This document shows positions 1-64,000 of a stretch of 64,000 nt of DNA, piece after piece. The notes beneath the pieces are model-generated. The model had not been told where the DNA came from and did not search any database. It was given only the letters and a program-made list of their open reading frames with translations. Numbering within the stretch: position 1 is the first letter of the stretch; every line of letters starts with the position of its first letter. This stretch comes from an uncultured Vicinamibacterales bacterium (GTDB lineage: Bacteria; Acidobacteriota; Vicinamibacteria; Vicinamibacterales; UBA8438): assembly GCA_958295905.1 (NCBI GenBank), contig OY282382.1, positions 558,001 through 622,000 on the forward strand, in the 5' to 3' direction. Made by a program: the position numbers and the translations under genes.

Positions 1-1041
1 ATCACGCGGCGCAAGAAGGCGGGCGAGTTCTACACGCCGCGCAGCGTGGTGCGGATGATGGTCGAGCTGCTCGATCCGCAAGAGGGCGAGAGCATCTACG
101 ACCCGGCCTGCGGCACCGGCGGGATGCTGCTCGGCGCGATCGAGCACGTGGAGCGGGCCGGCGGCGACCCGCGCACCTTCTTCGGGCGCATCTTCGGCGA
201 AGAGAAGAACCTTGCGACCTCGTCCATCGCGCGCATGAACCTCATGCTGCACGGCGTCGAGGACTTCCGGATCGAGCAGAACGACACACTGCGGAATCCG
301 GCGTTCATCGACACGTCCGGCGCCCTGGCGACGTTCGATTGCGTCATCGCCAACCCGCCGTTCTCGCTCAAGGCGTGGGGCCGCGAGGTGTGGGAGGCGG
401 ATCCGTGGGGCCGCGCCGCATGCGGGCTGCCGCCGGCGAGCTACGGCGACTACGCCTGGGTGCAGCAGATGGTGGCGTCGATGGCGGAAGGGTCGGGCCG
501 GATGGCGGTGGTGCTGCCGCAGGGAACGCTGTTTCGCGGGGGCGCAGAGGGCCGCATCCGCCGGGCGCTGCTCGAGCAGGACCTGATCGAGGCGGTGATC
601 GGCCTTGCGCCGAACATTTTCTACGGCACCGGTCTCGCCCCGGCGGTGGTGACGCTGCGCCGCGCAAAGCGACGCGGCCGGCGCGGGCGGGTGATCGTGA
701 TCGACGCGTCGAGCCTGTTCCGCAAGGGCCGGGCGCAGAACTTCCTCGACCCGGCGCACGCCGAGCAGATCGTCGGGTGGGTGCGGCGTTTCCGGGACGT
801 GGCGGATCGGGCGAAGGTCGTCTCGACGGAGGAGATCGCGCGCGAGGACTGGACGCTCAACATCTCCCGCTACGTGCTGCCGCCCGTCGGCGCCGACGTC
901 CCGCCGCTGCCGGAGGCGGTGGCCGCGTTCAAGCAGGCGCTGGCCGAGGCGCGCGCCGCCGAGGACCGCTTGCGGCGTGCGCTGGTCGAGGACGGCTGGC
1001 TGGGGGGCAACGGTCAAACAGGAGAACAGGAACCTGGCTGA
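1..1041 (+). CDS. hsdM: Type I restriction-modification DNA methyltransferase (HsdM), 5'-truncated by window edge
   Basis: N6-adenine methyltransferase subunit of a type I restriction-modification complex. The reading frame is open from base 1, so the N-terminal helical domain lies outside the window. Visible parts are the GEFYTPR segment, SAM-binding motif I (DPACGTGG, bases 103-126) and catalytic motif IV NPPF (about base 352), followed by the usual target-strand domain and a charged C-terminal tail. The stop is followed after one base by the GTG of a second hsdM-like gene, so the two are arranged as an operon. The part in view is intact. Having two tandem hsdM paralogues is unusual; this may be the only functional copy. 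Family identity is secure; activity with the broken hsdS downstream is unknown. Confidence 0.9.
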   Translation: MTRRKKAGEFYTPRSVVRMMVELLDPQEGESIYDPACGTGGMLLGAIEHVERAGGDPRTFFGRIFGEEKNLATSSIARMNLMLHGVEDFRIEQNDTLRNPAFIDTSGALATFDCVIANPPFSLKAWGREVWEADPWGRAACGLPPASYGDYAWVQQMVASMAEGSGRMAVVLPQGTLFRGGAEGRIRRALLEQDLIEAVIGLAPNIFYGTGLAPAVVTLRRAKRRGRRGRVIVIDASSLFRKGRAQNFLDPAHAEQIVGWVRRFRDVADRAKVVSTEEIAREDWTLNISRYVLPPVGADVPPLPEAVAAFKQALAEARAAEDRLRRALVEDGWLGGNGQTGEQEPG

Positions 1042-1042
1042 C

Positions 1043-2465
1043 GTGCATCCGTCCCCCGGACACCTGGGCCAGCAGGCGCTCGAATCCTACCTCTGGGGCG
1101 CGGCCAACCTCCTGCGCGGCCTGATCGACGCGGGCGACTACAAGCAGTACGTCTTTCCGCTGCTGTTCTTCAAGCGCCTCTCCGACGTGTGGGACGAGGA
1201 TTGCCGGAACGCCTTCGACGAAACCGGTGACCGGGGATATGCGGAGGCGACCGCGAACGACCGGTTCATCATCCCGGCCGGTGCCCACTGGTCCGATGTC
1301 CGCCGCGCCGCGCGCGACGTGGGCCGGACCCTGCGGGGCGCGTTCCGCGCCGTCGAGACGGCCAATCGGGAGCGTCTGGCCGGCGTTTTCGGTAACGCGT
1401 CCTGGACCGACAAGGCGCAGATGCCGGACGCGACGCTCAAGAACCTGATCGAGCACTTCTCGAAGCACACGCTGAGCCTCGCCGCGGTGCCCGAGGACGA
1501 GTTGGGCAACGCCTACGAGTACCTCATCAAGCAGTTCGCCGACGACAGCGGCCGGCACGGGCGGCATGCTCATCTCCGCGCTGGCGGAGGTGCGGCGCAA
1601 CGGCGGCGACGTGCGGACGCTCGGCCTCTACGGACAGGAGATCATCGGCACGACGGCGTCGATCGCGCGCATGAACCTCGTGCTGCACGGCGTCGAGGAC
1701 TTCCGGATCGTGGTCGGCAACGCGCTGAGCGAGCCTGCCTTCGTCGAGCGGGACCGGTTGATGACGTTCGACGTGGTGGTCGCCAACCCGCCGTATTCGA
1801 TCAAGACGTGGAACCGTGACGCGTGGCTCGACGATCCGTGGGGCCGCAACATCCTCGGCACGCCGCCGCAGGGAAGGGCCGACTACGCCTTCTTCCAGCA
1901 CATTCTGGGGAGCCTCGACCCGCAGACCGGCCGGTGCGCCATCCTCTTCCCGCACGGGGTCCTGTTCCGCCGGGAGGAGGCGGCGATGCGGCGCGGCCTG
2001 ATCGAGCGCGACCTCGTCGAGTGCGTGCTCGGTCTTGGACCGAACCTGTTCTACAACTCGCCGATGGAGGCGTGCGTCGTCGTCTGCCGCACCCGGAAGC
2101 CTCCCGAGCGCCGCGGCAAGGTGTTGTTCATCGACGCGGTGCGCCAGATAGCGCGGGAGCGGGCGCAGAGCTTCCTGACGCGGGAGCACCAGAACCGGAT
2201 TCTGGCGGCGTACGATGCGTTCGCCGACGATCCCGGGTTCGCGGCGGTGGCGTCCAGCGACGAGGTGCTCGCCGACGACGGCAACCTGTCCATCCTCCGC
2301 TACGTCCGGCGGATCGCTGACGCGGACATCGACACCCCGGTCGGAGGGGACCTGCGGGAGGTGTGGGCCGGCTTCGACGCCGGTAGCGCGGCGTTCTGGC
2401 GCGGGATGGACGACGTCGGCGCGATGGTCGAACGGGTCGCCGCGGAGCGCCGGTCCGATGGGTAG
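1043..2465 (+). pseudogene. Second hsdM-like gene with internal deletion and frameshift
   Basis: Starts at a GTG one base after the upstream hsdM stop, with GGAGAACAGG as ribosome-binding site. The first part (to about base 1557) encodes the HsdM N-terminal domain up to EYLIKQFADDSG. The frame then changes and resumes at TGGMLISALAEV (about base 1560). In HsdM proteins these two segments are separated by about 35 residues holding the EFYTPR block and SAM motif I (DPxCG); here they are missing. The C-terminal part keeps NPPY (about base 1788) and the rest of the domain to 2465. Loss of motif I plus the frame change should abolish methyltransferase activity. It overlaps the hsdS start at 2458. 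An assembly collapse between the two hsdM paralogues is a possible alternative. Confidence 0.85.
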
Positions 2466-3655
2466 CCGCGGGCTCAAGCCGGGCTGGACGCGGGTCGCGT
2501 TCGGCGAGATGGCTACTTCCGTCAACGACCGGATCGACAATCCCACGGACGCTGGCGTCCAACGCTACGTCGGCCTTGAGCACCTTGACTCCGGCTCTCT
2601 GACGATACGCCGCTGGGGTGTTCCGACCGACCAAGCTACGCTTTCGCGCCGGCGACGTCATCTTCGGCCGACGCCGTGCGTATCAGCGGAAGCTGGGTGT
2701 CGCCGATTTCGATGGGATCTGCTCTGCCCACGGTCTCGTCCTTCGGGCGAACCGGGAAGTCGTGCTGCCTGCGTTCCTGCCGTTTTTCATGCAGAGCGAC
2801 CTCTTCATGGAGCGCGCGGAGAGCATCTCGGTCGGGTCGCTTTCGCCGACCATTAACTGGAAGACGCTCGCCGAGCAAGAATTCGCCCTGCCGCCGCTGG
2901 ACGAACAGCGCCGGATGGCGAATCTTCTAATGCGTATCGAAGCCGCGTCGCGGGCACTTCAGGACGTTCACGCGGCGTTGACGACGCTCCGCAAGAGCAC
3001 GCTGATGCACAGTTTCGGACAACTGCTGGCGGATCCTGCCGTTCGGCAAGTCCCGGTAGGGCAGGTTGGCGAAGTGCTGCTTGGACGCCAGCGCGCCCCA
3101 CAGCACGAGGACGGACCGTCGATGAGACCGTACCTGCGCGCCGCCAACGTGTTCGACGGCTACATCGACACCGCCGATGTCAAGAGCATGAACTTCTCCG
3201 CCAGCGAATTCCCGCGGTACAGTCTCCAGGATGGCGATATTCTCCTGAACGAGGGCAACAGCTCCCGCAAGGTCGTGGGAAGGAGTGCGATTTTCCGGGA
3301 CGAAGTGCCGGGCGCGTGTTTTCAGAACACGCTCGTTCGATTTCGTCCAGGCCCTGAAATCCTGACTCTGTATGCACATCAGTACTTTCGGTACTGCGTG
3401 TACACGGGAACTTTCGCGGCCATGGCGAAATCGACATCCATCGCCCACCTGGGGGCACAGAGCCTTGCCAGACTGCCGATGCCCCTTCCCGGCAAGAACC
3501 GACAGCTTGAACTCTCCAGGCGCCTATCGGCGATTGATTCTGCGTTGCCAGGAACCGCGGACCGAGAGAAGCGGCTACGGACACTGAAGACGCTTGTCGG
3601 CGAGCCGTTTCGCCGCGAAACCGCTGGCGGATCCCCCAGGAGCATCCCACGCTGA
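2458..3655 (+). pseudogene. hsdS: Type I restriction specificity subunit (HsdS), frameshifted
   Basis: HsdS gives the complex its target sequence through two target-recognition domains. The gene begins at the ATG overlapping the end of the second hsdM (MGSRGLKPGWTRV), reads to GVPTDQ near base 2630, then is out of frame. The following frame continues as KLRFRAGDVIFGRRRAYQRKL and runs through the conserved helix PPLDEQRRMANLL and a second domain to 3655. Joined, the product would be about 400 residues, a normal HsdS length. A single indel near 2625-2635 explains it. No homopolymer or short repeat typical of a phase-variable switch is seen there. Either a true pseudogene or a sequence error; the broken hsdM beside it favours decay. 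Confidence 0.85.
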
Positions 3656-3978
3656 CTGCGCGTGACGGCTCGCCCCCGATTCGAGGGGTCGCCACCGTCT
3701 TGCCGACCGGCCGGCGCCGCGTGAGACCCACGATTCCGCCCGTCCGGAGCCCCAGGACCCGCCACGATTCTGCCTGCGCACGGCGGTGGCGGAGCGTGGG
3801 ATGGTCCTGGCAGATCCCCAGGAGGGGGTTGACATACGCACTTGCTCCGCATGACTCACGGCCGTGCCGCTGACTGGCGGAATCGCTGCCGCGGGGGACC
3901 GCGGCGAGAGGTGCCCAGGGGTTCGGTCGCGAATGCCGGCCGCTTGACCGCTGGCAGGTCGTTGCATAGGCTGAATCC
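3656..3978 (+). other. Non-coding stretch between hsdS and DUF433 gene
   Basis: No reading frame with recognisable protein similarity was found. It holds one copy of a dispersed repeat (3775-3811), whose inverted copy lies at 48083-48118. No clear promoter was identified for the antitoxin downstream. Confidence 0.5.
3775..3811 (+). repeat. Dispersed intergenic repeat copy 1
   Basis: A 37-bp block with core GTGGCGGAGCGTGGGATGGT. A near-identical inverted copy is at 48083-48118, 44 kb away and upstream of an unrelated gene. Confidence 0.7.
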
Positions 3979-4206
3979 GTGGCGCATCTGGACCGGATCA
4001 CCATCAAGCCGGGAAAACGCAGCGGCAAGCCCTGCATCCGCGGCCTGCGGATGACGGTCTCCGACGTGCTCGACTACTTGGCGTCCGGCATGTCCGAGGA
4101 GGACCTGCTCCGGGACTTCCCGGATCTGACGCGCGAGGACATCCGGGCCTGCCGCGCGTTCGCCGCTGATCGCGAGCGGCGGTTGGTTGCGGCCGGCGGA
4201 CGGTGA
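3979..4206 (+). CDS. DUF433 family antitoxin
   Basis: 75-residue DUF433 protein starting at GTG. The family is a small winged-helix-like antitoxin, usually paired with a DUF5615 PIN-like toxin. The characteristic GKPCIRGLRMTVSDVLDYL segment (residues about 15-33) and the acidic helix GMSEEDLLRDFPDLT are present, so the gene is full length and intact. Its stop overlaps the GTG of the toxin-like gene by four bases, the usual antitoxin-first arrangement. It sits inside the restriction-modification locus between hsdS and hsdR, as an accessory insertion. The toxin partner is broken, leaving an antitoxin without a functional partner. Confidence 0.85.
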   Translation: MAHLDRITIKPGKRSGKPCIRGLRMTVSDVLDYLASGMSEEDLLRDFPDLTREDIRACRAFAADRERRLVAAGGR

Positions 4207-4558
4207 AGCTGCTCCTCGACCAGAATCTCTCACCGCGGCTCGGCGACCGCCTGCTCGACATCCGGACCGATGTCGTTCACGTTCGAGCGGTTGGCTCGGC
4301 GGCGGCGGACGACCCGGCCGTCTGGGCGTACGCGAAGCGGTAACGGCTTCACGATCGTGTCGAAGGACGGGTTCAGCGGTCGTTCCGTCCTGTACGGTGC
4401 GGCCGCCGAAGGTCATCTGGCTGGCGCTCGGCAACTGTTCGACCAGCGAGATTGAACGGCGTCTCCGCGGCCACCACGATGAGATTGAGACGTTCGCCGC
4501 CGAACCGGACACGACGTTGCTCGTGATCGAACCCGCCCAGGGCGTCGGCGCGCCGTAG
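4203..4558 (+). pseudogene. DUF5615 (PIN-like) toxin, broken by two frame changes
   Basis: Begins VKLLLDQNLSPRLGDRL, the standard N-terminus of DUF5615 PIN-like ribonuclease toxins with the first catalytic Asp in LLDQN. It reads to DDPAVWAYAKR and then meets a stop at about 4340. The next family segment, NGFTIVSKDGF, follows in another frame, and the final PPKVIWLALGNCSTSEIE segment in a third frame, running to 4558. All three pieces of the fold are in order, so two small indels broke an originally complete toxin. Inactivation is the likely state. The overlapping antitoxin upstream is intact. Confidence 0.8.
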
Positions 4559-4582
4559 CGGCATGGTCCGCAAGTTGCCAGC

Positions 4583-7549
4583 ATGACCTTCACCGAGTCG
4601 AACACGGTCGAGGCGCTCGTCCGTGACGTCCTTTGCGGCGGCGTCACCCCCCACACGGCCGCCGGACCCGGCCTCGCGCGGCGGCACGGCGCGCTCTCCG
4701 GCCTCGGGTGGCATTACCTCGGGCCGCAGCACTTGGCGCGGCAGGCGCACGAGGTCCTCGTCGAAGATCACGTGTCGGAGGCGCTGATCCGCCTCAACCC
4801 GGAGATCGCGGCGCAGCCGGAGCGGGCCGACGACGTGCTGCACCGGCTGCGGGCCATCCTGATGAGCGTAGGGACGGACGGGCTGGTCAAAGCGAACGAG
4901 GCGTTCGCGGCGTGGCTCGCCGGCGAGCGGTCGATGCCGTTCGGCGCGGACGGCGAGCACGTCACCGTGCGGCTCGTCGACCTTGAGGACGTCGAGCGAA
5001 ACCAGTACGTCGTCAGCACCCAGTACACCGTCCGCTCGGGGGCGAACGAACGGCGCGCGGATCTCGTGTTGCTGGTGAACGGCCTGCCGCTGGTCGTCAT
5101 CGAGGCGAAGACGCCGGTACGGTCGAGCGAGAGCTGGTTCGACGGGGCGGCGCAGATCCACGACGACTACGAGCGCAGCGTGCCGGAGCTGTTCGTACCG
5201 AACGTCTGCTCGGCCGCCACCGAAGGGAAGGATCTGCGCTACGGCTCGATCGGCCTGCCGGTCGATCTCTGGGGACCGTGGCGGGCCGACGACGACACCG
5301 ACACGCCGGCGCTCGAACGGATCAAGCGGACGATCTCGTCGATGCTCCGCCCGCACACGGTCCTGGATCTACTGGGCAGCTACACGGCCTACGCCACGGA
5401 CAAGGGGAAGCGGCGAGCCAAGATCGTGGCGCGGTACCAGCAGGTCGAGGCGGCGAACCGCATCGTCGAGCGGGTCGTCGCCGGCCATCCGAAGAAGGGC
5501 TTGGTCTGGCACTTCCAGGGTTCCGGCAAGTCGCTCCTGATGCTGTTCGCGGCGCGCAAGCTGCGTCTGCACCCGGCGTTGGGCAACCCGACGGTGATCG
5601 TCGTGGTCGACCGGATCGACCTCGACACCCAGATCGCCGGCACGTTCCACGCGGCCGACGCGCCGAACCTGGAGAAGGCGGACAGCCGGGCGGATCTCGA
5701 ACGGTTGCTGGCGCAGGACGCCCGCAAGATCATCATCACCACGATCTTCAAGTTCGGCGAGGTGGACGGTGTCCTGAACGACCGTCACAACATCATCGTG
5801 CTGGTCGACGAGGCCCACCGTTCCCAGGAGGGCGGCCTGGGGCGGAAGATGCGCCGGGCGTTGCCGAATGCGTTCCTGTTCGGCCTGACCGGGACGCCGA
5901 TCAACCGCGCCGACCGCAACACGTTCTTCGCCTTCGGCGCCGAGGAGGACGAGCACGGCTACCTGAGCCGCTACGGCTTCGAGGAGTCGGTCCGCGACGG
6001 CGCGACGAAGCCGCTGCATTTCGAGCCGCGGTTGCCCGAGCTGCACATCGACCGGGACGCCATCGACGCCGAATACCAGACGCTGACCGGCGGCCTGGGC
6101 GATCTGGATCGGGAGCAACTCTCGAAGACCGCGGCCCGCACGGCGGTGCTGCTGAAGACGCCGGCACGGATCGAGCGGATCTGCGCGGACGTCGCCCGGC
6201 ACTTCCAGGAGAAGGTGGCGCCCAACGGCTTCGGCGCGCAGGTCGTCGTCTACGACCGCGAGAGCTGCGTGCTGCACAAGCAGGCGCTCGACAAGGTGCT
6301 GCCCGCGGAGATGTCCGACGTCGTCATGACGGTGAACAGCGGCGAGGACGACTACGCCGCCTACCGCCGGGACCGGGACGCCGAGGAGCGGCTGCTCGAC
6401 CGCTTCCGCGATGCGAACGACCCGCTGAAGTTGCTGATCGTGACGTCGAAGCTGCTGACCGGCTTCGATGCGCCCATCCTGCAGGCGATGTACCTGGACA
6501 AACCGCTGCGTGACCACACCCTGCTGCAGGCGATCTGCCGCACGAACCGGCCCTACGGCGAGGCCAAGACGCACGGGCTGATCGTCGACTACCTGGGGAT
6601 CTTCGACGACGTGGCCCAGGCGATCCAGTTCGACGAGGAGGGCATCACCCGCGTCGTCACGAACATCAACGAGCTGGCCGCGGCGCTACCTGCGGCGCTG
6701 CAGAAGGGCCTGGCGTGGTTCCCCGGCGTGGACCGCACCGTCTCCGGCTACGAGGGGTTGATTGCGGCCCAGGAACGCCTTCCCGACAATGCGGCGCGCG
6801 ACCGCTTCGCCGCCGACTACAGCTACCTCGCGCGCCTCTGGGAAGCGATCTCCCCCGACCCGAGCCTCGAGCCGCACGAGAGCGACTACCGCTGGTTGAG
6901 CCGAGTCTATGAATCGGTGAAGCCCTCGACCGGCACGGGCAAGCTCCTCTGGCACACCCTCGGCGCCAAGACCGTGGACCTCATCCACCGGCACGTCCAC
7001 GTCGACGCGGTCCGCGACGATCTGGAGACGCTGGTGCTCGACGCCGATGTTCTGGACGCCGTGCTCGGCGCGCCCGACCCCGGCAGGAAGTCGAAGGAGA
7101 TCGAGATCAAGGTCGCCGCCCGCCTGCGCAAACACCTGCGCGACCCGCGCTTTCGCGCGCTCGGCGAGCGGCTCGAAGCGCTGCGGCAGAAGCATGAGCA
7201 AGGGCTGCTGGTCAGTATCGAGTTCCTGAAGTCGCTGCTCGATCTGGCCCGCGACGTGGTCGAGGCGGAGCGGACCACCGAGCCGGCGACCTCCGAGGAG
7301 CGCGGCAAGGCCGCCCTGACGGAACTGTTCGAGGAGGCCCGCAACGACCGTACGCCCGTCATGGTCGAGCGGATCGTCAACGACGTCGACGAGATCGTCC
7401 GGCACGTCCGCTTCGACGGTTGGCAAACGACCCACGCCGGCGAGCGGGAGGTAAAGAAGGCGCTCCGCAAGACGTTGTTCAAGTACCGCCTGCACCAGGA
7501 CCAGGAGCTGTTCGACCGGGCCTACGGCTACATCCGGCAGCACTATTGA
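4583..7549 (+). CDS. hsdR: Type I restriction endonuclease subunit R (HsdR)
   Basis: 988-residue ATP-dependent DNA translocase and nuclease subunit of a type I restriction enzyme. Domains in order: an N-terminal nuclease with the D...EAK motif (RRADLVLLVNG then VVIEAKTP, E174-K176); an SF2 helicase with Walker A FQGSGKS (residues 311-317), DEAH box (409-412), motif III TGTP (436-439) and motif VI QAICRTNRP; and a C-terminal helical domain for binding the methyltransferase. The length is normal and every key motif is intact. No convincing Shine-Dalgarno precedes the ATG. It is the only clearly complete restriction gene here; with hsdS and one hsdM broken, cleavage activity would depend on partners elsewhere. 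Confidence 0.93.
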   Translation: MTFTESNTVEALVRDVLCGGVTPHTAAGPGLARRHGALSGLGWHYLGPQHLARQAHEVLVEDHVSEALIRLNPEIAAQPERADDVLHRLRAILMSVGTDGLVKANEAFAAWLAGERSMPFGADGEHVTVRLVDLEDVERNQYVVSTQYTVRSGANERRADLVLLVNGLPLVVIEAKTPVRSSESWFDGAAQIHDDYERSVPELFVPNVCSAATEGKDLRYGSIGLPVDLWGPWRADDDTDTPALERIKRTISSMLRPHTVLDLLGSYTAYATDKGKRRAKIVARYQQVEAANRIVERVVAGHPKKGLVWHFQGSGKSLLMLFAARKLRLHPALGNPTVIVVVDRIDLDTQIAGTFHAADAPNLEKADSRADLERLLAQDARKIIITTIFKFGEVDGVLNDRHNIIVLVDEAHRSQEGGLGRKMRRALPNAFLFGLTGTPINRADRNTFFAFGAEEDEHGYLSRYGFEESVRDGATKPLHFEPRLPELHIDRDAIDAEYQTLTGGLGDLDREQLSKTAARTAVLLKTPARIERICADVARHFQEKVAPNGFGAQVVVYDRESCVLHKQALDKVLPAEMSDVVMTVNSGEDDYAAYRRDRDAEERLLDRFRDANDPLKLLIVTSKLLTGFDAPILQAMYLDKPLRDHTLLQAICRTNRPYGEAKTHGLIVDYLGIFDDVAQAIQFDEEGITRVVTNINELAAALPAALQKGLAWFPGVDRTVSGYEGLIAAQERLPDNAARDRFAADYSYLARLWEAISPDPSLEPHESDYRWLSRVYESVKPSTGTGKLLWHTLGAKTVDLIHRHVHVDAVRDDLETLVLDADVLDAVLGAPDPGRKSKEIEIKVAARLRKHLRDPRFRALGERLEALRQKHEQGLLVSIEFLKSLLDLARDVVEAERTTEPATSEERGKAALTELFEEARNDRTPVMVERIVNDVDEIVRHVRFDGWQTTHAGEREVKKALRKTLFKYRLHQDQELFDRAYGYIRQHY

Positions 7550-8070
7550 CGCCCGCTCGGAACAACCGCGAGAGTTGATCCGCATACCGGGTGGAGGAGG
7601 GGACGCATGTCATGGCTGACGACGGGCGCTGCCGCTGGGCACCGCTGGAACAAGACGGCTCTCGTCGCCCGGACGGCATCTCGATCAGCGAGCGGCGTCC
7701 GAGATCCGGCTCCCGGGTCAAGGGGGACGATTGGACGGCCGGGCGCCGGCGGAGATCGGTGCCGAGGAAAGTCGCGGCCTCCGTGCCGAAGCGTCTCGAG
7801 GCGTCACAGGCCCGGAGGCGCTGATCTATCATGGCGTCCTGACTGCGACGATACCCGACGGACGCTCAGCCTGGAAAGGCACGCGGTCCGAGGCGGTCGA
7901 CCGGCGCGGTTTCCTGAGGGCGCGGAGAGCCGCCCGCATCGAGTTCCGGCGCCCGCGCACATGATCGAGGGCTCGGCCGGGCCGCCGGCTTCGCGGTCCG
8001 CGCCACTCGCGGCGAACCCGCGCCGGCCGGCGCGGCGCCGGGCACTGCGGTTCATCGGGAGGGGGACGAC
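7550..8070. other. Non-coding stretch after hsdR
   Basis: Open frames exist on both strands, as expected at this GC content, but none has a ribosome-binding site together with recognisable protein character. No repeat, tRNA or terminator was recognised. It separates the restriction locus from the hydrolase gene. Confidence 0.4.
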
Positions 8071-9915
8071 ATGAACGTTCGCGTATTCCGCATACTGACC
8101 CGCGCCGTCATCGGGCTGGCCGTCGCCTTCGTCCCGGCCGCGTTCGCGCCAGAGCCGGCCCGCGCCCAGTTGCCGGCGCTGCCGGCCGGGGCCGTCTACG
8201 GCGATTACGCGGTCGGCGTCGCCACCGGCGTCGCGGTCGACGACGGCCAGCGTTTCGACCCCTGGAACAGCGCCTACGGCCGTCCCGAGTACCGCGCGCT
8301 GCTGCGGCGCGTGGAGGCGTCCGGGCAGCGCCGGACGGTGGTTTTCCAGTTGTGGTACCCCGCGCCGCCGGACGCCGCCGGGCCGCGGCTCGCCGGGCCG
8401 CGTTCGCCGTATCCGGCGGCCGGCGGGCGTCGCGCCAACTACTTCGACTTCTTCTTCCAGGCCGGCGACCTGGCGCGGCAACTCGGCGCCGCGGCGCAAG
8501 TGTTGGCGCCCGAGTTCATCCACCTGCAGGGCGGCGGCGTCCTCGCCGAGGCCGAAGACGCGGTGCGCGACGCCGCGTTCGCCGACATCGGACGGCGGAT
8601 TCTCGACGGGCCGCAGGACGCCTGGCAGGACGCGGGGGCGGCGGAAGGGAGATTCCCGGTCATTCTCCTCGCGCACGGACTGGCCGGCAGCCACGCCATG
8701 TGGAGCACGCTGGGCGAATTTCTCGCCTCCCACGGCTACGTGGTGGCGGCGCCGACGTTCGTGTCCGACGGCGGGCTGCCGCTCGTGTTTCACGGCGGGG
8801 ACGCGCCCTTCGCCCGAAGCGCGACGCCGGAGGAACTGCGGCGGGCCTACGCCCTGCTCCTGGACGAGATCAAGGTGGTGCCCTACTTCTACCGCCTGCT
8901 GTTCGGACAGGAGGGCCGCGGGTTCGCGCCGCCCGAGAACTTCGACCCGGCCGCGGCCACGATCGTGCCGGGCGGGGTGGCGCGCGCCAACGCGATGATG
9001 CGCAACCTGTTCCGCCAGCGGGTGGCCGACGTGGGGCTCGTCCTGCGCACCGTGCGCCTGCTCGGGGCCGATGCCGGCGCCTGCCGGACCGGGCTGGCCG
9101 CCCTGGGCGCGGCCGACGCGGCCCGAACCACCGCCGGCAGCCGCCTGTGCGGACTGCTCGCCGGCCGCCTCGACGGCGACCGCGTCGGCATCGCCGGGCA
9201 TTCCCTCGGGTCGATGACCGCGCAGCTCGCGGCCAGTCACCTGCCCGGCATCCGCGCCGCCCTGGGATTCAACAACGCGCCCCCCGCCGCCTGGACCCCC
9301 GAGGAGATGTTCGGCGCGGGCGAGCCGCGCGACGGCCTGCCGGCCGGCAGCCGCCGGCCGCTGCTACTGCTGATCGGCGACGAGGACGACTTCGTGCAGC
9401 GGGTCTTCGTCGAGCTGCTGCAATCGGCGGTGGCCCTGGCCGGCGGCGACCCCGCGGAGGCGTTTCCGCTCGCCGCCGAGCGCGCCGCCCCGGACCGGAT
9501 GGAGAACCCGCAGCCGGTCGCGCTGAGCGCCTGGCGGCGCGCGACGTCGGACCGCGTCCTGGTGGTCGTGCGCGACACCGACCACTTCACCCTGGCCGAG
9601 GACTTCGCGCGCCGCTTCCCCTGGCCCGCGTTCCGCCGCGGCGAGATCCCCTTCGGCCAGAACCCCGAGCGCACCCGCAAACCGGTCGGCGCCCGCGCCT
9701 TCGACCTGTCGGCGGCACCCGGCGAGCGCTATGTCCAGCTGGGCTGGACCACCGCCGGCGCCGCCGACGAGGTGTACATGCCGCACGTGATCCGCGACTG
9801 GTACGCGCTCTCGTGGTTCGACTGGCATCTCAAGGACGATCGAGAGGCCCGCGAACGGCTGTCGAATCCGGACCCGTTCGGGGCGGCGACGTCGGTCCGG
9901 AGCGTCCTGCGCTGA
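8071..9915 (+). CDS. Secreted alpha/beta hydrolase, PAF-acetylhydrolase-like
   Basis: 614 residues. The start is ATG preceded by GGGAGGGGGAC. An N-terminal hydrophobic stretch (about residues 8-30, ending ARAQ) is a likely signal peptide, so the enzyme should act in the periplasm or outside. The alpha/beta-hydrolase core shows an oxyanion region LAHGLAGS, nucleophile elbow GHSLG (Ser378), an acid in LIGDEDDF (around Asp437) and a catalytic His in DTDHF (His505). The layout resembles the platelet-activating-factor acetylhydrolase/dienelactone hydrolase group; an ester substrate is likely but unknown. The gene stands alone between the restriction locus and minus-strand genes. The fold call is firm, the substrate is not. 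Confidence 0.8.
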   Translation: MNVRVFRILTRAVIGLAVAFVPAAFAPEPARAQLPALPAGAVYGDYAVGVATGVAVDDGQRFDPWNSAYGRPEYRALLRRVEASGQRRTVVFQLWYPAPPDAAGPRLAGPRSPYPAAGGRRANYFDFFFQAGDLARQLGAAAQVLAPEFIHLQGGGVLAEAEDAVRDAAFADIGRRILDGPQDAWQDAGAAEGRFPVILLAHGLAGSHAMWSTLGEFLASHGYVVAAPTFVSDGGLPLVFHGGDAPFARSATPEELRRAYALLLDEIKVVPYFYRLLFGQEGRGFAPPENFDPAAATIVPGGVARANAMMRNLFRQRVADVGLVLRTVRLLGADAGACRTGLAALGAADAARTTAGSRLCGLLAGRLDGDRVGIAGHSLGSMTAQLAASHLPGIRAALGFNNAPPAAWTPEEMFGAGEPRDGLPAGSRRPLLLLIGDEDDFVQRVFVELLQSAVALAGGDPAEAFPLAAERAAPDRMENPQPVALSAWRRATSDRVLVVVRDTDHFTLAEDFARRFPWPAFRRGEIPFGQNPERTRKPVGARAFDLSAAPGERYVQLGWTTAGAADEVYMPHVIRDWYALSWFDWHLKDDREARERLSNPDPFGAATSVRSVLR

Positions 9916-9967
9916 CGGCCCCGCCCCGGAACGAATTCGCGCGGTGCGTGGCCGCCCACGGGCTGGT

Positions 9968-9996
9968 GCAGCCCTCCTCATTGGAAGAAGGGCTGC
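9968..9996. terminator. Hairpin between convergent genes
   Basis: GCAGCCCT pairs with AGGGCTGC across a 13-base loop, between the ends of the hydrolase gene and the minus-strand gene ending at 10038. No T-tract follows on the plus strand, so a role in termination is only possible. Confidence 0.35.
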
Positions 9997-10037
9997 GCCG
10001 CCCGGTGTCCCGCGCGGAGCGCCTTACCGCGGATGGG

Positions 10038-10244
10038 TCAGCCGAGCAACCGCAGGACGGCGATTCCGGCCCCGATGAGCACGCCCGTCTGGAGCAAGAG
10101 GGCTCGGTAGAGGTCGGCGCGGGTGAACAGATCCCGCGCTTCGTGTTCGGCCGCCTGCCTCACGGCGTCGACGATGGCGTCGACCTGCGCCGGCGTGAGG
10201 CCGGCGTTGGCCAACACGCGGGCTATCGCGTGAGTGTCGAACAC
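10038..10244 (-). CDS. Small DUF1640-like protein with C-terminal membrane helix
   Basis: 68 residues from a GTG start. The opening MFDTHAIARVLANAGLTPAQ resembles the start of DUF1640/CCDC90-type proteins: a short helical head, usually a coiled coil, then one C-terminal transmembrane helix (about residues 48-66, LLLQTGVLIGAGIAVLRLL). The coiled-coil part is very short compared with the family. No functional partner is evident; the next gene upstream on the same strand encodes a membrane anchor 73 bp away. The family resemblance is moderate and the function unknown. Confidence 0.55.
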   Translation of the reverse strand: MFDTHAIARVLANAGLTPAQVDAIVDAVRQAAEHEARDLFTRADLYRALLLQTGVLIGAGIAVLRLLG

Positions 10245-10316
10245 GGATTCATGCGTTCCGGGCCGAGTTCTGCGCGCTGTCTCTCTTCGACGGTTTCACA
10301 TTCAGCAGCGTCTCGT

Positions 10317-11135
10317 CTACTGCCAAGTGTTCAGATCTCGTGCCGCGCCCGTTGAGAGCAGATAGATGTAGAGATCCGTGAACACTACCCAGACCAGGCT
10401 CACCCAGGCGACCTGCATGTGCCGCTCGTTCAGCCAAGTTGAGCCCTTCCAGAAACGATAGCGCGGCGAGACCGCACCATCGCACGTAAAGCAGTCGAGC
10501 CGCCCCCCTATGAGGTGACGCCACGAGTGGCATCCAAATATGTACGCCGTGAGCAGTGTCGCGTTCACGAGCATGACCACCGTGCCCACGCCGATGCCGA
10601 ACTGGCCGTTGCGAAAGAACGCTGAAACGCCTTCCCACCAAAGGCACACGATGAGGAAGAGAGCGCCATACAGGGTGTAGCGGTGGAGGTTCTGAATCAG
10701 GAAGAGCCGGGTCTCGCCACGGTATCGCTGCCTCCTCCCCCCTACGGCGCAGGACGGCGGCGTCAAGAAGAAGGCCTTGTAGTATGCGCCACGGTAGTAA
10801 TAGCACGTCAGGCGGAACGCGAGCGCCATCCAGGGGAGCAGGAACGCCGGCGACTGCGGGATGAACCCCGGCCACCATGCGGGAAATGCTCCCAACCAAG
10901 CAAGTTCCACCGGGACGGATCCCGGGTACGCGGATTCGGCGGTGAACACCGGAGGAGCCACCGTCGGGCTGATGTATGGATCGTACCAGACGTGGGAGGG
11001 GTTGAAGGCACGAAACGTCAAGTAGCCGAAGAGGAGACAAAGGCCTACTGCCGTCGCCGCCGGCGCTACCCACCATCGATCGCTACGCTGGGTACTGCCG
11101 ATGCTGCCGCGTTGCGGGAACTTGAGAGCCGGCAT
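10317..11135 (-). CDS. Succinate dehydrogenase-type membrane anchor protein, orphan
   Basis: 272-residue polytopic membrane protein with about five hydrophobic helices. Segments such as DPYISPTVAPPVF, RLTCYYYRGAYYKAFF, QNLHRYTLYGALFL, GVGTVVMLVNATLL and the C-terminal AWVSLVWVVFTDLYI are characteristic of the roughly 270-residue membrane anchors found with some actinobacterial and acidobacterial succinate dehydrogenases (family knowledge, recalled and not searched). Histidines in the QNLHRY and FGCHSWRH segments are possible heme or quinone ligands. In this family flavoprotein and iron-sulfur genes normally sit beside it; none is present in the window, so this is an orphan or second copy. Base composition is lower in GC than the flanking chromosome, hinting at transfer. 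Confidence 0.65.
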   Translation of the reverse strand: MPALKFPQRGSIGSTQRSDRWWVAPAATAVGLCLLFGYLTFRAFNPSHVWYDPYISPTVAPPVFTAESAYPGSVPVELAWLGAFPAWWPGFIPQSPAFLLPWMALAFRLTCYYYRGAYYKAFFLTPPSCAVGGRRQRYRGETRLFLIQNLHRYTLYGALFLIVCLWWEGVSAFFRNGQFGIGVGTVVMLVNATLLTAYIFGCHSWRHLIGGRLDCFTCDGAVSPRYRFWKGSTWLNERHMQVAWVSLVWVVFTDLYIYLLSTGAARDLNTWQ

Positions 11136-11147
11136 GGCGGTATTCTA

Positions 11148-11490
11148 GCACGCCAGCGCCGTCCTGGCGCGCGGCCTCGGGCAGTTGGTGGTGGACTGGC
11201 CGCGCCGCTACAAGCTTGAGCCCTGGCTCGTGGAGACGCTGGTGGATCCCCGCCGCCACCACGGCGGTTGCTACCGCGCCGCCAACTGGGTCGCGTTGGG
11301 CGACACCAGCGGTCGCGGCCGCATGGACCGGCACGGCCGCCGTGCCGGCGAGGCGCCCAAGACGGTCTTGGTCTATGCTGTGGCCCGGGATGCGCAGCGG
11401 CGGTTGCGGGCCTTGCGGCAAAGCAGCAGGCTGCGGAGATCCAGAAATGCTGTGGTCCGGGATGCGCAGCGGCGGTTGCGGGAGAGTTGA
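11148..11490 (+). pseudogene. C-terminal fragment of a DUF4338 (DruA-like) protein
   Basis: An open frame without a proper start encodes the C-terminal part of a DUF4338 protein, the family named after DruA of the Druantia anti-phage system. The pattern W..RY...P.LVETLVD...H.G.CYRAANW..LG.T.GRGR.DRH, followed by TVLVYAVARDAQRRLR, matches the family end. Everything upstream of VLARGLGQLVVDW is missing. The last part is altered by a 72-bp duplication (11376 and 11448). It lies just before a piece of an ISKra4-like transposase. DUF4338 genes also occur as passengers of mobile elements, so this is better read as mobile-element debris than as a live Druantia gene. Confidence 0.65.
11376..11482 (+). 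repeat. 35-bp direct repeat, 72-bp period, in DruA-like fragment
   Basis: TGCTGTGGCCCGGGATGCGC and the following bases (11376-11410) recur at 11448-11482 with one mismatch. The copy carries the 3' coding end of the fragment forward, so the frame ends in a second VVRDAQRRLR. Confidence 0.8.
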
Positions 11491-11493
11491 ACC

Positions 11494-11676
11494 ATGCGAG
11501 CCGCCCCCCGTGCCCCTCGACCCGACCCGGCGCCGTATGCGGCGGCGGAGACCGCCTTCGCGGAGGCCAAAGCCTACCTCTGTTCGCGCGAAGCCCGGCA
11601 GATGAGCGAGAGCGACATCGAACGGGAGCTGGACCGGCGGGGCCGGGAGTTGATGCGCAAGCACTTGCGCTTGTAG
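11494..11676 (+). pseudogene. N-terminal fragment of an ISKra4-family transposase
   Basis: A 60-residue frame starting at ATG. The sequence AETAFAEAKAYLCSREARQM followed by SESDIERELDRRGRELMRKHL matches the first helical region of ISKra4-family transposases, which open with a FAE...L...ELE.RGRELMR pattern. The rest of the transposase (zinc-binding and DDE parts) is absent; the frame stops at 11674-11676. This is either a remnant of a deleted element or, less likely, a small retained protein. It sits between the DruA-like fragment and the TIR-protein operon, marking this boundary as an insertion hot spot. Confidence 0.6.
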
Positions 11677-11744
11677 CCGGGTCCGGCCTTGCAGGCATCC
11701 AACCTGAAGGCAACCGGAATCTCGGGCCCGTGACCGCCTCTTCG

Positions 11745-12218
11745 TCAGCACGAATATCGGGGAATCGGACGGTAGCCGTACATCGAACCGTCCTGGTTGT
11801 GCCATGCGCCGGACGTGCCCCTGATGGCGTCGATAATGCTCTCGCCGTGCCAACCGACCATGGCGTCGGCATGACGATCCAGAGCGGCCGGCAATTCGCA
11901 GTCGCGGTCGCCGCGCGCCCAGACGCCCACGATCCGCTTGCCCTGCTTCTGGGCGTACTCGATCTCCCATTCCACCCACTCGCTGTGCCTCGTTCTGTCC
12001 GAGACGTACACCAAGAGGCAGCCGGCCAGCCGTATGCGCGGAGCGAGGATCTCCGACTTTATGTACTGCTCGTTGTGCGCGTTGTTCGGGTTGTCCGCGG
12101 TTATGGAATAATCACGACACGTCATGCCATGCTGCTGGATCAGTTGCTTGAGATCCGTCAGGCCGGCGTCGTCCTCGTGTCGGTGGCTGATGAACACGTT
12201 CCTGATCTGCTCCGCCAT
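11745..12218 (-). CDS. TIR-like DUF1863 protein, last gene of the protease operon
   Basis: 157 residues, start chosen at ATG 12218, four bases after the upstream stop with GGAAGTGAGG as ribosome-binding site; an earlier ATG at 12236 overlaps the previous gene. It is a MTH538-type TIR-like protein (DUF1863, the Pfam group that includes Thoeris ThsB): NVFISHRHEDD (residues 7-17), DYSITADNPNN, then ILAPRIRLAGCLLVYVSDRT and WVEWEIEYAQKQGKRIVGVW (81-100) with the conserved Glu of the WEIEYA helix. These domains cleave or cyclise NAD in defence systems or act as scaffolds. Being last in a six-gene overlapping operon with two peptidases and an XRE regulator suggests an effector or signal role; that is inference. 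Confidence 0.82.
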   Translation of the reverse strand: MAEQIRNVFISHRHEDDAGLTDLKQLIQQHGMTCRDYSITADNPNNAHNEQYIKSEILAPRIRLAGCLLVYVSDRTRHSEWVEWEIEYAQKQGKRIVGVWARGDRDCELPAALDRHADAMVGWHGESIIDAIRGTSGAWHNQDGSMYGYRPIPRYSC

Positions 12219-12222
12219 CACC

Positions 12223-12516
12223 TCACTTCCCTTCATCCGACCGTTGCAGGTCGGTCAAGTCCTCCACGCCGGCTATCTCAGCCAGAAACCGGTTGTAGTT
12301 GCGCAAGTCCGCCTGCAACTGCTTCCGGAACTCCTTTCGCCTTTCCATGTTGCCGAAAGCGCCCGTCAGAGATTCCCGATGCCACTTCGCGGTAAAGGTC
12401 CGCACCACTTGGTTCAGAACAGGGATCAGATTGAGCATGGATCCGTGGTCCAGCAGGTGGTCCGTCGCCTTCATCCAGGCGTCGAGGCGCGTATCGGCTT
12501 CGATCAGTTTCGCCAT
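12223..12516 (-). CDS. 97-residue protein of unknown function in protease/TIR operon
   Basis: Starts at the ATG that overlaps the stop of the papain-like peptidase gene (TGATG), so translation is probably coupled; its own stop lies four bases before the TIR gene. The product is hydrophilic, predicted mostly helical, rich in charged residues and Trp/Asn (DAWMKATDHLLDHGSMLNLI, then FRKQLQADLRNYNRFLAEI). No signal peptide, membrane segment or recognised domain. Its fixed position between peptidase and TIR gene suggests an adaptor, inhibitor or substrate. I do not recognise the family. Confidence 0.75.
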   Translation of the reverse strand: MAKLIEADTRLDAWMKATDHLLDHGSMLNLIPVLNQVVRTFTAKWHRESLTGAFGNMERRKEFRKQLQADLRNYNRFLAEIAGVEDLTDLQRSDEGK

Positions 12517-13148
12517 CACGTCACTTCGTCCGTCAACACCAGCACGTCGCGCAGGTGCTGGATCATGAAAGCGTCGTCGAGCCAAGCATGTCCGGCGTCG
12601 GCCCACGCGGCCCCCCAACTGTTCCGGATGAGGAAACGGCGCGTCGTGTACGTCGTTCCGATTCCCACGGCCGCCACCGCGTGGAGTCCTCTGACCGGGC
12701 CGGCCGGAGAGATGACCCACGGGGCGGTCGGAGCGTAGAAGGCGTCCGTTGTCGAAATGCCCAGGACGGGGACGTGGCCGGCGTCCAGAAGGGCTTCGAC
12801 GTCCTCCGAACTCTGCTTCGCCGAGACGCTCTGTCGCCGATACAGGATCAGGTTCGCGGGCGGTGTCCACGCGGGCGACGGTTCGTTCTCGTGATACGGG
12901 CAATCGGATTCGACAGGCTGTCCGGGGTCGAGCAGCGCATGGGAGACGTCCGGAAAGTCGACGCCCGCGGGTGTGCCGGCGTATTCGGAGGCGAAATAGT
13001 GCAAATATTCGGGCGACAGCTCCACTTTCGATCCGCGCGCATGTTCGTGCGCCGTCGTGGACGCGTGTGCGAGGCAGGTCGGACGCGTTCCCTGATCGCG
13101 AACCGGACCGAGCAGTGGGCGGTAGTCGTGACGGACAGTGACGTTCAT
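12516..13148 (-). CDS. Papain-like (C1 family) cysteine peptidase, cytoplasmic
   Basis: 210 residues starting at an ATG that overlaps the upstream stop as ATGA. The C1 fold is shown by the oxyanion Gln in VRDQGTRPTCLAHA (Gln19, nucleophile Cys25, the same six-residue spacing as in papain), the catalytic His in RGLHAVAAVGIG (His156) and the Asn in LIRNSWGAAW (Asn176). There is no signal peptide and no propeptide, so the enzyme is probably made active in the cytoplasm unless held by another protein. The gene before it encodes a chagasin-like inhibitor domain, the usual inhibitor class for exactly this peptidase family. Substrate unknown. The family call is strong. Confidence 0.85.
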   Translation of the reverse strand: MNVTVRHDYRPLLGPVRDQGTRPTCLAHASTTAHEHARGSKVELSPEYLHYFASEYAGTPAGVDFPDVSHALLDPGQPVESDCPYHENEPSPAWTPPANLILYRRQSVSAKQSSEDVEALLDAGHVPVLGISTTDAFYAPTAPWVISPAGPVRGLHAVAAVGIGTTYTTRRFLIRNSWGAAWADAGHAWLDDAFMIQHLRDVLVLTDEVT

Positions 13149-14128
13149 GCGACCTGTTCCAGGACGCCGCGCCTGGTGCGGCGCGCCCAACCTTCACGTT
13201 CTTTTCCGTGTCCGTCGACGTCGATCCTGATGCGGTCCAGCGTGGCGCGGCTCCACGGCCGGACGTGTTCGAAGACGAGATGATGCACGCCGGGCGTCCT
13301 GAACCTGACGTACGACACCCGGGAAGATCTCGCGCCGTACGCGTGATCGAGATCCGGCGCCCGCTCGCCGACGACGTCGACCTCGGCATCCGCGTCGACG
13401 AGACGCCAGACGTAGCCGGCGGAGGCATGGTCCTGGACGTGGACTGCGAACAGATCGTCGGACCCGGCTTCGATGAACGTTTCGCTGTCGGCCGCTGTGA
13501 TCGCCCACACGTCCGCCCAAGAGTTCGTGATCGATCCGGCCGGCGCCAACTCGCGCTTCAGCGTCTTCACCGGTTTTTCCTGAAGTTGACGGGCTTCGGG
13601 GCGCGTGAGGACCTTGGACGTGACCAGAGCCCAGCACGCGGCCTGGTAGCTGATGCCCAGGCGCAGGGACAGTTGATAGACGTTTCGGGGTTGATGGAGC
13701 TTGTTCCTGGTCCATTCATGACGCGTCGCGGACGCGAGCAGGAGGCGCTTCGGAGCCAGGAGCTCGGAAGCGAACGTATCCGCCGCCGCTTCGTGCGCCG
13801 GTCGCGACGCCGGTGCGTTTCGTCCCTCGAATCCGACCGTCTCGTCGAGGCTCGTTCGATGTCCGAGCAGCAGATGGCCGAGTTCATGGGCCACCGTGAA
13901 CCGTTGCGCCGGCAACCCGAGTTTCGTGGTCACGATGATTCCGCGCTCTTGGTCGTTGACGGTGATGAACGCCCCCCACAGCTTGTCCAACGGCCGGAAC
14001 AGCAGCGGAATGTTGCGGTCGGCGACCGCTCCGATGACGTCGAAGCTGGTGCGTGCGCCGCTCGGCGGCTCGTTGAACACGGCCGCGGCCTCGCTGACCG
14101 CGCGCAGTATCTCGGTGCGCTTGGTCAT
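13145..14128 (-). CDS. ImmA/IrrE metallopeptidase fused to a chagasin-like (I42) cysteine-protease inhibitor domain
   Basis: 327 residues. The N-terminal half is an ImmA/IrrE zinc peptidase: HELGH at residues 81-85, and downstream AHEAAADTFASELLAP supplying the third zinc ligand (about Glu113) and the usual helix. Such enzymes cut their partner XRE repressor to switch on stress or mobile-element genes. The C-terminal part (about 222-305) fits inhibitor family I42: strand LFAVHV, then ASAGYVWRLV corresponding to the NPTTGYxW loop, a GARSSRVSYVRFRTPG stretch, and LVFEHVRPW corresponding to the RPW loop. I42 inhibitors block papain-type peptidases, and the next gene encodes one. The start overlaps the XRE stop as ATGA. 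The fusion is visible directly; the regulatory meaning is inferred. Confidence 0.83.
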   Translation of the reverse strand: MTKRTEILRAVSEAAAVFNEPPSGARTSFDVIGAVADRNIPLLFRPLDKLWGAFITVNDQERGIIVTTKLGLPAQRFTVAHELGHLLLGHRTSLDETVGFEGRNAPASRPAHEAAADTFASELLAPKRLLLASATRHEWTRNKLHQPRNVYQLSLRLGISYQAACWALVTSKVLTRPEARQLQEKPVKTLKRELAPAGSITNSWADVWAITAADSETFIEAGSDDLFAVHVQDHASAGYVWRLVDADAEVDVVGERAPDLDHAYGARSSRVSYVRFRTPGVHHLVFEHVRPWSRATLDRIRIDVDGHGKEREGWARRTRRGVLEQVA

Positions 14129-14466
14129 TTCGTTTTCCTCGATCTCAGGAATTGCGCGAAACGCAGCACCTCGTCACGATCCGTCGCCGAGAGCTCGGTG
14201 GCGGCGCGCGCCAGCAGGCGGACGGCCTCCGGTTGGAACGCTTCCTGGTCATGACCGGCGAGGCTTTCCATCGTGGTCTGGTACAGCTTGGCCAGTCGGC
14301 TGAGCTCTTCGGCGCTGACCCGCCGGGATCCGCTCTCGATGAGCGAGATCGCCGACCGCGGCACGCCGAGATGGCTGGCGATCTCCTCCTGTGAGAATCC
14401 ACGGTACTCGCGCTCCTCCTTGAGTCGTCTGCCGAGGACGTTCTGAGTGGTTCCCTGGTCGTTCAT
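14125..14466 (-). CDS. XRE-family transcriptional regulator
   Basis: 113 residues with a Cro/C1-type helix-turn-helix at about residues 12-68 (RRLKEEREYRGFSQEEIASH, then LGVPRSAISLIESGSRRVSA) and a helical C-terminal tail. The start at 14466 is fixed by a perfect AGGAGG five to six bases upstream; an in-frame upstream extension lacks such a site. The stop overlaps the ImmA/IrrE start, the classic repressor-protease pair (compare ImmR/ImmA and DdrO/IrrE). It likely represses the operon promoter upstream of 14830 and is relieved by cleavage; the cleavage idea is inferred from family behaviour. Confidence 0.88.
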   Translation of the reverse strand: MNDQGTTQNVLGRRLKEEREYRGFSQEEIASHLGVPRSAISLIESGSRRVSAEELSRLAKLYQTTMESLAGHDQEAFQPEAVRLLARAATELSATDRDEVLRFAQFLRSRKTK

Positions 14467-14512
14467 GAATCGACCTCCTGCGAAATGCGTTCCGCCGGAT
14501 CGGAAGAACCCG

Positions 14513-14830
14513 TCATTTTCCGAAGACGAGATGCCGGATCGCATCATTGATGCCGGCGTATCCGCCAGCGCGAATCCGCCGGACGTCGAATGGGCGGCCC
14601 TCGTGCTTTTCGAAGATCGGCGCCATCCGGGCGACCGTCTTGGAGTCGACGACAGGCATGGCCCCCCACAAATCCGTCCCTGTCGCGCCGCTGCCGGAAA
14701 CTTGGCGGTCCCAATCCGTCTGTTCCTTCTCCCAACACGCGCGGAGATCCGCTGACAACCGCGTTTGTGTGTCCGCGTCGCTCCACGCGGGTCTGGGCGC
14801 GGATCCGGGCACGATTTTGGGCTGCAGCAT
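14513..14830 (-). CDS. 105-residue protein of unknown function, first gene of the operon
   Basis: Lies 46 bases upstream of the XRE gene on the same strand and directly downstream of a good promoter candidate. The product is soluble, with an acidic/Trp-containing helix (LSADLRACWEKEQTDWDRQV), a central GTDLWGAMPVVDSKTVARM segment and a C-terminal GGYAGINDAIRHLVFGK. No recognisable domain, signal or membrane segment. The ribosome-binding site is weak. Its position as first gene of the XRE/ImmA/papain/TIR operon is the main reason to treat it as real. Confidence 0.6.
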   Translation of the reverse strand: MLQPKIVPGSAPRPAWSDADTQTRLSADLRACWEKEQTDWDRQVSGSGATGTDLWGAMPVVDSKTVARMAPIFEKHEGRPFDVRRIRAGGYAGINDAIRHLVFGK

Positions 14831-14854
14831 CTGGCGTCCGTTCGATAATCAGAC

Positions 14855-14883
14855 ATTCTGCTGCAAGAACGTCCGATGGTCAA
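14855..14883 (-). promoter_or_regulatory. Sigma-70-type promoter for the protease/TIR operon
   Basis: On the minus strand TTGACC (14883-14878) is followed after exactly 17 bases by CAGAAT (14860-14855): five of six and four of six matches to the consensus boxes. The -10 box ends 24 bases before the ATG at 14830. It lies in the gap after the phosphopantetheinyl transferase gene, so the operon can be transcribed on its own and may be the target of its XRE protein. Confidence 0.5.
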
Positions 14884-14907
14884 ACCGTCGTGATCACCGT
14901 AATTCAT

Positions 14908-15468
14908 TCACCGGGTGGGGCGAGGTCGCACGCCGTCCGGCCACAGGGAGGCCGACGCGATCCATGACGGGACGGCCCTCGAACAGCGCACGTCGAGCGT
15001 GACGCCGCACGCACGGGCAACGCCGCGGCAGCGAACGGGGGTGAGCGAGATCCACGACACGGCGACGTCCGCAAAACCGAGCGGTAGTCCGAAAACCGGG
15101 TACACGGCCTTGTACGCGGCCTCCTTGATGGACAGAAGAACGACTCGTCCCTCGGCTTCCGGCATCGACGACCACGGCTGCTCGCCAACATCCAGTCCAC
15201 GGATCTTGGGGACGCGCTTCGCGTCCAGGCGTTCGACGTCGATGCCGATCGACCTCATTCGATCGGTGGGAGCGATGGCGGCGGCGACGGTCGTGCCCTT
15301 GTGACTCACGCTGCCGGTGTAGCCTTGCGGCCACTCGCGAGCCCCTGAGGCCAGCCGGGTCGGCTCGACGGCGGAAAGACTGATGCTCGCGACGAGATTC
15401 GTCAGGCACTTCCCGGTTGCGTCCCGCCGAGCCTCCATCAGGACCGGCTCGCGAGCAGTCGGCGGCAC
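14908..15468 (-). CDS. 4'-phosphopantetheinyl transferase superfamily protein
   Basis: 186 residues. Transfers the phosphopantetheine arm from coenzyme A to carrier-protein serines. The superfamily motifs are present: WPQGYTGSVSHKGTTVAAA (residues about 46-64), magnesium-binding GIDVERLD (75-82) and SIKEAAYKAVYPVFG (113-127), in the EntD/Sfp-like pattern. The protein is shorter than Sfp, with a brief N-terminus beginning ARRDATGKCL. No carrier protein, peptide synthetase or polyketide synthase gene lies in the window, so the substrate is unknown. It is on the same strand as, and 77 bp upstream of, the protease/TIR operon; whether it belongs to that system is open. Confidence 0.75.
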   Translation of the reverse strand: MPPTAREPVLMEARRDATGKCLTNLVASISLSAVEPTRLASGAREWPQGYTGSVSHKGTTVAAAIAPTDRMRSIGIDVERLDAKRVPKIRGLDVGEQPWSSMPEAEGRVVLLSIKEAAYKAVYPVFGLPLGFADVAVSWISLTPVRCRGVARACGVTLDVRCSRAVPSWIASASLWPDGVRPRPTR

Positions 15469-15864
15469 GTCGCGGGGATGCGGGAGCTAATGTGCGAACG
15501 ATCCGCCCGAGATCACGAGCTCCGGCGCCAAACGCCGAAGCTCGTCGATCAGCAAGTCCGATTGGAGATGCACGTGCCTTCTATGGCCGTGACCGGGCAG
15601 CGGGTCGCCCGCGCCCCGCCGACACGTGGCGCGGGCGGCGCGCCGCATGATATCGTCAGGAATTCGACGGCGGAATCGGCAGAGACCGTTCCAGGCATGT
15701 CGCGGCGCAAAGGGCATCATGCTCCCGCGGACGGGTTTGGTTCGTCCCGCCGGGACGTCATCCCGCCCGGGGCGACTGTCGACTGAAGCCGCCTTGTGGT
15801 TGTAGTGCGTGTCGAACGTGCGGCAGGACCGCACCGAGACCAAACCGACTTACCGGAGGGCATC
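15469..15864. other. Divergent intergenic region
   Basis: Between the start of the minus-strand transferase gene and the plus-strand cytochrome gene. No supported gene; a minus-strand frame (15487-15843) lacks a start signal and recognised features. Promoters for both flanking genes should lie here, but no unambiguous boxes were picked. Confidence 0.4.
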
Positions 15865-16671
15865 ATGCGAATGCGCAGCCTGTGGGCGATTCCGGCGGCG
15901 GCGGTGCTGGCCGCCGTCTTCCTCGTGACGGCGCCGGCCACCCCGCGCGCTCAGGAAACCACCGAGAACCAGTTCACCACGACGCTCGACATCCGAATGG
16001 GCCAGCGCCTGTTCCGCCAGCAGTGCAGCCGCTGCCACGGCCGGGACGGCGACGGCGGCGAACTGGGCCCGGCGCTGACGAACGGGTTCAGCAGCACCAG
16101 CACCGACGCGGGGCTGTTCAGCATCGTCCGCGAAGGAATCCCCAACACCCAGATGATCGGCATCAGCCGCACCGCCACGGACCAGTCGGTCTGGATGGTG
16201 GTGAGCTACCTGAACTCTCTGAACGACACCGGCGCCGTCGATCTGCCGGGCGACCCCGCGGCCGGACAGATGGTCTTCTCCGGCAAGGGCAACTGCTCGA
16301 GCTGTCACATGGTGAACGGCGAGGGCGGGCGCCGGGGCCCCGACCTGAGCCGGGTCGGCGACCGCCGCGACCCGGACGAGCTGGCCAGCGACCTGCGGAC
16401 GCCGGACGAGGACGTCCTGCCGCGCTGGTGGACCCTGCGGATCACCCGCGGGGACGGCTCGGTCGTCGAGGGCCTGCGCATGAGCGAGGACACGTTCACG
16501 ATGCGGATCATGGACGAGAACGAGGATCTCTGGTCGTTCTCAAAGGGCGGCGTGCGGTCGCACGAACGCATCACGACCTCGACCATGCCCAGCGTCAACG
16601 CCCTCTTGACGAACGCCGAGGTGGACGACCTGATCGCCTATCTGCACCAACTCCGACGGGAGGAGAGCTAA
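15865..16671 (+). CDS. Secreted diheme cytochrome c
   Basis: 268 residues; start chosen at ATG 15865 because CGGAGGG precedes it and a signal peptide (residues about 4-28, ending PRAQE) follows. Two c-type heme sites are visible: CSRCH (54-58) and CSSCH (144-148), each in a small cytochrome c domain. The C-terminal part (WWTLRITRGDGSVVEGLRMS) resembles the heme/propeller-associated segments seen in dehydrogenase-linked cytochromes. The stop is two bases before the PQQ dehydrogenase start, so the cytochrome is the probable electron acceptor of that enzyme in the periplasm. Family call strong; partner role inferred from gene order. Confidence 0.88.
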   Translation: MRMRSLWAIPAAAVLAAVFLVTAPATPRAQETTENQFTTTLDIRMGQRLFRQQCSRCHGRDGDGGELGPALTNGFSSTSTDAGLFSIVREGIPNTQMIGISRTATDQSVWMVVSYLNSLNDTGAVDLPGDPAAGQMVFSGKGNCSSCHMVNGEGGRRGPDLSRVGDRRDPDELASDLRTPDEDVLPRWWTLRITRGDGSVVEGLRMSEDTFTMRIMDENEDLWSFSKGGVRSHERITTSTMPSVNALLTNAEVDDLIAYLHQLRREES

Positions 16672-16673
16672 TC

Positions 16674-18308
16674 ATGAAACGGCTTGCCATCATCCCCGCG
16701 ATCGCGGCGATCGCGCTGCCGGCCGCCGGCCAGGAGACCGGGTCCCGGACCGGCGACGCCCCTTCGCTGTCGCCCGTCACCTGGGAGCGCCTGTTGAACG
16801 CGGCCGACGAGCCCGAGAACTGGCTGATGTACTCGGGCACCCTCGACGCCCAGCGCTACAGCCGGCTCGATCAGATCCACAACCGCAACGTCGGCGGCCT
16901 CGAGCTGAAGTGGGCCTATCAGATCCCGCAGCTCGACCGGGCGGAGACCGTCCCCCTCGTGGTGGACGGGGTGATGTTCATCACCGAGGCGCCGAGCAAC
17001 GTGGTCGCCGTCGACGCCGCCACCGGGCGCCAGTACTGGCGCTACGACCACCCGCTGCCCGACGACCTGCGCATCTGCTGCGGCCGCAACAACCGCGGCG
17101 TGGCGATTCTGGGCGAGACGCTCTACATGAGCACCCTCGACGCGCATCTCGTCGCGATCGACGCCCGCTCGGGGAACCTCGTGTGGGACGCGGAGACCGC
17201 CGACCACCGGTCGGGCTACAGCAAGACCGCCGCGCCCCTCGTCGTCAAGGACCAGGTGGTGACGGGCGTCGCGGGCGGCGAGTACGGCATCCGCGGCTTC
17301 ATCGATTCGTACGACGCGGCGTCGGGTGAGCAGGTCTGGCGGGCTTGGACGATTCCCGGCCCCGACCATCCCGACAACCAGACCTGGGCCGGCGACTCGT
17401 GGCGCACCGGCGGATCGTCGAGCTGGATCACCGGCGCCTACGACCCCGACCTCGACATCGTCTATTGGGGCACCGGCAACCCGGGGCCGGACTGGAACGG
17501 CGACGTCCGGCTCGGCGACAACCTCTACTCCGACTCGGCCATGGCCATCAACGGCGCCACCGGCCAGCTCGAGTGGTACTTCCAGTTCACCCCCCACGAC
17601 GTGCACGACTGGGACGCCATCCAGGTGCCGATCCTCGCCGACCTGACGATGGACGGCGAGGAGCGCAAGGTGATGATGTGGGCGAACCGCAACGCGTTCT
17701 TCTACACCATCGATCGCGTGACCGGCGAGTTCCTCCTCGGAAAGCCGTACGCCAAGCAGACCTGGGCGGTCGGACTCGACTCGAACGGCCGCCCGATTCG
17801 GGCCCCCAACACCGCGCCGACCCCGGAGGGCACGCTCGTCTCGCCGCCGGTCGGCGGCGGCACCAACTGGTTCTCGCCCGCCTACAGCCCGCGTACCGAG
17901 CTCTTCTACGTGCAGGCCTACGACGGCGAAGACATCTTCTACAAGCGCGACGAGGAGTACGTCGAAGGCGACCAGTTCACCGGCGGGGGCTCGCAGCGGC
18001 CGTTGCCGGCCGACCACTACCACAGCGCCATCCGCGCCATCGACCCGCGGACCGGCGACGTCCGGTGGGAGTACGCCATCCAGCCCCGATCAACCGCGGG
18101 GGTCATGACCACCGCCGGCGACCTCGTGTTCAGCGGCAGCGTCGACGGCTACTTCTATGCCCTCGACGCGGTCAGCGGCGACGAGCTGTGGTACATGAAC
18201 GTAGGCAGCCGCGTCCACTCCGCGCCCATCACCTACGCCGTCGACGGCCAGCAGTACGTGACGATCGCGGCCGGCAACGTGGTGTTCACCTTCGGTCTGA
18301 GGGATTGA
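16674..18308 (+). CDS. PQQ-dependent alcohol dehydrogenase-type beta-propeller
   Basis: 544 residues, signal peptide at residues 1-20 (ends PAAGQE). An eight-bladed quinoprotein propeller: repeated AxDxxTGxxxW blade motifs (for example AVDAATGRQYW, AIDARSGNLVW, AIDPRTGDVRWEY), the adjacent cysteine pair RICCGRN (135-136) found at the PQQ site, and the active-site region GTGNPGPDWN followed by TPHDVHDWD. Oxidises an alcohol or aldehyde in the periplasm and passes electrons to cytochrome c. Start ATG follows GGGAGGAGAG. It lies directly behind the diheme cytochrome and before a cupin, forming a three-gene unit closed by a terminator. Substrate and metal (calcium or lanthanide) cannot be decided here. 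Confidence 0.88.
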   Translation: MKRLAIIPAIAAIALPAAGQETGSRTGDAPSLSPVTWERLLNAADEPENWLMYSGTLDAQRYSRLDQIHNRNVGGLELKWAYQIPQLDRAETVPLVVDGVMFITEAPSNVVAVDAATGRQYWRYDHPLPDDLRICCGRNNRGVAILGETLYMSTLDAHLVAIDARSGNLVWDAETADHRSGYSKTAAPLVVKDQVVTGVAGGEYGIRGFIDSYDAASGEQVWRAWTIPGPDHPDNQTWAGDSWRTGGSSSWITGAYDPDLDIVYWGTGNPGPDWNGDVRLGDNLYSDSAMAINGATGQLEWYFQFTPHDVHDWDAIQVPILADLTMDGEERKVMMWANRNAFFYTIDRVTGEFLLGKPYAKQTWAVGLDSNGRPIRAPNTAPTPEGTLVSPPVGGGTNWFSPAYSPRTELFYVQAYDGEDIFYKRDEEYVEGDQFTGGGSQRPLPADHYHSAIRAIDPRTGDVRWEYAIQPRSTAGVMTTAGDLVFSGSVDGYFYALDAVSGDELWYMNVGSRVHSAPITYAVDGQQYVTIAAGNVVFTFGLRD

Positions 18309-18311
18309 ACC

Positions 18312-18632
18312 GTGGCCTTTCTCGCGACCACGGACATGGTGCGCAAGGAGCCGATGGCGGGCTTCGTGGGCCGGTTCGCCACCGGGGTCACAATGACCTC
18401 GGTCACCTGGACCATCGCCGCCGGCGCCGAGCTCCCCGAGCACGCGCATCCCCACGAGCAGGTGGCGCACGTGCTCGAGGGGGAGTTCGAGATGACCATC
18501 GAGGACAAGACCCAGCGCCTCGGGCCGGGCATGGTGGCGTTCATCCCGCCCAACGCGGCGCACTCGGGCCGGGCGGTCACCGAGTGCCGCATCATTGATG
18601 TGTTTCATCCCGTGCGGGACGACTATCGGTAG
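18312..18632 (+). CDS. Small cupin-domain protein
   Basis: 106 residues from GTG three bases after the dehydrogenase stop, so co-transcribed. Single cupin barrel: motif 1 is PEHAHPHEQVAHVLEGEFEM with metal ligands His, His, Glu and His; motif 2 is GPGMVAFIPPNAAHSG. No signal peptide, so cytoplasmic, unlike the two exported genes before it. Probably a metal-binding sensor or small-molecule enzyme related to dehydrogenase metabolism; the role is inferred from context. Confidence 0.82.
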   Translation: MAFLATTDMVRKEPMAGFVGRFATGVTMTSVTWTIAAGAELPEHAHPHEQVAHVLEGEFEMTIEDKTQRLGPGMVAFIPPNAAHSGRAVTECRIIDVFHPVRDDYR

Positions 18633-18670
18633 CGGCGCTGCCGGCGGCGGCGCACGCTCGTCTCGTCGAA

Positions 18671-18701
18671 GGGGCGCTCCCGACAGGAGCGCCCCTTTTT
18701 T
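18671..18701 (+). terminator. Rho-independent terminator after the cytochrome/PQQ/cupin operon
   Basis: A perfect 10-bp stem GGGGCGCTCC/GGAGCGCCCC with a five-base loop, followed directly by six T residues, 39 bp after the cupin stop. It is the clearest terminator in the window. Confidence 0.9.
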
Positions 18702-18724
18702 CGCGCGACCCGGAACGACGCCGC

Positions 18725-18830
18725 GGCGCCCGGGGCCGGCGGCGTTCGGTCGAAGCGCCGTCAGTGGCCGGCGTGGCGGTGATCGCGCTGTCGGCGGCGG
18801 CGCCCGGGCCGGCGGCGTTCAGTCGAAGCC
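18725..18830 (+). repeat. Imperfect direct repeat, 73-bp period, downstream of cupin terminator
   Basis: GGCCGGCGGCGTTCGGTCGA (from 18734) recurs at 18807 with one mismatch, each preceded by GGCGCCCG. It lies in a 280-bp gene-free stretch and shares the period of the gene-tail duplications elsewhere in the window. Confidence 0.65.
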
Positions 18831-18912
18831 CGAACCTCACCCGTCACCGGCATGCGCGGTCCCCGGTCTGCGGCCGAGATGAGCGTCCGGGAGGGGTGAT
18901 ACTGTAGCGGTC

Positions 18913-19257
18913 ATGGTCAAGCACGTCCGGAGATGGTGCGTCGTCGTCGGTTTCGCGCTCGGCTGCACCGGGCTGAGCGCGGTCCGCGCCCTCCCCGTTC
19001 CCCCCGAACCGGCCGCGGCCGACGAGACCGCGTACCGGTGGCGGAACACCGCCGGCGCACGCGGCGTGGATGTCCTCTCCCGGCCCGGAACGCACCTGAC
19101 CGCCGGGCGGTCGGGGGCATCGGCGGCGCCGCCCGCCGGCGTTGAACCCGCCCCCCGAGCGGCCGCGACGCCCCCCGACAGCGCGGCGGCGCACTGGATG
19201 CTGCGCTGGACCGTCTGGCTGCAGGACTACCTGCTCACCTGCGGCTTCCTGGTCTGA
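18913..19257 (+). CDS. Small exported protein of unknown function
   Basis: 114 residues, starting at ATG 18913. An N-terminal signal-like segment (CVVVGFALGCTGLSAVRALP) is followed by a low-complexity Pro/Ala region and a hydrophobic C-terminus (WMLRWTVWLQDYLLTCGFLV). Its stop overlaps the ATG of the next membrane-protein gene (TGATG), which supports translation of this frame. No recognised domain. Confidence 0.5.
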   Translation: MVKHVRRWCVVVGFALGCTGLSAVRALPVPPEPAAADETAYRWRNTAGARGVDVLSRPGTHLTAGRSGASAAPPAGVEPAPRAAATPPDSAAAHWMLRWTVWLQDYLLTCGFLV

Positions 19258-20246
19258 TGCCGTTCCTCGCGCCGCTGGGCGACGGGCTGCGGCGGGTGAT
19301 GCGGGCCCCGATGATTCTGGCCGGGGCCGCGGTGCTGACGGCGGCGGTGGCCCTGCCGCCGGGGCTGCTGCTCAAGGACGGACTGCAGGCGGCCCTGCGC
19401 GAACGCCCGGGCGCCGGTTCGGCGACGGGCTGCATTCCCCTCGACTGGTGGCGGCACGCCAGCCGCGGGCCCGCGGTCGACGGCCGGCCGTGCGCGGCCG
19501 CGGCGGCCGGAGCGGACGCCGCCTTCGCCAACCTGCGGGCGATGCTCGACGGCGAAGGCCCCCGCCCGGCCCTCGCCGCGATCGCGTTCTCCTACCTCGT
19601 GGCGTGGACCCTCCTCTCGGGCGGCGTGATCGACCGCTACGCCAGGGACCGTCCGACCCGCAGCGCCGGATTCTTCGCCGCCTGCGGCGTCTACGGGCCG
19701 CGCCTGCTTCGTCTGGCCCTCATCGCCGGTCTCGCGTACTGGATGCTCTTCCGCACCGTCCACCGCTGGGTCGTCGGCGCGCCCCCGCTCGACGGCTCCG
19801 CGCCCCCGGCCGGGCTGCTCGGACAGGTGGCGTTCGGGCTGCTCCTGGCGTTGGTCGGCCTCGTGTTCGACTACGCGCGGGTGCGGGCGGTGGTCGAAGA
19901 TCGCCGCAGCATGCTCGGGGCGGTGCTCGCGGGCTGGCGCTTCGTGCGGCGGCGGCCGGCGGCCTGCCTGGGGCTCTATGCGGCCAACGGACTGGTGCTG
20001 GCCGCGGTCATGGGCGCCTACGCCCTCGCGGCGCCGGGTCCGGTCTCGACCGGGAACTCGATGTGGTGGGCGTTCATCGTCGGTCAGGTCTACATCGTGG
20101 CGCGGCTGGCGAGCAAGCTGCTCTTCTATGCCACGGAAGTCTCTTATTTCCAGAGCCAGTTGGCCCACGCCGGATACGTCGCGGCGCCGGCGCCGGTGTG
20201 GCCGGAATCGGCCTCGGCGGAAGCCCTGGGACGGCTCGCGGGCTAG
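19257..20246 (+). CDS. Integral membrane protein of unknown function
   Basis: 329 residues with about six hydrophobic helices: around residues 18-40 (ILAGAAVLTAAVALPPGLLL), 105-125, 145-165, 195-220, 240-262 and 270-290. A periplasmic loop between helices 1 and 2 carries two cysteines. The amphipathic RFVRRRPAACLGLYAANGLV segment resembles DUF4013/GlpM-like packaging, but I cannot name the family. It is translationally coupled to the small gene before it and followed 33 bp later by the DUF2339 gene, suggesting a membrane-associated operon. Confidence 0.7.
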   Translation: MPFLAPLGDGLRRVMRAPMILAGAAVLTAAVALPPGLLLKDGLQAALRERPGAGSATGCIPLDWWRHASRGPAVDGRPCAAAAAGADAAFANLRAMLDGEGPRPALAAIAFSYLVAWTLLSGGVIDRYARDRPTRSAGFFAACGVYGPRLLRLALIAGLAYWMLFRTVHRWVVGAPPLDGSAPPAGLLGQVAFGLLLALVGLVFDYARVRAVVEDRRSMLGAVLAGWRFVRRRPAACLGLYAANGLVLAAVMGAYALAAPGPVSTGNSMWWAFIVGQVYIVARLASKLLFYATEVSYFQSQLAHAGYVAAPAPVWPESASAEALGRLAG

Positions 20247-20279
20247 ACCGACGCGGCCGGCAGCGCCCCCACAAATGCC

Positions 20280-22541
20280 ATGATCGAGGTCCTGCTCGCC
20301 ACCGCCGCGGGGTTCGTCCTGACCCTCATCCTGCCGCTCGTGGCCTTCCTGTACGCGTCGGCGGTACGCGCGCGGGTCCTGGAGATCGAGCGCCGCCTCG
20401 ACCGTATCGAGCGCTGGATGCAGGGAGAGACGCCGCCGCAGGCGCCGGCGCGGGAGACCCACGGGCCACCCGCCTTCACCGCCCCGGCGCCGCTCCCGCC
20501 CCCCCCGGCGTCGGATCCCGCGGCGCCGCCCCCCCCGGCGGGGGCGCCGGCCGCCGCATCGGCGGAGAACGGGCCGGCGCCGGTGCTTCTGGAGACCCGT
20601 ATCGGCACCCGCTGGATGCTCTACGCCGGCGTGGCCATCCTGGTCATCGGCGTGGGCCTGTTCATCCGCTACGCCTTCGCCAACCAGTGGATCACCGAAC
20701 CGATGCGGGTCGGCACCGGGGTGCTCGGCGGCGCCCTGCTGACGCTGGCGGGCCGGCGGTTCGCGGCCCGCGGCCACGCCCGGTTCGGCACCGCGGTCGT
20801 GGGCGGCGGCGTCGCGACCTGGTATCTGGCCGTCTACGCGGCCCTGAACCTGTACTACCTCGTGGACCCCGCCACCGGGTTCGCAATGCTCACCGCGGTC
20901 ACCGCTTTCGCGGCGTTCCAGGCGGATCGGCTGCGCGCCCAGTCCCTCGGCATGATGGCGATCGGCGGCGGATTCGTCACCCCCTTTCTCGTCGGCGGCG
21001 GCGCCGACGCGCAGGTCGTCCTGCTCGCCTATACCGCCCTGCTGATCGGCGCCGTCGTCTATCTGGCCCACCGGCGGGACTGGCCCGCCCTCAACCTCGC
21101 CAGCTTCGTGCTCACCGGGCTGACGACTTGGCTGTGGCACATCCGCATCTACCCGTCCGACGCCTACCTGCTGACGGAGCTCTTCTTCACGCTGTACGCC
21201 GGCCTGTTCCTCTGGGTGCTGTATCGGGCGCGCGCGTCGACCGGCCCGTACGCCGGCGCGATGCGGTGGGCGCTGTCGACCACGCCGCTCTGGTATCACG
21301 CCGCGTCGCTCACCCTCCTCGGCGACCACTGGCTCGCGCTCCTGGTCTACCTGATCGCGGTCACCGGAGCCGGGGTCACCCTCGCCGCACGCTGGGGAGC
21401 GATGTGGGTCCGGGTCGGGCTGTGGGTGGCGGTGGCCGGGCCCCTGCTCGGCTGGGGGGGCGCCGAACAGGACGGCTCGTGGCTGGTTCCCGCCGTGGTG
21501 ACGTGGATCGCGGTCGCGGGCCTGCACGCCGCCGCCCAGATCGAGTTGCTGCGGCGGGAGGGCGGACCGCTGCATGCCGCCGACGTCCTCCTCGTGCCGC
21601 TCAACGGGTTCGGCCTGGCGTTCGGGCTGGAGGCGCTCTTCGAGCCGCACTATCCCGCCGCGACGGGGCTGGTGACGGTTCTCCCGGCGGCGGCCTACTG
21701 GGCGCTGGCGGCGGCGATGCGGCGAATCGACCCGCGCGCCGCGATGCACGTGCTGGCGCTGGCCGCCGCCCTCGCGGTGGCCGCGGTCGCCCTGCAGCTC
21801 GACGGCCCCTGGGGCGCCCTGGCGTGCGCGGCCGAGGCGGGGGGTCTGGCCTGGGTGGGTATCCGCGAGCGGCGCACGTGGATCCGCGCCGGCGGCGCCG
21901 GACTGCTCGCGGTGGCGACACTGCAGACGTTCGCGGCGAACGCGGCGCCGCTGCCCGCCGTCCAGACCGCCCTCCTCAATCGACGCGCCCTCCTCGGCCT
22001 GTTCGTCGTCGGCGTGCTGGCGCTCGTCGCCTGGCTCCACCGGCGGGGCGGCGGCCCGGAGGTCTCCTACCGCAAACCGGCGCTCGCCACCGCGGTGGTG
22101 GCCGCGAATTCCCTGTTGCTGTTCACGCTGTCGATGGAGATCAGCGCCTTCTGGGAGCTCCGGCGGGGCGTGGGGGGATCCGCGGACGCGGAGCTGGCCA
22201 AGCAGATGATGCTGTCGGCGACCTGGGCCGCGTACGCCGCCGCGCTGACCGCGGCGGGCATCCGGCGGCAGTACGCCCCCGCCCGCTATCTCGCCATCGT
22301 GATCTTCGGCGCCACCGTGCTCAAGGTGTTCCTCGTCGACTTCTCACAGCTCGACTCGGTCTACCGCATCGCCAGCAGCGTGGTCCTCGGTCTGCTGCTG
22401 CTCGCCGCCTCGTACCTGTATCAGCGGCAGAACGACCGGTCGAACCAAACCCCCGCCCCTTCGCCGGCCCCTTCGCCCCCCGGCGGGCCGACAGCGCCCC
22501 CGGCGCCCGCCGGGCCCGCGGCGGCGCCGACCGACGATTGA
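20280..22541 (+). CDS. DUF2339 multi-pass membrane protein
   Basis: 753 residues. An N-terminal anchor and short coiled coil (EIERRLDRIERW) are followed by a Pro/Ala-rich linker and then a long array of about 18-20 membrane helices beginning RIGTRWMLYAGVAILVIGVG, the hallmark of DUF2339 proteins. The GG-rich FVTPFLVGGG loop and the C-terminal ILKVFLVDFSQLDSVYRI-type segment (here VLKVFLVDFSQLDSVYRI) are typical. Function is unknown; members have been linked to the cell envelope. The length is usual for the family. The last 11 codons, including the stop, are repeated downstream with a 72-bp period. Confidence 0.85.
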   Translation: MIEVLLATAAGFVLTLILPLVAFLYASAVRARVLEIERRLDRIERWMQGETPPQAPARETHGPPAFTAPAPLPPPPASDPAAPPPPAGAPAAASAENGPAPVLLETRIGTRWMLYAGVAILVIGVGLFIRYAFANQWITEPMRVGTGVLGGALLTLAGRRFAARGHARFGTAVVGGGVATWYLAVYAALNLYYLVDPATGFAMLTAVTAFAAFQADRLRAQSLGMMAIGGGFVTPFLVGGGADAQVVLLAYTALLIGAVVYLAHRRDWPALNLASFVLTGLTTWLWHIRIYPSDAYLLTELFFTLYAGLFLWVLYRARASTGPYAGAMRWALSTTPLWYHAASLTLLGDHWLALLVYLIAVTGAGVTLAARWGAMWVRVGLWVAVAGPLLGWGGAEQDGSWLVPAVVTWIAVAGLHAAAQIELLRREGGPLHAADVLLVPLNGFGLAFGLEALFEPHYPAATGLVTVLPAAAYWALAAAMRRIDPRAAMHVLALAAALAVAAVALQLDGPWGALACAAEAGGLAWVGIRERRTWIRAGGAGLLAVATLQTFAANAAPLPAVQTALLNRRALLGLFVVGVLALVAWLHRRGGGPEVSYRKPALATAVVAANSLLLFTLSMEISAFWELRRGVGGSADAELAKQMMLSATWAAYAAALTAAGIRRQYAPARYLAIVIFGATVLKVFLVDFSQLDSVYRIASSVVLGLLLLAASYLYQRQNDRSNQTPAPSPAPSPPGGPTAPPAPAGPAAAPTDD

Positions 22542-22619
22542 CACGGATCGACGCCAACCACTTCGGCGCCGACCGCATCAGCCGGGCCCGCGGCGGCACC
22601 GACCGACGATTGACACGGG
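22509..22619 (+). repeat. Duplicated 3' end of the DUF2339 gene (72-bp period)
   Basis: GCCGGGCCCGCGGCGGCGCC plus the next 18 bases, ending in the TGA stop and ACACGG, occurs at 22509-22546 and again at 22581-22618 with one mismatch. The second copy is outside any gene. Confidence 0.9.
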
Positions 22620-22741
22620 AACGGCGTGCGGCGCCGGGGATCCCGCGGCCGGGCGCGCATGAACGCACCGGCGGCCTCGCGAAACGGCGAGGTCCGATCC
22701 GAGGCGTAGAGCAGAATGTTGACGTCGATGGTACAGCTCAC
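22620..22741 (-). pseudogene. N-terminal fragment of a PIN-domain (VapC-like) toxin with antitoxin remnant
   Basis: From a GTG at 22741 the minus strand encodes MSCTIDVNILLYASDRTSPF and then REAAGAFM, the first beta strand and helix of a VapC-type PIN ribonuclease with catalytic Asp in IDVN. Similarity ends near 22640, where the duplicated DUF2339 tail begins, so only about 35 residues remain. Just upstream a frame ending ILDDEKS stops at 22738 and overlaps the toxin start, as antitoxin genes do. The pair is a relic cut off by the tail duplication. Confidence 0.65.
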
Positions 22742-22853
22742 GATTTCTCGTCGTCGAGAATGGTGCCGCACGCCGGCCGGTGTCCCCCGCGTCCCCCGCC
22801 GTCAGGACTGCCGGTTGCCGTACAATGAGGGCGACTCGGAAAGGAAGGTCCAG

Positions 22854-23828
22854 ATGAAGACTCTCTTTTGCGCCTCGCTGGTCGCGTCGGCGGCGCTCGT
22901 CGGCGCGCCCGCCCTCTCGTCGGGACAGGACTGGGAGCCGCCGCGGCTCGCGAACGGGCACCCGGACGTCAACGGCATGTGGAACAACGTCGGCTCGTCG
23001 CACGTGCCGCTCGAGCTGCCGGCGGACTTGGCGGGCCGGACCCTGACCGCGGAGGAGCGCCTCGAGCTGTTCACCGCGCGGTCGGACCGGGCGAAGGCGG
23101 TTCAGTGGGAGGGCCACGAGCGCAGCCGCGGGGTCGGCGCCTACGCGAACTACTGGTTCGACTGGTTCTGGAAGGAGCCGGTGGCGGGCGAGGCCCCGGC
23201 CCTCGTCGTCCATCCTCCGGACGGCCGGGTTCCGGACCTGACCCCGAAGGCGCGGGAGAGCGTGCAGCACTACCGCGATCATCTGCACGACCAGGCCGCG
23301 AACATGGAGTCGGGCGACCGCTGCCTGTCGCGGGGGGTCTTCGGCATGATGATGCCGACCGCCTACAACAACGGCAAGCTGTTCGTGCAGACCGAGGACC
23401 ACATCATCATCCACAGCGAGATGATTCACAATGCCCGCATCATCCCGATCGACGGGGGCTCCCACGTCGACGCGAAGATCACCCAGTGGGAGGGCAATCC
23501 CCGCGGCCGCTGGGAGGGCAACACCCTGGTCATCGAATCGGCCAACTTCAAGGCGGTCGGCAACATGCGGGCGCCGGGGTCGCGCGCGCCGCAGCACGAG
23601 GGCCGGCGCATGGTCGAGCGCTTCACCTTCGCGGACGAGAACACCCTCAACTACGAGCTCACCGTCGACGACCCCGAGACCTACGCCGAGCCGTGGACCG
23701 TCGCGTTCCCGTACAAGCGCGACAACGCCTACCAGCAGTTCGAGTACGCCTGCCACGAAGGCAACTGGGCGGTGCCCAACTCGCTGAGCGGGGCCCGGGC
23801 GCAGGAAGCCGACCCCACGGAGCAGTGA
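22854..23828 (+). CDS. Secreted protein of unknown function, RWEG/CHEGN family member 1
   Basis: 324 residues; ATG 22854 is preceded by GGAAAGGAAGG. Signal peptide about residues 1-24 (ends SSGQD). The mature protein opens with LANGHPDVNGMWNN and later shows GRWEGNTLVIESANF and YACHEGNW, segments shared with the product of 46824-47960 in this window (RWEGGTLVIETTNF, RCHEGNY). This family is frequent in Acidobacteriota as exported proteins of unknown role (recalled, not searched). It lies two bases upstream of a PQQ dehydrogenase start, so the two are probably co-expressed and may act on the same substrates in the periplasm. Confidence 0.75.
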   Translation: MKTLFCASLVASAALVGAPALSSGQDWEPPRLANGHPDVNGMWNNVGSSHVPLELPADLAGRTLTAEERLELFTARSDRAKAVQWEGHERSRGVGAYANYWFDWFWKEPVAGEAPALVVHPPDGRVPDLTPKARESVQHYRDHLHDQAANMESGDRCLSRGVFGMMMPTAYNNGKLFVQTEDHIIIHSEMIHNARIIPIDGGSHVDAKITQWEGNPRGRWEGNTLVIESANFKAVGNMRAPGSRAPQHEGRRMVERFTFADENTLNYELTVDDPETYAEPWTVAFPYKRDNAYQQFEYACHEGNWAVPNSLSGARAQEADPTEQ

Positions 23829-23830
23829 CG

Positions 23831-25702
23831 ATGCGCGACAAGCAGGCACCGCGAACGAGGAATCCGCGCCGCGGCACGGCGGGGATTCCGGCTGGATGGA
23901 TCGGGCGGCGGTCGGAGCCCACCGGCCTCGATTTCCGGGCCTTCGGACGGGCCGCGCTCGCCGCGCTGCTCGCCGGCGGGCTGGGCGCCGGCGGGGCGCC
24001 CGCGCTCGCGCAGGCGCCGTCCACCGACTGGACCAGCCAGAACCTCAACCTCGACAACAACCGGTTCGCCCCGCTGGACGAGATCGACGCCGGGAACGTC
24101 GGCCGGCTCGTCGAGCGGTGGACCTACGTGGTCGGACCGGCCGACAACATCACCCAGGCCACGCCCCTCGTCGTCGACGGCGCGATGTACCTGCACTCGC
24201 GCTCGACCCTCTTCGCCCTCGACGCGGCGACCGGGGCCGAGTTGTGGACGGCGGCGCTCGACGCGGGGTCCCCGGGCGGCAGTCCGGTGCGCGGTCCCAC
24301 CTTCGCGGGCGGCAACATCTACGCCTACCGCGGCGCCGACCTGTACGCGCGGGACGCCGGCACCGGCGCCGCCGTCGAGTCGTTCGGCGCCGGGGGCGTG
24401 CTGCCCATCGTCGGCAACGCGCTGCAGACGAAGTATCCCGACGACTATCCGCCGACCCTCGACCCGGTCCAGATCGGCTACCGCATCACCACCCCGCCCG
24501 CCTACCACGACGGCACGCTGTACGTGGCGGCGGCGCTGTCCGAGGGACACATTCCGGGCGGGCTGGTCATCGCCACCGACGCCGGCACCGGGGCCATCAA
24601 GTGGGTCTTCAACACGATTCCGCAGGGCCCGCAGGACGAGGGCTGGGAGATCGCGCGGGACACCTGGGGCTACGGCGCGCGGGCCGGCGGCGGCATCTGG
24701 ACGCAACCCGCGATCGACCCGGACCTCGGCATCGTCTACGTCAACGCCGGCAACCCGTCTCCCGACTACGACGGATCGGCGCGGGCCGGCATCAACCTCT
24801 TCAGCAACAGCACCATCGCCCTTGACCTGGAGACGGGGGCCCTGCGCTGGTACTACCAGGCGGTGCACCACGACCTCTGGGACTGGGACCACGTGACGGG
24901 ACCGGTGCTCTTCGACGTGCCCGGCGACGGCGGCGCGACCATCCGGGGAGTGGCCGCGGCCGGCAAGAACTGCCTCTTCTATATGTGGGACCGGGAAACC
25001 GGCGAGCCCCTGCACCCGATGGTGGAGACGGTGGTGCCGACGGAGACCGACGTGCCCGACGAGCAGGTCTGGCCGACACAGCCCATTCCCTACAACGCGG
25101 CCGGGGTGCCGATGACCCCGCTCTGCGCCACCTTCGTCGAGGTCGACGACCCCGAGCTCGCGGCGCGGTCGAGCCAGCTCTACAGCCCCTACTGGATCAG
25201 CAAGGAAGTGATCGTCCCGCACGGCGGGTCGAGTTTCGGGGCCCCGTCGTTCAGCCCCGCCACCGGTCTCGTCTACGTCACCGGCAAGAACGGGGCGATC
25301 GCGCTGGTCGTCAACCCCGTCGGCGACACCCTCGAGCCGGGACCGGACTCGCGCGGGCACACCGAGAGCCTGTCTAGCCTCGACCGCCTCACCGAAGCGT
25401 TCCCGCCCGAGGTCACCGTCTCGGCCTACGACCCGGCCACCGGCGAGCAGGCGTGGCAGGCGATTCTGCCCGCGCTGAGCGCCATCGGAGCCAGCGGCAA
25501 CGTGGTGACGGCCGGCAACCTCGTGTTCCAGGGGGTCGAGGACGGCGGGTTCTACGCCCTCGACGCGGCGACCGGCGGGATCCTGCTGCGCTACGACGCC
25601 CCGCGGCCGATCCGGGCCAGCCCGATGACGTATCAGATCGACGGCAAGCAGTACGTGACCGTCGTGGCGACCAACACCGTCCTGACCCTCGGGCTGCCGT
25701 AG
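23831..25702 (+). CDS. PQQ-dependent dehydrogenase-type beta-propeller
   Basis: 623 residues with a long N-terminal region before a hydrophobic export segment (about 38-60, ending PALAQAP). Propeller blades carry AxDxxTGxxxW motifs (ALDAATGAELW, ATDAGTGAIKWVF, ALDLETGALRWYY, AYDPATGEQAW). The active-site region reads NAGNPSPDYDG then HHDLWDWDH. The paired cysteine motif of the 16674 enzyme is absent, so this belongs to another quinoprotein branch. Start two bases after the preceding secreted gene. Periplasmic oxidation with electron transfer to a cytochrome is the family function; substrate unknown. Confidence 0.83.
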   Translation: MRDKQAPRTRNPRRGTAGIPAGWIGRRSEPTGLDFRAFGRAALAALLAGGLGAGGAPALAQAPSTDWTSQNLNLDNNRFAPLDEIDAGNVGRLVERWTYVVGPADNITQATPLVVDGAMYLHSRSTLFALDAATGAELWTAALDAGSPGGSPVRGPTFAGGNIYAYRGADLYARDAGTGAAVESFGAGGVLPIVGNALQTKYPDDYPPTLDPVQIGYRITTPPAYHDGTLYVAAALSEGHIPGGLVIATDAGTGAIKWVFNTIPQGPQDEGWEIARDTWGYGARAGGGIWTQPAIDPDLGIVYVNAGNPSPDYDGSARAGINLFSNSTIALDLETGALRWYYQAVHHDLWDWDHVTGPVLFDVPGDGGATIRGVAAAGKNCLFYMWDRETGEPLHPMVETVVPTETDVPDEQVWPTQPIPYNAAGVPMTPLCATFVEVDDPELAARSSQLYSPYWISKEVIVPHGGSSFGAPSFSPATGLVYVTGKNGAIALVVNPVGDTLEPGPDSRGHTESLSSLDRLTEAFPPEVTVSAYDPATGEQAWQAILPALSAIGASGNVVTAGNLVFQGVEDGGFYALDAATGGILLRYDAPRPIRASPMTYQIDGKQYVTVVATNTVLTLGLP

Positions 25703-25813
25703 CGCCGAGATCGCCGCCCGCGGCGCCGGTTTTGCCGCACAACCCCCATCCGGCCGGGAATCTGCTCCGCTTCTGCCGCGCAGACTCCCGGCCGCACGAC
25801 GGAGAAGCGGAAG

Positions 25814-26395
25814 ATGCGCGGCGCGATCGACCGGCCCGCGGTGGCTTCCATCGCGCTGGGCGTCGTCCTCCTGCTCGGGGCCATGGCCGCACCGGGCGGC
25901 CCCAGCCCGGCCGGGACCGGGCTGGGCGACGGGCCTGAAGGCCAATCCCCGCCCGAATCGAACCCGCCCGCCGTCCTCCTGCTCGGAGCCATGGCCGCAC
26001 CGGGCGGCCCCAGCCCGGCCGGGACCGGGCTGGGCGACGGGCCTGAAGGCCAATCCCCGCCCGAATCGAACCCGCCCGCGTTCAGCATCTTCGGACTGGT
26101 CGAGTCGCCCGGCCGCTACGGCTGGTCGGACGGCATAACCGTCGGACGGGCCGTCGCCGCCGCCGGCGGGTACGCCCGCGGGGGCTCTCGGGACGAGCTG
26201 CAGATTCAGCGCATGGTCGACGGGCGGCTCGTCTCGCGCGCCGTCACCGAGAACGATCCGGTGCGGCCCGACGACGTGATCATGGTGCGCGGGAGGGCGG
26301 TCGAGCGCCCCGAGCCGGACCCGGGCCAACGCAAGTCCACGCGCGGAACCACCCGCGTGTCGGGCGGGGCGCTTCCCCCCGGCACCGGCGGCTGA
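25814..26395 (+). CDS. SLBB-domain protein with internal 36-residue duplication
   Basis: 193 residues. N-terminal hydrophobic segment (VASIALGVVLLLGAMAAPGG), then a second nearly perfect copy of the same 36-residue block, then an SLBB domain: FSIFGLVESPGRYGWSDGIT through AAGGYARGGS to DPVRPDDVIMVRGRAVE. SLBB domains bind glycans in polysaccharide export proteins; here there is no Poly_export domain or export cluster nearby. The tandem block makes the N-terminus unusual: the duplicated unit contains a second hydrophobic stretch. Role in envelope polysaccharide handling is only a guess. Confidence 0.7.
   Translation: MRGAIDRPAVASIALGVVLLLGAMAAPGGPSPAGTGLGDGPEGQSPPESNPPAVLLLGAMAAPGGPSPAGTGLGDGPEGQSPPESNPPAFSIFGLVESPGRYGWSDGITVGRAVAAAGGYARGGSRDELQIQRMVDGRLVSRAVTENDPVRPDDVIMVRGRAVERPEPDPGQRKSTRGTTRVSGGALPPGTGG
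25865..26080 (+). repeat. Two 108-bp tandem units inside the SLBB gene
   Basis: Bases 25865-25972 and 25973-26080 differ at about two positions. The unit keeps the reading frame (36 codons), so the duplication is in-frame and very recent. Confidence 0.95.
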
Positions 26396-26483
26396 CCGGC
26401 GACCCGGGCGCCGGAGCATCCCCTCATTCTGCCGGGCATCAGATCACGCCGAAGATCTCCGATACACCCGCCGTCCCGACGCC

Positions 26484-26593
26484 GGAGCACCGGATCGCCT
26501 TCGGGTCAGTCCAGGTCCCCATGATCCGGGCGCATGGGCTCGATGGTTGGGGCACGGAGCACCGGATCCGCGTTCGGGTCAGTCCAGATCCGC
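26484..26593 (-). repeat. Duplicated 3' end of the exonuclease III gene (72-73-bp period)
   Basis: GGAGCACCGGATC plus TTCGGGTCAGTCCAG occurs at 26484-26515 and 26556-26588. The second copy includes the final codons and stop of xthA; the first is a downstream duplicate outside the gene. Confidence 0.8.
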
Positions 26594-27349
26594 CAACACC
26601 GGGGCGTGGTCGGACGCGATGTTGCCGTCCTTCTTCTTGCGGTAGTCGCGGTCGATCTCGACGCGGCGCACCCGGGACGCCACGGCGGGCGTGCCGAGCA
26701 GGTGGTCGATGCGCAGCCCCATACCGCGGTGGAAGGCGCCGCCCCGGTAGTCCCACCACGAGAACTTCTGCTCCCCCGGGTACAGGTGGCGGAACAGGTC
26801 GGTGAGCCCCAGGTCGACGAGGGCCCGGTATCGCGATCGCTCCTCGACGGTGCAGAAGATGGAACCGTCGGCGGCGTCGCCCTGCCAGCAGTCCAAGGCC
26901 GCGGGCACGATGTTGAAGTCGCCGCCGATGACGAACGCCGCGTCCCGGTCGATCCCCGCGAGATAGTCCCGCAGCGCCTCGAACCACGCGAGCTTCAGCG
27001 CGTAGTCGGGATGATCGAGGGTCTTGCCGTTGGGGCAGTACACGGTGGCGAAGTGGAGCCCGGCGACCCCGACCTGCAGCAGGCGCGCCCCGTCGTCCTC
27101 CCGGCCGGGCAGCCCTCGGGTCTCGGCCTCGGCCGGGGTGCGGCTGAGCACCGCCACGCCGTTCCAGCCCTTCTCGCCGTGAACGACGGCGTGGTAGCCG
27201 AGGGCCCGGAAGTCGTCATGGGGGAACTCCTCTTCGGTCGCCTTCAGCTCCTGCAGGCCCACCACGTCGGGTTCGCGGCTCTTCAGCCAGTGCGCGATGA
27301 AGTCCATGCGGGCCCGCAGGCCGTTGATGTTCCAGGTCGCGATACGCAT
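26579..27349 (-). CDS. xthA: Exodeoxyribonuclease III
   Basis: 256-residue Mg-dependent AP endonuclease/3' exonuclease of base-excision repair. The EEP-fold motifs are all present: MRIATWNINGLRARM at the N-terminus with Asn7, LQELKATE with metal ligand Glu34, WNGVAVLSR, GGDFNIVP (Asp144, Asn146), and the C-terminal IASDHAPV with catalytic Asp247-His248. The length is normal. The start ATG at 27349 gives the standard family N-terminus. It stands alone, facing the SLBB gene. The 3' end is duplicated downstream. Confidence 0.93.
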   Translation of the reverse strand: MRIATWNINGLRARMDFIAHWLKSREPDVVGLQELKATEEEFPHDDFRALGYHAVVHGEKGWNGVAVLSRTPAEAETRGLPGREDDGARLLQVGVAGLHFATVYCPNGKTLDHPDYALKLAWFEALRDYLAGIDRDAAFVIGGDFNIVPAALDCWQGDAADGSIFCTVEERSRYRALVDLGLTDLFRHLYPGEQKFSWWDYRGGAFHRGMGLRIDHLLGTPAVASRVRRVEIDRDYRKKKDGNIASDHAPVLADLD

Positions 27350-27665
27350 GCGCCACCAGTATCGCACTTTCCCCGCCGCCGGCACCTGCCGGCAGGACAA
27401 GCCGCCCGACGGCGCGGCTGCTGACGTGGCGTAGATATAGACGACTTCGGAGCGGAAACAGGGAGTCCGCCACTCGCGAAGTTCAACAACGAACGGGACA
27501 ATCCCAACGGTTCTCGTAGTAGGGTTGTTCCGCTGACCCAACACGTGTGTCCGCGCCCGGGTCGCGCAACGCGGCGGTCGTCGACGGCGCGGCACCGATG
27601 GACGATTTGAACGCGTTCAGATGTTGACGCAGGCATGACGTCCGGCCGGAGGAGGAAAAGCGGGG
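27350..27665. other. Divergent intergenic region
   Basis: Lies between xthA and the decayed efflux gene. Somewhat AT-richer than its surroundings around 27420-27540. No gene recognised; a GGAGGAGG ribosome-binding site for the efflux gene sits at its right end. Confidence 0.4.
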
Positions 27666-30345
27666 GTGATCGGCATCTTCATCGAGCGGCCCATCGGCAC
27701 CGGCATGGGCACCCTCGCCGTCGCGATCCTCGGCGTCGTCGCCTGCCTGCGGCTGCCCGTCGACCTGTTGCCGTCGCTGGAGCTACCGCGGGTCTCGGTC
27801 GAGGTCCGGCTCGAGGAGGCGTCGGCGGCCGAGGTCGAAGAGCTGGTCACCGTGCCCGTCGAGCAAGCCCTGAGCGGGGTGCCCGGGGTCCAGGAGATCG
27901 ACTCGCTGTCGCGCGACGGGCTCGCGGTGGTCACCCTTGCGTTCCCGTGGATGACCGACGTCGACCTCGCCATCCTGAACGTCCGGGAACGGCTGGACGA
28001 AGTGCGGGACCTGCTGCCGGAGGCGGCGGCCCCGCCCGCGGTGCGGCACTGGGACCCGGGCAACCGGCCGTTCATGGTGCTCGCCGCATCGACCGCCGAC
28101 GCCGCCGGTGACCCCGGCCGAACCGTCGGCGCCGCCGCGCGGAACCACGCCCTCGGCGCCCAGGAGGCGTGGCGGCTCGTCGCGCTGAGCAAGGCGGTCC
28201 GCGAGATCCTGCGGCCGCGGCTGGAGCAGGTCGACGGCGTGGCCGCGGCCGAACTGGTCGGCGATCGCGGCGAGCAGGTGCTGGTGACGCTCGACCCGGC
28301 CCGCGCCCGCCTGCTGGACGTCGCGCCGGCCGAGGCGGCAGAAGCCATCCGCCGGGCGGTGACCGTGCCGGAGAGCGGCACCCTGCGGCGGGGGCCGTAC
28401 CGCTACAGCCTGCGGGTGCCGGCCTTGGTGCAGTCGGCGGACGACCTCGGCGAGATCGTCGTCTCGGCCCCGGGGCGCGCCCCCCGCGTGCGGCTCGGCG
28501 ACGTGGCCCGCGTCGACCTGGCCCCGAGCGACCCGCGGTCCGTGCTGCGCTTCGACGGCCGACCCGCCGTGGGCCTGCACCTCTACAAGGACGCCGCCGG
28601 CAACGCCCTGGCCGTCACCGACGCGGTCACCGACGTGCTCGCCGCGTTCCGGGCCGAGCACCCGGACGCGCGGCTCGACGTCGCATACGCCCAAGCCGGC
28701 TTCATCCGCGCCGCGCTGGGCGGCGCCCTGACTTCGGTCGCGGCCGGCGGCGTGCTCGCCCTCGGCGTGCTCTTTCTCTTTCCGGGCGACTGGCGTCAGC
28801 CGGTGGTGATCGGCGTCGTGGTGCCATGGCCGCCATGGAATGGCTCGACGTCTCGATCAACCTCATCTCCCTGGGCGGGCTGGCGGTGGGCATCGGCCTG
28901 CTTGTGAACACCGCGATCATCGTCGTCGAGAACATCCACCGGCATCGCGAGCGGGGCGCGGCGCCGGCCGCGGCGGCCGCGGCCGGCACGACCGAAGTGG
29001 CGGCGCCCATCACCAGCGTGACCATCACGACCCTCGTGGTCTTTCTGCCGGTGGTCGCGGGCGGCGGCTTCGCGGGGGCGCTGTTCCGCGACCAGGCCCT
29101 CGTGGTCGGCGCGGCGGTAATCGTCGCCTGGGCCGCCGCCCTGACCCTGGTGCCGGCGTTGTCGGCCCCCGCGGGAACCGTGGACCCCGGCCCTGCGCCG
29201 GCTGCTCGGGGCGTTGCTGCGGCACCGCGGCGCCGTTCTCGCGGGCGCGGTGATGCTGGTGGCGGGTGCCGCGGTGATTGTCCTTCTAACGCCCCGCGAA
29301 CTGGCACCGCCCGTCGACACCGGCGACCTCGGCGTGACCGCGGAACCGCAGCGCCGAATGGCCGTCGAGCAACTCGCGCTGGCCGCAGTCCGGCTGGAAG
29401 AGACCCTCGCGGCAACGGCGGGAGCGACGCGGGTGCTGGCCACGGCCGGCGTGCAGGCCGAGAACGACCTGACCGGCGGGGGCGCGCTGCGCGGCAGCGC
29501 CGTGCGGGCGCAGTTCCGCCTGGACGATGCGGCGGGGCGGGAGGCGCTGACGGCGGCGCTCGAACGCGACCTGCCGGGCTTCGACGTCCGCGTCGCGCCG
29601 ATCGAGACGCCGCTGCACGATGTGCTCGGCATGTTCGCCGGCCCCGTCGACATCGCCTTCTCGGGGCCCGACCTCGCGGTCCTGCGGCGCGCGGTCGAGA
29701 CGTTCGCCGGGGTGGTGGCCGACCGCGGCGACCTCGGCCGCGTCGCCGCCGCGCCCCGCGAGCCCGAGCGCCGGATCCAGCTCGACTTGGACCACAGGGC
29801 CCTCGGCGCGCTGGGGCTCTCGACGGCGGAGGTCGCCGAGCAGGTCGGCTACGCCACCCGCGGCGAGACCGTCGCCCATCTGCGCATCGCCGACCACGCG
29901 CTGCCGGTGGCGGTGCGGCAGCCCCCGGAACGCGCCGCGCCCGGCGACTTGGCCCTCGACCGGATTCCCATCGCGCCGCCGCGCGGCCCGGCCGGCGACG
30001 AGGAGGGCGAGACACGGGAGCGGCCGGCGCCGGTGCCGCTGGGCGCGCTGGTGACCGAGGAGGCGGCGGCCGAGATCGCGCGGCGCGGTCATCGCCGCGT
30101 GCTGACGGTCGGTGTCGAGCCCGCGGGCGTGCCCCGGGCGGTGCTGGAGGATCGGTTGAGCCGGGCGCTGGCGCGGCTCGATCTGCCGCCCGAGGTGAGC
30201 GCCCGAGTGCGCACGCGGCGGGCCGACGCGGCCGAGGCGCTGGCGTCGTTGCGGTGGGTGCTGCTGGTCTCGCTGGTGCTGGTCATGCTCTGCCTGTCGG
30301 CCGAGTTCGAGTCGGTGCGGCTGGCCCTCGTGGTGCTGCTGGCGG
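27666..30345 (+). pseudogene. RND-family efflux transporter, frameshifted twice and truncated
   Basis: A good ribosome-binding site (GGAGGAGG) and GTG start open a HAE1-type RND permease: first helix and porter domain (IGIFIERPIGTGMGTLAVAI, then RLPVDLLPSLELPRVSVEV). The frame breaks near 28820; the next piece, EWLDVSINLISLGGLAVGIG with NTAIIVVENI, the conserved second helix bundle, is in another frame. A second break occurs near 29170-29210, after which the C-terminal porter half runs in a third frame to LVLVMLCLSAEFES near 30310. The remaining membrane helices are missing. No membrane-fusion or outer-membrane partner gene is adjacent. Clearly non-functional. Confidence 0.85.
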
Positions 30346-30600
30346 CGCGGGGCCCCGCCCCAGGCCGGCCCGCCGCGGCCCGGCAACGAGGTGTGGCTGC
30401 ACCCGCAGGTGACGCCGGGAGAGTACCGCATCTACTACAACTTGTTCCGGGAAGACGGCGACCCGGGGGTCTCCGTCCGGGGAGCGGTCGTGCATTCGAT
30501 CGATCGGGACGAGTTGTCGCCACGGCAACTGACGCGGGCAGGGAACCAGACGCTGGTGGCGACGGTGGTGGTGGACGCGGACACCAACGTTATGGTTTGA
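30346..30600 (+). pseudogene. C-terminal fragment of an unrelated protein joined to the RND remnant
   Basis: After the RND similarity stops, a frame reads GNEVWLHPQVTPGEYRIYYN, then DGDPGVSVRGAVVHSIDRDEL and a final TLVATVVVDADTNVMV. This is a beta-rich segment like DUF2135/YfaP-type extracellular domains (weak resemblance) and has no start of its own. It marks a deletion junction near 30345 that joined two genes. Confidence 0.45.
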
Positions 30601-30692
30601 TAACGGGTGCAGTGGTGAGTGAACGTGTGTCACCCGGCGGCGGGCGCGGGCGTTCGCAATTGCCTATCCGGCGCGGGGAGGAATCCGATACC

Positions 30693-30809
30693 TAGGAGTC
30701 TGCGCCGCAGAACGGTTTTGGGTCCGATTTGGCACAATATGTAGCGGTCAATCGCCAGAGCTTGCGCAACATATGGTGGTCATAATTTCCTGCGGCGCAG
30801 ACTCCTAGC
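30693..30809. repeat. 117-bp element bounded by perfect 19-bp inverted repeats
   Basis: CTAGGAGTCTGCGCCGCAG (left) and its exact reverse complement (right end at 30809) enclose 79 AT-rich bases. The ends belong to the GGCGCAGACTCCTAG family found at 39130, 43915, 43995 and 51045. It has no coding capacity and abuts the left end of the IS1182-like element. MITE-like. Confidence 0.75.
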
Positions 30810-32256
30810 AGCCCGTGGTGAAAGTCGGCGTCCAGGGATCGACAGGGAGGCCCTCATGTACTACACTGGCGGGCATGGCAATGGGCAGGGTGCGCGACGA
30901 CGGGTCGCAGCAATCGAGGTGGGTCGCGACGGCGGATCTGCCGCAGAGCGCGGGGCATCCGTTCTACGAGCGGCTGAACCGGATTCTGGAGGCGGCCGGG
31001 TTCGACGCGTTCGTCGAAGGCCTGTGCGCGCCGTTCTACGCGGTGATGGGCCGGCCGAGTCTGGCTCCGGGACGCTACTTCCGATTGCTGCTTATCGGGT
31101 ACATTCGAAGGGCTGGACTCGGAGCGGGGCATCGCGTGGCGCGCGGAGGATTCGCTGAGCATGCGGGCGTTTCTGCGTTTGGCGGCGCCGGCGGCGCCCC
31201 CGGACCATTCGACGATCTCGCGGACGCGTCGGCTGTTCCCGGTGGAGACCCATCAGGCGGTGTTCACTTGGGTGCTGGAGCAGTTGGCGGCGTCGGGCTT
31301 GGTGGCGGGGAAGACGTTGGGCGTCGATGCGACGACGCTGGAGGCGAACGCGGCGATGCGGAGCATCGTTCGTCGAGACACGGGCGAGGATTACACGGCG
31401 TTCCTGACCCGTTTGGCGACTGCTTCCGGCATCGAGACGCCGACGGCGGAGGAGTTGGCGCGTTTTGACCGGAAGCGGAAGAAGAAGACGTCGAACAAGG
31501 ATTGGCCCCACCCCCACGACCCGGACGCGAAAGTCGCGAAGATGAAGGACGGCAGCACCCACCTGGCCCACAAGGTGGAGCATGCGGTGGATCTGGAGAC
31601 GGGTGCGGTGGTGGGTGTGACGATCCAGGGGGCGGACAAGGGGGATACGGCGACGATGGCCGAGGGCGACGGAGCAGGTGGAGACGGTGTTGCCGGAGGC
31701 GGCGGGGGTTTCGGAGGTGGTTGCGGACAAGGGCTACCACAGCAACGAGACGATGGTGGATCTGGCGGCGGTGGAGGTTCGGAGCTATATTGCGGAGCCG
31801 GACCGGGGCCGGCGGTGCTGGAAGAACGCGCCGGAGGCTCGGGACGCGGTGTATGGGAACCGGCGTCGGGTCCGGGGCAAGCGGGGCCGGCGTTTGCTGC
31901 GGCGTCGTGGCGAGCTGGTGGAGCGTCCGTTTGCGCACCTGTTTGAGACCGGCGGGATACGCCGGGTGCACCTTCGGGGTCATTCGAACATTCTGAAGCG
32001 CCTGCTGGTGCACGTCGCGGGCCTCAACCTCGGGCTGCTTCTGCGTCAGGCGATCGGCGCCGGCACGCCCCGCGGCCTGCGGGGCGGGGTGGCATCCGCC
32101 GTCTGCGGGCTGATCGGGCGGTTTGTGGGCCTGTGGAGCGGTCTGGAGCGGCTCTTGACGCGATTCCGGCCCCATTCGGCGCGGGTCGCCGCACTATGGA
32201 GCCATCGGCCCCTTCAGCCAGCCATCTGAACACCGGGGACTTCTACCTCGGGCTGC
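30808..32256 (+). mobile_element. IS1182-like insertion sequence, degraded
   Basis: About 1.45 kb around a frameshifted DDE transposase. Imperfect terminal inverted repeats are visible: left GCAGCCCGTGGTGAAAGTC, right (reverse complement) GCAGCCCGAGGTAGAAGTC. No target duplication could be recognised. The left-end motif also appears without an element at 32852 and 51061. Confidence 0.65.
30875..32229 (+). pseudogene. IS1182-like transposase in three frames
   Basis: The N-terminal helical part (VATADLPQSAGHPFYERLNR and GRPSLAPGRYFRLLLIGY) ends near 31107; the next frame continues EGLDSERGIAWRAEDSLSMR and holds the catalytic core ISRTRRLFPVETHQAVF, KTLGVDATTLEANAAM with the first Asp, and KKTSNKDWPHPHDPDAKV. 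A second break near 31665 leads to VVADKGYHSNETM (second Asp) and RRRGELVERPFAH (Glu) ending at 32229. All DDE pieces are there, but two one-base shifts prevent a full-length product. Confidence 0.82.
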
Positions 32257-32374
32257 CAGCGAAACAGTCTGGAACTGCCTGACCGACTACCTCTTGTCGG
32301 AGTGGCACGGCGGGGAGATCGGTGCATTCGGTCGGGTGATGCAACTCTGAGGGTTCAAGAAAGGATCCAATACG

Positions 32375-32725
32375 ATGACGATGACAGACTGGGTACCGTT
32401 CGTAACGGCGCTCTTAGCGATAGCCGCATTTGTGTTCTCTGTATACAAGTACACAGACACGCAAAGGCTCTTGGAGCGCAACAATAGAGTTGCTCAGTTC
32501 AACGACGTGTTGGACAGGGTTGCAGGTAGAACCTTAGAGGGGCAAGTTCTGGTTGACATACAGCAAGCCGCGGCGGTGTATCAGCTGTCCGAGTTTCCGG
32601 AGTACAAGGAACTAGCCTTACCAATTATCAACCACTACTTGATGGGAATAACTGCTGGACGACCGGACGATTCTCTCTTTCGGGCGGCTTTGCTCTACTC
32701 GAAGGAAAAACTGTCTGGCTCCTGA
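32375..32725 (+). CDS. Small single-pass membrane protein of unknown function, AT-rich gene
   Basis: 116 residues; AAAGGATCC precedes the ATG. One N-terminal membrane helix (residues about 6-25, WVPFVTALLAIAAFVFSVYK) followed by a soluble helical domain (RLLERNNRVAQFNDVLDRVA to INHYLMGITAGRPDDSLF). The gene is far lower in GC than its surroundings and lies between two insertion sequences, so it is a recent import, the kind of cargo often carried in mobile zones. Family and function not recognised. Confidence 0.7.
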   Translation: MTMTDWVPFVTALLAIAAFVFSVYKYTDTQRLLERNNRVAQFNDVLDRVAGRTLEGQVLVDIQQAAAVYQLSEFPEYKELALPIINHYLMGITAGRPDDSLFRAALLYSKEKLSGS

Positions 32726-32772
32726 AATAAGTGGATGGGTGGGTGGGGCGGCGTGGGGGGGGTAGCAGCCGC

Positions 32773-33357
32773 GGGCGTCCCGGCCGTCCACGACGACGCG
32801 GCAGGCGCGACGACCGGCGGTTGGGGATAGGCGCCGGCTGATTGGCCCAACAGCCCGTGGCAAAACTCCGCAGCGCGTCAGCACTGGCCGGCGGTGCGCG
32901 GAAACGGCTCGGATCGGCCGGATTTCGGCGATTTTCGACCGCTGCACGACACGTTCTGGGGCCGAGTACGGCCCCGGCCGGGTTCAGCACAACTGGCTCT
33001 CCTCAAACGAGTGTGGGTAGGGGCGGCGCCGATCAGCGGGTCGGCGAGGGGTGCTGGCGGCGCAGGCGGCCTCGGGATTGAGCGGTCATGGTGTTCACCT
33101 GATCCGGCGGCGGACGGGCGGACAAGTGGCGGGTCGGGTCGGAGCGGAGTAGCTCCGGGCCGGCCGGCGTGTCAACGCGCTACGCGCGTCCTCCGCTGCG
33201 CTGCGGCCCTGCGGGTGACACACCGTCCGTCCCGCCGCTCAGACAGCAGTTATGGGCCTTGCGGCCCGGCCTGGACGGGGGCGTCCCGGCCGTCCACGAC
33301 GACGCGGCCGGCGCGACGACCGGCGGTTGGGGATAGGTGCCGGCTGATTGGCCCAAC
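32773..33357 (+). repeat. 79-bp direct repeat pair flanking the ISL3 left end
   Basis: Bases 32773-32851 and 33279-33357 (starting GGGCGTCCCGGCCGTCCACG, ending TGATTGGCCCAAC) differ at about two positions. The first copy is outside and the second inside the proposed ISL3 left boundary at 32999, so a duplication preceded or accompanied the insertion. Confidence 0.8.
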
Positions 33358-34742
33358 GGCCACCCCGGGGCCCGGTGCCGGCCCGGGGACACCCGTTGGG
33401 CGCGGGGCCGGGGCCGCGTGCGTCGTCTCGTTCTGCCGAAGCGGTTGCAAACGCAGGGGCTTCCTGGTCTCATGAGTGTGCACCACCACGACCCGCGAGG
33501 AGGAGAGCCCCATGCGTCTGACTACGTTACTACGGCGGCTGTTGGGTGTCACGCAAATGTACGTCAAGCAGGTGGAGATGGCCGCCGCCGGCCCGTTGAC
33601 GGTGTCGGTGGAGCCGTCGTGGCGGCGTTCCCGGTGCGGAACGTGCGGGGAGCGGGCGCCGCGGTATGACCGGCAGCCGGTTCGGGAGTGGCGGCATCTG
33701 TCGTGGGGCCGGATGGCGGCGTGGCTGCAGTACGCGCCGTGGCGGGTGTCGTGCCCGCGTTGCGGGGTGAAGGTGGAGCAGGTGCCGTGGGCGGACGGCG
33801 GCAGCGTGTTCACGTCGGGGTTCGAGGAGTTGGCGGCGTATCTGTCGCAGGTGATGGACCGGACGGCGGTGAGCCGCCTGCTGGGGATATCGTGGGTGAC
33901 GGTGGGCAACATCGTGGAACGGGTGGTGGCGCGGCGGCTGGACGGGGCTCGGTTCGGCAAGCTGAAGCGAATCGGCATCGACGAGTTCAGCTACCGGAAG
34001 CGTCACCGGTATCTGACGCTCGTGGTTGACCATGACACGCGTCGGGTGGTGTGGGCCGGGAAGGGTCGCAGCGCGGAGACGTTGGGGGCCTTCTTCAAGC
34101 AGTTGGGACCGGGCCGGTGCGCGCGGATCGAGTTGGTGACGGCGGACTTGGCGTCGAGCTGGCAGAAGGCGTTGGCGGCTTGGGTTCCGCATGCGCGGGT
34201 GGTGTTCGACCGATTTCACGTTGAGCGGCTTGCGTCGGATGCGGTTGACGAGGTGCGGCGTTCGGAGCAGCGGCGCCTGGACCCGGCGGATGCGAAGGCG
34301 CTGAAGGGGACGCGTTATGCGTTGCTGAAGCACCCGGGGCGGCTGAAGCCCGGCGGGGCCCGGCGTCTGGAGACGTTGCGTCGTGAGAACCGGGCGCTGG
34401 ACCGGGCCTACGAACTGAAGGAGTATCTGGCGACGATCCTGGGTCAGGCGACGCCCGAGGATGCGCCGGAGCTGCTGGAGGAGTGGCTGGAGTGGGCTGC
34501 GCGGTCCCGCTTGGCGCCGTTCGTGAAGCTGGGGCGCACGATTCGGAAACACGCGGAAGGCATCCTGGCGTATCTGGACACCCGGATGACGAACGGTCCG
34601 GTAGAGGGTATCAACAACAAGCTGCGTGTGATTGCGCGGCGCGCGTACGGTTTCCACTCGGCCGGTGCGCTCATCTCGATGCTGTTCCTGTGCTGCGGAG
34701 GCATCGAACTGGCGCCGCCCCTACCCACACGCATTTGAGGAG
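32999..34742 (+). mobile_element. ISL3-family insertion sequence, complete
   Basis: Bounded by 32-bp inverted repeats with two mismatches; the shared core is GTGTGGGTAGGGGCGGCGCC (left 32999-33030, right 34711-34742). The right repeat overlaps the transposase 3' end. The interval contains an intact transposase gene and about 500 bp of non-coding leader. No clear eight-base target duplication. Confidence 0.7.
33512..34738 (+). CDS. ISL3-family transposase
   Basis: 408 residues. Start chosen at ATG 33512 because GAGGAGGAG lies just upstream. N-terminal zinc finger pairs (RCGTCGERA, then CPRCGVKVEQV), helix-turn-helix region (DRTAVSRLLGISWVTVGNIV), and the DDE catalytic domain with first Asp in RIGIDEFSYRKRH (Asp157), second in VTADLASSW and the Glu in NGPVEGINNKL. 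The frame is open throughout and of normal length, so the element may be active. A deleted second copy lies directly downstream. Confidence 0.92.
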   Translation: MRLTTLLRRLLGVTQMYVKQVEMAAAGPLTVSVEPSWRRSRCGTCGERAPRYDRQPVREWRHLSWGRMAAWLQYAPWRVSCPRCGVKVEQVPWADGGSVFTSGFEELAAYLSQVMDRTAVSRLLGISWVTVGNIVERVVARRLDGARFGKLKRIGIDEFSYRKRHRYLTLVVDHDTRRVVWAGKGRSAETLGAFFKQLGPGRCARIELVTADLASSWQKALAAWVPHARVVFDRFHVERLASDAVDEVRRSEQRRLDPADAKALKGTRYALLKHPGRLKPGGARRLETLRRENRALDRAYELKEYLATILGQATPEDAPELLEEWLEWAARSRLAPFVKLGRTIRKHAEGILAYLDTRMTNGPVEGINNKLRVIARRAYGFHSAGALISMLFLCCGGIELAPPLPTRI

Positions 34743-34784
34743 ATTCGCACAACTTCTGCCACGGACTGCCAACGACCGCCCCGG

Positions 34785-35100
34785 GGGCCCGGCGGCGGCG
34801 GCCCGTGGACGCCCGTTGGGCGCGGGGCTGGGGCCGCGTGCGTCGTCTCGTTCTGCCGAAGCGGTTGCAAACGCGGGGGCTTCCTGGTCACATGGGTGGA
34901 CCGGACGGCGGTGAGCCGCCTGCTGGGGATATCGTGGGTGACGGTGGGCAACATCGTGGAACGGTGGAGGCGCGGCGGCTGGACGGGGCTCGGTCGGCAA
35001 GCTGAAGCGGATCGGCATCGATGAGTTCAGCTACCGGAAGCATCACCGGTATCTGACGCTCGTGGTTGACCATGACACGCGTCGGGTGGTGTGGGCCGGT
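34785..35100 (+). mobile_element. Internally deleted second copy of the ISL3 element
   Basis: Bases 34812-34893 repeat the leader upstream of the intact transposase (compare 33392-33473), then jump directly to sequence matching 33856-34078 of the transposase gene, with small further indels (for example ERVVARRL has become ERWRRG). Similarity stops at GTGGGCCGG, followed by TTAATTAGTTAG. About 380 bp are missing at the internal junction and the whole 3' half is absent. Confidence 0.85.
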
Positions 35101-35173
35101 TAATTAGTTAGAGTCCGGCTGCTGACGCGGCGCGGCCGGAAAACCGCGGCCTGCAACCGCAACCATCCCCGCG

Positions 35174-35461
35174 TTGTTGTGGTACAGCGTTCAGAAGGCG
35201 GACCCCAACGCCACGACGACAGCGGCCGCCAGCAGCAGTCGGCCGCCAGGTTCCATTGATGATCGGGTGGTGGCCGAAGCGCGCCGGATCGCCGCGGATC
35301 GTGGCACGAGCCTGAATCAACTCGTACGCGACTATCTGAACGAGCTGACGCGCACCGATGACGTGGAGACGATCATCCGCGGGCTCGACGCGATGTGGTC
35401 CGAGCGGACGTATCGCTCGCAGGGCCCGTGGACCCGCGAAGAAGCGTATGAGCGGTCGTGA
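35174..35461 (+). CDS. Ribbon-helix-helix type antitoxin, N-terminus altered
   Basis: The C-terminal two thirds, SIDDRVVAEARRIAADRGTS, LNQLVRDYLNELTR and WTREEAYERS, is a typical antitoxin of the DUF6364/RHH type paired with PIN toxins. The family normally opens with MKTTLSIDDRV; here the residues before SIDDR look unrelated, perhaps because the adjacent ISL3 remnant replaced the original 5' end. A GTG at VVAEARR could be the working start. The end overlaps the toxin-like gene by 14 bases. Confidence 0.7.
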   Translation: MLWYSVQKADPNATTTAAASSSRPPGSIDDRVVAEARRIAADRGTSLNQLVRDYLNELTRTDDVETIIRGLDAMWSERTYRSQGPWTREEAYERS

Positions 35462-35875
35462 ATTCGTCGACACCAACGTCCTGGTGTGCGCCGACGACGC
35501 CCGCGACCCTCGAAAGCAGACCCGCGCGATCGAGCTGATTCGCCGTCTGATGCATGAGCGCCGGGGGGTTCTGTCCCTGCAGGTTCTCCGCCATCGCGAC
35601 CCGGAAGCTCGCCATGCCGGGCGACGACGCGAGACGACGCGTCGTGTTCTACCCGCGGTTCGACGTCGTTGCGCTGACACCAGCGGATCTGTTGCCGGCG
35701 ATCGATCTCCATCGCCTGCACCGTCTGTCCATCTGGGACGGACTGCTCATACGCGCGGCGCTGAACGGCGCGTGCGCCAAGCTGCACACGGAGGATATGC
35801 AACCCGGCTACATCGTCGATCGACTGACGTTCGTCAATCCGTTCGACGACCTCGGCCGCGACCCGCGGCCGTGAC
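35448..35875 (+). pseudogene. PIN-domain (VapC-like) toxin, frameshifted
   Basis: From ATG 35448: REFVDTNVLVCADDARDPRK with the first catalytic Asp, then RGVLSLQVL. The frame then changes near 35580, and ATRKLAMPGDDARRRV, RLHRLSIWDGLLIRAA (third acidic site) and a final TFVNPFDDL follow in another frame. About five residues expected at the break (QEFFA-type segment) are missing, so a small deletion broke the gene. The overlapping antitoxin remains open. Confidence 0.8.
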
Positions 35876-35880
35876 CCTCG

Positions 35881-36870
35881 ATGCCTGACGGAGCGCGGCG
35901 GCCGCGGCGGCCCCTGCGACCGTTGCCGCAGCCCGATCCCGCCGAGCGGCGGGTGCTCGACGGGTGGGTGCGCGTCGCCGGCGGCATGGTCGTGCTGCAC
36001 GCTGCGCTGCTGCTGACGCTGTGGGCCCGTCCGGGGCGGATTGCGCTCTGGATCTGGTACGCGGGACCGATCGGCCTCGCCCTCGTCACGGCCGGGCTTC
36101 TCGCCGCCTCGCTGCGGTCGGCCCGGCGCTGGCGGCACGGGGTCAACGGCTGGCAGGTGCTCGGCTACGCCGGGCTGATGACCGTCATCTTCACCCTGCC
36201 GGTGTACGACCCGTACCCGTCCTCGTACGACGACCGGCCGAGCCGCGTCGCGTTCCGGCTGCCCCTCGAGGGTCCGGTGACCGTCGCGTGGGGCGGGCCG
36301 ACGGCCGACGTCAACTACCACGTGTTCCTCCCCGACCAGCGGTGGGCCTACGACCTCCTCGTCACCCGCGATGATGGGCGCACGTTCCGGACCGACGGGG
36401 CCGCCCTCGACGACTACCTGGCCTACGGCCTCCCGGTGTACGCCCCCGCCGCAGGGACCGTGTTCGCGGCGCGCGACGGCGAGCCGGAGGTCGCGATAGG
36501 CGCGCCGCGGTGGGGCTTGGCCGGGCTCGGCAACCATGTCGGCATCGAGGTCGCCCCCGGCGAGTTCCTCTTCGTCGGCCACTTCAAGCCGGGCACCGTC
36601 GCCGTCGGCGTCGGCGACCGGGTGGCGGCGGGGCAACTGCTCGGCCGCGTCGGCAACTCCGGCAACAGCAGCGAGCCCCACGTGCACCTGCACCTGCAGG
36701 ACTCGCCCCGCTCCTGGTTGGGCGAGGGGATTCCGTTCCACTTCCACGGATACCGGCAAGCGAACCGGCTCGTCGAGCAGGGGATGCCCCGGGGCGGCCG
36801 AAGCGGGGGCCGCTACCGGGGCGGGCGCATCGCCCACGCGGACACCGGCGCGTCCGGCGGCGCCCGGTGA
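35881..36870 (+). CDS. M23-family metallopeptidase with N-terminal membrane helices
   Basis: 329 residues. Three or so N-terminal membrane helices (AGGMVVLHAALLLTLWARPG, LWIWYAGPIGLALVTAGLL, GYAGLMTVIFTLPVY) anchor a LytM/M23 domain: RWAYDLLVTRDD, then YGLPVYAPAAGTV, GNHVGIEV, GEFLFVGHFK and the SEPHVHLHLQD metal motif. The usual first zinc His (HxGxD region) is replaced by the RWAYDLL version seen in a subset of the family. It would cleave peptidoglycan cross-links or regulate such enzymes outside the membrane. The last 13 codons (IAHADTGASGGAR and stop) are the first unit of a tandem array that runs 340 bp past the gene. Confidence 0.83.
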   Translation: MPDGARRPRRPLRPLPQPDPAERRVLDGWVRVAGGMVVLHAALLLTLWARPGRIALWIWYAGPIGLALVTAGLLAASLRSARRWRHGVNGWQVLGYAGLMTVIFTLPVYDPYPSSYDDRPSRVAFRLPLEGPVTVAWGGPTADVNYHVFLPDQRWAYDLLVTRDDGRTFRTDGAALDDYLAYGLPVYAPAAGTVFAARDGEPEVAIGAPRWGLAGLGNHVGIEVAPGEFLFVGHFKPGTVAVGVGDRVAAGQLLGRVGNSGNSSEPHVHLHLQDSPRSWLGEGIPFHFHGYRQANRLVEQGMPRGGRSGGRYRGGRIAHADTGASGGAR

Positions 36871-37215
36871 CGGCGGCGCCGCTGCCGGGGCGGGCGCATC
36901 GCCCATGCGGACACCGGCGCGGCCGGCGGCGCCCGGTGACGGCGGCGCCGCTGCCGGGGCGGGCGCAATCGCCCATACGGACACCGGCGCGTCCGGCGGT
37001 GCCCGGTGACGGCGGCGCCGCTGCCGGGGCGGGCGCAATCGCCCATGCGGACACCGGCGCGTCCGGCGGCGCCCGGTGACGGCGGCGAGGGTACCGGGGC
37101 GGGCGCATCGCCCATGCGGGCACCGGCGCGTCCGGCGGCGCCCGGTGACGGCGACGAGGAATCGCCCACGCGGACACCGGCGCGTCCGGCGGCGCCCGGT
37201 GACGGCGGCGAGGGG
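36821..37215 (+). repeat. Tandem array of five 69-70-bp units plus a shortened sixth
   Basis: Units start at 36821, 36890, 36959, 37029 and 37099 with GCGGGCGCA; a shortened sixth follows from about 37157. Each carries GACACCGGCGCGTCCGGCGG and a CGGTGACGG block, i.e. the last codons and TGA of the M23 gene. Units are contiguous with no spacers, differing by a few bases. Array drift such as an extra A (GCAATC) occurs in units 3 and 4. Confidence 0.95.
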
Positions 37216-37363
37216 TCACCGAGCCACCCACACATGCGGGCCCCCAACCGAGCCACTCCACTCAGCCGGCTGAGGCGCTCCCAGACACGGCCCACCGCCC
37301 GCGCCGACTCCGCCCCGGGACCGGCATCGACGGGCTCTCGGCGCCGGCCATCGCGGCGCGGGG

Positions 37364-38743
37364 TCACCCCCCGAGGGCGCCGACCTCCCGATAGAGCGCC
37401 GCCGAGGCGACGATGCCGTTGTGGAAGTTGCCCAGGTCGAGCTTCTCGTTCGGGGCGTGGGCGTTCTCGTCGGGCAGGCCGATGCCGAAGAGGACCGCCG
37501 GCAGGCCGAGCACCTCCTGGAAGGTGGCCACCACCGGAATCGACCCGCCCTCGCGGTTGAACACCGGGGCCTGACCGAACCCGGTCTCCATGGCGCGCCC
37601 GGCCGCGCGGACGAACGGGTTGTCGAAGTCGGTCATCCACGGCTTGCCGGTGTGCATGCGGGTGACCGTCACGGCGACCGTCTTCGGCGCCACCTTCCGG
37701 GCATAGGCCTCGAACAGCCCGCCAATCTTGTCGGGGTCCTGGTCGGGCACGAGCCGCATGCTCACCTTGGCCATCGCCGTCGCGGGTATCACCGTCTTGG
37801 CGCCGTCGCCGGTGAAGCCCGCGAGCAGGCCGTTGACCTCGAACGTCGGCCGGCCCCAGAGCCGCTCCAGGGTCGTGAACCCGGTCTCGCCGAACAGCTT
37901 CGGCGCCTCGAGCTCGGTGCGGTAGCGGCGCTCGTCGAACGGCAGCTTCGCGAACTCGGCCCGCTCGGCGTCGGAGAGGGCCCGGACGTCGTCGTAGAAG
38001 CCGGGTATCTTCACCCGGCCGCTGCGGTCCTTCATCTGCGCGAGCATCTGCGCGAGAACGAAGCCCGGGTTGGCGACCGCGCCCCCGAACGAGCCCGAGT
38101 GGAGGTCGGTCGCGGTGCCCCGCACATCGATCTGGCAGTAGGTCAGCCCCCGAAGGCCGTAGCAGATCGACGGCACCCCGCGGTCGAACATCGGGGTGTC
38201 GGAGATGACGACGACGCTGGCGTCGAGCGCTTCCCGGTGCCCGCGGACGAAGCCGTCGAGATGCGTGCTGCCGACCTCCTCCTCGCCCTCGAGGATCAGC
38301 CGGATGTTGACGGGCAACCGTCCGTCCTGCTGCAGGCAGGCCTCGATCGCCTTGAAGTGCATGAAAATCTGGCCCTTGTCGTCGGCGGCGCCGCGGGCGT
38401 ATAGCTCCCCCTGCCGAACCGTCGCCTCGAACGGCGGCGACTCCCACTGGTCGACCGGATCGACGGGCTGGACGTCGTAGTGCCCGTAGAAGAGGATGGT
38501 CGGGGCGCCCTCGGCGTGCAGCCAATCGCCGCAGACCACCGGGTTGCCGGGGGTGTCGATGGTGCGGACGTTCTCCAGGCCGATGCGCTTCAGTTCGGCC
38601 GCCGTCCACGCCGCGCAGCGGGCCACGTCGGCGGCATGGTCGGGCAGCGCGCTGATGCTGGGAATGGCGAGGTACTCGGTCAGCTCGCGCACGTAGCGGT
38701 CGCGGTTGGTGTTGATGAAGTCGGTGACGGCGTCGAAGTTCAT
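37364..38743 (-). CDS. M20-family dipeptidase
   Basis: 459-residue cytoplasmic zinc dipeptidase. Metal ligands and catalytic residues: His88 in FYGHYDVQP, Asp in GAADDKGQ (121-122), the catalytic and ligand Glu pair in LEGEEEVGS (154-155), Asp182 in ISDTPMF, and the C-terminal His in PDENAHAPNEKL. The lid domain lies between about 200 and 350 (RGTATDLHSGSFGGAVANP). The length and order are those of the CNDP/PepV-like group. The gene stands alone, convergent with the M23 array. Function secure at family level; peptide preference unknown. Confidence 0.92.
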   Translation of the reverse strand: MNFDAVTDFINTNRDRYVRELTEYLAIPSISALPDHAADVARCAAWTAAELKRIGLENVRTIDTPGNPVVCGDWLHAEGAPTILFYGHYDVQPVDPVDQWESPPFEATVRQGELYARGAADDKGQIFMHFKAIEACLQQDGRLPVNIRLILEGEEEVGSTHLDGFVRGHREALDASVVVISDTPMFDRGVPSICYGLRGLTYCQIDVRGTATDLHSGSFGGAVANPGFVLAQMLAQMKDRSGRVKIPGFYDDVRALSDAERAEFAKLPFDERRYRTELEAPKLFGETGFTTLERLWGRPTFEVNGLLAGFTGDGAKTVIPATAMAKVSMRLVPDQDPDKIGGLFEAYARKVAPKTVAVTVTRMHTGKPWMTDFDNPFVRAAGRAMETGFGQAPVFNREGGSIPVVATFQEVLGLPAVLFGIGLPDENAHAPNEKLDLGNFHNGIVASAALYREVGALGG

Positions 38744-39300
38744 GGCGTCTGTCCCGCGGGTTCCTCACCGAGTCTACTACGGCGCGCGCCGTCCGGCCTC
38801 GGCGGCGGGACCCGCCGGCTCGGCGGGCAGGAGCCCGGCGTCGTGCCCCAGGCCTCGATCGGCGTCTTCGAGGACTTGATGTTCGGCTCGGGCCTATGTC
38901 GTTCGACTCAAGTCCGTCCGTCTGAAAATATGGCGTGACAACCACTGGCCGGCCGCCGGGCCGCCCAATAGGTCCAGCTGAGCCCGGAGAGCGTCGCCGG
39001 CGGCTCCGCCACCCCAACCACCATTTCCGTCCCGCGCCGTCGATAGGCCGGCAACCTCCAGCAAGCCGCCGCCCCGCGCCGCCGCTGCCTCAACCACCAC
39101 GGCTGCGAATCCGCACCGTTCGACGGCGCAGATTCTCCAGGCGTTTTGCGTCGTAGAAGTTTTCGCGCCAGCGAAAACCTGCTCTCACCGGAATATCACC
39201 GAACCCTCACTTCCCGCTCATGTGTCGGGGCGGTCTTCTACCCATACTGCCCCGGAGCGAATCCGATCGCGGCCCGGCCGCCGACAAAGGAGCGAGAACG
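38744..39300 (+). other. Gene-free region with one copy of the GGCGCAGA-TCC repeat
   Basis: No gene recognised. Bases about 38977-39135 hold a single diverged unit of the intergenic repeat that is tandem at 43826-44014: GAGAGCGTCGCCGGCGGCTC, then CCCCAACCACC, then CCGTTCGACGGCGCAGATTC. The upstream side contains the likely M20 promoter region; none is unambiguous. Confidence 0.55.
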
Positions 39301-39447
39301 ATGGCATCGCGACTTCCCCTTCGGCCCTCGCCCCAATCCGCGCGGGCCGTCGCCCACGAGCGCCCGGCCCTTCTCTGGGGCGCCAAGCCGCGGGAGCGAC
39401 CCGCCCTGCGCTCGGCGCGGCCGGAGCCCGTGCAGGAGCCGGCATGA
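39301..39447 (+). CDS. 48-residue leader-like peptide coupled to the radical SAM gene
   Basis: Starts at ATG with AAAGGAGCGAGA as a strong ribosome-binding site; its TGA overlaps the ATG of the radical SAM gene (ATGA). Arg/Pro/Ala-rich (MASRLPLRPSPQSARAVAHE), no recognised domain. The strong start and stop-start overlap suggest real translation, perhaps to couple or control expression of the next gene. Confidence 0.45.
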   Translation: MASRLPLRPSPQSARAVAHERPALLWGAKPRERPALRSARPEPVQEPA

Positions 39448-40907
39448 GGGTCAAGATGATCCTCCCGGCGCTGACCGAGGCGAAGAGCCCCTTCTTCCGT
39501 CCGATCAAATACTCGCTCTTCCCCCCGCTGGGACTGGCGACGCTGGCCGGCTACCTGCGTGACGACGACGAGGTCGTCCTGCAGGACGAGCACGTGGAGA
39601 AGCTCGACCTGGACGACGAGCCCGACCTGGTCGTCATCCAGGTCTACATCACCTCGGCCAGACGGGCCTACGAGCTGGCCGGCCACTACCGCCGCAAAGG
39701 CGCCCGGGTCGCCCTCGGCGGCCTTCACGTGACATCGCTCCCCGAGGAAGCCGCGCACCACGCGGACAGCATCTTCCTCGGCCCGGGCGAGGATACGTGG
39801 CCCGTCTTTCTCGACGACTTTCGCGCCGGCCGTCCCGAGCCGCTCTACCGCTCGACGGTGCGCACGCTGGACGGCCTTCCGCCTGTCCGGCGCGACCTGA
39901 TCAGGCGCTCGCTCTACCTCGTGCCGAACTCGATCGTCGTTTCCCGCGGCTGCCCGCACTTCTGCGACTTCTGCTACAAGGAGGCCTTCTTCGAGGGCGG
40001 CCGCGGCTTCTACACCCAGGCGGTCGACGACGCGCTGGCCGAGATCGACCGGCTGCCGGGACGCCACCTCTATTTCCTCGACGACCATCTGTTCGGAAAC
40101 GCCCGCTTCGCCTCGGCGCTGTTCGAGGGGATGCGCGGCATGGGACGGCTGTGGCAGGCGGCCGGCACCGTCCCGTCGGTGCTGCGTCCCGGACTGCTCG
40201 AGCAGGCGGCGGCGGCCGGGCTGCGCAGCCTGTTCGTCGGCTTCGAGACGCTGAACCCGAAGAACCTGAAGGCCCAACGCAAGTTCCAGAACCAGCGCCG
40301 CGACTACGGCGCGGCGGTGCGGCGCCTGCACGACCTCGGCGTGATGGTCAACGGCAGCTTCGTCTTCGGCATGGACGAGGACGACCCGTCCGTCTTCGAG
40401 CGGACCGTCGAGTGGGCGATCGAGCAGGGCATCGAGACCGCGACCTTCCATATCCTCACGCCGTACCCGGGCACCGCGCTCTACCGGCGCATGGAGGCCG
40501 AAGGCCGGCTGCTCCACCGCGACTGGGATCTCTACGACACGCGCCACGTCGTCTTCCGCACCTGCGGCATGAGCGCCGACGAGCTGGAGTCCGGCTACCG
40601 GCGGGCCTACCGCGACTTCTACCGCTGGAGCTCGATCCTCCGCGGCGCGTCGAGCAAGGACCATCCCCTCGCCGCGTTGCGCCACTTCGCCTACGCCGCC
40701 GGGTGGAAGAAGTTCGAGCCGCTGTGGGACCGCGTGATCCGCACGCGGCAGGTGCTGCGCATGCGCCCCGCCCTGGAACAGATCCTGCGCGGTTTCGGCC
40801 GGCAGGCGGAGCGGGTCGGGCGCGAAACTCCTGCGGCGCAAGCCTCGGATAGCGGCGACGTCGGCGGCCCGCGCGAGCCGGCGATCGCTCCGCAGGAGGG
40901 GGCGTGA
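39444..40907 (+). CDS. B12-binding-type radical SAM protein
   Basis: 487 residues. N-terminal Rossmann-like B12-binding-type domain ([43 protein letters not shown]), then a radical SAM barrel with the 4Fe-4S motif CPHFCDFC (Cys170, 174, 177) and [32 protein letters not shown], and an extended C-terminal helical domain. Such enzymes do methylations, C-C couplings or ring rearrangements on lipids, isoprenoids or peptides. It is followed one base after its stop by a cis-prenyl transferase, which suggests an isoprenoid or lipid-carrier substrate; that link is inference. Confidence 0.85.
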
Positions 40908-40908
40908 G

Positions 40909-41697
40909 ATGGACCGACCGGCAAACGGCGGCCTGCACGTGGGCCTCATCATGGACGGCAACGGCCGCTGGGCCCGCGCGCGCGGGCTCCCGCGCACGGA
41001 GGGACACCGGCGCGGGGCCGACGCCGTGCGACGCGCGGTGGAGGCGGCGCCCGGGCTCGGCATCACGACGCTGACGCTCTACGCCTTCTCCGCCGACAAC
41101 TGGCGACGGCCGGCGGCGGAGGTGTCGACGCTGATGCGGTTGCTGGAGTCCTTTCTCGCCCGCGAGCGCATGCGCTGCCGCCGGCGCGGCGTGCGGCTCG
41201 CCCTGATCGGCCGGCGAGACCGCTTGTCGCCCGCGCTGGTTCGCGCGATCGAGGAGACGGAGCGCGCGACACGCGACGGCGCCCGGCTCTACCTGCGGTT
41301 GGCCGTGGACTACTCGGCACGCGCGGCGATCCTCGCCGCGGCCGGCACCCTGAGGCCGGACGAACGCTGCGACGAGAACGGCTTCCTGCAGCGGGTCAAC
41401 CGCGCGTGCCACTCCGATCCGGACACGCCGTCGGTCGACCTGGTGATCCGCACGAGCGGCGAGCAGCGTCTGAGCGATTTCCTGCTGTTCGAGTCCGCCT
41501 ACGCGGAGTTCCTGTTCATCGCGACGTTGTGGCCGGACTTCGACGGCCAGGACCTGCGCCGGGCGGTCGAGGCGTTTCGCCGCCGCGAGCGCCGTTATGG
41601 GGGCCTGACCCCGGACAAGGCGGCCCGAGCGGCGAATCGACCCCGGCGGGATTTCGGCGTGGGCAACGCCCCTCTGCCGGCCGGGGGGTTTCGATGA
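40909..41697 (+). CDS. Isoprenyl (undecaprenyl diphosphate-type) transferase
   Basis: 262 residues. All cis-prenyltransferase motifs: [16 protein letters not shown] with catalytic Asp16, [26 protein letters not shown], and [20 protein letters not shown]. Elongates farnesyl diphosphate with isopentenyl units to a long-chain carrier. The GEQRLS.F sequence is the normal UppS signature. No cdsA, dxr or frr neighbours, as would mark the housekeeping uppS; instead it is coupled to a radical SAM gene, so it may be a second, specialised copy. Confidence 0.88.
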
Positions 41698-41928
41698 TCG
41701 AGGATCGTTGCGGTTGACTCGCGCGGATGCACGCAGACCGGACCGACGCCCCGCGTCCGGCGGCGGGGCTACAGCCTTCGATCGGGGGCGAAATCCCCGC
41801 ATGCATCGGCCGATTCGGCGTAGCCGACGCTTCCGGCCCGCGGCGCGCCGGATCCGCGGGGCGTTGACGGCCGGGCTTCCGTCTCCTGAGCACCGTCGCG
41901 TCGCGCTTCGGACCCGCGTTCGATATCG

Positions 41929-43734
41929 CTACGGCAACGCGAACACGAACAGGTTGTTCCCCGCGCTCGGGCGCAGTTCCGGCGTCAACCCCGTGAAGTG
42001 CGACGACGTACCCCCCGAGCCGGTGCTCACCGCCACGTACTGGCGGCCGTCGACGGCGTAGGTGATCGGGAAGCCGGTGACCGCCGAACCGAGGTTGATC
42101 TCCCACAGGACCTCGCCCGTCTCGTGGTCGAAGGCCCGGAACCGGCCGTTGACGTCGCCGCCGAAGACGAGTCCGCCACCCGTCGCCACGAGCGACATCG
42201 TCGCCGCGCGCTGCTCGTGGAGCCACACCGTGGCCCCGGTCTCGGCCGAGATCGCCCGCACCGTGCCCGCGTTCTCCGTGTCGGGGGCGAGCTGGTGGCG
42301 GTAGGCGATGGCGTACAGCTCGGAGCGGCTCTCGTTGCGCTCGGCGGGCGGCGCGTCCTCGGGGAACAGCCGCGTCGCCATCATGCGCGCGCAGGTGTTG
42401 CGCAGGGGCATGTACATCGTGTTGGTCAGCGGGCTGTAGGCCCCCGCCTCCCAGTCCTTGCCGCCGTTCCAGGTCGGGCACGCGAAGACCTGCTGCCCCA
42501 CCGCGGTGAAGATGACCTCGGCGTTCTCCGTCACCGCGCCGGTCGCCCCGTCGATGCCGCTGATGACGTTCTGGGTCACGGTCGGCGTCGCCCACAGGAA
42601 CTCGCCCGTCGCCCGGTCGAGGGTGTACACGACCCCGGTCTTGCCGGGAATGCCGGTGACGACGCGGCGCGTCTCCCCCGCCTGCAGCCCCGGATTGATC
42701 CAGCTCACCTGGGACGGGTCGGGCGCCACCGCGGTGTCGACGAGGATGCGTTCGAAGGGATGGTCGAGGTCCCAGTGGTCGTTCAGGTGCTGGTAGTACC
42801 AGCGGATCTCGCCGGTCTCGGCGTCGAGGGCCAGGGTCGAGTTGTGGTAGAGGTGCTGGTTGTCGACCCCGCCGAGCATGAACTTCGGCGCGGGGGCGGT
42901 GACCGACGTCCCCACGTAGACGAGGTTCAGGGCCGGGTCGTAGCTCGGGACCATCCACGCGCCGACGTGGGTGCGTTCCTCGAACGGCACCCCGCCCCAG
43001 CTCTCGTCGCCCGGCTCTCCGGGCCCCGGAATCAGCCGCCGCCGCCACACCTCGGCCCCCGTCGCCGCGTCGTGCGCGACGACGACGCAAGCCTCGGGCC
43101 CGCCCCGCGGCAGGCAACTGCGCCCCGAGACCGCCTTCCCGCCCGCGATGATCGGCCCCGCGCCCTGCATCGCCGAGTTCACGCGGTAGTCGAGGACCTG
43201 CGTCTCCCACACCATCCCGCCGGTCTCGGCGTCGAGGGCGAAGACGTGGCCGTCCACGCTCGTGTCGATGATGAGTCGGTCGTAGATCGCGATGTTGCGG
43301 TTGTTGGTGGAGAGGGCGCCCAGCAGATACTCGCCGACGTCGTCCGGCACGTCGCGCCGGTGCTCCCAGATCAAATCGCCGGTCACCGCGTCGATCGCCT
43401 GGATGACGTCGTTGGGGTTGGGCATGTACAGCACCCCGCGGTAGGCGAGCGGCGTGCCCGACTGGAACCCCTCGGTGAGCCCCCGCGACCAGACCATGCG
43501 CAGCTCGCCGACGTTCCCGCGGTCGACCTGATCGAGCGGGCTGTAGCCCCACCCGTCCGCCGTGCGCCGCCATGTCAACCAGTCCTCCGGCGCCGGCTCC
43601 TGCAGCATGGCGTCGGTGACGGGCACGAAGTCGGCCGAGGGCTGCGCCTGCAACGGCGTCGCCGCCATGGCGAACGCAAGAACGGCGACCCCGATTACCT
43701 GCACGTTTCGCGACCTGGGAGACCCGCTGTTCAT
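41929..43734 (-). CDS. PQQ-type beta-propeller dehydrogenase, paralogue A
   Basis: 601 residues, signal peptide to about residue 30 (ATPLQAQPS). Blades show AxDxxTGxxxW motifs (AIDAVTGDLIWEH, ALDAETGGMVWET, ALDAETGEIRWYY). The active-site stretch reads YVGTSVTAPAPKFMLGG and then HLNDHWDLDHPFER. The same order and most residues recur in the product of 57045-58847, so the two are recent paralogues 15 kb apart. Several cysteines (SGRSCLPRGGPEAC, FACPTW, NTCARM) may form disulfides. Periplasmic oxidation, substrate unknown. No cytochrome gene adjacent. Intergenic repeats lie upstream. Confidence 0.85.
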   Translation of the reverse strand: MNSGSPRSRNVQVIGVAVLAFAMAATPLQAQPSADFVPVTDAMLQEPAPEDWLTWRRTADGWGYSPLDQVDRGNVGELRMVWSRGLTEGFQSGTPLAYRGVLYMPNPNDVIQAIDAVTGDLIWEHRRDVPDDVGEYLLGALSTNNRNIAIYDRLIIDTSVDGHVFALDAETGGMVWETQVLDYRVNSAMQGAGPIIAGGKAVSGRSCLPRGGPEACVVVAHDAATGAEVWRRRLIPGPGEPGDESWGGVPFEERTHVGAWMVPSYDPALNLVYVGTSVTAPAPKFMLGGVDNQHLYHNSTLALDAETGEIRWYYQHLNDHWDLDHPFERILVDTAVAPDPSQVSWINPGLQAGETRRVVTGIPGKTGVVYTLDRATGEFLWATPTVTQNVISGIDGATGAVTENAEVIFTAVGQQVFACPTWNGGKDWEAGAYSPLTNTMYMPLRNTCARMMATRLFPEDAPPAERNESRSELYAIAYRHQLAPDTENAGTVRAISAETGATVWLHEQRAATMSLVATGGGLVFGGDVNGRFRAFDHETGEVLWEINLGSAVTGFPITYAVDGRQYVAVSTGSGGTSSHFTGLTPELRPSAGNNLFVFALP

Positions 43735-43825
43735 CGTTCGCTCCTGTTCCTCAATACACCCGTGCCAACTTGAGCAACCCGCCGGCCCGCGTCAGGCCCG
43801 AACGTCCTCCGCCGCTCGGCCGCCC

Positions 43826-44014
43826 AGCCCGGAAATCGTCGCCTGCGGCTCCGATCGCCGCCCAACCAACCCTCCAGGGAGTCGGTGCCTCCGGGGGGAG
43901 GCGGCACCGTTCCACGGCGCAGATTCCTAGCCCGGAGAGCGTCGCCTGCGGCTCCGATTGCCGCCCAACCAACCCTCCAGGGGTCCGCGCCGTTCTGCGG
44001 CGCAGCCTCCTAGC
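43826..44014 (+). repeat. Two tandem units of the intergenic GGCGCAGA-TCCTAG repeat (103-bp period)
   Basis: Unit 1 from 43826 and unit 2 from 43929 share AGCCCGGA, TCGCCTGCGGCTCCGAT, GCCGCCCAACCAACCCTCCA and end with GGCGCAGATTCCTAG or GGCGCAGCCTCCTAG. Diverged relatives: 38977-39135, 53498-53665 (inverted), 50771-50941, 51034-51060, and the inverted ends at 30693 and 30809. Confidence 0.85.
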
Positions 44015-44181
44015 CCCGCGCCATCCGATCGATCGCGGATTCGACGGCAATCCGGGTGCCCTTGACCACCGGCTTGCCGATCAGAACCTCCGCATCGACC
44101 GCCACGCGGCCGCTCCATGCGCTGTCCGCTCCCCGAGCGGACAGCGCATGGACTGGCGAGCGGATATCGATTCGGGTCCGT

Positions 44182-46701
44182 TCACCGGAGGCGCTCGGCG
44201 AGACTCGTCAGGGTCTCCGCGAGGCCCCGCAGCCGCTGCCCGGTGCGCCCGCCGGCGTCCGCCGCGTCGTCCCCGAGCGCCGCCGCCGCCGACGTGAGCT
44301 CCGCCGCAAGGGCGGGGTCGGCGCCCGCGCCGCCGAAGCGGTTGAGCAGCCTCGACAGCGCCGCGCGGCGCTCCGCCCCGAGGGTGTCGCTGCGCTCGAG
44401 CTGGTCGAGATAGGCGCGCGCGACGACGGGCCGCGCCGGCCGGTCGATGCGCCGCTGTTGCTGCGCGTTGAACCCGGCGGGGATGATCGCCGCGGCGGCG
44501 GCGAGCTCGTTCTCGGTCAGGTGCTCGCTCGGCAGCAGCTCGAGGACGTCGAGGCCGCGGGCGATCTCGGTGCCGTAGATGTAGCCGCGGTACCAGTAGG
44601 CCGACCAGTAGCCGCCCATGACGAAACGCTCGGCGTTGATGGGACCGCGGTCGAAGAACGCGATCTCGACGGGGTTCGCCGAGTCGGTGAAGTCGAAGAC
44701 CGAGATGCCACCCTGGTACCAGGCCTGCACCATGATGTCGCGGCCCGGCACGGGGACGAGCGAGCCGTTGTGGGCCACGCAGTTCTCCGTCTCGGTCTGC
44801 GGGGCGGGCAGCTTGTAGTGGCTGCGGAACTCCATCCTGCCGTCGACGATGTCGTAGATGGCGTTGGCCCCCCACTCGCGGGGGTCGGAAGCGCGGCAGC
44901 GCGGGCGCCCGCCGCCGCCCCATTCGTCGGTGAAGATGACCTTGGTGCCGTCGTTGTTGAACGTCGCCGAGTGCCAGTAGGCGAACGAGGGGTCGATGAC
45001 GTCGTCGAGCCGGACCGGGTTCACGGGGTCGGAGATGTCGAGCAGGATGCCGTTGCCCGAACACGCCCCGGCCGCGAGGCCGATCTCGGGGAACGCGGTG
45101 ATGTCGTGGCAGCGGCTGCTCTCGGCGGTGCGCTGCGTGCCCGGCCCGTGGTCGCCGCCGGGCCACAAGCCCCCGGCCGCGCCCGTCTCGGGATCGCGGA
45201 ACACGAGGGGGCGGCTGACGACGGCCGCGTCCTCGGGGTTCGCGAGGGGGACGCGGATGACGTCGATGCGGAACAGCGCGCTGTCCGGGTTCTCGGCCGG
45301 CGACTCGTCCGAGCAGCCCTCGAGCTCCTCTCCGGATCGGACCGAGCCGGTCCCGGAACCGTAGACGTAGATGTTGCCCGCGTCGTCGGGATCGGTGACG
45401 ACGGTGTGGGTATGCGACCCCCGGCAGGTCTGCACCGCCGCGACCTGCCTCGGCATCCGCAGGTCGCCGACGTCGAAGATGCGGACGCCGCGGAACCGCT
45501 GCCCGCTCACCGGCTCGGCGACCCCCTGCAGGCCGCAGTCGAGCCGCCCGCGGGTCTGCTCGACCGACATGATCAGCAGGTTGCCGACGACCGACACGTC
45601 GCCCTGCCCGCCGGGGCACACCACCGAGGTGACGAGTTGGGGCGACGCCGGGACCTCGACGCGGTAGGTGTTGAAGCCGTGGTAACTGCCGACGTAGACC
45701 TGGTCGCCGGCGAATGCGAGGTCGGTGTTGCCGAAATTGAGGAGGCCGCGCCGCTGCGGGCCGTCCTGTTCGGCGTCCTCCTCCTCTTGCGCTTCCTCCT
45801 CGTCCGCCGCGGCCCCGTCCGGCTCGCCGCCTTCCTCGGCGTCGTCCTCGGCCTCGTCCGCGCCGGCGGCTTCAGGCTCGGCCGGCTCGGGCTCCGGGTC
45901 GGGCCGAACGGGCATGGGCCGCCCCGCCGGGTTGTTGGGATCGTAGAAGCCCTCGGGCTTCGGCCGCGTCGCGACCAGGGCCATGTTCCACAGCGCCTGC
46001 CCGGCGTCGTTGAAGCCCGCCGCGAGCTGCACCCGCGGGTCGGGGGACGCCTCGGCGAGCATCGCGTCCATGCGGTTGATCTCGGCCGTCTGGTCGGCGG
46101 TGATGTCCGAGGTGAACGCGAAGAGCTGCGAATCCTGCGCCGCGCCGCGCTGGCGGAGCAGATTCTCGACCATGGTCAGGGCGCCGCGGTGGTGCTTGAT
46201 CATCAGCTCGAGGAACAGGCGGTCGAACGCGTTCCCCTCCGCCTCGGAGAGGCGCGCCATCTCCTCCGCCGTCAGCATGCCCGGCATCCGCTCGGCCCCC
46301 GGCGCATGGTGCGCGTCGATCGCGGTGACCTCCTGGCCGCGCTCGCGCAGCCAGTCCTGCATCATCTCGATCTCGTCTTCCTGCGAGAGCTCGATGCGCC
46401 GCGCCGTCGCCCGCATCGCGTCGCTGGCGGTGTTGACGTCGAGCAACCCGGTCATCTCGAGGGCCTGGGCGTGGTGCGAGATCATGCCCTGCATGAACAT
46501 CACGTCCGCCTCGGTGAACCGGATGCCGGCGAGGTCGGAAGCCTCGGCGGCCGAGATGGTCCGGCTCGGCTGACCGGGCGCGCCCGGCTGCACGATGGGG
46601 GGCTGCGCCGGGGCCGCCGGCGCGCCGAGCGTCAGGAGCGCCACGCCGCCGGCCGCGAGGGCCGCGGCAAACTGCGGGCGAGAGAGATTCTGTCGGGTCA
46701 T
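44182..46701 (-). CDS. Secreted DUF305 - LVIVD-type propeller fusion protein
   Basis: 839 residues from ATG 46701, chosen because the signal peptide (GGVALLTLGAPAAPAQ) follows at the right distance. The N-terminal DUF305 domain has MFMQGMISHHAQALEM and LELMIKHHRGALTMVE, the paired His-Met four-helix motifs typical of this family. A long acidic linker (runs of E, D and A, about residues 255-320) leads to a propeller of LVIVD-like repeats (VYVGSYHGFNTYRV, GVRIFDVGDLRMPRQVAAV, NGILLDISDPVNPVRLDDV, GISVFDFTDSANPVEIAFF) and a helical C-terminus. DUF305 proteins are exported, sometimes metal-linked. The fusion is large; its substrate is not known. Confidence 0.82.
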   Translation of the reverse strand: MTRQNLSRPQFAAALAAGGVALLTLGAPAAPAQPPIVQPGAPGQPSRTISAAEASDLAGIRFTEADVMFMQGMISHHAQALEMTGLLDVNTASDAMRATARRIELSQEDEIEMMQDWLRERGQEVTAIDAHHAPGAERMPGMLTAEEMARLSEAEGNAFDRLFLELMIKHHRGALTMVENLLRQRGAAQDSQLFAFTSDITADQTAEINRMDAMLAEASPDPRVQLAAGFNDAGQALWNMALVATRPKPEGFYDPNNPAGRPMPVRPDPEPEPAEPEAAGADEAEDDAEEGGEPDGAAADEEEAQEEEDAEQDGPQRRGLLNFGNTDLAFAGDQVYVGSYHGFNTYRVEVPASPQLVTSVVCPGGQGDVSVVGNLLIMSVEQTRGRLDCGLQGVAEPVSGQRFRGVRIFDVGDLRMPRQVAAVQTCRGSHTHTVVTDPDDAGNIYVYGSGTGSVRSGEELEGCSDESPAENPDSALFRIDVIRVPLANPEDAAVVSRPLVFRDPETGAAGGLWPGGDHGPGTQRTAESSRCHDITAFPEIGLAAGACSGNGILLDISDPVNPVRLDDVIDPSFAYWHSATFNNDGTKVIFTDEWGGGGRPRCRASDPREWGANAIYDIVDGRMEFRSHYKLPAPQTETENCVAHNGSLVPVPGRDIMVQAWYQGGISVFDFTDSANPVEIAFFDRGPINAERFVMGGYWSAYWYRGYIYGTEIARGLDVLELLPSEHLTENELAAAAAIIPAGFNAQQQRRIDRPARPVVARAYLDQLERSDTLGAERRAALSRLLNRFGGAGADPALAAELTSAAAALGDDAADAGGRTGQRLRGLAETLTSLAERLR

Positions 46702-46731
46702 GGGTAGTCTCCGCCGCCCTCCTTGCGCCTT

Positions 46732-46817
46732 GTCAGGCACGGGCGTTCTCTTGCTGCGGGCGCTCTCTCAGCCCGCTGGCGCCCCCGCCGCTCTCGGTGC
46801 GGCGCGGGGTTTTCACC
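46732..46817 (-). repeat. Dispersed intergenic repeat, inverted copy
   Basis: Reverse complement contains ACCGAGAGCGGCGGGGGCGC, CAGCGGGCTGA and AGAACGCCCGTGC in the same order as 48292-48380 and 51061-51160. It lies in the short gap between two minus-strand genes. Confidence 0.85.
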
Positions 46818-46823
46818 GGACTG

Positions 46824-47960
46824 CTACCGGGCGCCGCCGCCGCCCGTGGTGGTATCCAACGAGAACGGATCCGGGCCGCGCCCTTCGGCGAACTCCTGCT
46901 CCTGAGCCCGGTGGCCGATGAACATCGCGGCCAACCCGTAGTTCCCCTCGTGGCACCGCGGCTCGTAGTAGATCCGATTCTGCTCGTCGCTCTGGCGCTT
47001 CAGCTCCTGCCGGACGGTCCACGGCGCCGTCCAGACGGTCGGATCCGAGATGGTCACCTCGTAGACGAGCGTGTCGGCGTCGACCACACTGTACCGCTCG
47101 ACGAGCGTCCGGTTCACGGTCGAGCCGCGGAACGGGAACTTCGGGGAGAAATTCGTGGTCTCGATGACCAGCGTGCCGCCCTCCCAGCGCCCCCGCGAGT
47201 CGCCATGGCGAAGACGGACCCGGCTCGGCGGGTGGCTCCCGCTCAGATAGGCGATGCGCTGGTAGCCTTGGCCCTGCCCCGTGTCGTAGGCGATCGCGAC
47301 GGCGTCCCCGCCCTGGACGATGCGCCGGAACCCGTTGAAGTCCGGTGTGGCGCCCAGCATGCACCGATCGCCAAGACTCTGATCTTCGGGTCCGTCGTGG
47401 CGGTTCATCCTCAACGTGTTGTAAAAAGGCGGGATGTCGAACCGGCGCGGGGACACCGGCCCGTATTGCCCGCCCTCGCAGCCGGGCGCCTGTTGCTCGC
47501 AGGTCGGCGTGTTCCGCATCAGCATCACCCGCCACTCGCGCCGGACGTCCTCGTCCCGCTGCGCCTCCGGCGTCAGGGCCGGGATCCGCCCGTTCGGCGG
47601 ATCGACGACGAGCGACGTGCGCGGACCCGCCGGCTTCGCCGAGCTGAAGACGGCGTTATAGGCCCCGGACACGTCCTGCGCGCTCCCGCGTGGACCGCGG
47701 CGGTTGCGCCCCGGGACCATGCGCGCCTGATCACGGGCCGCCCGCTCTTCGGCGGTCGCGAATTCTCGACCGCCCAGCTCGGGCGCCCGCTCGAAGGGAG
47801 TGTCGTAGACGTCGAGCCAGATCCCATCGAGATCCGGATGTCCCGATGCGGTCGTGCCGGTCGCCTGCGCCAGCACCTGGACCGTGGCGAGTTGGAAGAT
47901 CACCACGACGGCGGCCAGCGCCATCGCGACACCGAGTGAATCGAGCAGTCGTCTCTTCAT
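46824..47960 (-). CDS. Secreted protein of unknown function, RWEG/CHEGN family member 2
   Basis: 378 residues from ATG 47960 (GAGGTCGGG upstream); signal segment SLGVAMALAAVVVIFQLATV ending VLAQA. The mature part opens GHPDLDGIWLDVYD and contains LVVDPPNGRIPALTPEA, DRCMLGATP, GRWEGGTLVIETTNF and RCHEGNYGL, the same scaffold as 22854-23828 but longer, with additional cysteines (TCEQQAPGCEGG). Exported, function unknown. It is about 120 bp upstream of the DUF305 fusion on the same strand. Confidence 0.75.
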   Translation of the reverse strand: MKRRLLDSLGVAMALAAVVVIFQLATVQVLAQATGTTASGHPDLDGIWLDVYDTPFERAPELGGREFATAEERAARDQARMVPGRNRRGPRGSAQDVSGAYNAVFSSAKPAGPRTSLVVDPPNGRIPALTPEAQRDEDVRREWRVMLMRNTPTCEQQAPGCEGGQYGPVSPRRFDIPPFYNTLRMNRHDGPEDQSLGDRCMLGATPDFNGFRRIVQGGDAVAIAYDTGQGQGYQRIAYLSGSHPPSRVRLRHGDSRGRWEGGTLVIETTNFSPKFPFRGSTVNRTLVERYSVVDADTLVYEVTISDPTVWTAPWTVRQELKRQSDEQNRIYYEPRCHEGNYGLAAMFIGHRAQEQEFAEGRGPDPFSLDTTTGGGGAR

Positions 47961-48082
47961 GTCCCGACCTCGTCGAAACGGCCGTTGGGCGGTCCGCGAA
48001 CTCGACGCGGGCCATGCGGGGAAAGTTGACCCGACCATCATAGTGCTCCGCTCCTGGTTGGACAATGGCGCTCCGGTAGCGG

Positions 48083-48118
48083 GCAGGACCATCCCACGCT
48101 CCGCCACCGCCGGGCGCA
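48083..48118 (-). repeat. Dispersed intergenic repeat copy 2 (inverted)
   Basis: Inverted near-identical partner of 3775-3811. Confidence 0.7.
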
Positions 48119-48291
48119 GTCAGAACCGTGGCGGGTCACCTGCTTGGCGTGGTAGAGGTAGCTAGCCAGGGCCGACGCTTCTTCGGGCAGCGTCGAGTCG
48201 ATGCGCTGGTGGTAGTCGACCGGGCCGCCCTCAGATGGCCCAGGAACACCCCCAGCAGCCCCAGCAGGGCCAACCCGCCGGCGATTCGGCC

Positions 48292-48380
48292 CGAAACCCC
48301 GCGTCGCACCGAGAGCGGCGCGGGCGGCAGCAGGCTGAGGAGCGCCCGCGGGCAAAGAACGCCCGTGCTGACCAAGCGTG
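48292..48380 (+). repeat. Dispersed intergenic repeat copy
   Basis: Runs from CGAAACCCCGCGTCGCACCG through GAGCGCCCGCGGGCAAAGAA to TGACCAAGCGTG; about 85 percent like 51068-51159 by eye and like the inverted copy at 46732-46817. It lies within a roughly 300-bp gene-free stretch downstream of the RNase D gene. Confidence 0.85.
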
Positions 48381-48417
48381 AGGAGGGCGCGAGGCCGGAA
48401 GTCGCCACGCAGCCACC

Positions 48418-49494
48418 TCAATCGGGGCGGCCGAGCAGCGACTGCTGCCACGGCAGGAGGGCCTCGAGCCCACCGCCGCCCTCGGTGGCGATGCGTTCGA
48501 GCGCCGCGCGCGAGGCGATCAGATCCGCGTCGATGGCCAGCTTTTTCGCGGCCTGGTCCCGCTGCCGCCTGAGCCCGGCGACGTGCTTCTCCTGCGTCTT
48601 CGTGAGCCGCGGGCGCGCCCTGCCCGGCACGCGGCCCGGCCATTCGCCGCGGTCGAGCGCCAACGCGCCCTCCGCGGCCCGCTCAAAGCCGTCGCGACGA
48701 GAACCGCGCAGGCCCCGCGGCGATACGTGCTCTCCCCGATCGAACCGCTGCGCGGCGTCGACGAGATCCGCGTTGGACAGGATGTGGAACGGGGGACGGT
48801 CGACGCGGCTCGCCTCGTCTTCGCGCCAGCGCCACAGCGCACGCAGGACCGCGCCCGCGCGCGGCCCGAGCACGTGACTGCCGCGCACCCGCCACGCCGT
48901 CTCGGGGTCGCGCCCGCGAACGATGCGCGCCGCCGCCACCGCACGGCGGCACGACTGCTCCAGCCACGCGCGGCGTCCCAGCTCCTGGAGCCGCCGCTCG
49001 AGCCGCTCCGCGAGAGGCAGGAGAAAGCGCGTATCATTGCGCGCGTACTCGGCGAGCCGGGGGGGCAGCGGCCGGCGCGCCCAGTTGGCCGTCTGCAGGC
49101 CCTTGGGGAGGACGACGCCGAAGTGTTCGGCGACGAGCCCTGCGTAGCCGTACTTCGCGGCCCCGGTGAGCCGCGCCGCGATCATGGTGTCGAAGACGGC
49201 GGCCGGCGCGCCGAGGCCGAGGCGGTGCAACATGCGCAGATCGAAGTCCGCGCCGTGCATGACCATTTCGGTGCGGGCCAGGACGTCGAGCAGGGGCGTC
49301 AGATCGAGGCCGGCCAGCGGATCGACGAGCTCGTCGGCGCCGGGCAGCCCGATCTGCACCAAGCACACCTTCTCCCGGTAGCAGTGGAGGCTGTCGGCCT
49401 CGGTATCGACGCCGATACGGTCGGCCGCGGCGATGCGCGCCGCGAGGTCGGCCAGGGAGGCGGACGTCTCGATCACCGCACGGAACCCCGCCAC
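48418..49494 (-). CDS. rnd: Ribonuclease D
   Basis: 358 residues from GTG. The DEDDy exonuclease domain shows IGVDTEADSLH (Asp30, Glu32), MVMHGADFDLRML and LAEYARNDTRFLLPLAERL with the Tyr/Asp pair; an HRDC-type helical region follows (DEASRVDRPPFHILSNADLV) and a basic C-terminus. Processes tRNA 3' ends and structured RNA. Length and order are normal for bacterial RNase D. It stands between repeats and an unrelated kelch gene; no regulation visible. Confidence 0.9.
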   Translation of the reverse strand: MAGFRAVIETSASLADLAARIAAADRIGVDTEADSLHCYREKVCLVQIGLPGADELVDPLAGLDLTPLLDVLARTEMVMHGADFDLRMLHRLGLGAPAAVFDTMIAARLTGAAKYGYAGLVAEHFGVVLPKGLQTANWARRPLPPRLAEYARNDTRFLLPLAERLERRLQELGRRAWLEQSCRRAVAAARIVRGRDPETAWRVRGSHVLGPRAGAVLRALWRWREDEASRVDRPPFHILSNADLVDAAQRFDRGEHVSPRGLRGSRRDGFERAAEGALALDRGEWPGRVPGRARPRLTKTQEKHVAGLRRQRDQAAKKLAIDADLIASRAALERIATEGGGGLEALLPWQQSLLGRPD

Positions 49495-49656
49495 CGGGTG
49501 GAACCGGGTCTGGCGCGACGGCGCCGCGGGCCCGACCGCCCGGAGGGCGTGCGCAGCCCACGCCTCCGGAACCCGGTGGCGGCCGCCCGGCCGGATTCGA
49601 GCGGCGATGCGGCGCGCGGTTTCACGACGGGCTCTCCGGCCGGCGGCGGGCCGGGG

Positions 49657-50685
49657 TCACGGCGCGGCGGCGACCCACATGTCGGCCTGCACCGCGCTCC
49701 GGCCCGGCGAGCCGCCGGCCACGAAGAACCGGCCGTCGATGATCGCGGCGGCGGGCGACGACAGCGGCAGCGGCAGCTTGCCCGCCACCTCCCACCCGCC
49801 GCCCGGAGACAGGACCAGTATGTCGGGGTCAACCTGCTTCGACCCGCCCGGCGCGGTGGTGTGCCCGCCGGCCATGTAGATGCGGCCGTCGTGCACGAAG
49901 GTCGCGCCCTCGGCGTGCGAGTGCCCCTTGGGCAGGGGAGGGCCGCTCGTCCAAGTGTCGGCGGCGGGGTCGTAGACGTCGACCCGAGCCTGGTCGAGCT
50001 GCTCGCTGTCGTGGTGGAACTGGCCGCCGATGGCGTAGATCTTCCCGTCGAACGTCACGCTCGAGAACTGGTTGCGCGGCGCCGGCATCGGCGCGGCGGG
50101 CGTCCATTCGGCGCGGCGGTCAGCCGCCCACGCGTCGAGGTCGAGCATCCAGTGGTCGGGCGAGTCGGTGTCCCGGTCCTCCTCGACGCCCCCCATGTAG
50201 TGCAGCCGGCGGCCGACGAGGGCGAGGCCGCCGCCGCCGCGCGGCTCGGGCAGCAGCGGGGCCGCGGTGTAGCGGTCGGCGTCGACGTCGTAGCTCCACA
50301 CCTCGGCGATGGTGTGCCCGCGGTAGCCGTCCTTGAACCCGCCCGCGAACCACACCGTGCGGCCGTCGAGCACCATGTTCATGTGGGTGATGGCGCTCGG
50401 CAGGTCCTGGATGCGCGTCCAGCTCCCGTCGCCGGGGTCGAAGACGTTGGAGAGCTTGCTCGACCGGACCCCGTCGGTGTAGCCGCCGAACAGGTACAGC
50501 TTCCCGTCGAGGACGACGGTGCCCGGCTCCCACTTCTCGACCGGCATGTCCGGCAGCTTTTCCCAGTCCTGCGCGCCGGCGGGCGCGGCGGCCAGCAGGG
50601 CCGCGGCCAGCGCGGCGGCGAACCGGGTCCGCATTCCCGGCTGGCTGCGCAGTCCCTCGGCGTTCGATGCAGTGGCGGCGCGCAT
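49657..50685 (-). CDS. Secreted kelch-repeat beta-propeller protein
   Basis: 342 residues from ATG 50685 (GAGAGGGG upstream); an inner ATG at 50634 would give a more standard signal peptide (MRTRFAAALAAALLAAAPAG). Six kelch blades are visible, each with a GG pair followed by Y/W: VLDGKLYLFGGYTDG, LDGRTVWFAGGFKDG, VGRRLHYMGGVEED, FDGKIYAIGGQFH, HDGRIYMAGGHTT, IDGRFFVAGGSPG. No catalytic domain attached, so a binding or structural role outside the cytoplasm is likely. Start choice is the main uncertainty. Confidence 0.82.
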   Translation of the reverse strand: MRAATASNAEGLRSQPGMRTRFAAALAAALLAAAPAGAQDWEKLPDMPVEKWEPGTVVLDGKLYLFGGYTDGVRSSKLSNVFDPGDGSWTRIQDLPSAITHMNMVLDGRTVWFAGGFKDGYRGHTIAEVWSYDVDADRYTAAPLLPEPRGGGGLALVGRRLHYMGGVEEDRDTDSPDHWMLDLDAWAADRRAEWTPAAPMPAPRNQFSSVTFDGKIYAIGGQFHHDSEQLDQARVDVYDPAADTWTSGPPLPKGHSHAEGATFVHDGRIYMAGGHTTAPGGSKQVDPDILVLSPGGGWEVAGKLPLPLSSPAAAIIDGRFFVAGGSPGRSAVQADMWVAAAP

Positions 50686-50770
50686 GGTTCGTGGCCCCTC
50701 TCCCGCTCCATCCGGGAAGGCGGGAGCCGATCATACCAGCCCAGGAATCGTCGCGCGGCTCGGCCGCCCC

Positions 50771-50941
50771 GCCAACCCTGCCGTCAGCCGGTGTCTCCGG
50801 GCGGTCAGGTGGTGATTGGGAAGCGGAGGGTTCAAGCCCCACCAACCCTACCGTCGGCCGGTGTCTCCGGGGGAAGGCGGCACCTCCCGCAGCGGCGCGC
50901 CACCGACCAGGGACACCCCCAGGCCAAGTCGGTGTCTCCGG
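50771..50941 (+). repeat. Three diverged tandem units with a 70-71-bp period
   Basis: CGGTGTCTCCGG recurs at 50789, 50859 and 50930, the first two preceded by CCAACCCT(G/A)CCGTC. The region lies between the kelch and NRAMP-like genes. The CCAACCCT block links it to the 43826 family. Confidence 0.7.
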
Positions 50942-51033
50942 CAGAAGATGGCGCCTCCCGCAGGACGCGGCGCCGTCGTGCGGACGAACGGCCCTCCCGA
51001 AATCGTCCCGCTCATGCGGGGGAACCCGATTCA

Positions 51034-51195
51034 CGCCTTCATCGGCGCAGAGACTCCTACCAGCCCGTGGTGAACCCCCGCGTCGCCCCGAGAGCGGCGG
51101 GGGCGCCAGCGGGCTGAAGAGCGCCCGCGGGTAAAAACGCCCGTGCCAGACCAAGCGTGGGATCGGCGTCCCCGATCATGACGGTTTGGGCATGG
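51034..51195 (+). repeat. Longest copy of the dispersed intergenic repeat
   Basis: In order: TCGGCGCAGAGACTCCTA, CAGCCCGTGGTGAA (like the IS1182-like left end), the block shared with 46732 and 48292, and GATCGGCGTCCCCGAT with GACGGTTTGGG, shared with 60002-60033. Other copies hold only parts, so this may be the most complete form. Confidence 0.75.
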
Positions 51196-51263
51196 GCAAC
51201 CGACGAACAACGCCGTCCGGCGGGATGCATCGCCGAAGGCAGCGGGGACTTCGCGACGGGCTG

Positions 51264-52478
51264 CTACCCCCCCGCACCGAAGACGCGGGCCAGTTGGACC
51301 ACCGAGAGCCCGAAGATCACCAGGACCACCAGCGCCCCGGCGGTGTTGGCGAGCCGCGAGTTGCGGTGCTTCCCCATGATCCCGGTGTGGTTCACGACGA
51401 CCAGCAGGAGGATCAGGGTCAGCGGCAGCACCACCGCGTTGCCGGCCTGGGCGAGCAGGATGATCTGGTACGGCGACGCGCCGAGGAAGATCCCGAAGAC
51501 CATGCCGGTCAGCAGCACGGCGCCCCAGAGCAGGCGGAAGCGGCGGCTCTTGAGGTCGGCGCCCCAGCCCAACGCCCCCGCCGCGGCGTAGGCGGCGGCC
51601 AGCGGCGCCGTGATCGACGAGGTCAGGCCGGCCGCGAAGAGCCCGATCCCGAAGAACAGCGGCGCGGCGCGTCCCAGCAGGGGCTCGAGGCGCGCCGCGA
51701 CCGCCGCCACGTCGGCGTCGCCGCCCTGCCCGAACAGGGGCGCGGCGGCCACCATCACCGCCGCCGTGATCAGCCCCCCGAGGGCCACCGAGAACAGGGT
51801 GTCGCGGCGGCTCTCGCCGAGGTTCTCGTCGTTCTTCTCCGCGTCCGGCCACCGCTCGAGGACGGCGCTGGCGTGGAGGAACAGGTTGTAGGGCACGACG
51901 GTGGTCCCGATCAGCGCCAGCACCGTGAGCAGGGCGCCCGGCGGCACCCGCGGGACCAGCAGCCCCGACAGGAGGTCGCCGATGTCGGGCGCGGTGAGGA
52001 CGGCGACCACGAAGAACACCACGCTCATCAGTCCCACCAGGCCGACCAGCGCGTTCTGGATGGTCTTGTAGGTGCCGGTCATCAGCAGAGCGCCGGCCAG
52101 CCCCCCGATAATCGCCACCATGAGCCCCTGCGGCAGCCCCGTGAGCAGGGTGACGCCGAGCGACGCGCCGAGCAGATTGCCGGTCTGGAACGCGGCGTTC
52201 CCGACCAGGATGGTCGTCGCGATGAGGCCCAGCGCGCCCGCCCGGAGCCGCGGGTTCGCAAGGCTGTCGCGGATGGCCTCGGCGAGCCCTCGCCGGCCGG
52301 CGAGGCCGACCCGCGCGGCCATGTCCTGCAGGATGGCGGTGGTGATCACCGAGAACAGCACCGCCCACAGCAGGGCGGTTCCGTACCCGGCCCCGGCGCG
52401 GCTCGCGGTGACGAGGGTGCCCGGTCCGATGAAGGCGGCGGCGACCAGGAAACCCGGTCCGGCGCGGAAACGACTCAT
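51264..52478 (-). CDS. NRAMP-family transporter with altered metal-site motifs
   Basis: 404 residues, 11 hydrophobic helices, start ATG after GGAGGAAC. NRAMP proteins move Mn, Fe or other divalent cations with protons. Helix 1 normally carries DPGN; here it reads AAFIGPGTLVTASRAG, so the metal-binding Asp and Asn positions are Gly and Thr. In helix 6 the usual MPHN segment is VPYNLFLHASAV, losing the Met thought to favour transition metals and the His. Other family features are kept (NAAFQTGNLLGASLG, LTSSITAPLAAAYAAAG). Altered selectivity, as in NRAMP-related magnesium carriers, is possible but inferred. Confidence 0.85.
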   Translation of the reverse strand: MSRFRAGPGFLVAAAFIGPGTLVTASRAGAGYGTALLWAVLFSVITTAILQDMAARVGLAGRRGLAEAIRDSLANPRLRAGALGLIATTILVGNAAFQTGNLLGASLGVTLLTGLPQGLMVAIIGGLAGALLMTGTYKTIQNALVGLVGLMSVVFFVVAVLTAPDIGDLLSGLLVPRVPPGALLTVLALIGTTVVPYNLFLHASAVLERWPDAEKNDENLGESRRDTLFSVALGGLITAAVMVAAAPLFGQGGDADVAAVAARLEPLLGRAAPLFFGIGLFAAGLTSSITAPLAAAYAAAGALGWGADLKSRRFRLLWGAVLLTGMVFGIFLGASPYQIILLAQAGNAVVLPLTLILLLVVVNHTGIMGKHRNSRLANTAGALVVLVIFGLSVVQLARVFGAGG

Positions 52479-52750
52479 CGTCTGGTTCCTCCGAGGGTTG
52501 GGATCGTCGGCGGCCGTGCCCGTCGAACAGGCCGCCGACCGCCAAGTCTACGACAGGCTCGACCGCGGCCGGAGCCGAACCGGCCGCGGAACGCGGGAAA
52601 GAGAGTCGGCGCTGGGCGCGGCCGGGACCCTCTTGAGACGGGCGATCTGATGCGGCGATCGATCCAGGGTGCCGACTGCAGCCGGGCGCGCCCGTTTTCT
52701 GCGGTCCCGCGCGCCGCGCAAAACGGCCGGATAATTTGCGGTCGGCGTCC

Positions 52751-53485
52751 TCATTTCGTCGCCGAGTAGGCGACCACGGGAGGGTTGTCGAGGAAGTCGT
52801 CCCAGAAGGGGTTCTCCCGCTCACCAGGCTCCAGGGAGACGCCGAGCCAGCGGAAGTCGCGGAACCCGCACTCCCGGCAGGCGTCGTGGTAGGTCTCCGG
52901 CTTCAGGAAGAGGTTGTGGAACTCGAACTGCCGCCCGTCGGGGTTGGTGAACCGGTAGCGGATCGGGTCTCCTTCGTCGGGGGCCGAGAGCGGACCGGTC
53001 TTCTCGATGCCGTACTGCCGCCACGACACCGTTCCGCGGGGCGGACGCATGACGTTGTCGTTGAACCCGACGAGCCGTCCGCCCGCCCGCAGCGCGTCGC
53101 GGCAGACCCGCAGGAAGCGGACGAGCTTCTCCCGGCTTCCGGCGTAGTGCAGCAGATACATGGCCACCACCACGTCCGCGGCCTCGGGCTCCGGCTCGAA
53201 GTCGGCGGCGTCCCGGCAGAGATACGAGCACCCCAGCGGGTCCCGCTCCTCCTCGCGCCGGGCCAGCCGGATCATCTCCGCCGAGATGTCGACGCCCGTG
53301 ACCCGGCCCGCGCCGGACCGCTTGAGGAGGCGGGTGTAGAAGCCCCCGCCGCAGGCGAGGTCCAGCACCGTCAGGCCCCGGATGTCCCCCAGCGCTTCGA
53401 ACAGCGTGTAGCGTTCGATGGCCTTCCGGAACGGGAGCTGCTTCGAGTCCTGGTACGCCTCGGCGATGGCGTCGTACTGGGCCAC
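52751..53485 (-). CDS. Class I SAM-dependent methyltransferase
   Basis: 244 residues from GTG 53485, with GGAGG immediately upstream. Rossmann methyltransferase motifs: VLDLACGGGFYTRLLKRSG (motif I), VTGVDISAEMIRLAR (motif II), VVVAMYLLHYAG (motif IV region) and LRAGGRLVGFNDN. The C-terminal lid (YGIEKTGPLSAPDEGDPIRY, FHNLFLKPETYHDACRECGF) resembles small-molecule methyltransferases. Substrate unknown. Downstream of two palindromic repeat units; no operon partner is obvious. Confidence 0.88.
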   Translation of the reverse strand: MAQYDAIAEAYQDSKQLPFRKAIERYTLFEALGDIRGLTVLDLACGGGFYTRLLKRSGAGRVTGVDISAEMIRLARREEERDPLGCSYLCRDAADFEPEPEAADVVVAMYLLHYAGSREKLVRFLRVCRDALRAGGRLVGFNDNVMRPPRGTVSWRQYGIEKTGPLSAPDEGDPIRYRFTNPDGRQFEFHNLFLKPETYHDACRECGFRDFRWLGVSLEPGERENPFWDDFLDNPPVVAYSATK

Positions 53486-53497
53486 GGTCCTCCGAGC

Positions 53498-53665
53498 CGG
53501 GAGTCCGGGCCGCGGAAAACGGCGCGGACTCCCCGCAGGGTTGAGGTGGGGCGGCGGGCGCCGCAAGACGGCGCCGGTGGAGCCGCGGGCGACGATGCCG
53601 GGAGTCTGCGCGGTGGAGCGTTGCGGACTCCCGGCGGGGGTTGGTCGGGGCGGCGGCGCCGCCGG
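53498..53665 (-). repeat. Two inverted units of the intergenic repeat (99-bp period) with hairpins
   Basis: Each unit carries GGGAGTC...GACTCCC arms (53502-53533 and 53601-53632), and on the minus strand reads TCGTCGCC, GCGGCTCC, then CAACCC, matching the order of the 43826-44014 units. They fill the gap between the Vgb-like and methyltransferase genes. Confidence 0.7.
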
Positions 53666-53676
53666 CGATTGCCGGG

Positions 53677-54681
53677 CTACGGCGCGCGCGCGCGGCCGAT
53701 GTTGTTCGTGTCGGTGCCGAACCAGATCTCCCGCGTCGGCGCGTGGAAGAACATGTGGCGCACGGTCCCGCCGCCGCTCGCGATCGCCGTCTCGGTGAAG
53801 AACTCCTCGGTGGCCGGGTCGAACCCGACGAACCGGTTCGGGCGGGACCCCGACTCGACGAAGTAGATCCGGTCCTTGTCGTCGACGGCCATCCCGTAGG
53901 GCCGCGACCGCGCGCCGCCGGGGACCGGCCACTCGTCGACCCCGCCCGTCTCCGGGTCGAAGCGGCCGAGACGGCCGCCCGCGTAGTCGACGTACCAGAT
54001 CTGTCCGGTCGTGGTCACCGCGAGCCGGCGCGGCCGGGCCTCGGCGCGGGGCAGCTCGAACTCTTCGAGCTCCATCGTCTCGGGATCGATGGAAGCGAGC
54101 CGGTTGGTGCCGAACTGGCAGAACCAGGCGCGGTTGTCCGCGTCGACCACGATGCCGTAGGGCCGCCGGCGCTCGCCCTCGACCGGAATCAGCTCGATGG
54201 CGCCGGTGCGGGTGCCCAGCTTGCCGACGAAGCTGCCGCCCTGCACCGAGAACCAGATGTCGCCGTTCTGGTCGAAGATGAGCGTATGGGGATCCCGCGC
54301 GTCGGGGGTGGGCATCATGAACTTCTCGATGTCCCCCGTCTCCGGATCGAGCCGGCCGATGTGCATGGCCCGGTTGCCCGCGTACCACACGAACCCGTCG
54401 TCGTCGACGATCAGGTTGTGGGGGCCGGTGCCCGGGTCGAGCTCGTAGCGCCGGAAGTCGCCCGTTTCCGGGTCGAGATAGGCGAGGTAGTTGCCCTGCT
54501 GGCCGACGAACCACACCCGTCCCCGGCCGTCCACGTAGGGATCGCGCGGCCGGGTGTTCTCCCACGGCACGACCCACTCGGTGATTTCCAGGTCCTCGGC
54601 CGGCGCCGGGGCGGCGCCGAGGGTGCCGAACGACCCGAAGGCGAGGACCAACGCCGTCAACGCCGCAACACGGTTCCTCAT
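53677..54681 (-). CDS. Secreted Vgb-like (virginiamycin B lyase type) beta-propeller
   Basis: 334 residues from ATG 54681 (GAGGTG upstream); signal peptide to about residue 28. Repeated blades of the form D..G.VW(Y/F)...N.(L/I)GRLDPETG...E(Y/W)..P, for example VDGRGRVWFVGQQGN, VDDDGFVWYAGNRAM, FDQNGDIWFSVQGGS, VTTTGQIWYVDYAGG. This is the Vgb/SMP-30-like propeller; some members linearise streptogramin B, but most exported homologues have no known substrate, so antibiotic resistance should not be assumed. Alone on its strand. Confidence 0.82.
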   Translation of the reverse strand: MRNRVAALTALVLAFGSFGTLGAAPAPAEDLEITEWVVPWENTRPRDPYVDGRGRVWFVGQQGNYLAYLDPETGDFRRYELDPGTGPHNLIVDDDGFVWYAGNRAMHIGRLDPETGDIEKFMMPTPDARDPHTLIFDQNGDIWFSVQGGSFVGKLGTRTGAIELIPVEGERRRPYGIVVDADNRAWFCQFGTNRLASIDPETMELEEFELPRAEARPRRLAVTTTGQIWYVDYAGGRLGRFDPETGGVDEWPVPGGARSRPYGMAVDDKDRIYFVESGSRPNRFVGFDPATEEFFTETAIASGGGTVRHMFFHAPTREIWFGTDTNNIGRARAP

Positions 54682-54867
54682 CGCGCACCTCACGCTGGAT
54701 TATCGGCCGGCATTCCGCGCCCGCCGATGTCGGCGATCGGACCCGGATCGTCCGGCAAGCGCCGGCGGCGGATCCCGGGCTGCCGGGCCGTTACATCGCC
54801 CCCGCTGCACCGGCCGGTCTGCCAATACTACGCGAAACCGTTCACGGCAGACGATTCCGGCCGGCGG

Positions 54868-55098
54868 CCCGGCGGCGACTCCCACCCGGCGTGGTCTCCC
54901 GACGGCGCCCACGTCCTGTTCAGCAGCTCGCGCTTCGGCTTCAACGACGAGGCCCCGATGGCCGACATCCCCCAACCCTACGGCGAGCTCTTCATCATGC
55001 GGGCCGACGGCTCGGAGCAGCGTCCCCTGACCGACAACCGCTGGGAGGAGGGCACGCCGGCCTGGGTGCCGGCGGCCTCGAAGACGTCGACGCCTTGA
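54868..55098 (+). pseudogene. C-terminal fragment of a TolB/WD40-like propeller
   Basis: A plus-strand frame without start encodes SHPAWSPDGAHVLFSSSRFG, GELFIMRADGSEQRPLTDN and RWEEGTPAW, the last one and a half PD40 blades of a TolB-like protein. It stops at 55098. No upstream blades are present. Left over from a larger exported propeller gene lost by deletion. Confidence 0.65.
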
Positions 55099-55127
55099 AT
55101 ACGGGCGGCCCGGCGACAGCCACCGCC

Positions 55128-55204
55128 GCCGGACCGCCGCAACTCGCAGGAGGAAGCGCGGCCGCCCGTCGCCGGACCGCCGCAAACTCGCGGGAGGAAG
55201 CGAT
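55128..55204 (+). repeat. 34-bp direct repeat (43-bp period)
   Basis: GCCGGACCGCCGCAACTCGC plus GGAGGAAGCG at 55128 recurs at 55171 with an extra A and one substitution. It follows the TolB-like fragment. Confidence 0.8.
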
Positions 55205-55278
55205 GCAGTTAATCCGTCGCCCGGCCCGTACGATCCGACCACGGCGTCCGTTCCGGCGTCCGGCGTCCAGCGCCTTCG

Positions 55279-56100
55279 TCAGTGCGTCATCGCGTAGACG
55301 AGGACGTTGATGCCCAGCGAGTAGCCGTCGGGCGCGAACGACTCGAAGAAGCGCGGGTCCTCCCCTTCCCGCTCCCACGCGTCCTGGATGTCGGTGTTGT
55401 GGGTCATCGCGACCATGATGCGGCCGTCTTCGTCGAAGATCACCCGGAAGTGCGGCTCGGCGCTGTCGGCGCCGCGCTCCGACGTCCGCCCGCCCGAGCG
55501 CCGCCAGAAGCCGATGTTGGCGATCTGGGGCACCTCCCAGATGTAGAACATCGTCTGGAACAGCGGGTGGTCGAGCGGAAGGTCGACGATCGGATACTGC
55601 GCCGGCGGCAGCACCTTGGCGATCTGGCTCTCCCACTGCTCCCATTCCCAGCGGCCCCAGAAGTCGTCGGCCCAGAGGAAGCCGCCCTTCCGCAGGTAGT
55701 CGCGCAGACGGCCGGCGTCGTCTTCGGAGAGCACCATCGACCCCACGGCCGACGCGATGATGAACGGGCAGCCGAACAGGGCGTCGTTGGTGACCGGGAC
55801 CACCCAGTGGATCGGCTCGTCGTCGGCGTCGAAGTTGACGGCGGCCGTCGACATCTCCGACAGCCGGATCATGAAGTTGATGTCGGCGAAGGGATAGTCG
55901 GTCGACCAGCGGCCCATCCCGCGGCCGGTGTACTGGCTGGAATACATGAGCCGGCAGAAGGAGAACCCTGCGTCGCGCTGCTCCGGGGGACGGATGCGGG
56001 GCGGATGGCGGGTCCGCCAGCCCCACTGCGCGAACACGGCCCCGGCCGTGACGGCCAAAACCACGGCGATCGCCGCGCCGGCGACGGCCCACCGCTTCAT
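55279..56100 (-). CDS. DUF4159 domain protein, exported or anchored
   Basis: 273 residues with an N-terminal signal/anchor (VAGAAIAVVLAVTAGAVFAQ). The DUF4159 domain is seen in FCRLMYSSQYTGRGMGRWST, YPFADINFMIRLSEMST, LRDYLRKGGFLWADDFWG and LPLDHPLFQTMFYIWEVPQI. DUF4159 has a glutamine-amidotransferase-like fold and in Acidobacteriota and Planctomycetota often lies near MoxR/DUF58/VWA genes; none is present here. Function unknown. Confidence 0.82.
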   Translation of the reverse strand: MKRWAVAGAAIAVVLAVTAGAVFAQWGWRTRHPPRIRPPEQRDAGFSFCRLMYSSQYTGRGMGRWSTDYPFADINFMIRLSEMSTAAVNFDADDEPIHWVVPVTNDALFGCPFIIASAVGSMVLSEDDAGRLRDYLRKGGFLWADDFWGRWEWEQWESQIAKVLPPAQYPIVDLPLDHPLFQTMFYIWEVPQIANIGFWRRSGGRTSERGADSAEPHFRVIFDEDGRIMVAMTHNTDIQDAWEREGEDPRFFESFAPDGYSLGINVLVYAMTH

Positions 56101-56273
56101 GCCGCCATTCTGCCACAGATCCGCTCATTCCCGACCGCCGTCCGGGTGCGCCTCAAAGGGGCGCCGAACGCACGCGGCAATTGGCGGGGCGGCGCTCCCG
56201 GGCGGAACCCGGCGCGCGGCGCTTCCGTCCTGAACAGACGGAAGCACGAATCGCCGCGGGAGGCACGGAAGGC

Positions 56274-56696
56274 ATGGCGGAGCTCAAGACGAAGAAGAAC
56301 GACGCCGACGTCGAGGCTTTCCTCGACGGCATCGAGAGCGGGAAGCGCCGGGAGGACTGCCGCGCCGTCGTGGCGCTGATGGCCGACGTCACCGGCGAGC
56401 CGCCGGCGATGTGGGGCGACAGCATCATCGGGTTCGGCAGCTACCACTACAAGTACCCCACCGGGCGCGAGGGCGACTGGATGGCGACCGGGGTGTCGCC
56501 GCGCAAGCAGAACGTGACCGTCTACATCATGACCGGCTTCCCGCGGCACGAGGCGCTGATGAAGAAGCTCGGGCGCTACACGACCGGGAAGTCGTGCCTC
56601 TACATCAAGCGGCTCGAGGACGTGGACACGGAGGTCCTGCGCGAGCTCGTGCGCGAGTCGTACGAGCGGGTGTCGAAGGGAGAGTACGGCGGGTGA
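56274..56696 (+). CDS. DUF1801 family protein
   Basis: 140 residues from ATG 56274 with GGAAGG upstream. The DUF1801/YdhG pattern is clear: DADVEAFLDGIESGKRREDC, MWGDSIIGFGSYHYKYPTGR, EGDWMATGVSPRKQNVTVYI and GKSCLYIKRLEDVD. Cytoplasmic, small alpha/beta fold, function unknown; family members are sometimes compared with frataxin-like or iron-binding proteins. Stands alone. Confidence 0.87.
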   Translation: MAELKTKKNDADVEAFLDGIESGKRREDCRAVVALMADVTGEPPAMWGDSIIGFGSYHYKYPTGREGDWMATGVSPRKQNVTVYIMTGFPRHEALMKKLGRYTTGKSCLYIKRLEDVDTEVLRELVRESYERVSKGEYGG

Positions 56697-57044
56697 CGCC
56701 GGGCCTTGCCGGCCGCGCGCCGTGAACTCGCGTCAGCAGCCGCGGTGTGAAGATCCCGGCGGCTCATCCAGCTTCGGGTCCCGGTGGGCTGAACGATAGA
56801 GGTGCAAGCCGTTGCCGTCGGCGTGTCGTCCTGGCGGGGCGGTACGGACGAAGGCGGCCGAGAGAGCTTGGTGGGCTTGGTGGGGATGGCGGCCTCGGCG
56901 CTGGTCCGCGGGGGGGCGGCGGCGATTTCGATACAGCAGCCGGTCCCGTATTACAGACGGGACCGGCGCGCATTTCACGGGATTTCCCTGGCCGGCCGAG
57001 ATCGGTGTCCCGCACGGCCTTGGACGCTCACGGACCATGCACGT
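56697..57044. other. Intergenic region between convergent genes
   Basis: No gene recognised on either strand and no terminator with a T-tract. Slight similarity to other GC-rich spacers only. Confidence 0.4.
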
Positions 57045-58847
57045 CTATTCAGGCAGGGCGAACACGAACAGGACGCTCCCCACGCTGGGGCGCAGCTCGG
57101 GCGTCAGGCGGAGGTTGAGACCGCCGCCGGCGCCGGTGTTGACGGCCACGTACTGGCGTCCGTCCACCGCGTAGGCGATCGGAAAGCCGACGACCGGCGA
57201 GCCGAGGTTGATCTCCCACAGCACCGCGCCGGTCTCCTGGTCGAGGGCCCGGAACCGGCCGTTGACGTCGCCGCCGAAGACCAGTCCGCCGCCCGTCGCC
57301 ATGACCGACATGGTGGCGGCGCGCTGCTCGTGCAGCCACGCGGTCCTCCCCGTCTCGGCCGACACCGCGTAGATGGTGCCGAGCTGGTCCTCGCCGGGGG
57401 TGATCTGGTGCCGGGCCGCGAGGGCGTATATCTCCAGGCCCCCCTGCCCCCCCGCGGTCAGCGCCCGCGCCCGCTCGCTGCGGACGTCGTCGGTGGCGAG
57501 CATCCGCGCGCAGGTGTTGCGCAACGGCATGTACATGGTGTTCGTGAGCGGGCTGTAGGCACCCGCCTCCCAGTCCTTGCCGCCGGCCCAGGTGGGGCAC
57601 GCCAGCACTTCCTGGCCGAGCGCGGTGAAGGTGACCTCGGCATTCTCGGTCACCGCGCCGGTGGCCCCGTCGATGTCGTTGATGACGTTCTGCGAGACGG
57701 TGGGGGTCGCCCACAGGAACTCGCCGGTCTCGCGGTCGAGGGTGTAGACGACGCCGGTCTTGCCCGGGATGCCGGTCACGACCTTGCGGACCTCGCCCGG
57801 CTGGATCCGCGGGTTGATCCAGCTCACCGCGTCCGCATCGGGGGCGACGGCGGTGTCGACGAGGAGGCGTTCGAAGGGGTGGTCGAGGTCCCAGTGGTCG
57901 TTCAAGTGCTGGTAGTACCAGCGGATCTCACCGGTCTCGACGTCGAGGGCGAGGGTGGAGTTGTGGTACAGGTGGATGTTGTCGACCCCGCCGAGCATGA
58001 ACTTCGGGGCCGGCGAAGTGACCGACGTGCCCTGGAAGATCAGCCGGAGCTCGGGGTCGTAGCTGGCCGGGATCCACGAGCCCACGTGCACCCGCCGCTC
58101 GTAGGGCACGCCGCCCCAGGTCTCGTCGCCGGGCTCGCCCGGCGCCGGCACCGTCCGCCGCCGCCACAGCTCCTCGCCGGTGCGGGCGTCATGGGCGACG
58201 AGGACGCACGACTCCGGCCCCCCGCGGGGCCGGCAGCTCCGCCCCGAGATGACCCGGCCGTCGGCGATGATGGGGCCCGAGCTGTGCCCGGCCGGAGTCT
58301 CCCGGTAGTCGAAGATCTCGGTCTCCCAGACGACGTCCCCGGTCTCGACGTCGAGGGCGTAGGCGTAATCGTCGTCGCTGATGTTGATGATCTGCCGGTC
58401 GTAGATGGCGATGTTCCGCATGCTGCGGGCGTTGCCGCCCACGAACTCGTAGACGTCCTCGGGCAGGTCGCGGCGGTACTCCCAGACGAGGTCGCCGGAC
58501 GCGGCGTCGAGGGCCTGGATGACGTCGCTGACCGTCGGCATGTACACGACGCCGCCGTAGGCGAGGGGGGTGACCTCCTGGGTGCCGGCGGGCAGGGCGC
58601 GCGACCACGCCATCTGCAGCTCGCCGACGTTGTCCCGGTTCACCTGGTCGAGCGGGCTGTAGCCCCATCCGTCGAGGGTGCGGCGCCACATCGGCCAGTC
58701 CGCGGGATCGGGATCCTGGAGCATGGCGTCGGTGACCGGCACGAACTCGCGGGCGGGCTGCGCGTGCGCGGTGACCGCGCCCGCCGCGAAGGCCGCCGCC
58801 GCGGCGGCGGCCAGCAGGGCCGAGGGGTAGAGACGCGGTTGCGGCAT
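57045..58847 (-). CDS. PQQ-type beta-propeller dehydrogenase, paralogue B
   Basis: 600 residues from ATG 58847, placed by AGGAG upstream and a signal peptide ending VTAHAQPA. Close paralogue of the product of 41929-43734: shared stretches include the opening FVPVTDAMLQ, SPLDQVNRDNVGELQMAWSR, KFMLGGVDN and the active-site HLNDHWDLDHPFER. Blades AxDxxTGxxxW are conserved. The same cysteines recur (SGRSCRPRGGPESC). Periplasmic quinoprotein, substrate unknown. The second copy suggests a recent duplication with possibly different substrates. Confidence 0.87.
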   Translation of the reverse strand: MPQPRLYPSALLAAAAAAAFAAGAVTAHAQPAREFVPVTDAMLQDPDPADWPMWRRTLDGWGYSPLDQVNRDNVGELQMAWSRALPAGTQEVTPLAYGGVVYMPTVSDVIQALDAASGDLVWEYRRDLPEDVYEFVGGNARSMRNIAIYDRQIINISDDDYAYALDVETGDVVWETEIFDYRETPAGHSSGPIIADGRVISGRSCRPRGGPESCVLVAHDARTGEELWRRRTVPAPGEPGDETWGGVPYERRVHVGSWIPASYDPELRLIFQGTSVTSPAPKFMLGGVDNIHLYHNSTLALDVETGEIRWYYQHLNDHWDLDHPFERLLVDTAVAPDADAVSWINPRIQPGEVRKVVTGIPGKTGVVYTLDRETGEFLWATPTVSQNVINDIDGATGAVTENAEVTFTALGQEVLACPTWAGGKDWEAGAYSPLTNTMYMPLRNTCARMLATDDVRSERARALTAGGQGGLEIYALAARHQITPGEDQLGTIYAVSAETGRTAWLHEQRAATMSVMATGGGLVFGGDVNGRFRALDQETGAVLWEINLGSPVVGFPIAYAVDGRQYVAVNTGAGGGLNLRLTPELRPSVGSVLFVFALPE

Positions 58848-58964
58848 CTGAGGACTCCTGATCCGAAAGCGTGAACGGGACCGGCGTCGACGGCGCCAGC
58901 GGGGCACCGACCACAGTTTACCGGTTGCAGGCCACGTACGCATCGAGAAGGCGATTCGAATCGT

Positions 58965-59744
58965 TCAAATGCCGAGGACGAATCCCACCGCGACGCGCAC
59001 CATGCCCAGATGGCGATCGGCGTCGTCCCTCATGAACACGCGCTCCGTCCCTTCGAGCGACGGAATGGCGAGGCGCCGGTAGTCCGCCGCGACCCGGAGC
59101 GCGAGTCGGTCGGTGAGATGAACGTCCACGCCGCCGCCGGCGGCCAGGGCGAGTCCGGAGGCGAACGCGTCGAAGCAGCTTGAGGACGCCCCGCTGTCGA
59201 GCGCCTTCGCCGTGCCGGCGAACGACGCGCGGCCCGCGAGGACCTGGACGAACCGGGTGCTGCGCCGGCTGCGCGACAGTCGGTACTGCACGCCCCCCAT
59301 GAAGGTGTGGAACCCGGCATGGATGTCGGGACACGCCGCCGCCGGCGCGGCCCGGCCCGGCGCCGCCAAGCGGCCGCCCGCCCACCAGCCCCTTCCCATT
59401 TCGCCGACGACGGCCAGCGCAGGGCTGAGATGCAGGCCCGCGAACAGGAACGTGGCCGCTTCCGGCTGGGCGGCCGGCCGCTCCCAGAACGACGCAGCGC
59501 CAAGGGCGAGCTGGAGGCTCCCTCTCTCGAAGTACGTCTCCCGCGGGAGTTGGTCACCCGGCGCGCCTTGCTCCATGCGCCCGGCCGGCGGCGGGGTCGG
59601 CGTGCGGGCGGGACGTGGTGGCCGCAGGGCCCGCGACGCGTGTCCGCCGGTCGGCAACGATTGCGCGACAGCCGGGGATCCGTCCAGGACCCCCATCATC
59701 GCCATCAGAACGATTCCCCGCCGAGCGATGCCGCCAATCTGCAT
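58965..59744 (-). CDS. Outer-membrane beta-barrel protein
   Basis: 259 residues from ATG 59744 with GGAGGAGCAGG upstream. Signal peptide VLMAMMGVLDGSPAVAQ. The mature part has alternating beta strands (GSLQLALGAASFW, TFLFAGLHLSPALAVVGEMG, FHTFMGGVQYRLSR, GLALAAGGGVDVHLTD, ALRVAADYRRLAI) and ends MVRVAVGFVLGI, a hydrophobic C-terminal strand typical of barrels. Likely a small OmpA-like/porin-like barrel; function unknown. Confidence 0.75.
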   Translation of the reverse strand: MQIGGIARRGIVLMAMMGVLDGSPAVAQSLPTGGHASRALRPPRPARTPTPPPAGRMEQGAPGDQLPRETYFERGSLQLALGAASFWERPAAQPEAATFLFAGLHLSPALAVVGEMGRGWWAGGRLAAPGRAAPAAACPDIHAGFHTFMGGVQYRLSRSRRSTRFVQVLAGRASFAGTAKALDSGASSSCFDAFASGLALAAGGGVDVHLTDRLALRVAADYRRLAIPSLEGTERVFMRDDADRHLGMVRVAVGFVLGI

Positions 59745-60327
59745 CCTGCTCCTCCTTCCCGGGACGAAAGCGCGCCATCGGGAATCCGAGACGGTCCCGT
59801 TGAGGATGGGGTGTGCAAGCCGGGTGCCGCCGTCGCGGGAGGCTGAACGCGGCAGCCTCCACGGCGCTGTCGCACGGTTGACGGCGGCGAACCGGGCAGC
59901 GTCATGACCGCCTGCCCGGCGGTTCGGGCCTGCGCGGGACCGGCAACCGCCTGCCCGCCGATGTCCTGTGAACCTGTCCCGACGTTTCGTGGCGTTGGGG
60001 TGATCGGCGTCCCCGATGCACGACGGCTTGGGGCCTGCGCGAGACCGGCAACCGTACATATTATGTCCAGGGGCTGACACTGCGTGTCCTGTCCCGCCGG
60101 CGAGTGGGGGTACGAGCCGCCGCCTCATCGACCCGACCATTTGCGGCCCAAGCCGTTGGGAGAAGACCCGCCGGCTGGCATCATCCATGCATTGGCATCA
60201 TCCATGCGATAGTCGGAGTCGTTCGCAGCAGGTGCCCGGAGGACCACGGGGGATCCCGAACGGCGGCTCGGCAGCCCCCCGAGACCGCGGGGGAACGCGT
60301 GCTGCGCTGCGGAAAGGAGGAACGAGG
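59745..60327. other. Gene-free divergent region with short repeats
   Basis: Holds GCCTGCGCGGGACCGGCAACC at 59929 (shared with 60031, one mismatch), the GATCGGCGTCCCCGAT palindrome at 60003-60018 (also at 51161), and a doubled TGGCATCATCCATGC around 60177-60206. No gene supported; promoters for both flanking genes should lie here. Confidence 0.55.
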
Positions 60328-61431
60328 ATGGCGCTCAGTCCCGAACTCGTCGGTTTCGTCAAGGAGGGCCTCGACCGGGGGCTCCCGCGGGAGCAGATCA
60401 CGGACATCCTGACCCGCGCGGGGTGGCCGGCGGACCAGGTTCGGCGGGCGTTGGCCGGATTCGCCGACGTCGAGTCCCCGATCCCGGTCCCGCGGCCGGC
60501 CGTCTCGACCCGGCCGCGCGAGGCGTTCCTGTACGTCGTGATGTTCATGGCGCTGTTCGTCAGCGCCTTCAACTTGGGGGCGGTGCTGTTCAGGCTGATC
60601 GATCTCGCCCTGCCCGACCCCGCCGGCATGCCCCCGGAGGTGATCCGCGAGCTGCTCCGACTGTCGGTGTCGGCGCTCGTGGTGGCGAGTCCGGTGTTCG
60701 CCTTCGTCACCCGCGTCATCCGCCGCGGCGTCGAGAGCCAGCCCAGCTCCCGCGGTTCGCGCATCCGCCTGCAGCTGACCTACCTGACGCTCTTCGTCGC
60801 TTCCTGCGTTCTGGTGGGCGCCGTCACCGCCCTCGTCTACAGCTTTCTCGGCGGCCAGTTGACGGCGCGCTTCGTGCTGAAGTCTCTGACGGTGACCGCG
60901 ATCGCCGGCGGGGCGTTCGGCTACTACCTCCGGGATCTGCGCGAGACGGAGCGGGACCCCGGGGGAGCGCGGGCGACGACGCGCCGTCGCGATCCCCTTC
61001 CGGCCTTCGCCGCCGCGGCGGTGGCGGCGGCGGTGGTCGGGGGTCTGGTGGCGCTCGGCTCGCCGGCGGGCCAGCGCCTGGAGCGGCTGGACGCACGGCG
61101 GGCGCAGGACCTCGACGCCATCTCGCAGGCCATCGACCGCTATGAGGCGACGCGCGAGCGGCTCCCCGAGACGCTCGACGAGCTGCAGCGCGGCTCCGAC
61201 GCGCAGGTCGCCATCACCGATCCGGTGACCGGCGAGCCGTACGGCTACGAGGCCGGGGAAGGAACCGCCTACGAGCTGTGCGCCACCTTCGAGCTGGACA
61301 CCACGGAGCGAGAACTCCGCCGCGGGGGGCCGTTCTCCCGTCACGAGGCGGGCCGCCACTGCTTCGCGCTTCGGGCCCGGACCGGACCGTGGCTGCTGAT
61401 GCCGGAACCGGCGCCCGGCGTGACGCCATAG
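60328..61431 (+). CDS. DUF5671 membrane protein
   Basis: 367 residues; AAGGAGG lies upstream of ATG 60328. A short N-terminal helical domain (ELVGFVKEGLDRGLPREQIT) that resembles helix-hairpin domains is followed by four or five membrane helices starting FLYVVMFMALFVSAFNLGAV, the DUF5671 signature, with RRGVESQPSSRGSRIRLQL. A fifth helix near 235 leads to a periplasmic or cytoplasmic C-terminal domain (RRAQDLDAISQAIDRYEATR, LPETLDELQRG). Function unknown. Followed 10 bp later by a barrel-type gene. Confidence 0.8.
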   Translation: MALSPELVGFVKEGLDRGLPREQITDILTRAGWPADQVRRALAGFADVESPIPVPRPAVSTRPREAFLYVVMFMALFVSAFNLGAVLFRLIDLALPDPAGMPPEVIRELLRLSVSALVVASPVFAFVTRVIRRGVESQPSSRGSRIRLQLTYLTLFVASCVLVGAVTALVYSFLGGQLTARFVLKSLTVTAIAGGAFGYYLRDLRETERDPGGARATTRRRDPLPAFAAAAVAAAVVGGLVALGSPAGQRLERLDARRAQDLDAISQAIDRYEATRERLPETLDELQRGSDAQVAITDPVTGEPYGYEAGEGTAYELCATFELDTTERELRRGGPFSRHEAGRHCFALRARTGPWLLMPEPAPGVTP

Positions 61432-61441
61432 CCAGGCGGGG

Positions 61442-62083
61442 GTGAGAACCGTGTCCGACCGCCCGCGACGGGGCCGCATCCTGCTCCCGGTCCTGTTCTG
61501 CCTCGCGTCCGTTACCGGGGGCGGCGCGCAGCCGGCCAGGACGGAAGGGTGGGTACTCGGTCTGGGTTCCGGCGCGGCGGCCGTTTCCTTCGAGAGCGGC
61601 CCGGGCGACGGAGCGGCACTCGTGGACCTCCGGATCGGCTACGGCCTCAACAGCGTCGTCACCCCGTACCTGGGCGGAGCGTACGCGGACATCAGGAGCC
61701 GCGGGCTCGAGGCGTTCGACAGAATGACGTTCGCCCACGTCGACCTCGGTGTGAGGCTGCACCTGGGCGGCGGCCGCCGCCGGTGGGTCCCCTATGGCGA
61801 TCTCGCGCTTGCGTTCTGGCACGTGAGCGACGTCATCAAGGACGGCGGGGAGACTGCCGCCGACTTCACGAGCAGGCCGACCTTCAGCGTCGGGGGCGGA
61901 CTCGCCATCTACCTGTCCGGGTCGTGGGCCCTCGACGTGAACGTCAAGGCGGCCCGGGGGACGTTCCGGGATGTCCCGGCAGGCAACATCCCGGCCGGCG
62001 GGACGAGCCGCCACCGGGGCGCCCTGCTCCATCTCGACGCCGCGTCGACCCGTTTCGGCGTCGGCGTCTCGTGGTGGCCGTAG
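61442..62083 (+). CDS. Exported beta-barrel protein
   Basis: 213 residues from GTG. Signal peptide ILLPVLFCLASVTGGGAQ. Strand pattern GWVLGLGSGAAAVSFES, ALVDLRIGYGLNSVVTPYLG, MTFAHVDLGVRLHLGGG, WVPYGDLALAFWHVSDVI, and a terminal STRFGVGVSWWP. An outer-membrane-type small barrel; no named family. It is likely co-transcribed with the DUF5671 gene. Confidence 0.7.
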   Translation: MRTVSDRPRRGRILLPVLFCLASVTGGGAQPARTEGWVLGLGSGAAAVSFESGPGDGAALVDLRIGYGLNSVVTPYLGGAYADIRSRGLEAFDRMTFAHVDLGVRLHLGGGRRRWVPYGDLALAFWHVSDVIKDGGETAADFTSRPTFSVGGGLAIYLSGSWALDVNVKAARGTFRDVPAGNIPAGGTSRHRGALLHLDAASTRFGVGVSWWP

Positions 62084-62759
62084 CCCGTTGGAAGCCGCAG
62101 TCGTCGAGGCTGCGGCGGCACATCGGCCGGACCGCCGGGTGGAGCTGCCCGCGGGGCGTCACCTTGCAACCCGGAGAAGCACCGGTCGGGCTTGACAAGC
62201 TATCGGCCATAACGTCCCGTTCTGGTCGGGCACGGGAGTGCCGCGGTTCAGTCGGCGACCGAGATCAGACTCGTGACCGCCATCGACTTCACGCTGCCGA
62301 GCGGCCGCCGGTCACACTTTCGCGGCTGGTGAGGGCGAACTCATGCTCATCTCGGTGCCGGATTCCGGTAGTGTAGGGTCCGCGCCGCGAATAGCGAATA
62401 AAGGACGACGCGCAACCGATCGCCACGGTCACCGTGTTCGGCGTGGACGGAGTGCCCGATCTCCATCCGGGCGCGGTCCACGTTGGGGTCGGTGTCGACC
62501 TGGCCAGTGTGCCCCATTGCGGGCTGGGTGAGATCGACGTTGGGGTCGGTGGAGACCCGGTCACCTTCCAGGCGTCGATGCCGTTTGAGATCGCAGTGCC
62601 GGGGATCGTCATAGCCGACCCGGCAGCAGCGGCGCTGCGGGCGGTCGTCGAAGAGCGCTTCCGTCGTCGGAGATGCGCTATGATGCGTCCTGACTTGCAG
62701 GTAGCATGTGAAGAGCCTCCGGCGAGGCCGGAGGCAGGCCAAGACACCATCAGGACACC
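62084..62759. other. Gene-free stretch with a 57-bp-spaced direct repeat
   Basis: ACGTTGGGGTCGGTG occurs at 62480 and 62537. Several frames are open, but none has a start signal and recognisable protein. A short AT-rich part (62340-62430) could be an imported piece. Confidence 0.4.
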
Positions 62760-63647
62760 ATGCGACAGACGGGACCGCCGGTGGCCGCCCTCGCGGCCTT
62801 CATCGCGCTGGGCTCGGCGGAGCCGGCGGCGCAGCGGGCGTCGGAGCGGCGGGTGGCCAACCCCGGCGAGACGCAGTTCGAGGTCCAGTTGCTGCGGCCG
62901 TCGGGCGGCCCCGTGGTGCCGATCTTCGAGGGGTGGTACCGGAATCCCGACGGGACCTTCGAGCTGTCGTTCGGCTACTTCAACGTGAACACCGAGGAGA
63001 CGCTGGAGATTCCCCTGGGACCCGAGAACTTCATCGAGCCGCCCGAGCTCGACGGCCGCCAGCCCACCCGGTTCGAGCCCGTCCCCGAGAGCGACCGGCG
63101 CCACTGGGGCGCGTTCACGGTGACCGTGCCGGCCGACTTCGGCGACCGCGACGTGGTGTGGACGCTGCACGCGCGAGGGCAGACCCTCTCGGTGCCGGGG
63201 CGGCTGACCAGCTCCGCCTACGAGCTGGCGGGCTGGGAGTTTCCGGGACGCTCGAGCAGGTCGCCGCTGCTGCGCTGGACGGTGGAGGGACCGGCGGGGC
63301 GCGGACCGCGCGGGATCACCGGCGAGAGGCGGCACGCAAAGGTGGGCGTGCCGCTCGATCTCGACGCGTGGGTGGCCCGCGACGCCGGGGCCGGCGGCGA
63401 CGAGCGTCCCATCAACATCAAGTGGTTCAAGCACCAGGGGCCCGGCGACGCCGCGTTCACCGAGCGGACGGCCAGCGTCGAGTGGGACGCCTGGGCGCAG
63501 GAGGGCGGGGCGAAGGTGGCCACCACGGTGACCTTCTCGGAGCCCGGCGACTACCTGCTGCGGCTGCTCGCGTTCAACGTGATCCGGGAGTTCGAGTTCC
63601 AGTGCTGCTGGACCAACGGGTTCGTGACGGTCACGGCCGCGCCGTGA
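62760..63647 (+). CDS. Secreted protein of unknown function with repeated 3' tail
   Basis: 295 residues, signal peptide VAALAAFIALGSAEPAAQR. The mature part is beta-rich (ETQFEVQLLRPSGGPVVPIF, WGAFTVTVPADFGDRDVVW, VEWDAWAQEGGAKVATTVTF, SEPGDYLLRLLAFNV) and ends REFEFQCCWTNGFVTVTAAP with two adjacent cysteines. Reads like a PKD/Ig-type exported domain seen in Acidobacteriota. The last 22 codons and the stop recur twice downstream. Co-oriented with the next exported gene. Confidence 0.65.
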   Translation: MRQTGPPVAALAAFIALGSAEPAAQRASERRVANPGETQFEVQLLRPSGGPVVPIFEGWYRNPDGTFELSFGYFNVNTEETLEIPLGPENFIEPPELDGRQPTRFEPVPESDRRHWGAFTVTVPADFGDRDVVWTLHARGQTLSVPGRLTSSAYELAGWEFPGRSSRSPLLRWTVEGPAGRGPRGITGERRHAKVGVPLDLDAWVARDAGAGGDERPINIKWFKHQGPGDAAFTERTASVEWDAWAQEGGAKVATTVTFSEPGDYLLRLLAFNVIREFEFQCCWTNGFVTVTAAP

Positions 63648-63778
63648 TCCAGGAGTTCGAGTTCCAGTGCTGCCGGACCAACGGGTTCATGCCGCGCACG
63701 GCCGCGCCGTGACCGTGATCCGGGGAGTTCCAGTGCTGCCGGACCAACGGGTTCATGCCGCGCACGGCCGCGCCGTGA
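63579..63778 (+). repeat. Three copies of the gene's 3' tail (65- and 71-bp periods)
   Basis: GTGATCC starts units at 63579, 63644 and 63715. Each includes GTTCCAGTGCTGC, GGACCAACGGGTTC and GGCCGCGCCGTGA (the stop of the gene). Copies 2 and 3 resemble each other more closely than they do copy 1, so the outer copy was probably re-duplicated. Confidence 0.92.
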
Positions 63779-63825
63779 CCGGCGATCGGGACCGGCTGAG
63801 AGACCGGCCGGGGGAGAGGAAGAAC

Positions 63826-64000
63826 ATGGCCAAGGCGGACAGGTTCGTTGGCGGGTGTCGGAGCCGGGCAGCGGGAGACGAAAGCCAGGCCGGGAGGTTC
63901 TGCCCTGGACTGCCGCTGGCCGTCGCGGGACTCGCCGCGGCGCTGCTGACGGCGGGCGCGGGCGGGGCCCTGGCTCAGAGCGGCGCCGCTGAAGCGCCCG
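63826..64000 (+). CDS. Exported protein, 3'-truncated by window edge
   Basis: Starts at ATG 63826 after GAGAGGAAGAAC. Only 58 residues are in view: a basic N-terminus and a signal peptide core (GLPLAVAGLAAALLTAGAGG, ending ALAQS). No domain can be named. Probably follows the preceding secreted gene in one transcript. Confidence 0.6.
   Translation, partial: MAKADRFVGGCRSRAAGDESQAGRFCPGLPLAVAGLAAALLTAGAGGALAQSGAAEAP

Follow-up and report, generated by a model that had tools for sequence, protein, structure and literature searches.

A metallopeptidase fused to a chagasin-family (I42) domain is encoded beside a papain-like peptidase in a mobile cassette

Judged from sequence comparison, a gene of an uncultured Vicinamibacterales bacterium encodes a true fusion of an ImmA/IrrE (M78) metallopeptidase with a C-terminal I42 (chagasin-family) domain, and this I42 domain probably binds and inhibits the C1 (papain-like) peptidase encoded next to it, a reading to which we assign a probability of roughly 0.7. 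The gene lies in the window, which is the whole stretch of 64,000 nucleotides that we analyzed. The minus-strand gene order is phosphopantetheinyl transferase (PPTase), acyl-carrier-like protein, CapH-like helix-turn-helix (HTH) regulator, M78-I42 fusion, C1 peptidase, a truncated open reading frame, and a ThsB-type TIR protein (Table 1).

Table 1. Cassette features in the window, in order of position
Feature	Position	Strand	Evidence
ThsB-type TIR protein, 163 aa	11745..12236	-	PADLOC ThsB, 4.6e-61; PF08937, 3.9e-23
Truncated thymidylate-synthase-like gene	12223..12516	-	~32 residues homologous to the intact L004 gene
C1 (papain-like) peptidase, 210 aa	12516..13148	-	Pfam PF00112, catalytic residues, cathepsin profile matches
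M78 (ImmA/IrrE, CapP-like) metallopeptidase with C-terminal I42 (chagasin-family) domain, 327 aa	13145..14128	-	Pfam, PADLOC, PDB profile, Foldseek, alignment
I42 inhibitory loop signatures, L2 SAGYVW (residues 236-241) to L6 RPW (residues 290-292)	13253..13423	-	
XRE-family HTH regulator, 113 aa	14125..14466	-	PADLOC capH, 2.8e-16
Acyl-carrier-protein-like protein, 105 aa, VVDSK replacing GxDSL	14513..14830	-	Homologue alignment
4'-Phosphopantetheinyl transferase	14908..15468	-	PF17837, 3.2e-6 (above cut-off); PF01648, 3.1e-5 (just below cut-off)

Residues 38 to 165 of the fusion match Peptidase_M78 (PF06114; E value of 2.3e-13, 50.5 bits against a cut-off of 22), and residues 224 to 300 match Inhibitor_I42 (PF09394; E value of 1.3e-7, 32.2 bits against a curated cut-off of 27.2). 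The initial annotation had pointed to the I42 loop signatures SAGYVW and RPW after a complete ImmA/IrrE domain and had proposed a PF09394 profile search as a check; both motifs are located, both Pfam domains score above their cut-offs, and the PF09394 match is significant. The M78 half also matches the PADLOC capP model (1.5e-16), and its metal site, HELGH at residues 81 to 85 with E113 as the third ligand, is invariant in an alignment of 15 homologues. A profile of the 15 fusion homologues matches PDB entries for amoebiasin-2 (9e-10), CapP (1e-8), IrrE (7e-7), and chagasin (5e-4), of which amoebiasin-2 and chagasin are solved I42 structures. AlphaFold modeled the fusion and C1 from four sequences each, with a mean pLDDT of 46 in both cases, so that we used only the fold-search rankings; for the fusion model, with its mean pLDDT of only 46, each of Foldseek ranks 1 to 10 in the PDB is a chagasin-family inhibitor or a scaffold derived from one. 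Given the Pfam match together with the PDB profile and Foldseek matches to the chagasin family, the I42 motifs in the fusion are not a chance occurrence.

The GYxW motif is kept in 17 of 17 I42 domains compared and RPW in 15 of 17. The domain resembles chagasin/ICP (MEROPS I42) by Pfam, by PDB profile, and, for a low-confidence model, by fold search, as well as in its GYxW and RPW loops, but it is fused to a metallopeptidase where chagasin is free-standing, it has a putative cognate C1 peptidase next door in a prokaryotic operon, and its NPTT (L2) and GxGG (L4) motifs are degenerate (HASA-GY in L2 and YGAR in L4). The GG of L4 is retained in some relatives. One relative (L016) is a natural variant of the L6 loop, with QAR in place of RPW, and its C1 is nevertheless intact. 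As to whether the I42 domain was gained with C1 or remodeled from an older C-terminal domain, hhalign gave a weak signal, with Streptomyces only.

The neighboring peptidase matches PF00112 with an E value of 1.6e-8 (35.3 bits against a cut-off of 20.7), and its nearest solved relatives by profile search are cathepsins and papains. The catalytic Gln-Cys-His-Asn set is complete in the window copy and in every C1 copy compared. The protein begins at the mature enzyme, lacking both a propeptide and a signal peptide, and would therefore be active in the cytosol once folded; neither it nor the fusion shows an obvious secretion signal. The C1 start overlaps the fusion stop (ATGA, 13145 to 13148). In the 6.3-Mb genome, the fusion is the sole PF09394 match and the adjacent C1 is the sole PF00112 match, in searches that each also found their own family in the control-panel genomes.

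The I42 domain is present on M78 in 19 of 19 cassettes with C1 (17, plus two from other species in the window's genus) and in 0 of 11 without C1, which are HTH-M78-synthase cassettes from cyanobacteria, Streptomyces, two rhizobial plasmids, and Acidobacteriota. From the other direction, 16 of 17 plasmid homologues of the C1 subfamily adjoin such an M78 gene, the exception being a longer stand-alone gene in Deinococcus. The C1-positive cassettes form one clade in both the M78 and the synthase trees (support of 95/91 and 100/97, respectively), which indicates one co-acquisition rather than many independent events. The pair is maintained over a deep divergence, from the archaeon Haloarcula to Acidobacteriota. 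The suggestion in the initial annotation that the peptidase next door is the target of the inhibitor domain is thus supported both by the single I42 and single C1 matches in the genome and by the contrast between 19/19 and 0/11.

The gene order of the window recurs on plasmids of Haloarcula, Rhizobium, Sinorhizobium, Bradyrhizobium, Sphingobium, Sphingomonas, Acuticoccus, Sulfitobacter, and Burkholderia, in metagenome-assembled genomes of Acidobacteriota and gammaproteobacteria, and on one contig of a viral collection. The cassette core consists of PPTase/AcpS, acyl-carrier protein, HTH repressor, M78, with or without C1, and a thymidylate-synthase-like enzyme. This last gene, which follows C1 in the relatives, encodes a divergent thymidylate synthase that falls below the Pfam cut-off; its profile matches solved thymidylate synthases at 9.5e-4, in an alignment that includes the catalytic cysteine. 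Around the synthase are genes for MazG/MazG_C (PF18722), a 5-hmdU DNA kinase (HMUDK_hel, PF18723), uracil-DNA glycosylase (UDG), dCTP deaminase, and AcpS/PPTase, and based on the synthase and these surrounding genes we consider this to be a mobile cassette of the nucleotide- or thymine-modification type. A carrier-like protein with a DSL or DSK motif, together with PPTase/AcpS, is a regular member of cassettes that have the kinase, MazG_C, and synthase-like genes (the window and L004 to L024). The synthase-like protein is divided between two adjacent open reading frames on two Rhizobium ruizarguesonis plasmids (L011, 6486 to 7245, and L016, 6556 to 7390), and three rhizobial plasmids (L011, L016, and L121) have caspase-family genes immediately upstream of the cassette, on the carrier-protein side. 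Since cassettes with carrier, kinase, and synthase but no C1 exist, C1 appears to stand outside the carrier and nucleotide chemistry; the I42-C1 pair is an add-on module within a wider nucleotide-type cassette, which had no place in the initial annotation. The fusion had no match in phage records. When viral contigs were scanned with the M78 and C1 profiles, identity and coverage marked most of the matches as generic ImmA and papain genes; the synthase-like profile found one cassette-bearing contig (L034). The cassette evidence gave no indication of prophage-style induction.

Residues 8 to 109 of the HTH regulator align to positions 4 to 100 of the 103-position PADLOC capH model, which is nearly its whole length. 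The adjacent HTH and M78 genes are homologous to CapH and CapP, and by gene content they are a pair of the CapHP/PprI-DdrO type; the regulator is the presumed substrate of the M78 domain. In the carrier-like protein, D62 and S63 are invariant among 14 homologues; PF00550 is matched in 5 of these 14, the window copy not being one of them, and the PPTase presumably modifies this carrier. At 14852 to 14873, ahead of the gene for the carrier protein, lies an imperfect palindrome, a possible operator that is not conserved in the relatives checked, and a palindrome scan upstream of the carrier-protein genes found no conserved operator.

At the other end of the operon, the TIR gene of the window occupies the slot held by the thymidylate-synthase-like gene in other cassettes. 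For this reason we rejected the idea that C1 is naturally paired with the TIR protein. It looks like a later arrival, and 11745 to 12516 is an apparent module replacement. No ThsA match was found among the neighboring genes scanned, beside the ThsB match of 4.6e-61. The tail of the truncated synthase frame is unrelated to the synthase and resembles part of a patatin-like protein; a patatin-like phospholipase that resembles this tail adjoins a TIR gene in Mesorhizobium (L123). ThsB-type TIR genes also occur in a cassette of their own (TIR, a hypothetical protein of ~210 aa, MazG_C, and UDG) on plasmids of Mesorhizobium, Beijerinckia, and Cupriavidus (L123, L124, and L125). The TIR and synthase-like genes look like alternative partners of MazG_C and UDG.

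Comparison of the window with its sister cassette (L004) shows homology from the PPTase gene through C1, ending at ~12420, which falls at codon ~33 of the synthase. Searches of the window's genome gave no match to the synthase, MazG_C, or the kinase, the two Pfam searches being empty in the control genomes as well, and the absence of these nucleotide enzymes is based partly on the lack of L004 homology beyond ~12420. In a genome of the same genus (G523; L215, 7600 to 8800), the synthase is deleted from nearly the same codon (~33) to late in MazG_C, with damage to both MazG_C and the kinase; another (G524, L216) retains the synthase. The shared position suggests a recurrent breakpoint or hotspot. 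In both genomes of the genus that lost the synthase, the M78-I42 and C1 frames are intact, as is every window frame from PPTase through C1. Between the window and L004, dN/dS is 0.13 to 0.17 for C1, 0.18 to 0.25 for the fusion, and ~0.28 for the I42 part (by one method), and C1 has not evolved faster along the window branch (8 versus 11 substitutions). Because some of the divergence between the window and L004 predates the synthase loss, these values do not prove present-day selection.

The steps that we infer, namely inhibition, ssDNA sensing, release of C1, and action on a C1 target, together with the coupling of sensing to release that the initial annotation had also proposed, would run as follows. 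A C1 peptidase without a propeptide would be active in the cytosol upon folding, and the I42 domain, translated just ahead of it, would bind its active site 1:1 and keep it silent. Members of the I42 family use loops L2, L4, and L6 to bind papain-family enzymes tightly and at 1:1 stoichiometry (PMC2607524). Upon activation by ssDNA, as in known relatives, the M78 half would cleave the CapH/DdrO-like repressor encoded just upstream, so that the operon would be derepressed; CapP and PprI cleave CapH and DdrO, and this cleavage is activated by ssDNA (PMC10904395). With C1 docked on the switch-bearing chain, a change in how much of that chain is present, in its conformation or stability, or in its turnover would free C1, although we regard it as doubtful that M78 activation itself does so. 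In PprI, a GAF-like domain is needed for ssDNA activation (PMC10904395), and since the I42 domain sits at its position, ssDNA sensing by the fusion is unproven and the trigger may differ. Extended to a two-protease immune switch, in which one chain would cleave the repressor on DNA damage and hold an executioner C1 through its chagasin domain, and a phage-triggered change in the sensor would free C1 and derepress the operon at once, with the synthase-like or TIR modules as a second arm, the proposal becomes somewhat unlikely.

Of the other explanations, the one to be taken most seriously concerns the window copy alone: whatever the family does, this copy may be a decaying remnant without present function. 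Its synthase is truncated, the synthase, MazG_C, and kinase are unmatched in its genome, and G523 in the same genus shows similar loss. We nevertheless think this unlikely, given that the frames from PPTase to C1 are intact, the tested genes have low dN/dS and intact catalytic residues, and C1 has not changed faster on the window branch. It is less probable that the I42-like domain is a docking module that tethers C1 without lasting inhibition, so that C1 processes M78, HTH, or carrier and thereby resets or amplifies the switch. The loop motifs are indeed relaxed relative to chagasin, and L016 has an intact C1 without RPW, but invariance of GYxW and retention of RPW in 15 of 17 domains are what active-site binding predicts, and known I42 members inhibit the papain family tightly and 1:1 (PMC2607524).

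It would be more surprising still if C1 were an acyl-transfer or transamidation enzyme that works with the carrier protein in a base-modification pathway, with the I42-like domain as a scaffold. Such a role would suit a cassette in which carrier-protein and PPTase/AcpS genes lie beside genes of the thymine-modification type. Five cassettes that bear a carrier protein or AcpS lack C1, however (L015, L018, L019, L020, and L022), which indicates that the carrier-protein step does not require C1; moreover, C1 persists in cassettes whose synthase, kinase, and MazG_C are missing or damaged, and among solved structures its sequence is nearest to cathepsins and papains. Finally, there are I42 proteins whose target peptidases belong to other organisms, an example being Plasmodium ICP, which acts in host cells (PMC2845656), and the domain might likewise be aimed at a foreign papain-family peptidase of a phage, a competitor, or a eukaryote, with the C1 neighbor incidental. 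We consider this very improbable in view of the strict co-occurrence with C1, the ATGA overlap, and the lack of an obvious secretion signal on either protein. Inhibition of the neighboring C1 by the I42 domain remains the reading that we prefer.

Each part of the system is already known, and the fusion and its pairing with C1 appear to be a new combination. We found no description of either in the papers searched; Iyer 2013 and Burroughs 2015 may cover parts of the cassette, and RefSeq labels such fusion proteins either ImmA/IrrE or I42. The arrangement of an HTH repressor gene and, after it, an M78 metallopeptidase gene is shared with CapH/CapP of CBASS operons and with DdrO/PprI (IrrE) of Deinococcus. 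Staphopain and staphostatin are a bacterial papain-like peptidase and its co-transcribed cytosolic inhibitor; staphostatins have a different inhibitor fold, are free-standing, and guard against a secreted pre-enzyme. The window likewise encodes a papain-like peptidase alongside a predicted cytosolic inhibitor, but this inhibitor is part of a regulatory protease chain, and the C1 is cytosolic and propeptide-less. With 5-hmdU or thymine-hypermodification systems and nucleotide-centric defense, the relatives' cassettes share HMUDK_hel, MazG_C, UDG, and dCTP deaminase, but they add the carrier protein and PPTase, the HTH-M78 switch, and, in one clade, I42 and C1; the window copy, in contrast to cassettes of the hypermodification type, is without the nucleotide enzymes. 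A role in antiphage defense was recently validated for thymidylate synthase and 5-hmdU-kinase domains, and MazG, MazG_C, and UDG occur in predicted defense systems (PMC13092281).

The fusion, found on mobile elements in bacteria and in one archaeon, joins in a single molecule the repressor-cleaving switches of the IrrE/CapP type and the papain-family peptidases that chagasins inhibit. If the proposed pairing is true, bacterial chagasin homologues would gain a native cognate enzyme, and the cassette would be a candidate for protease-executed phage defense under DNA-damage control.
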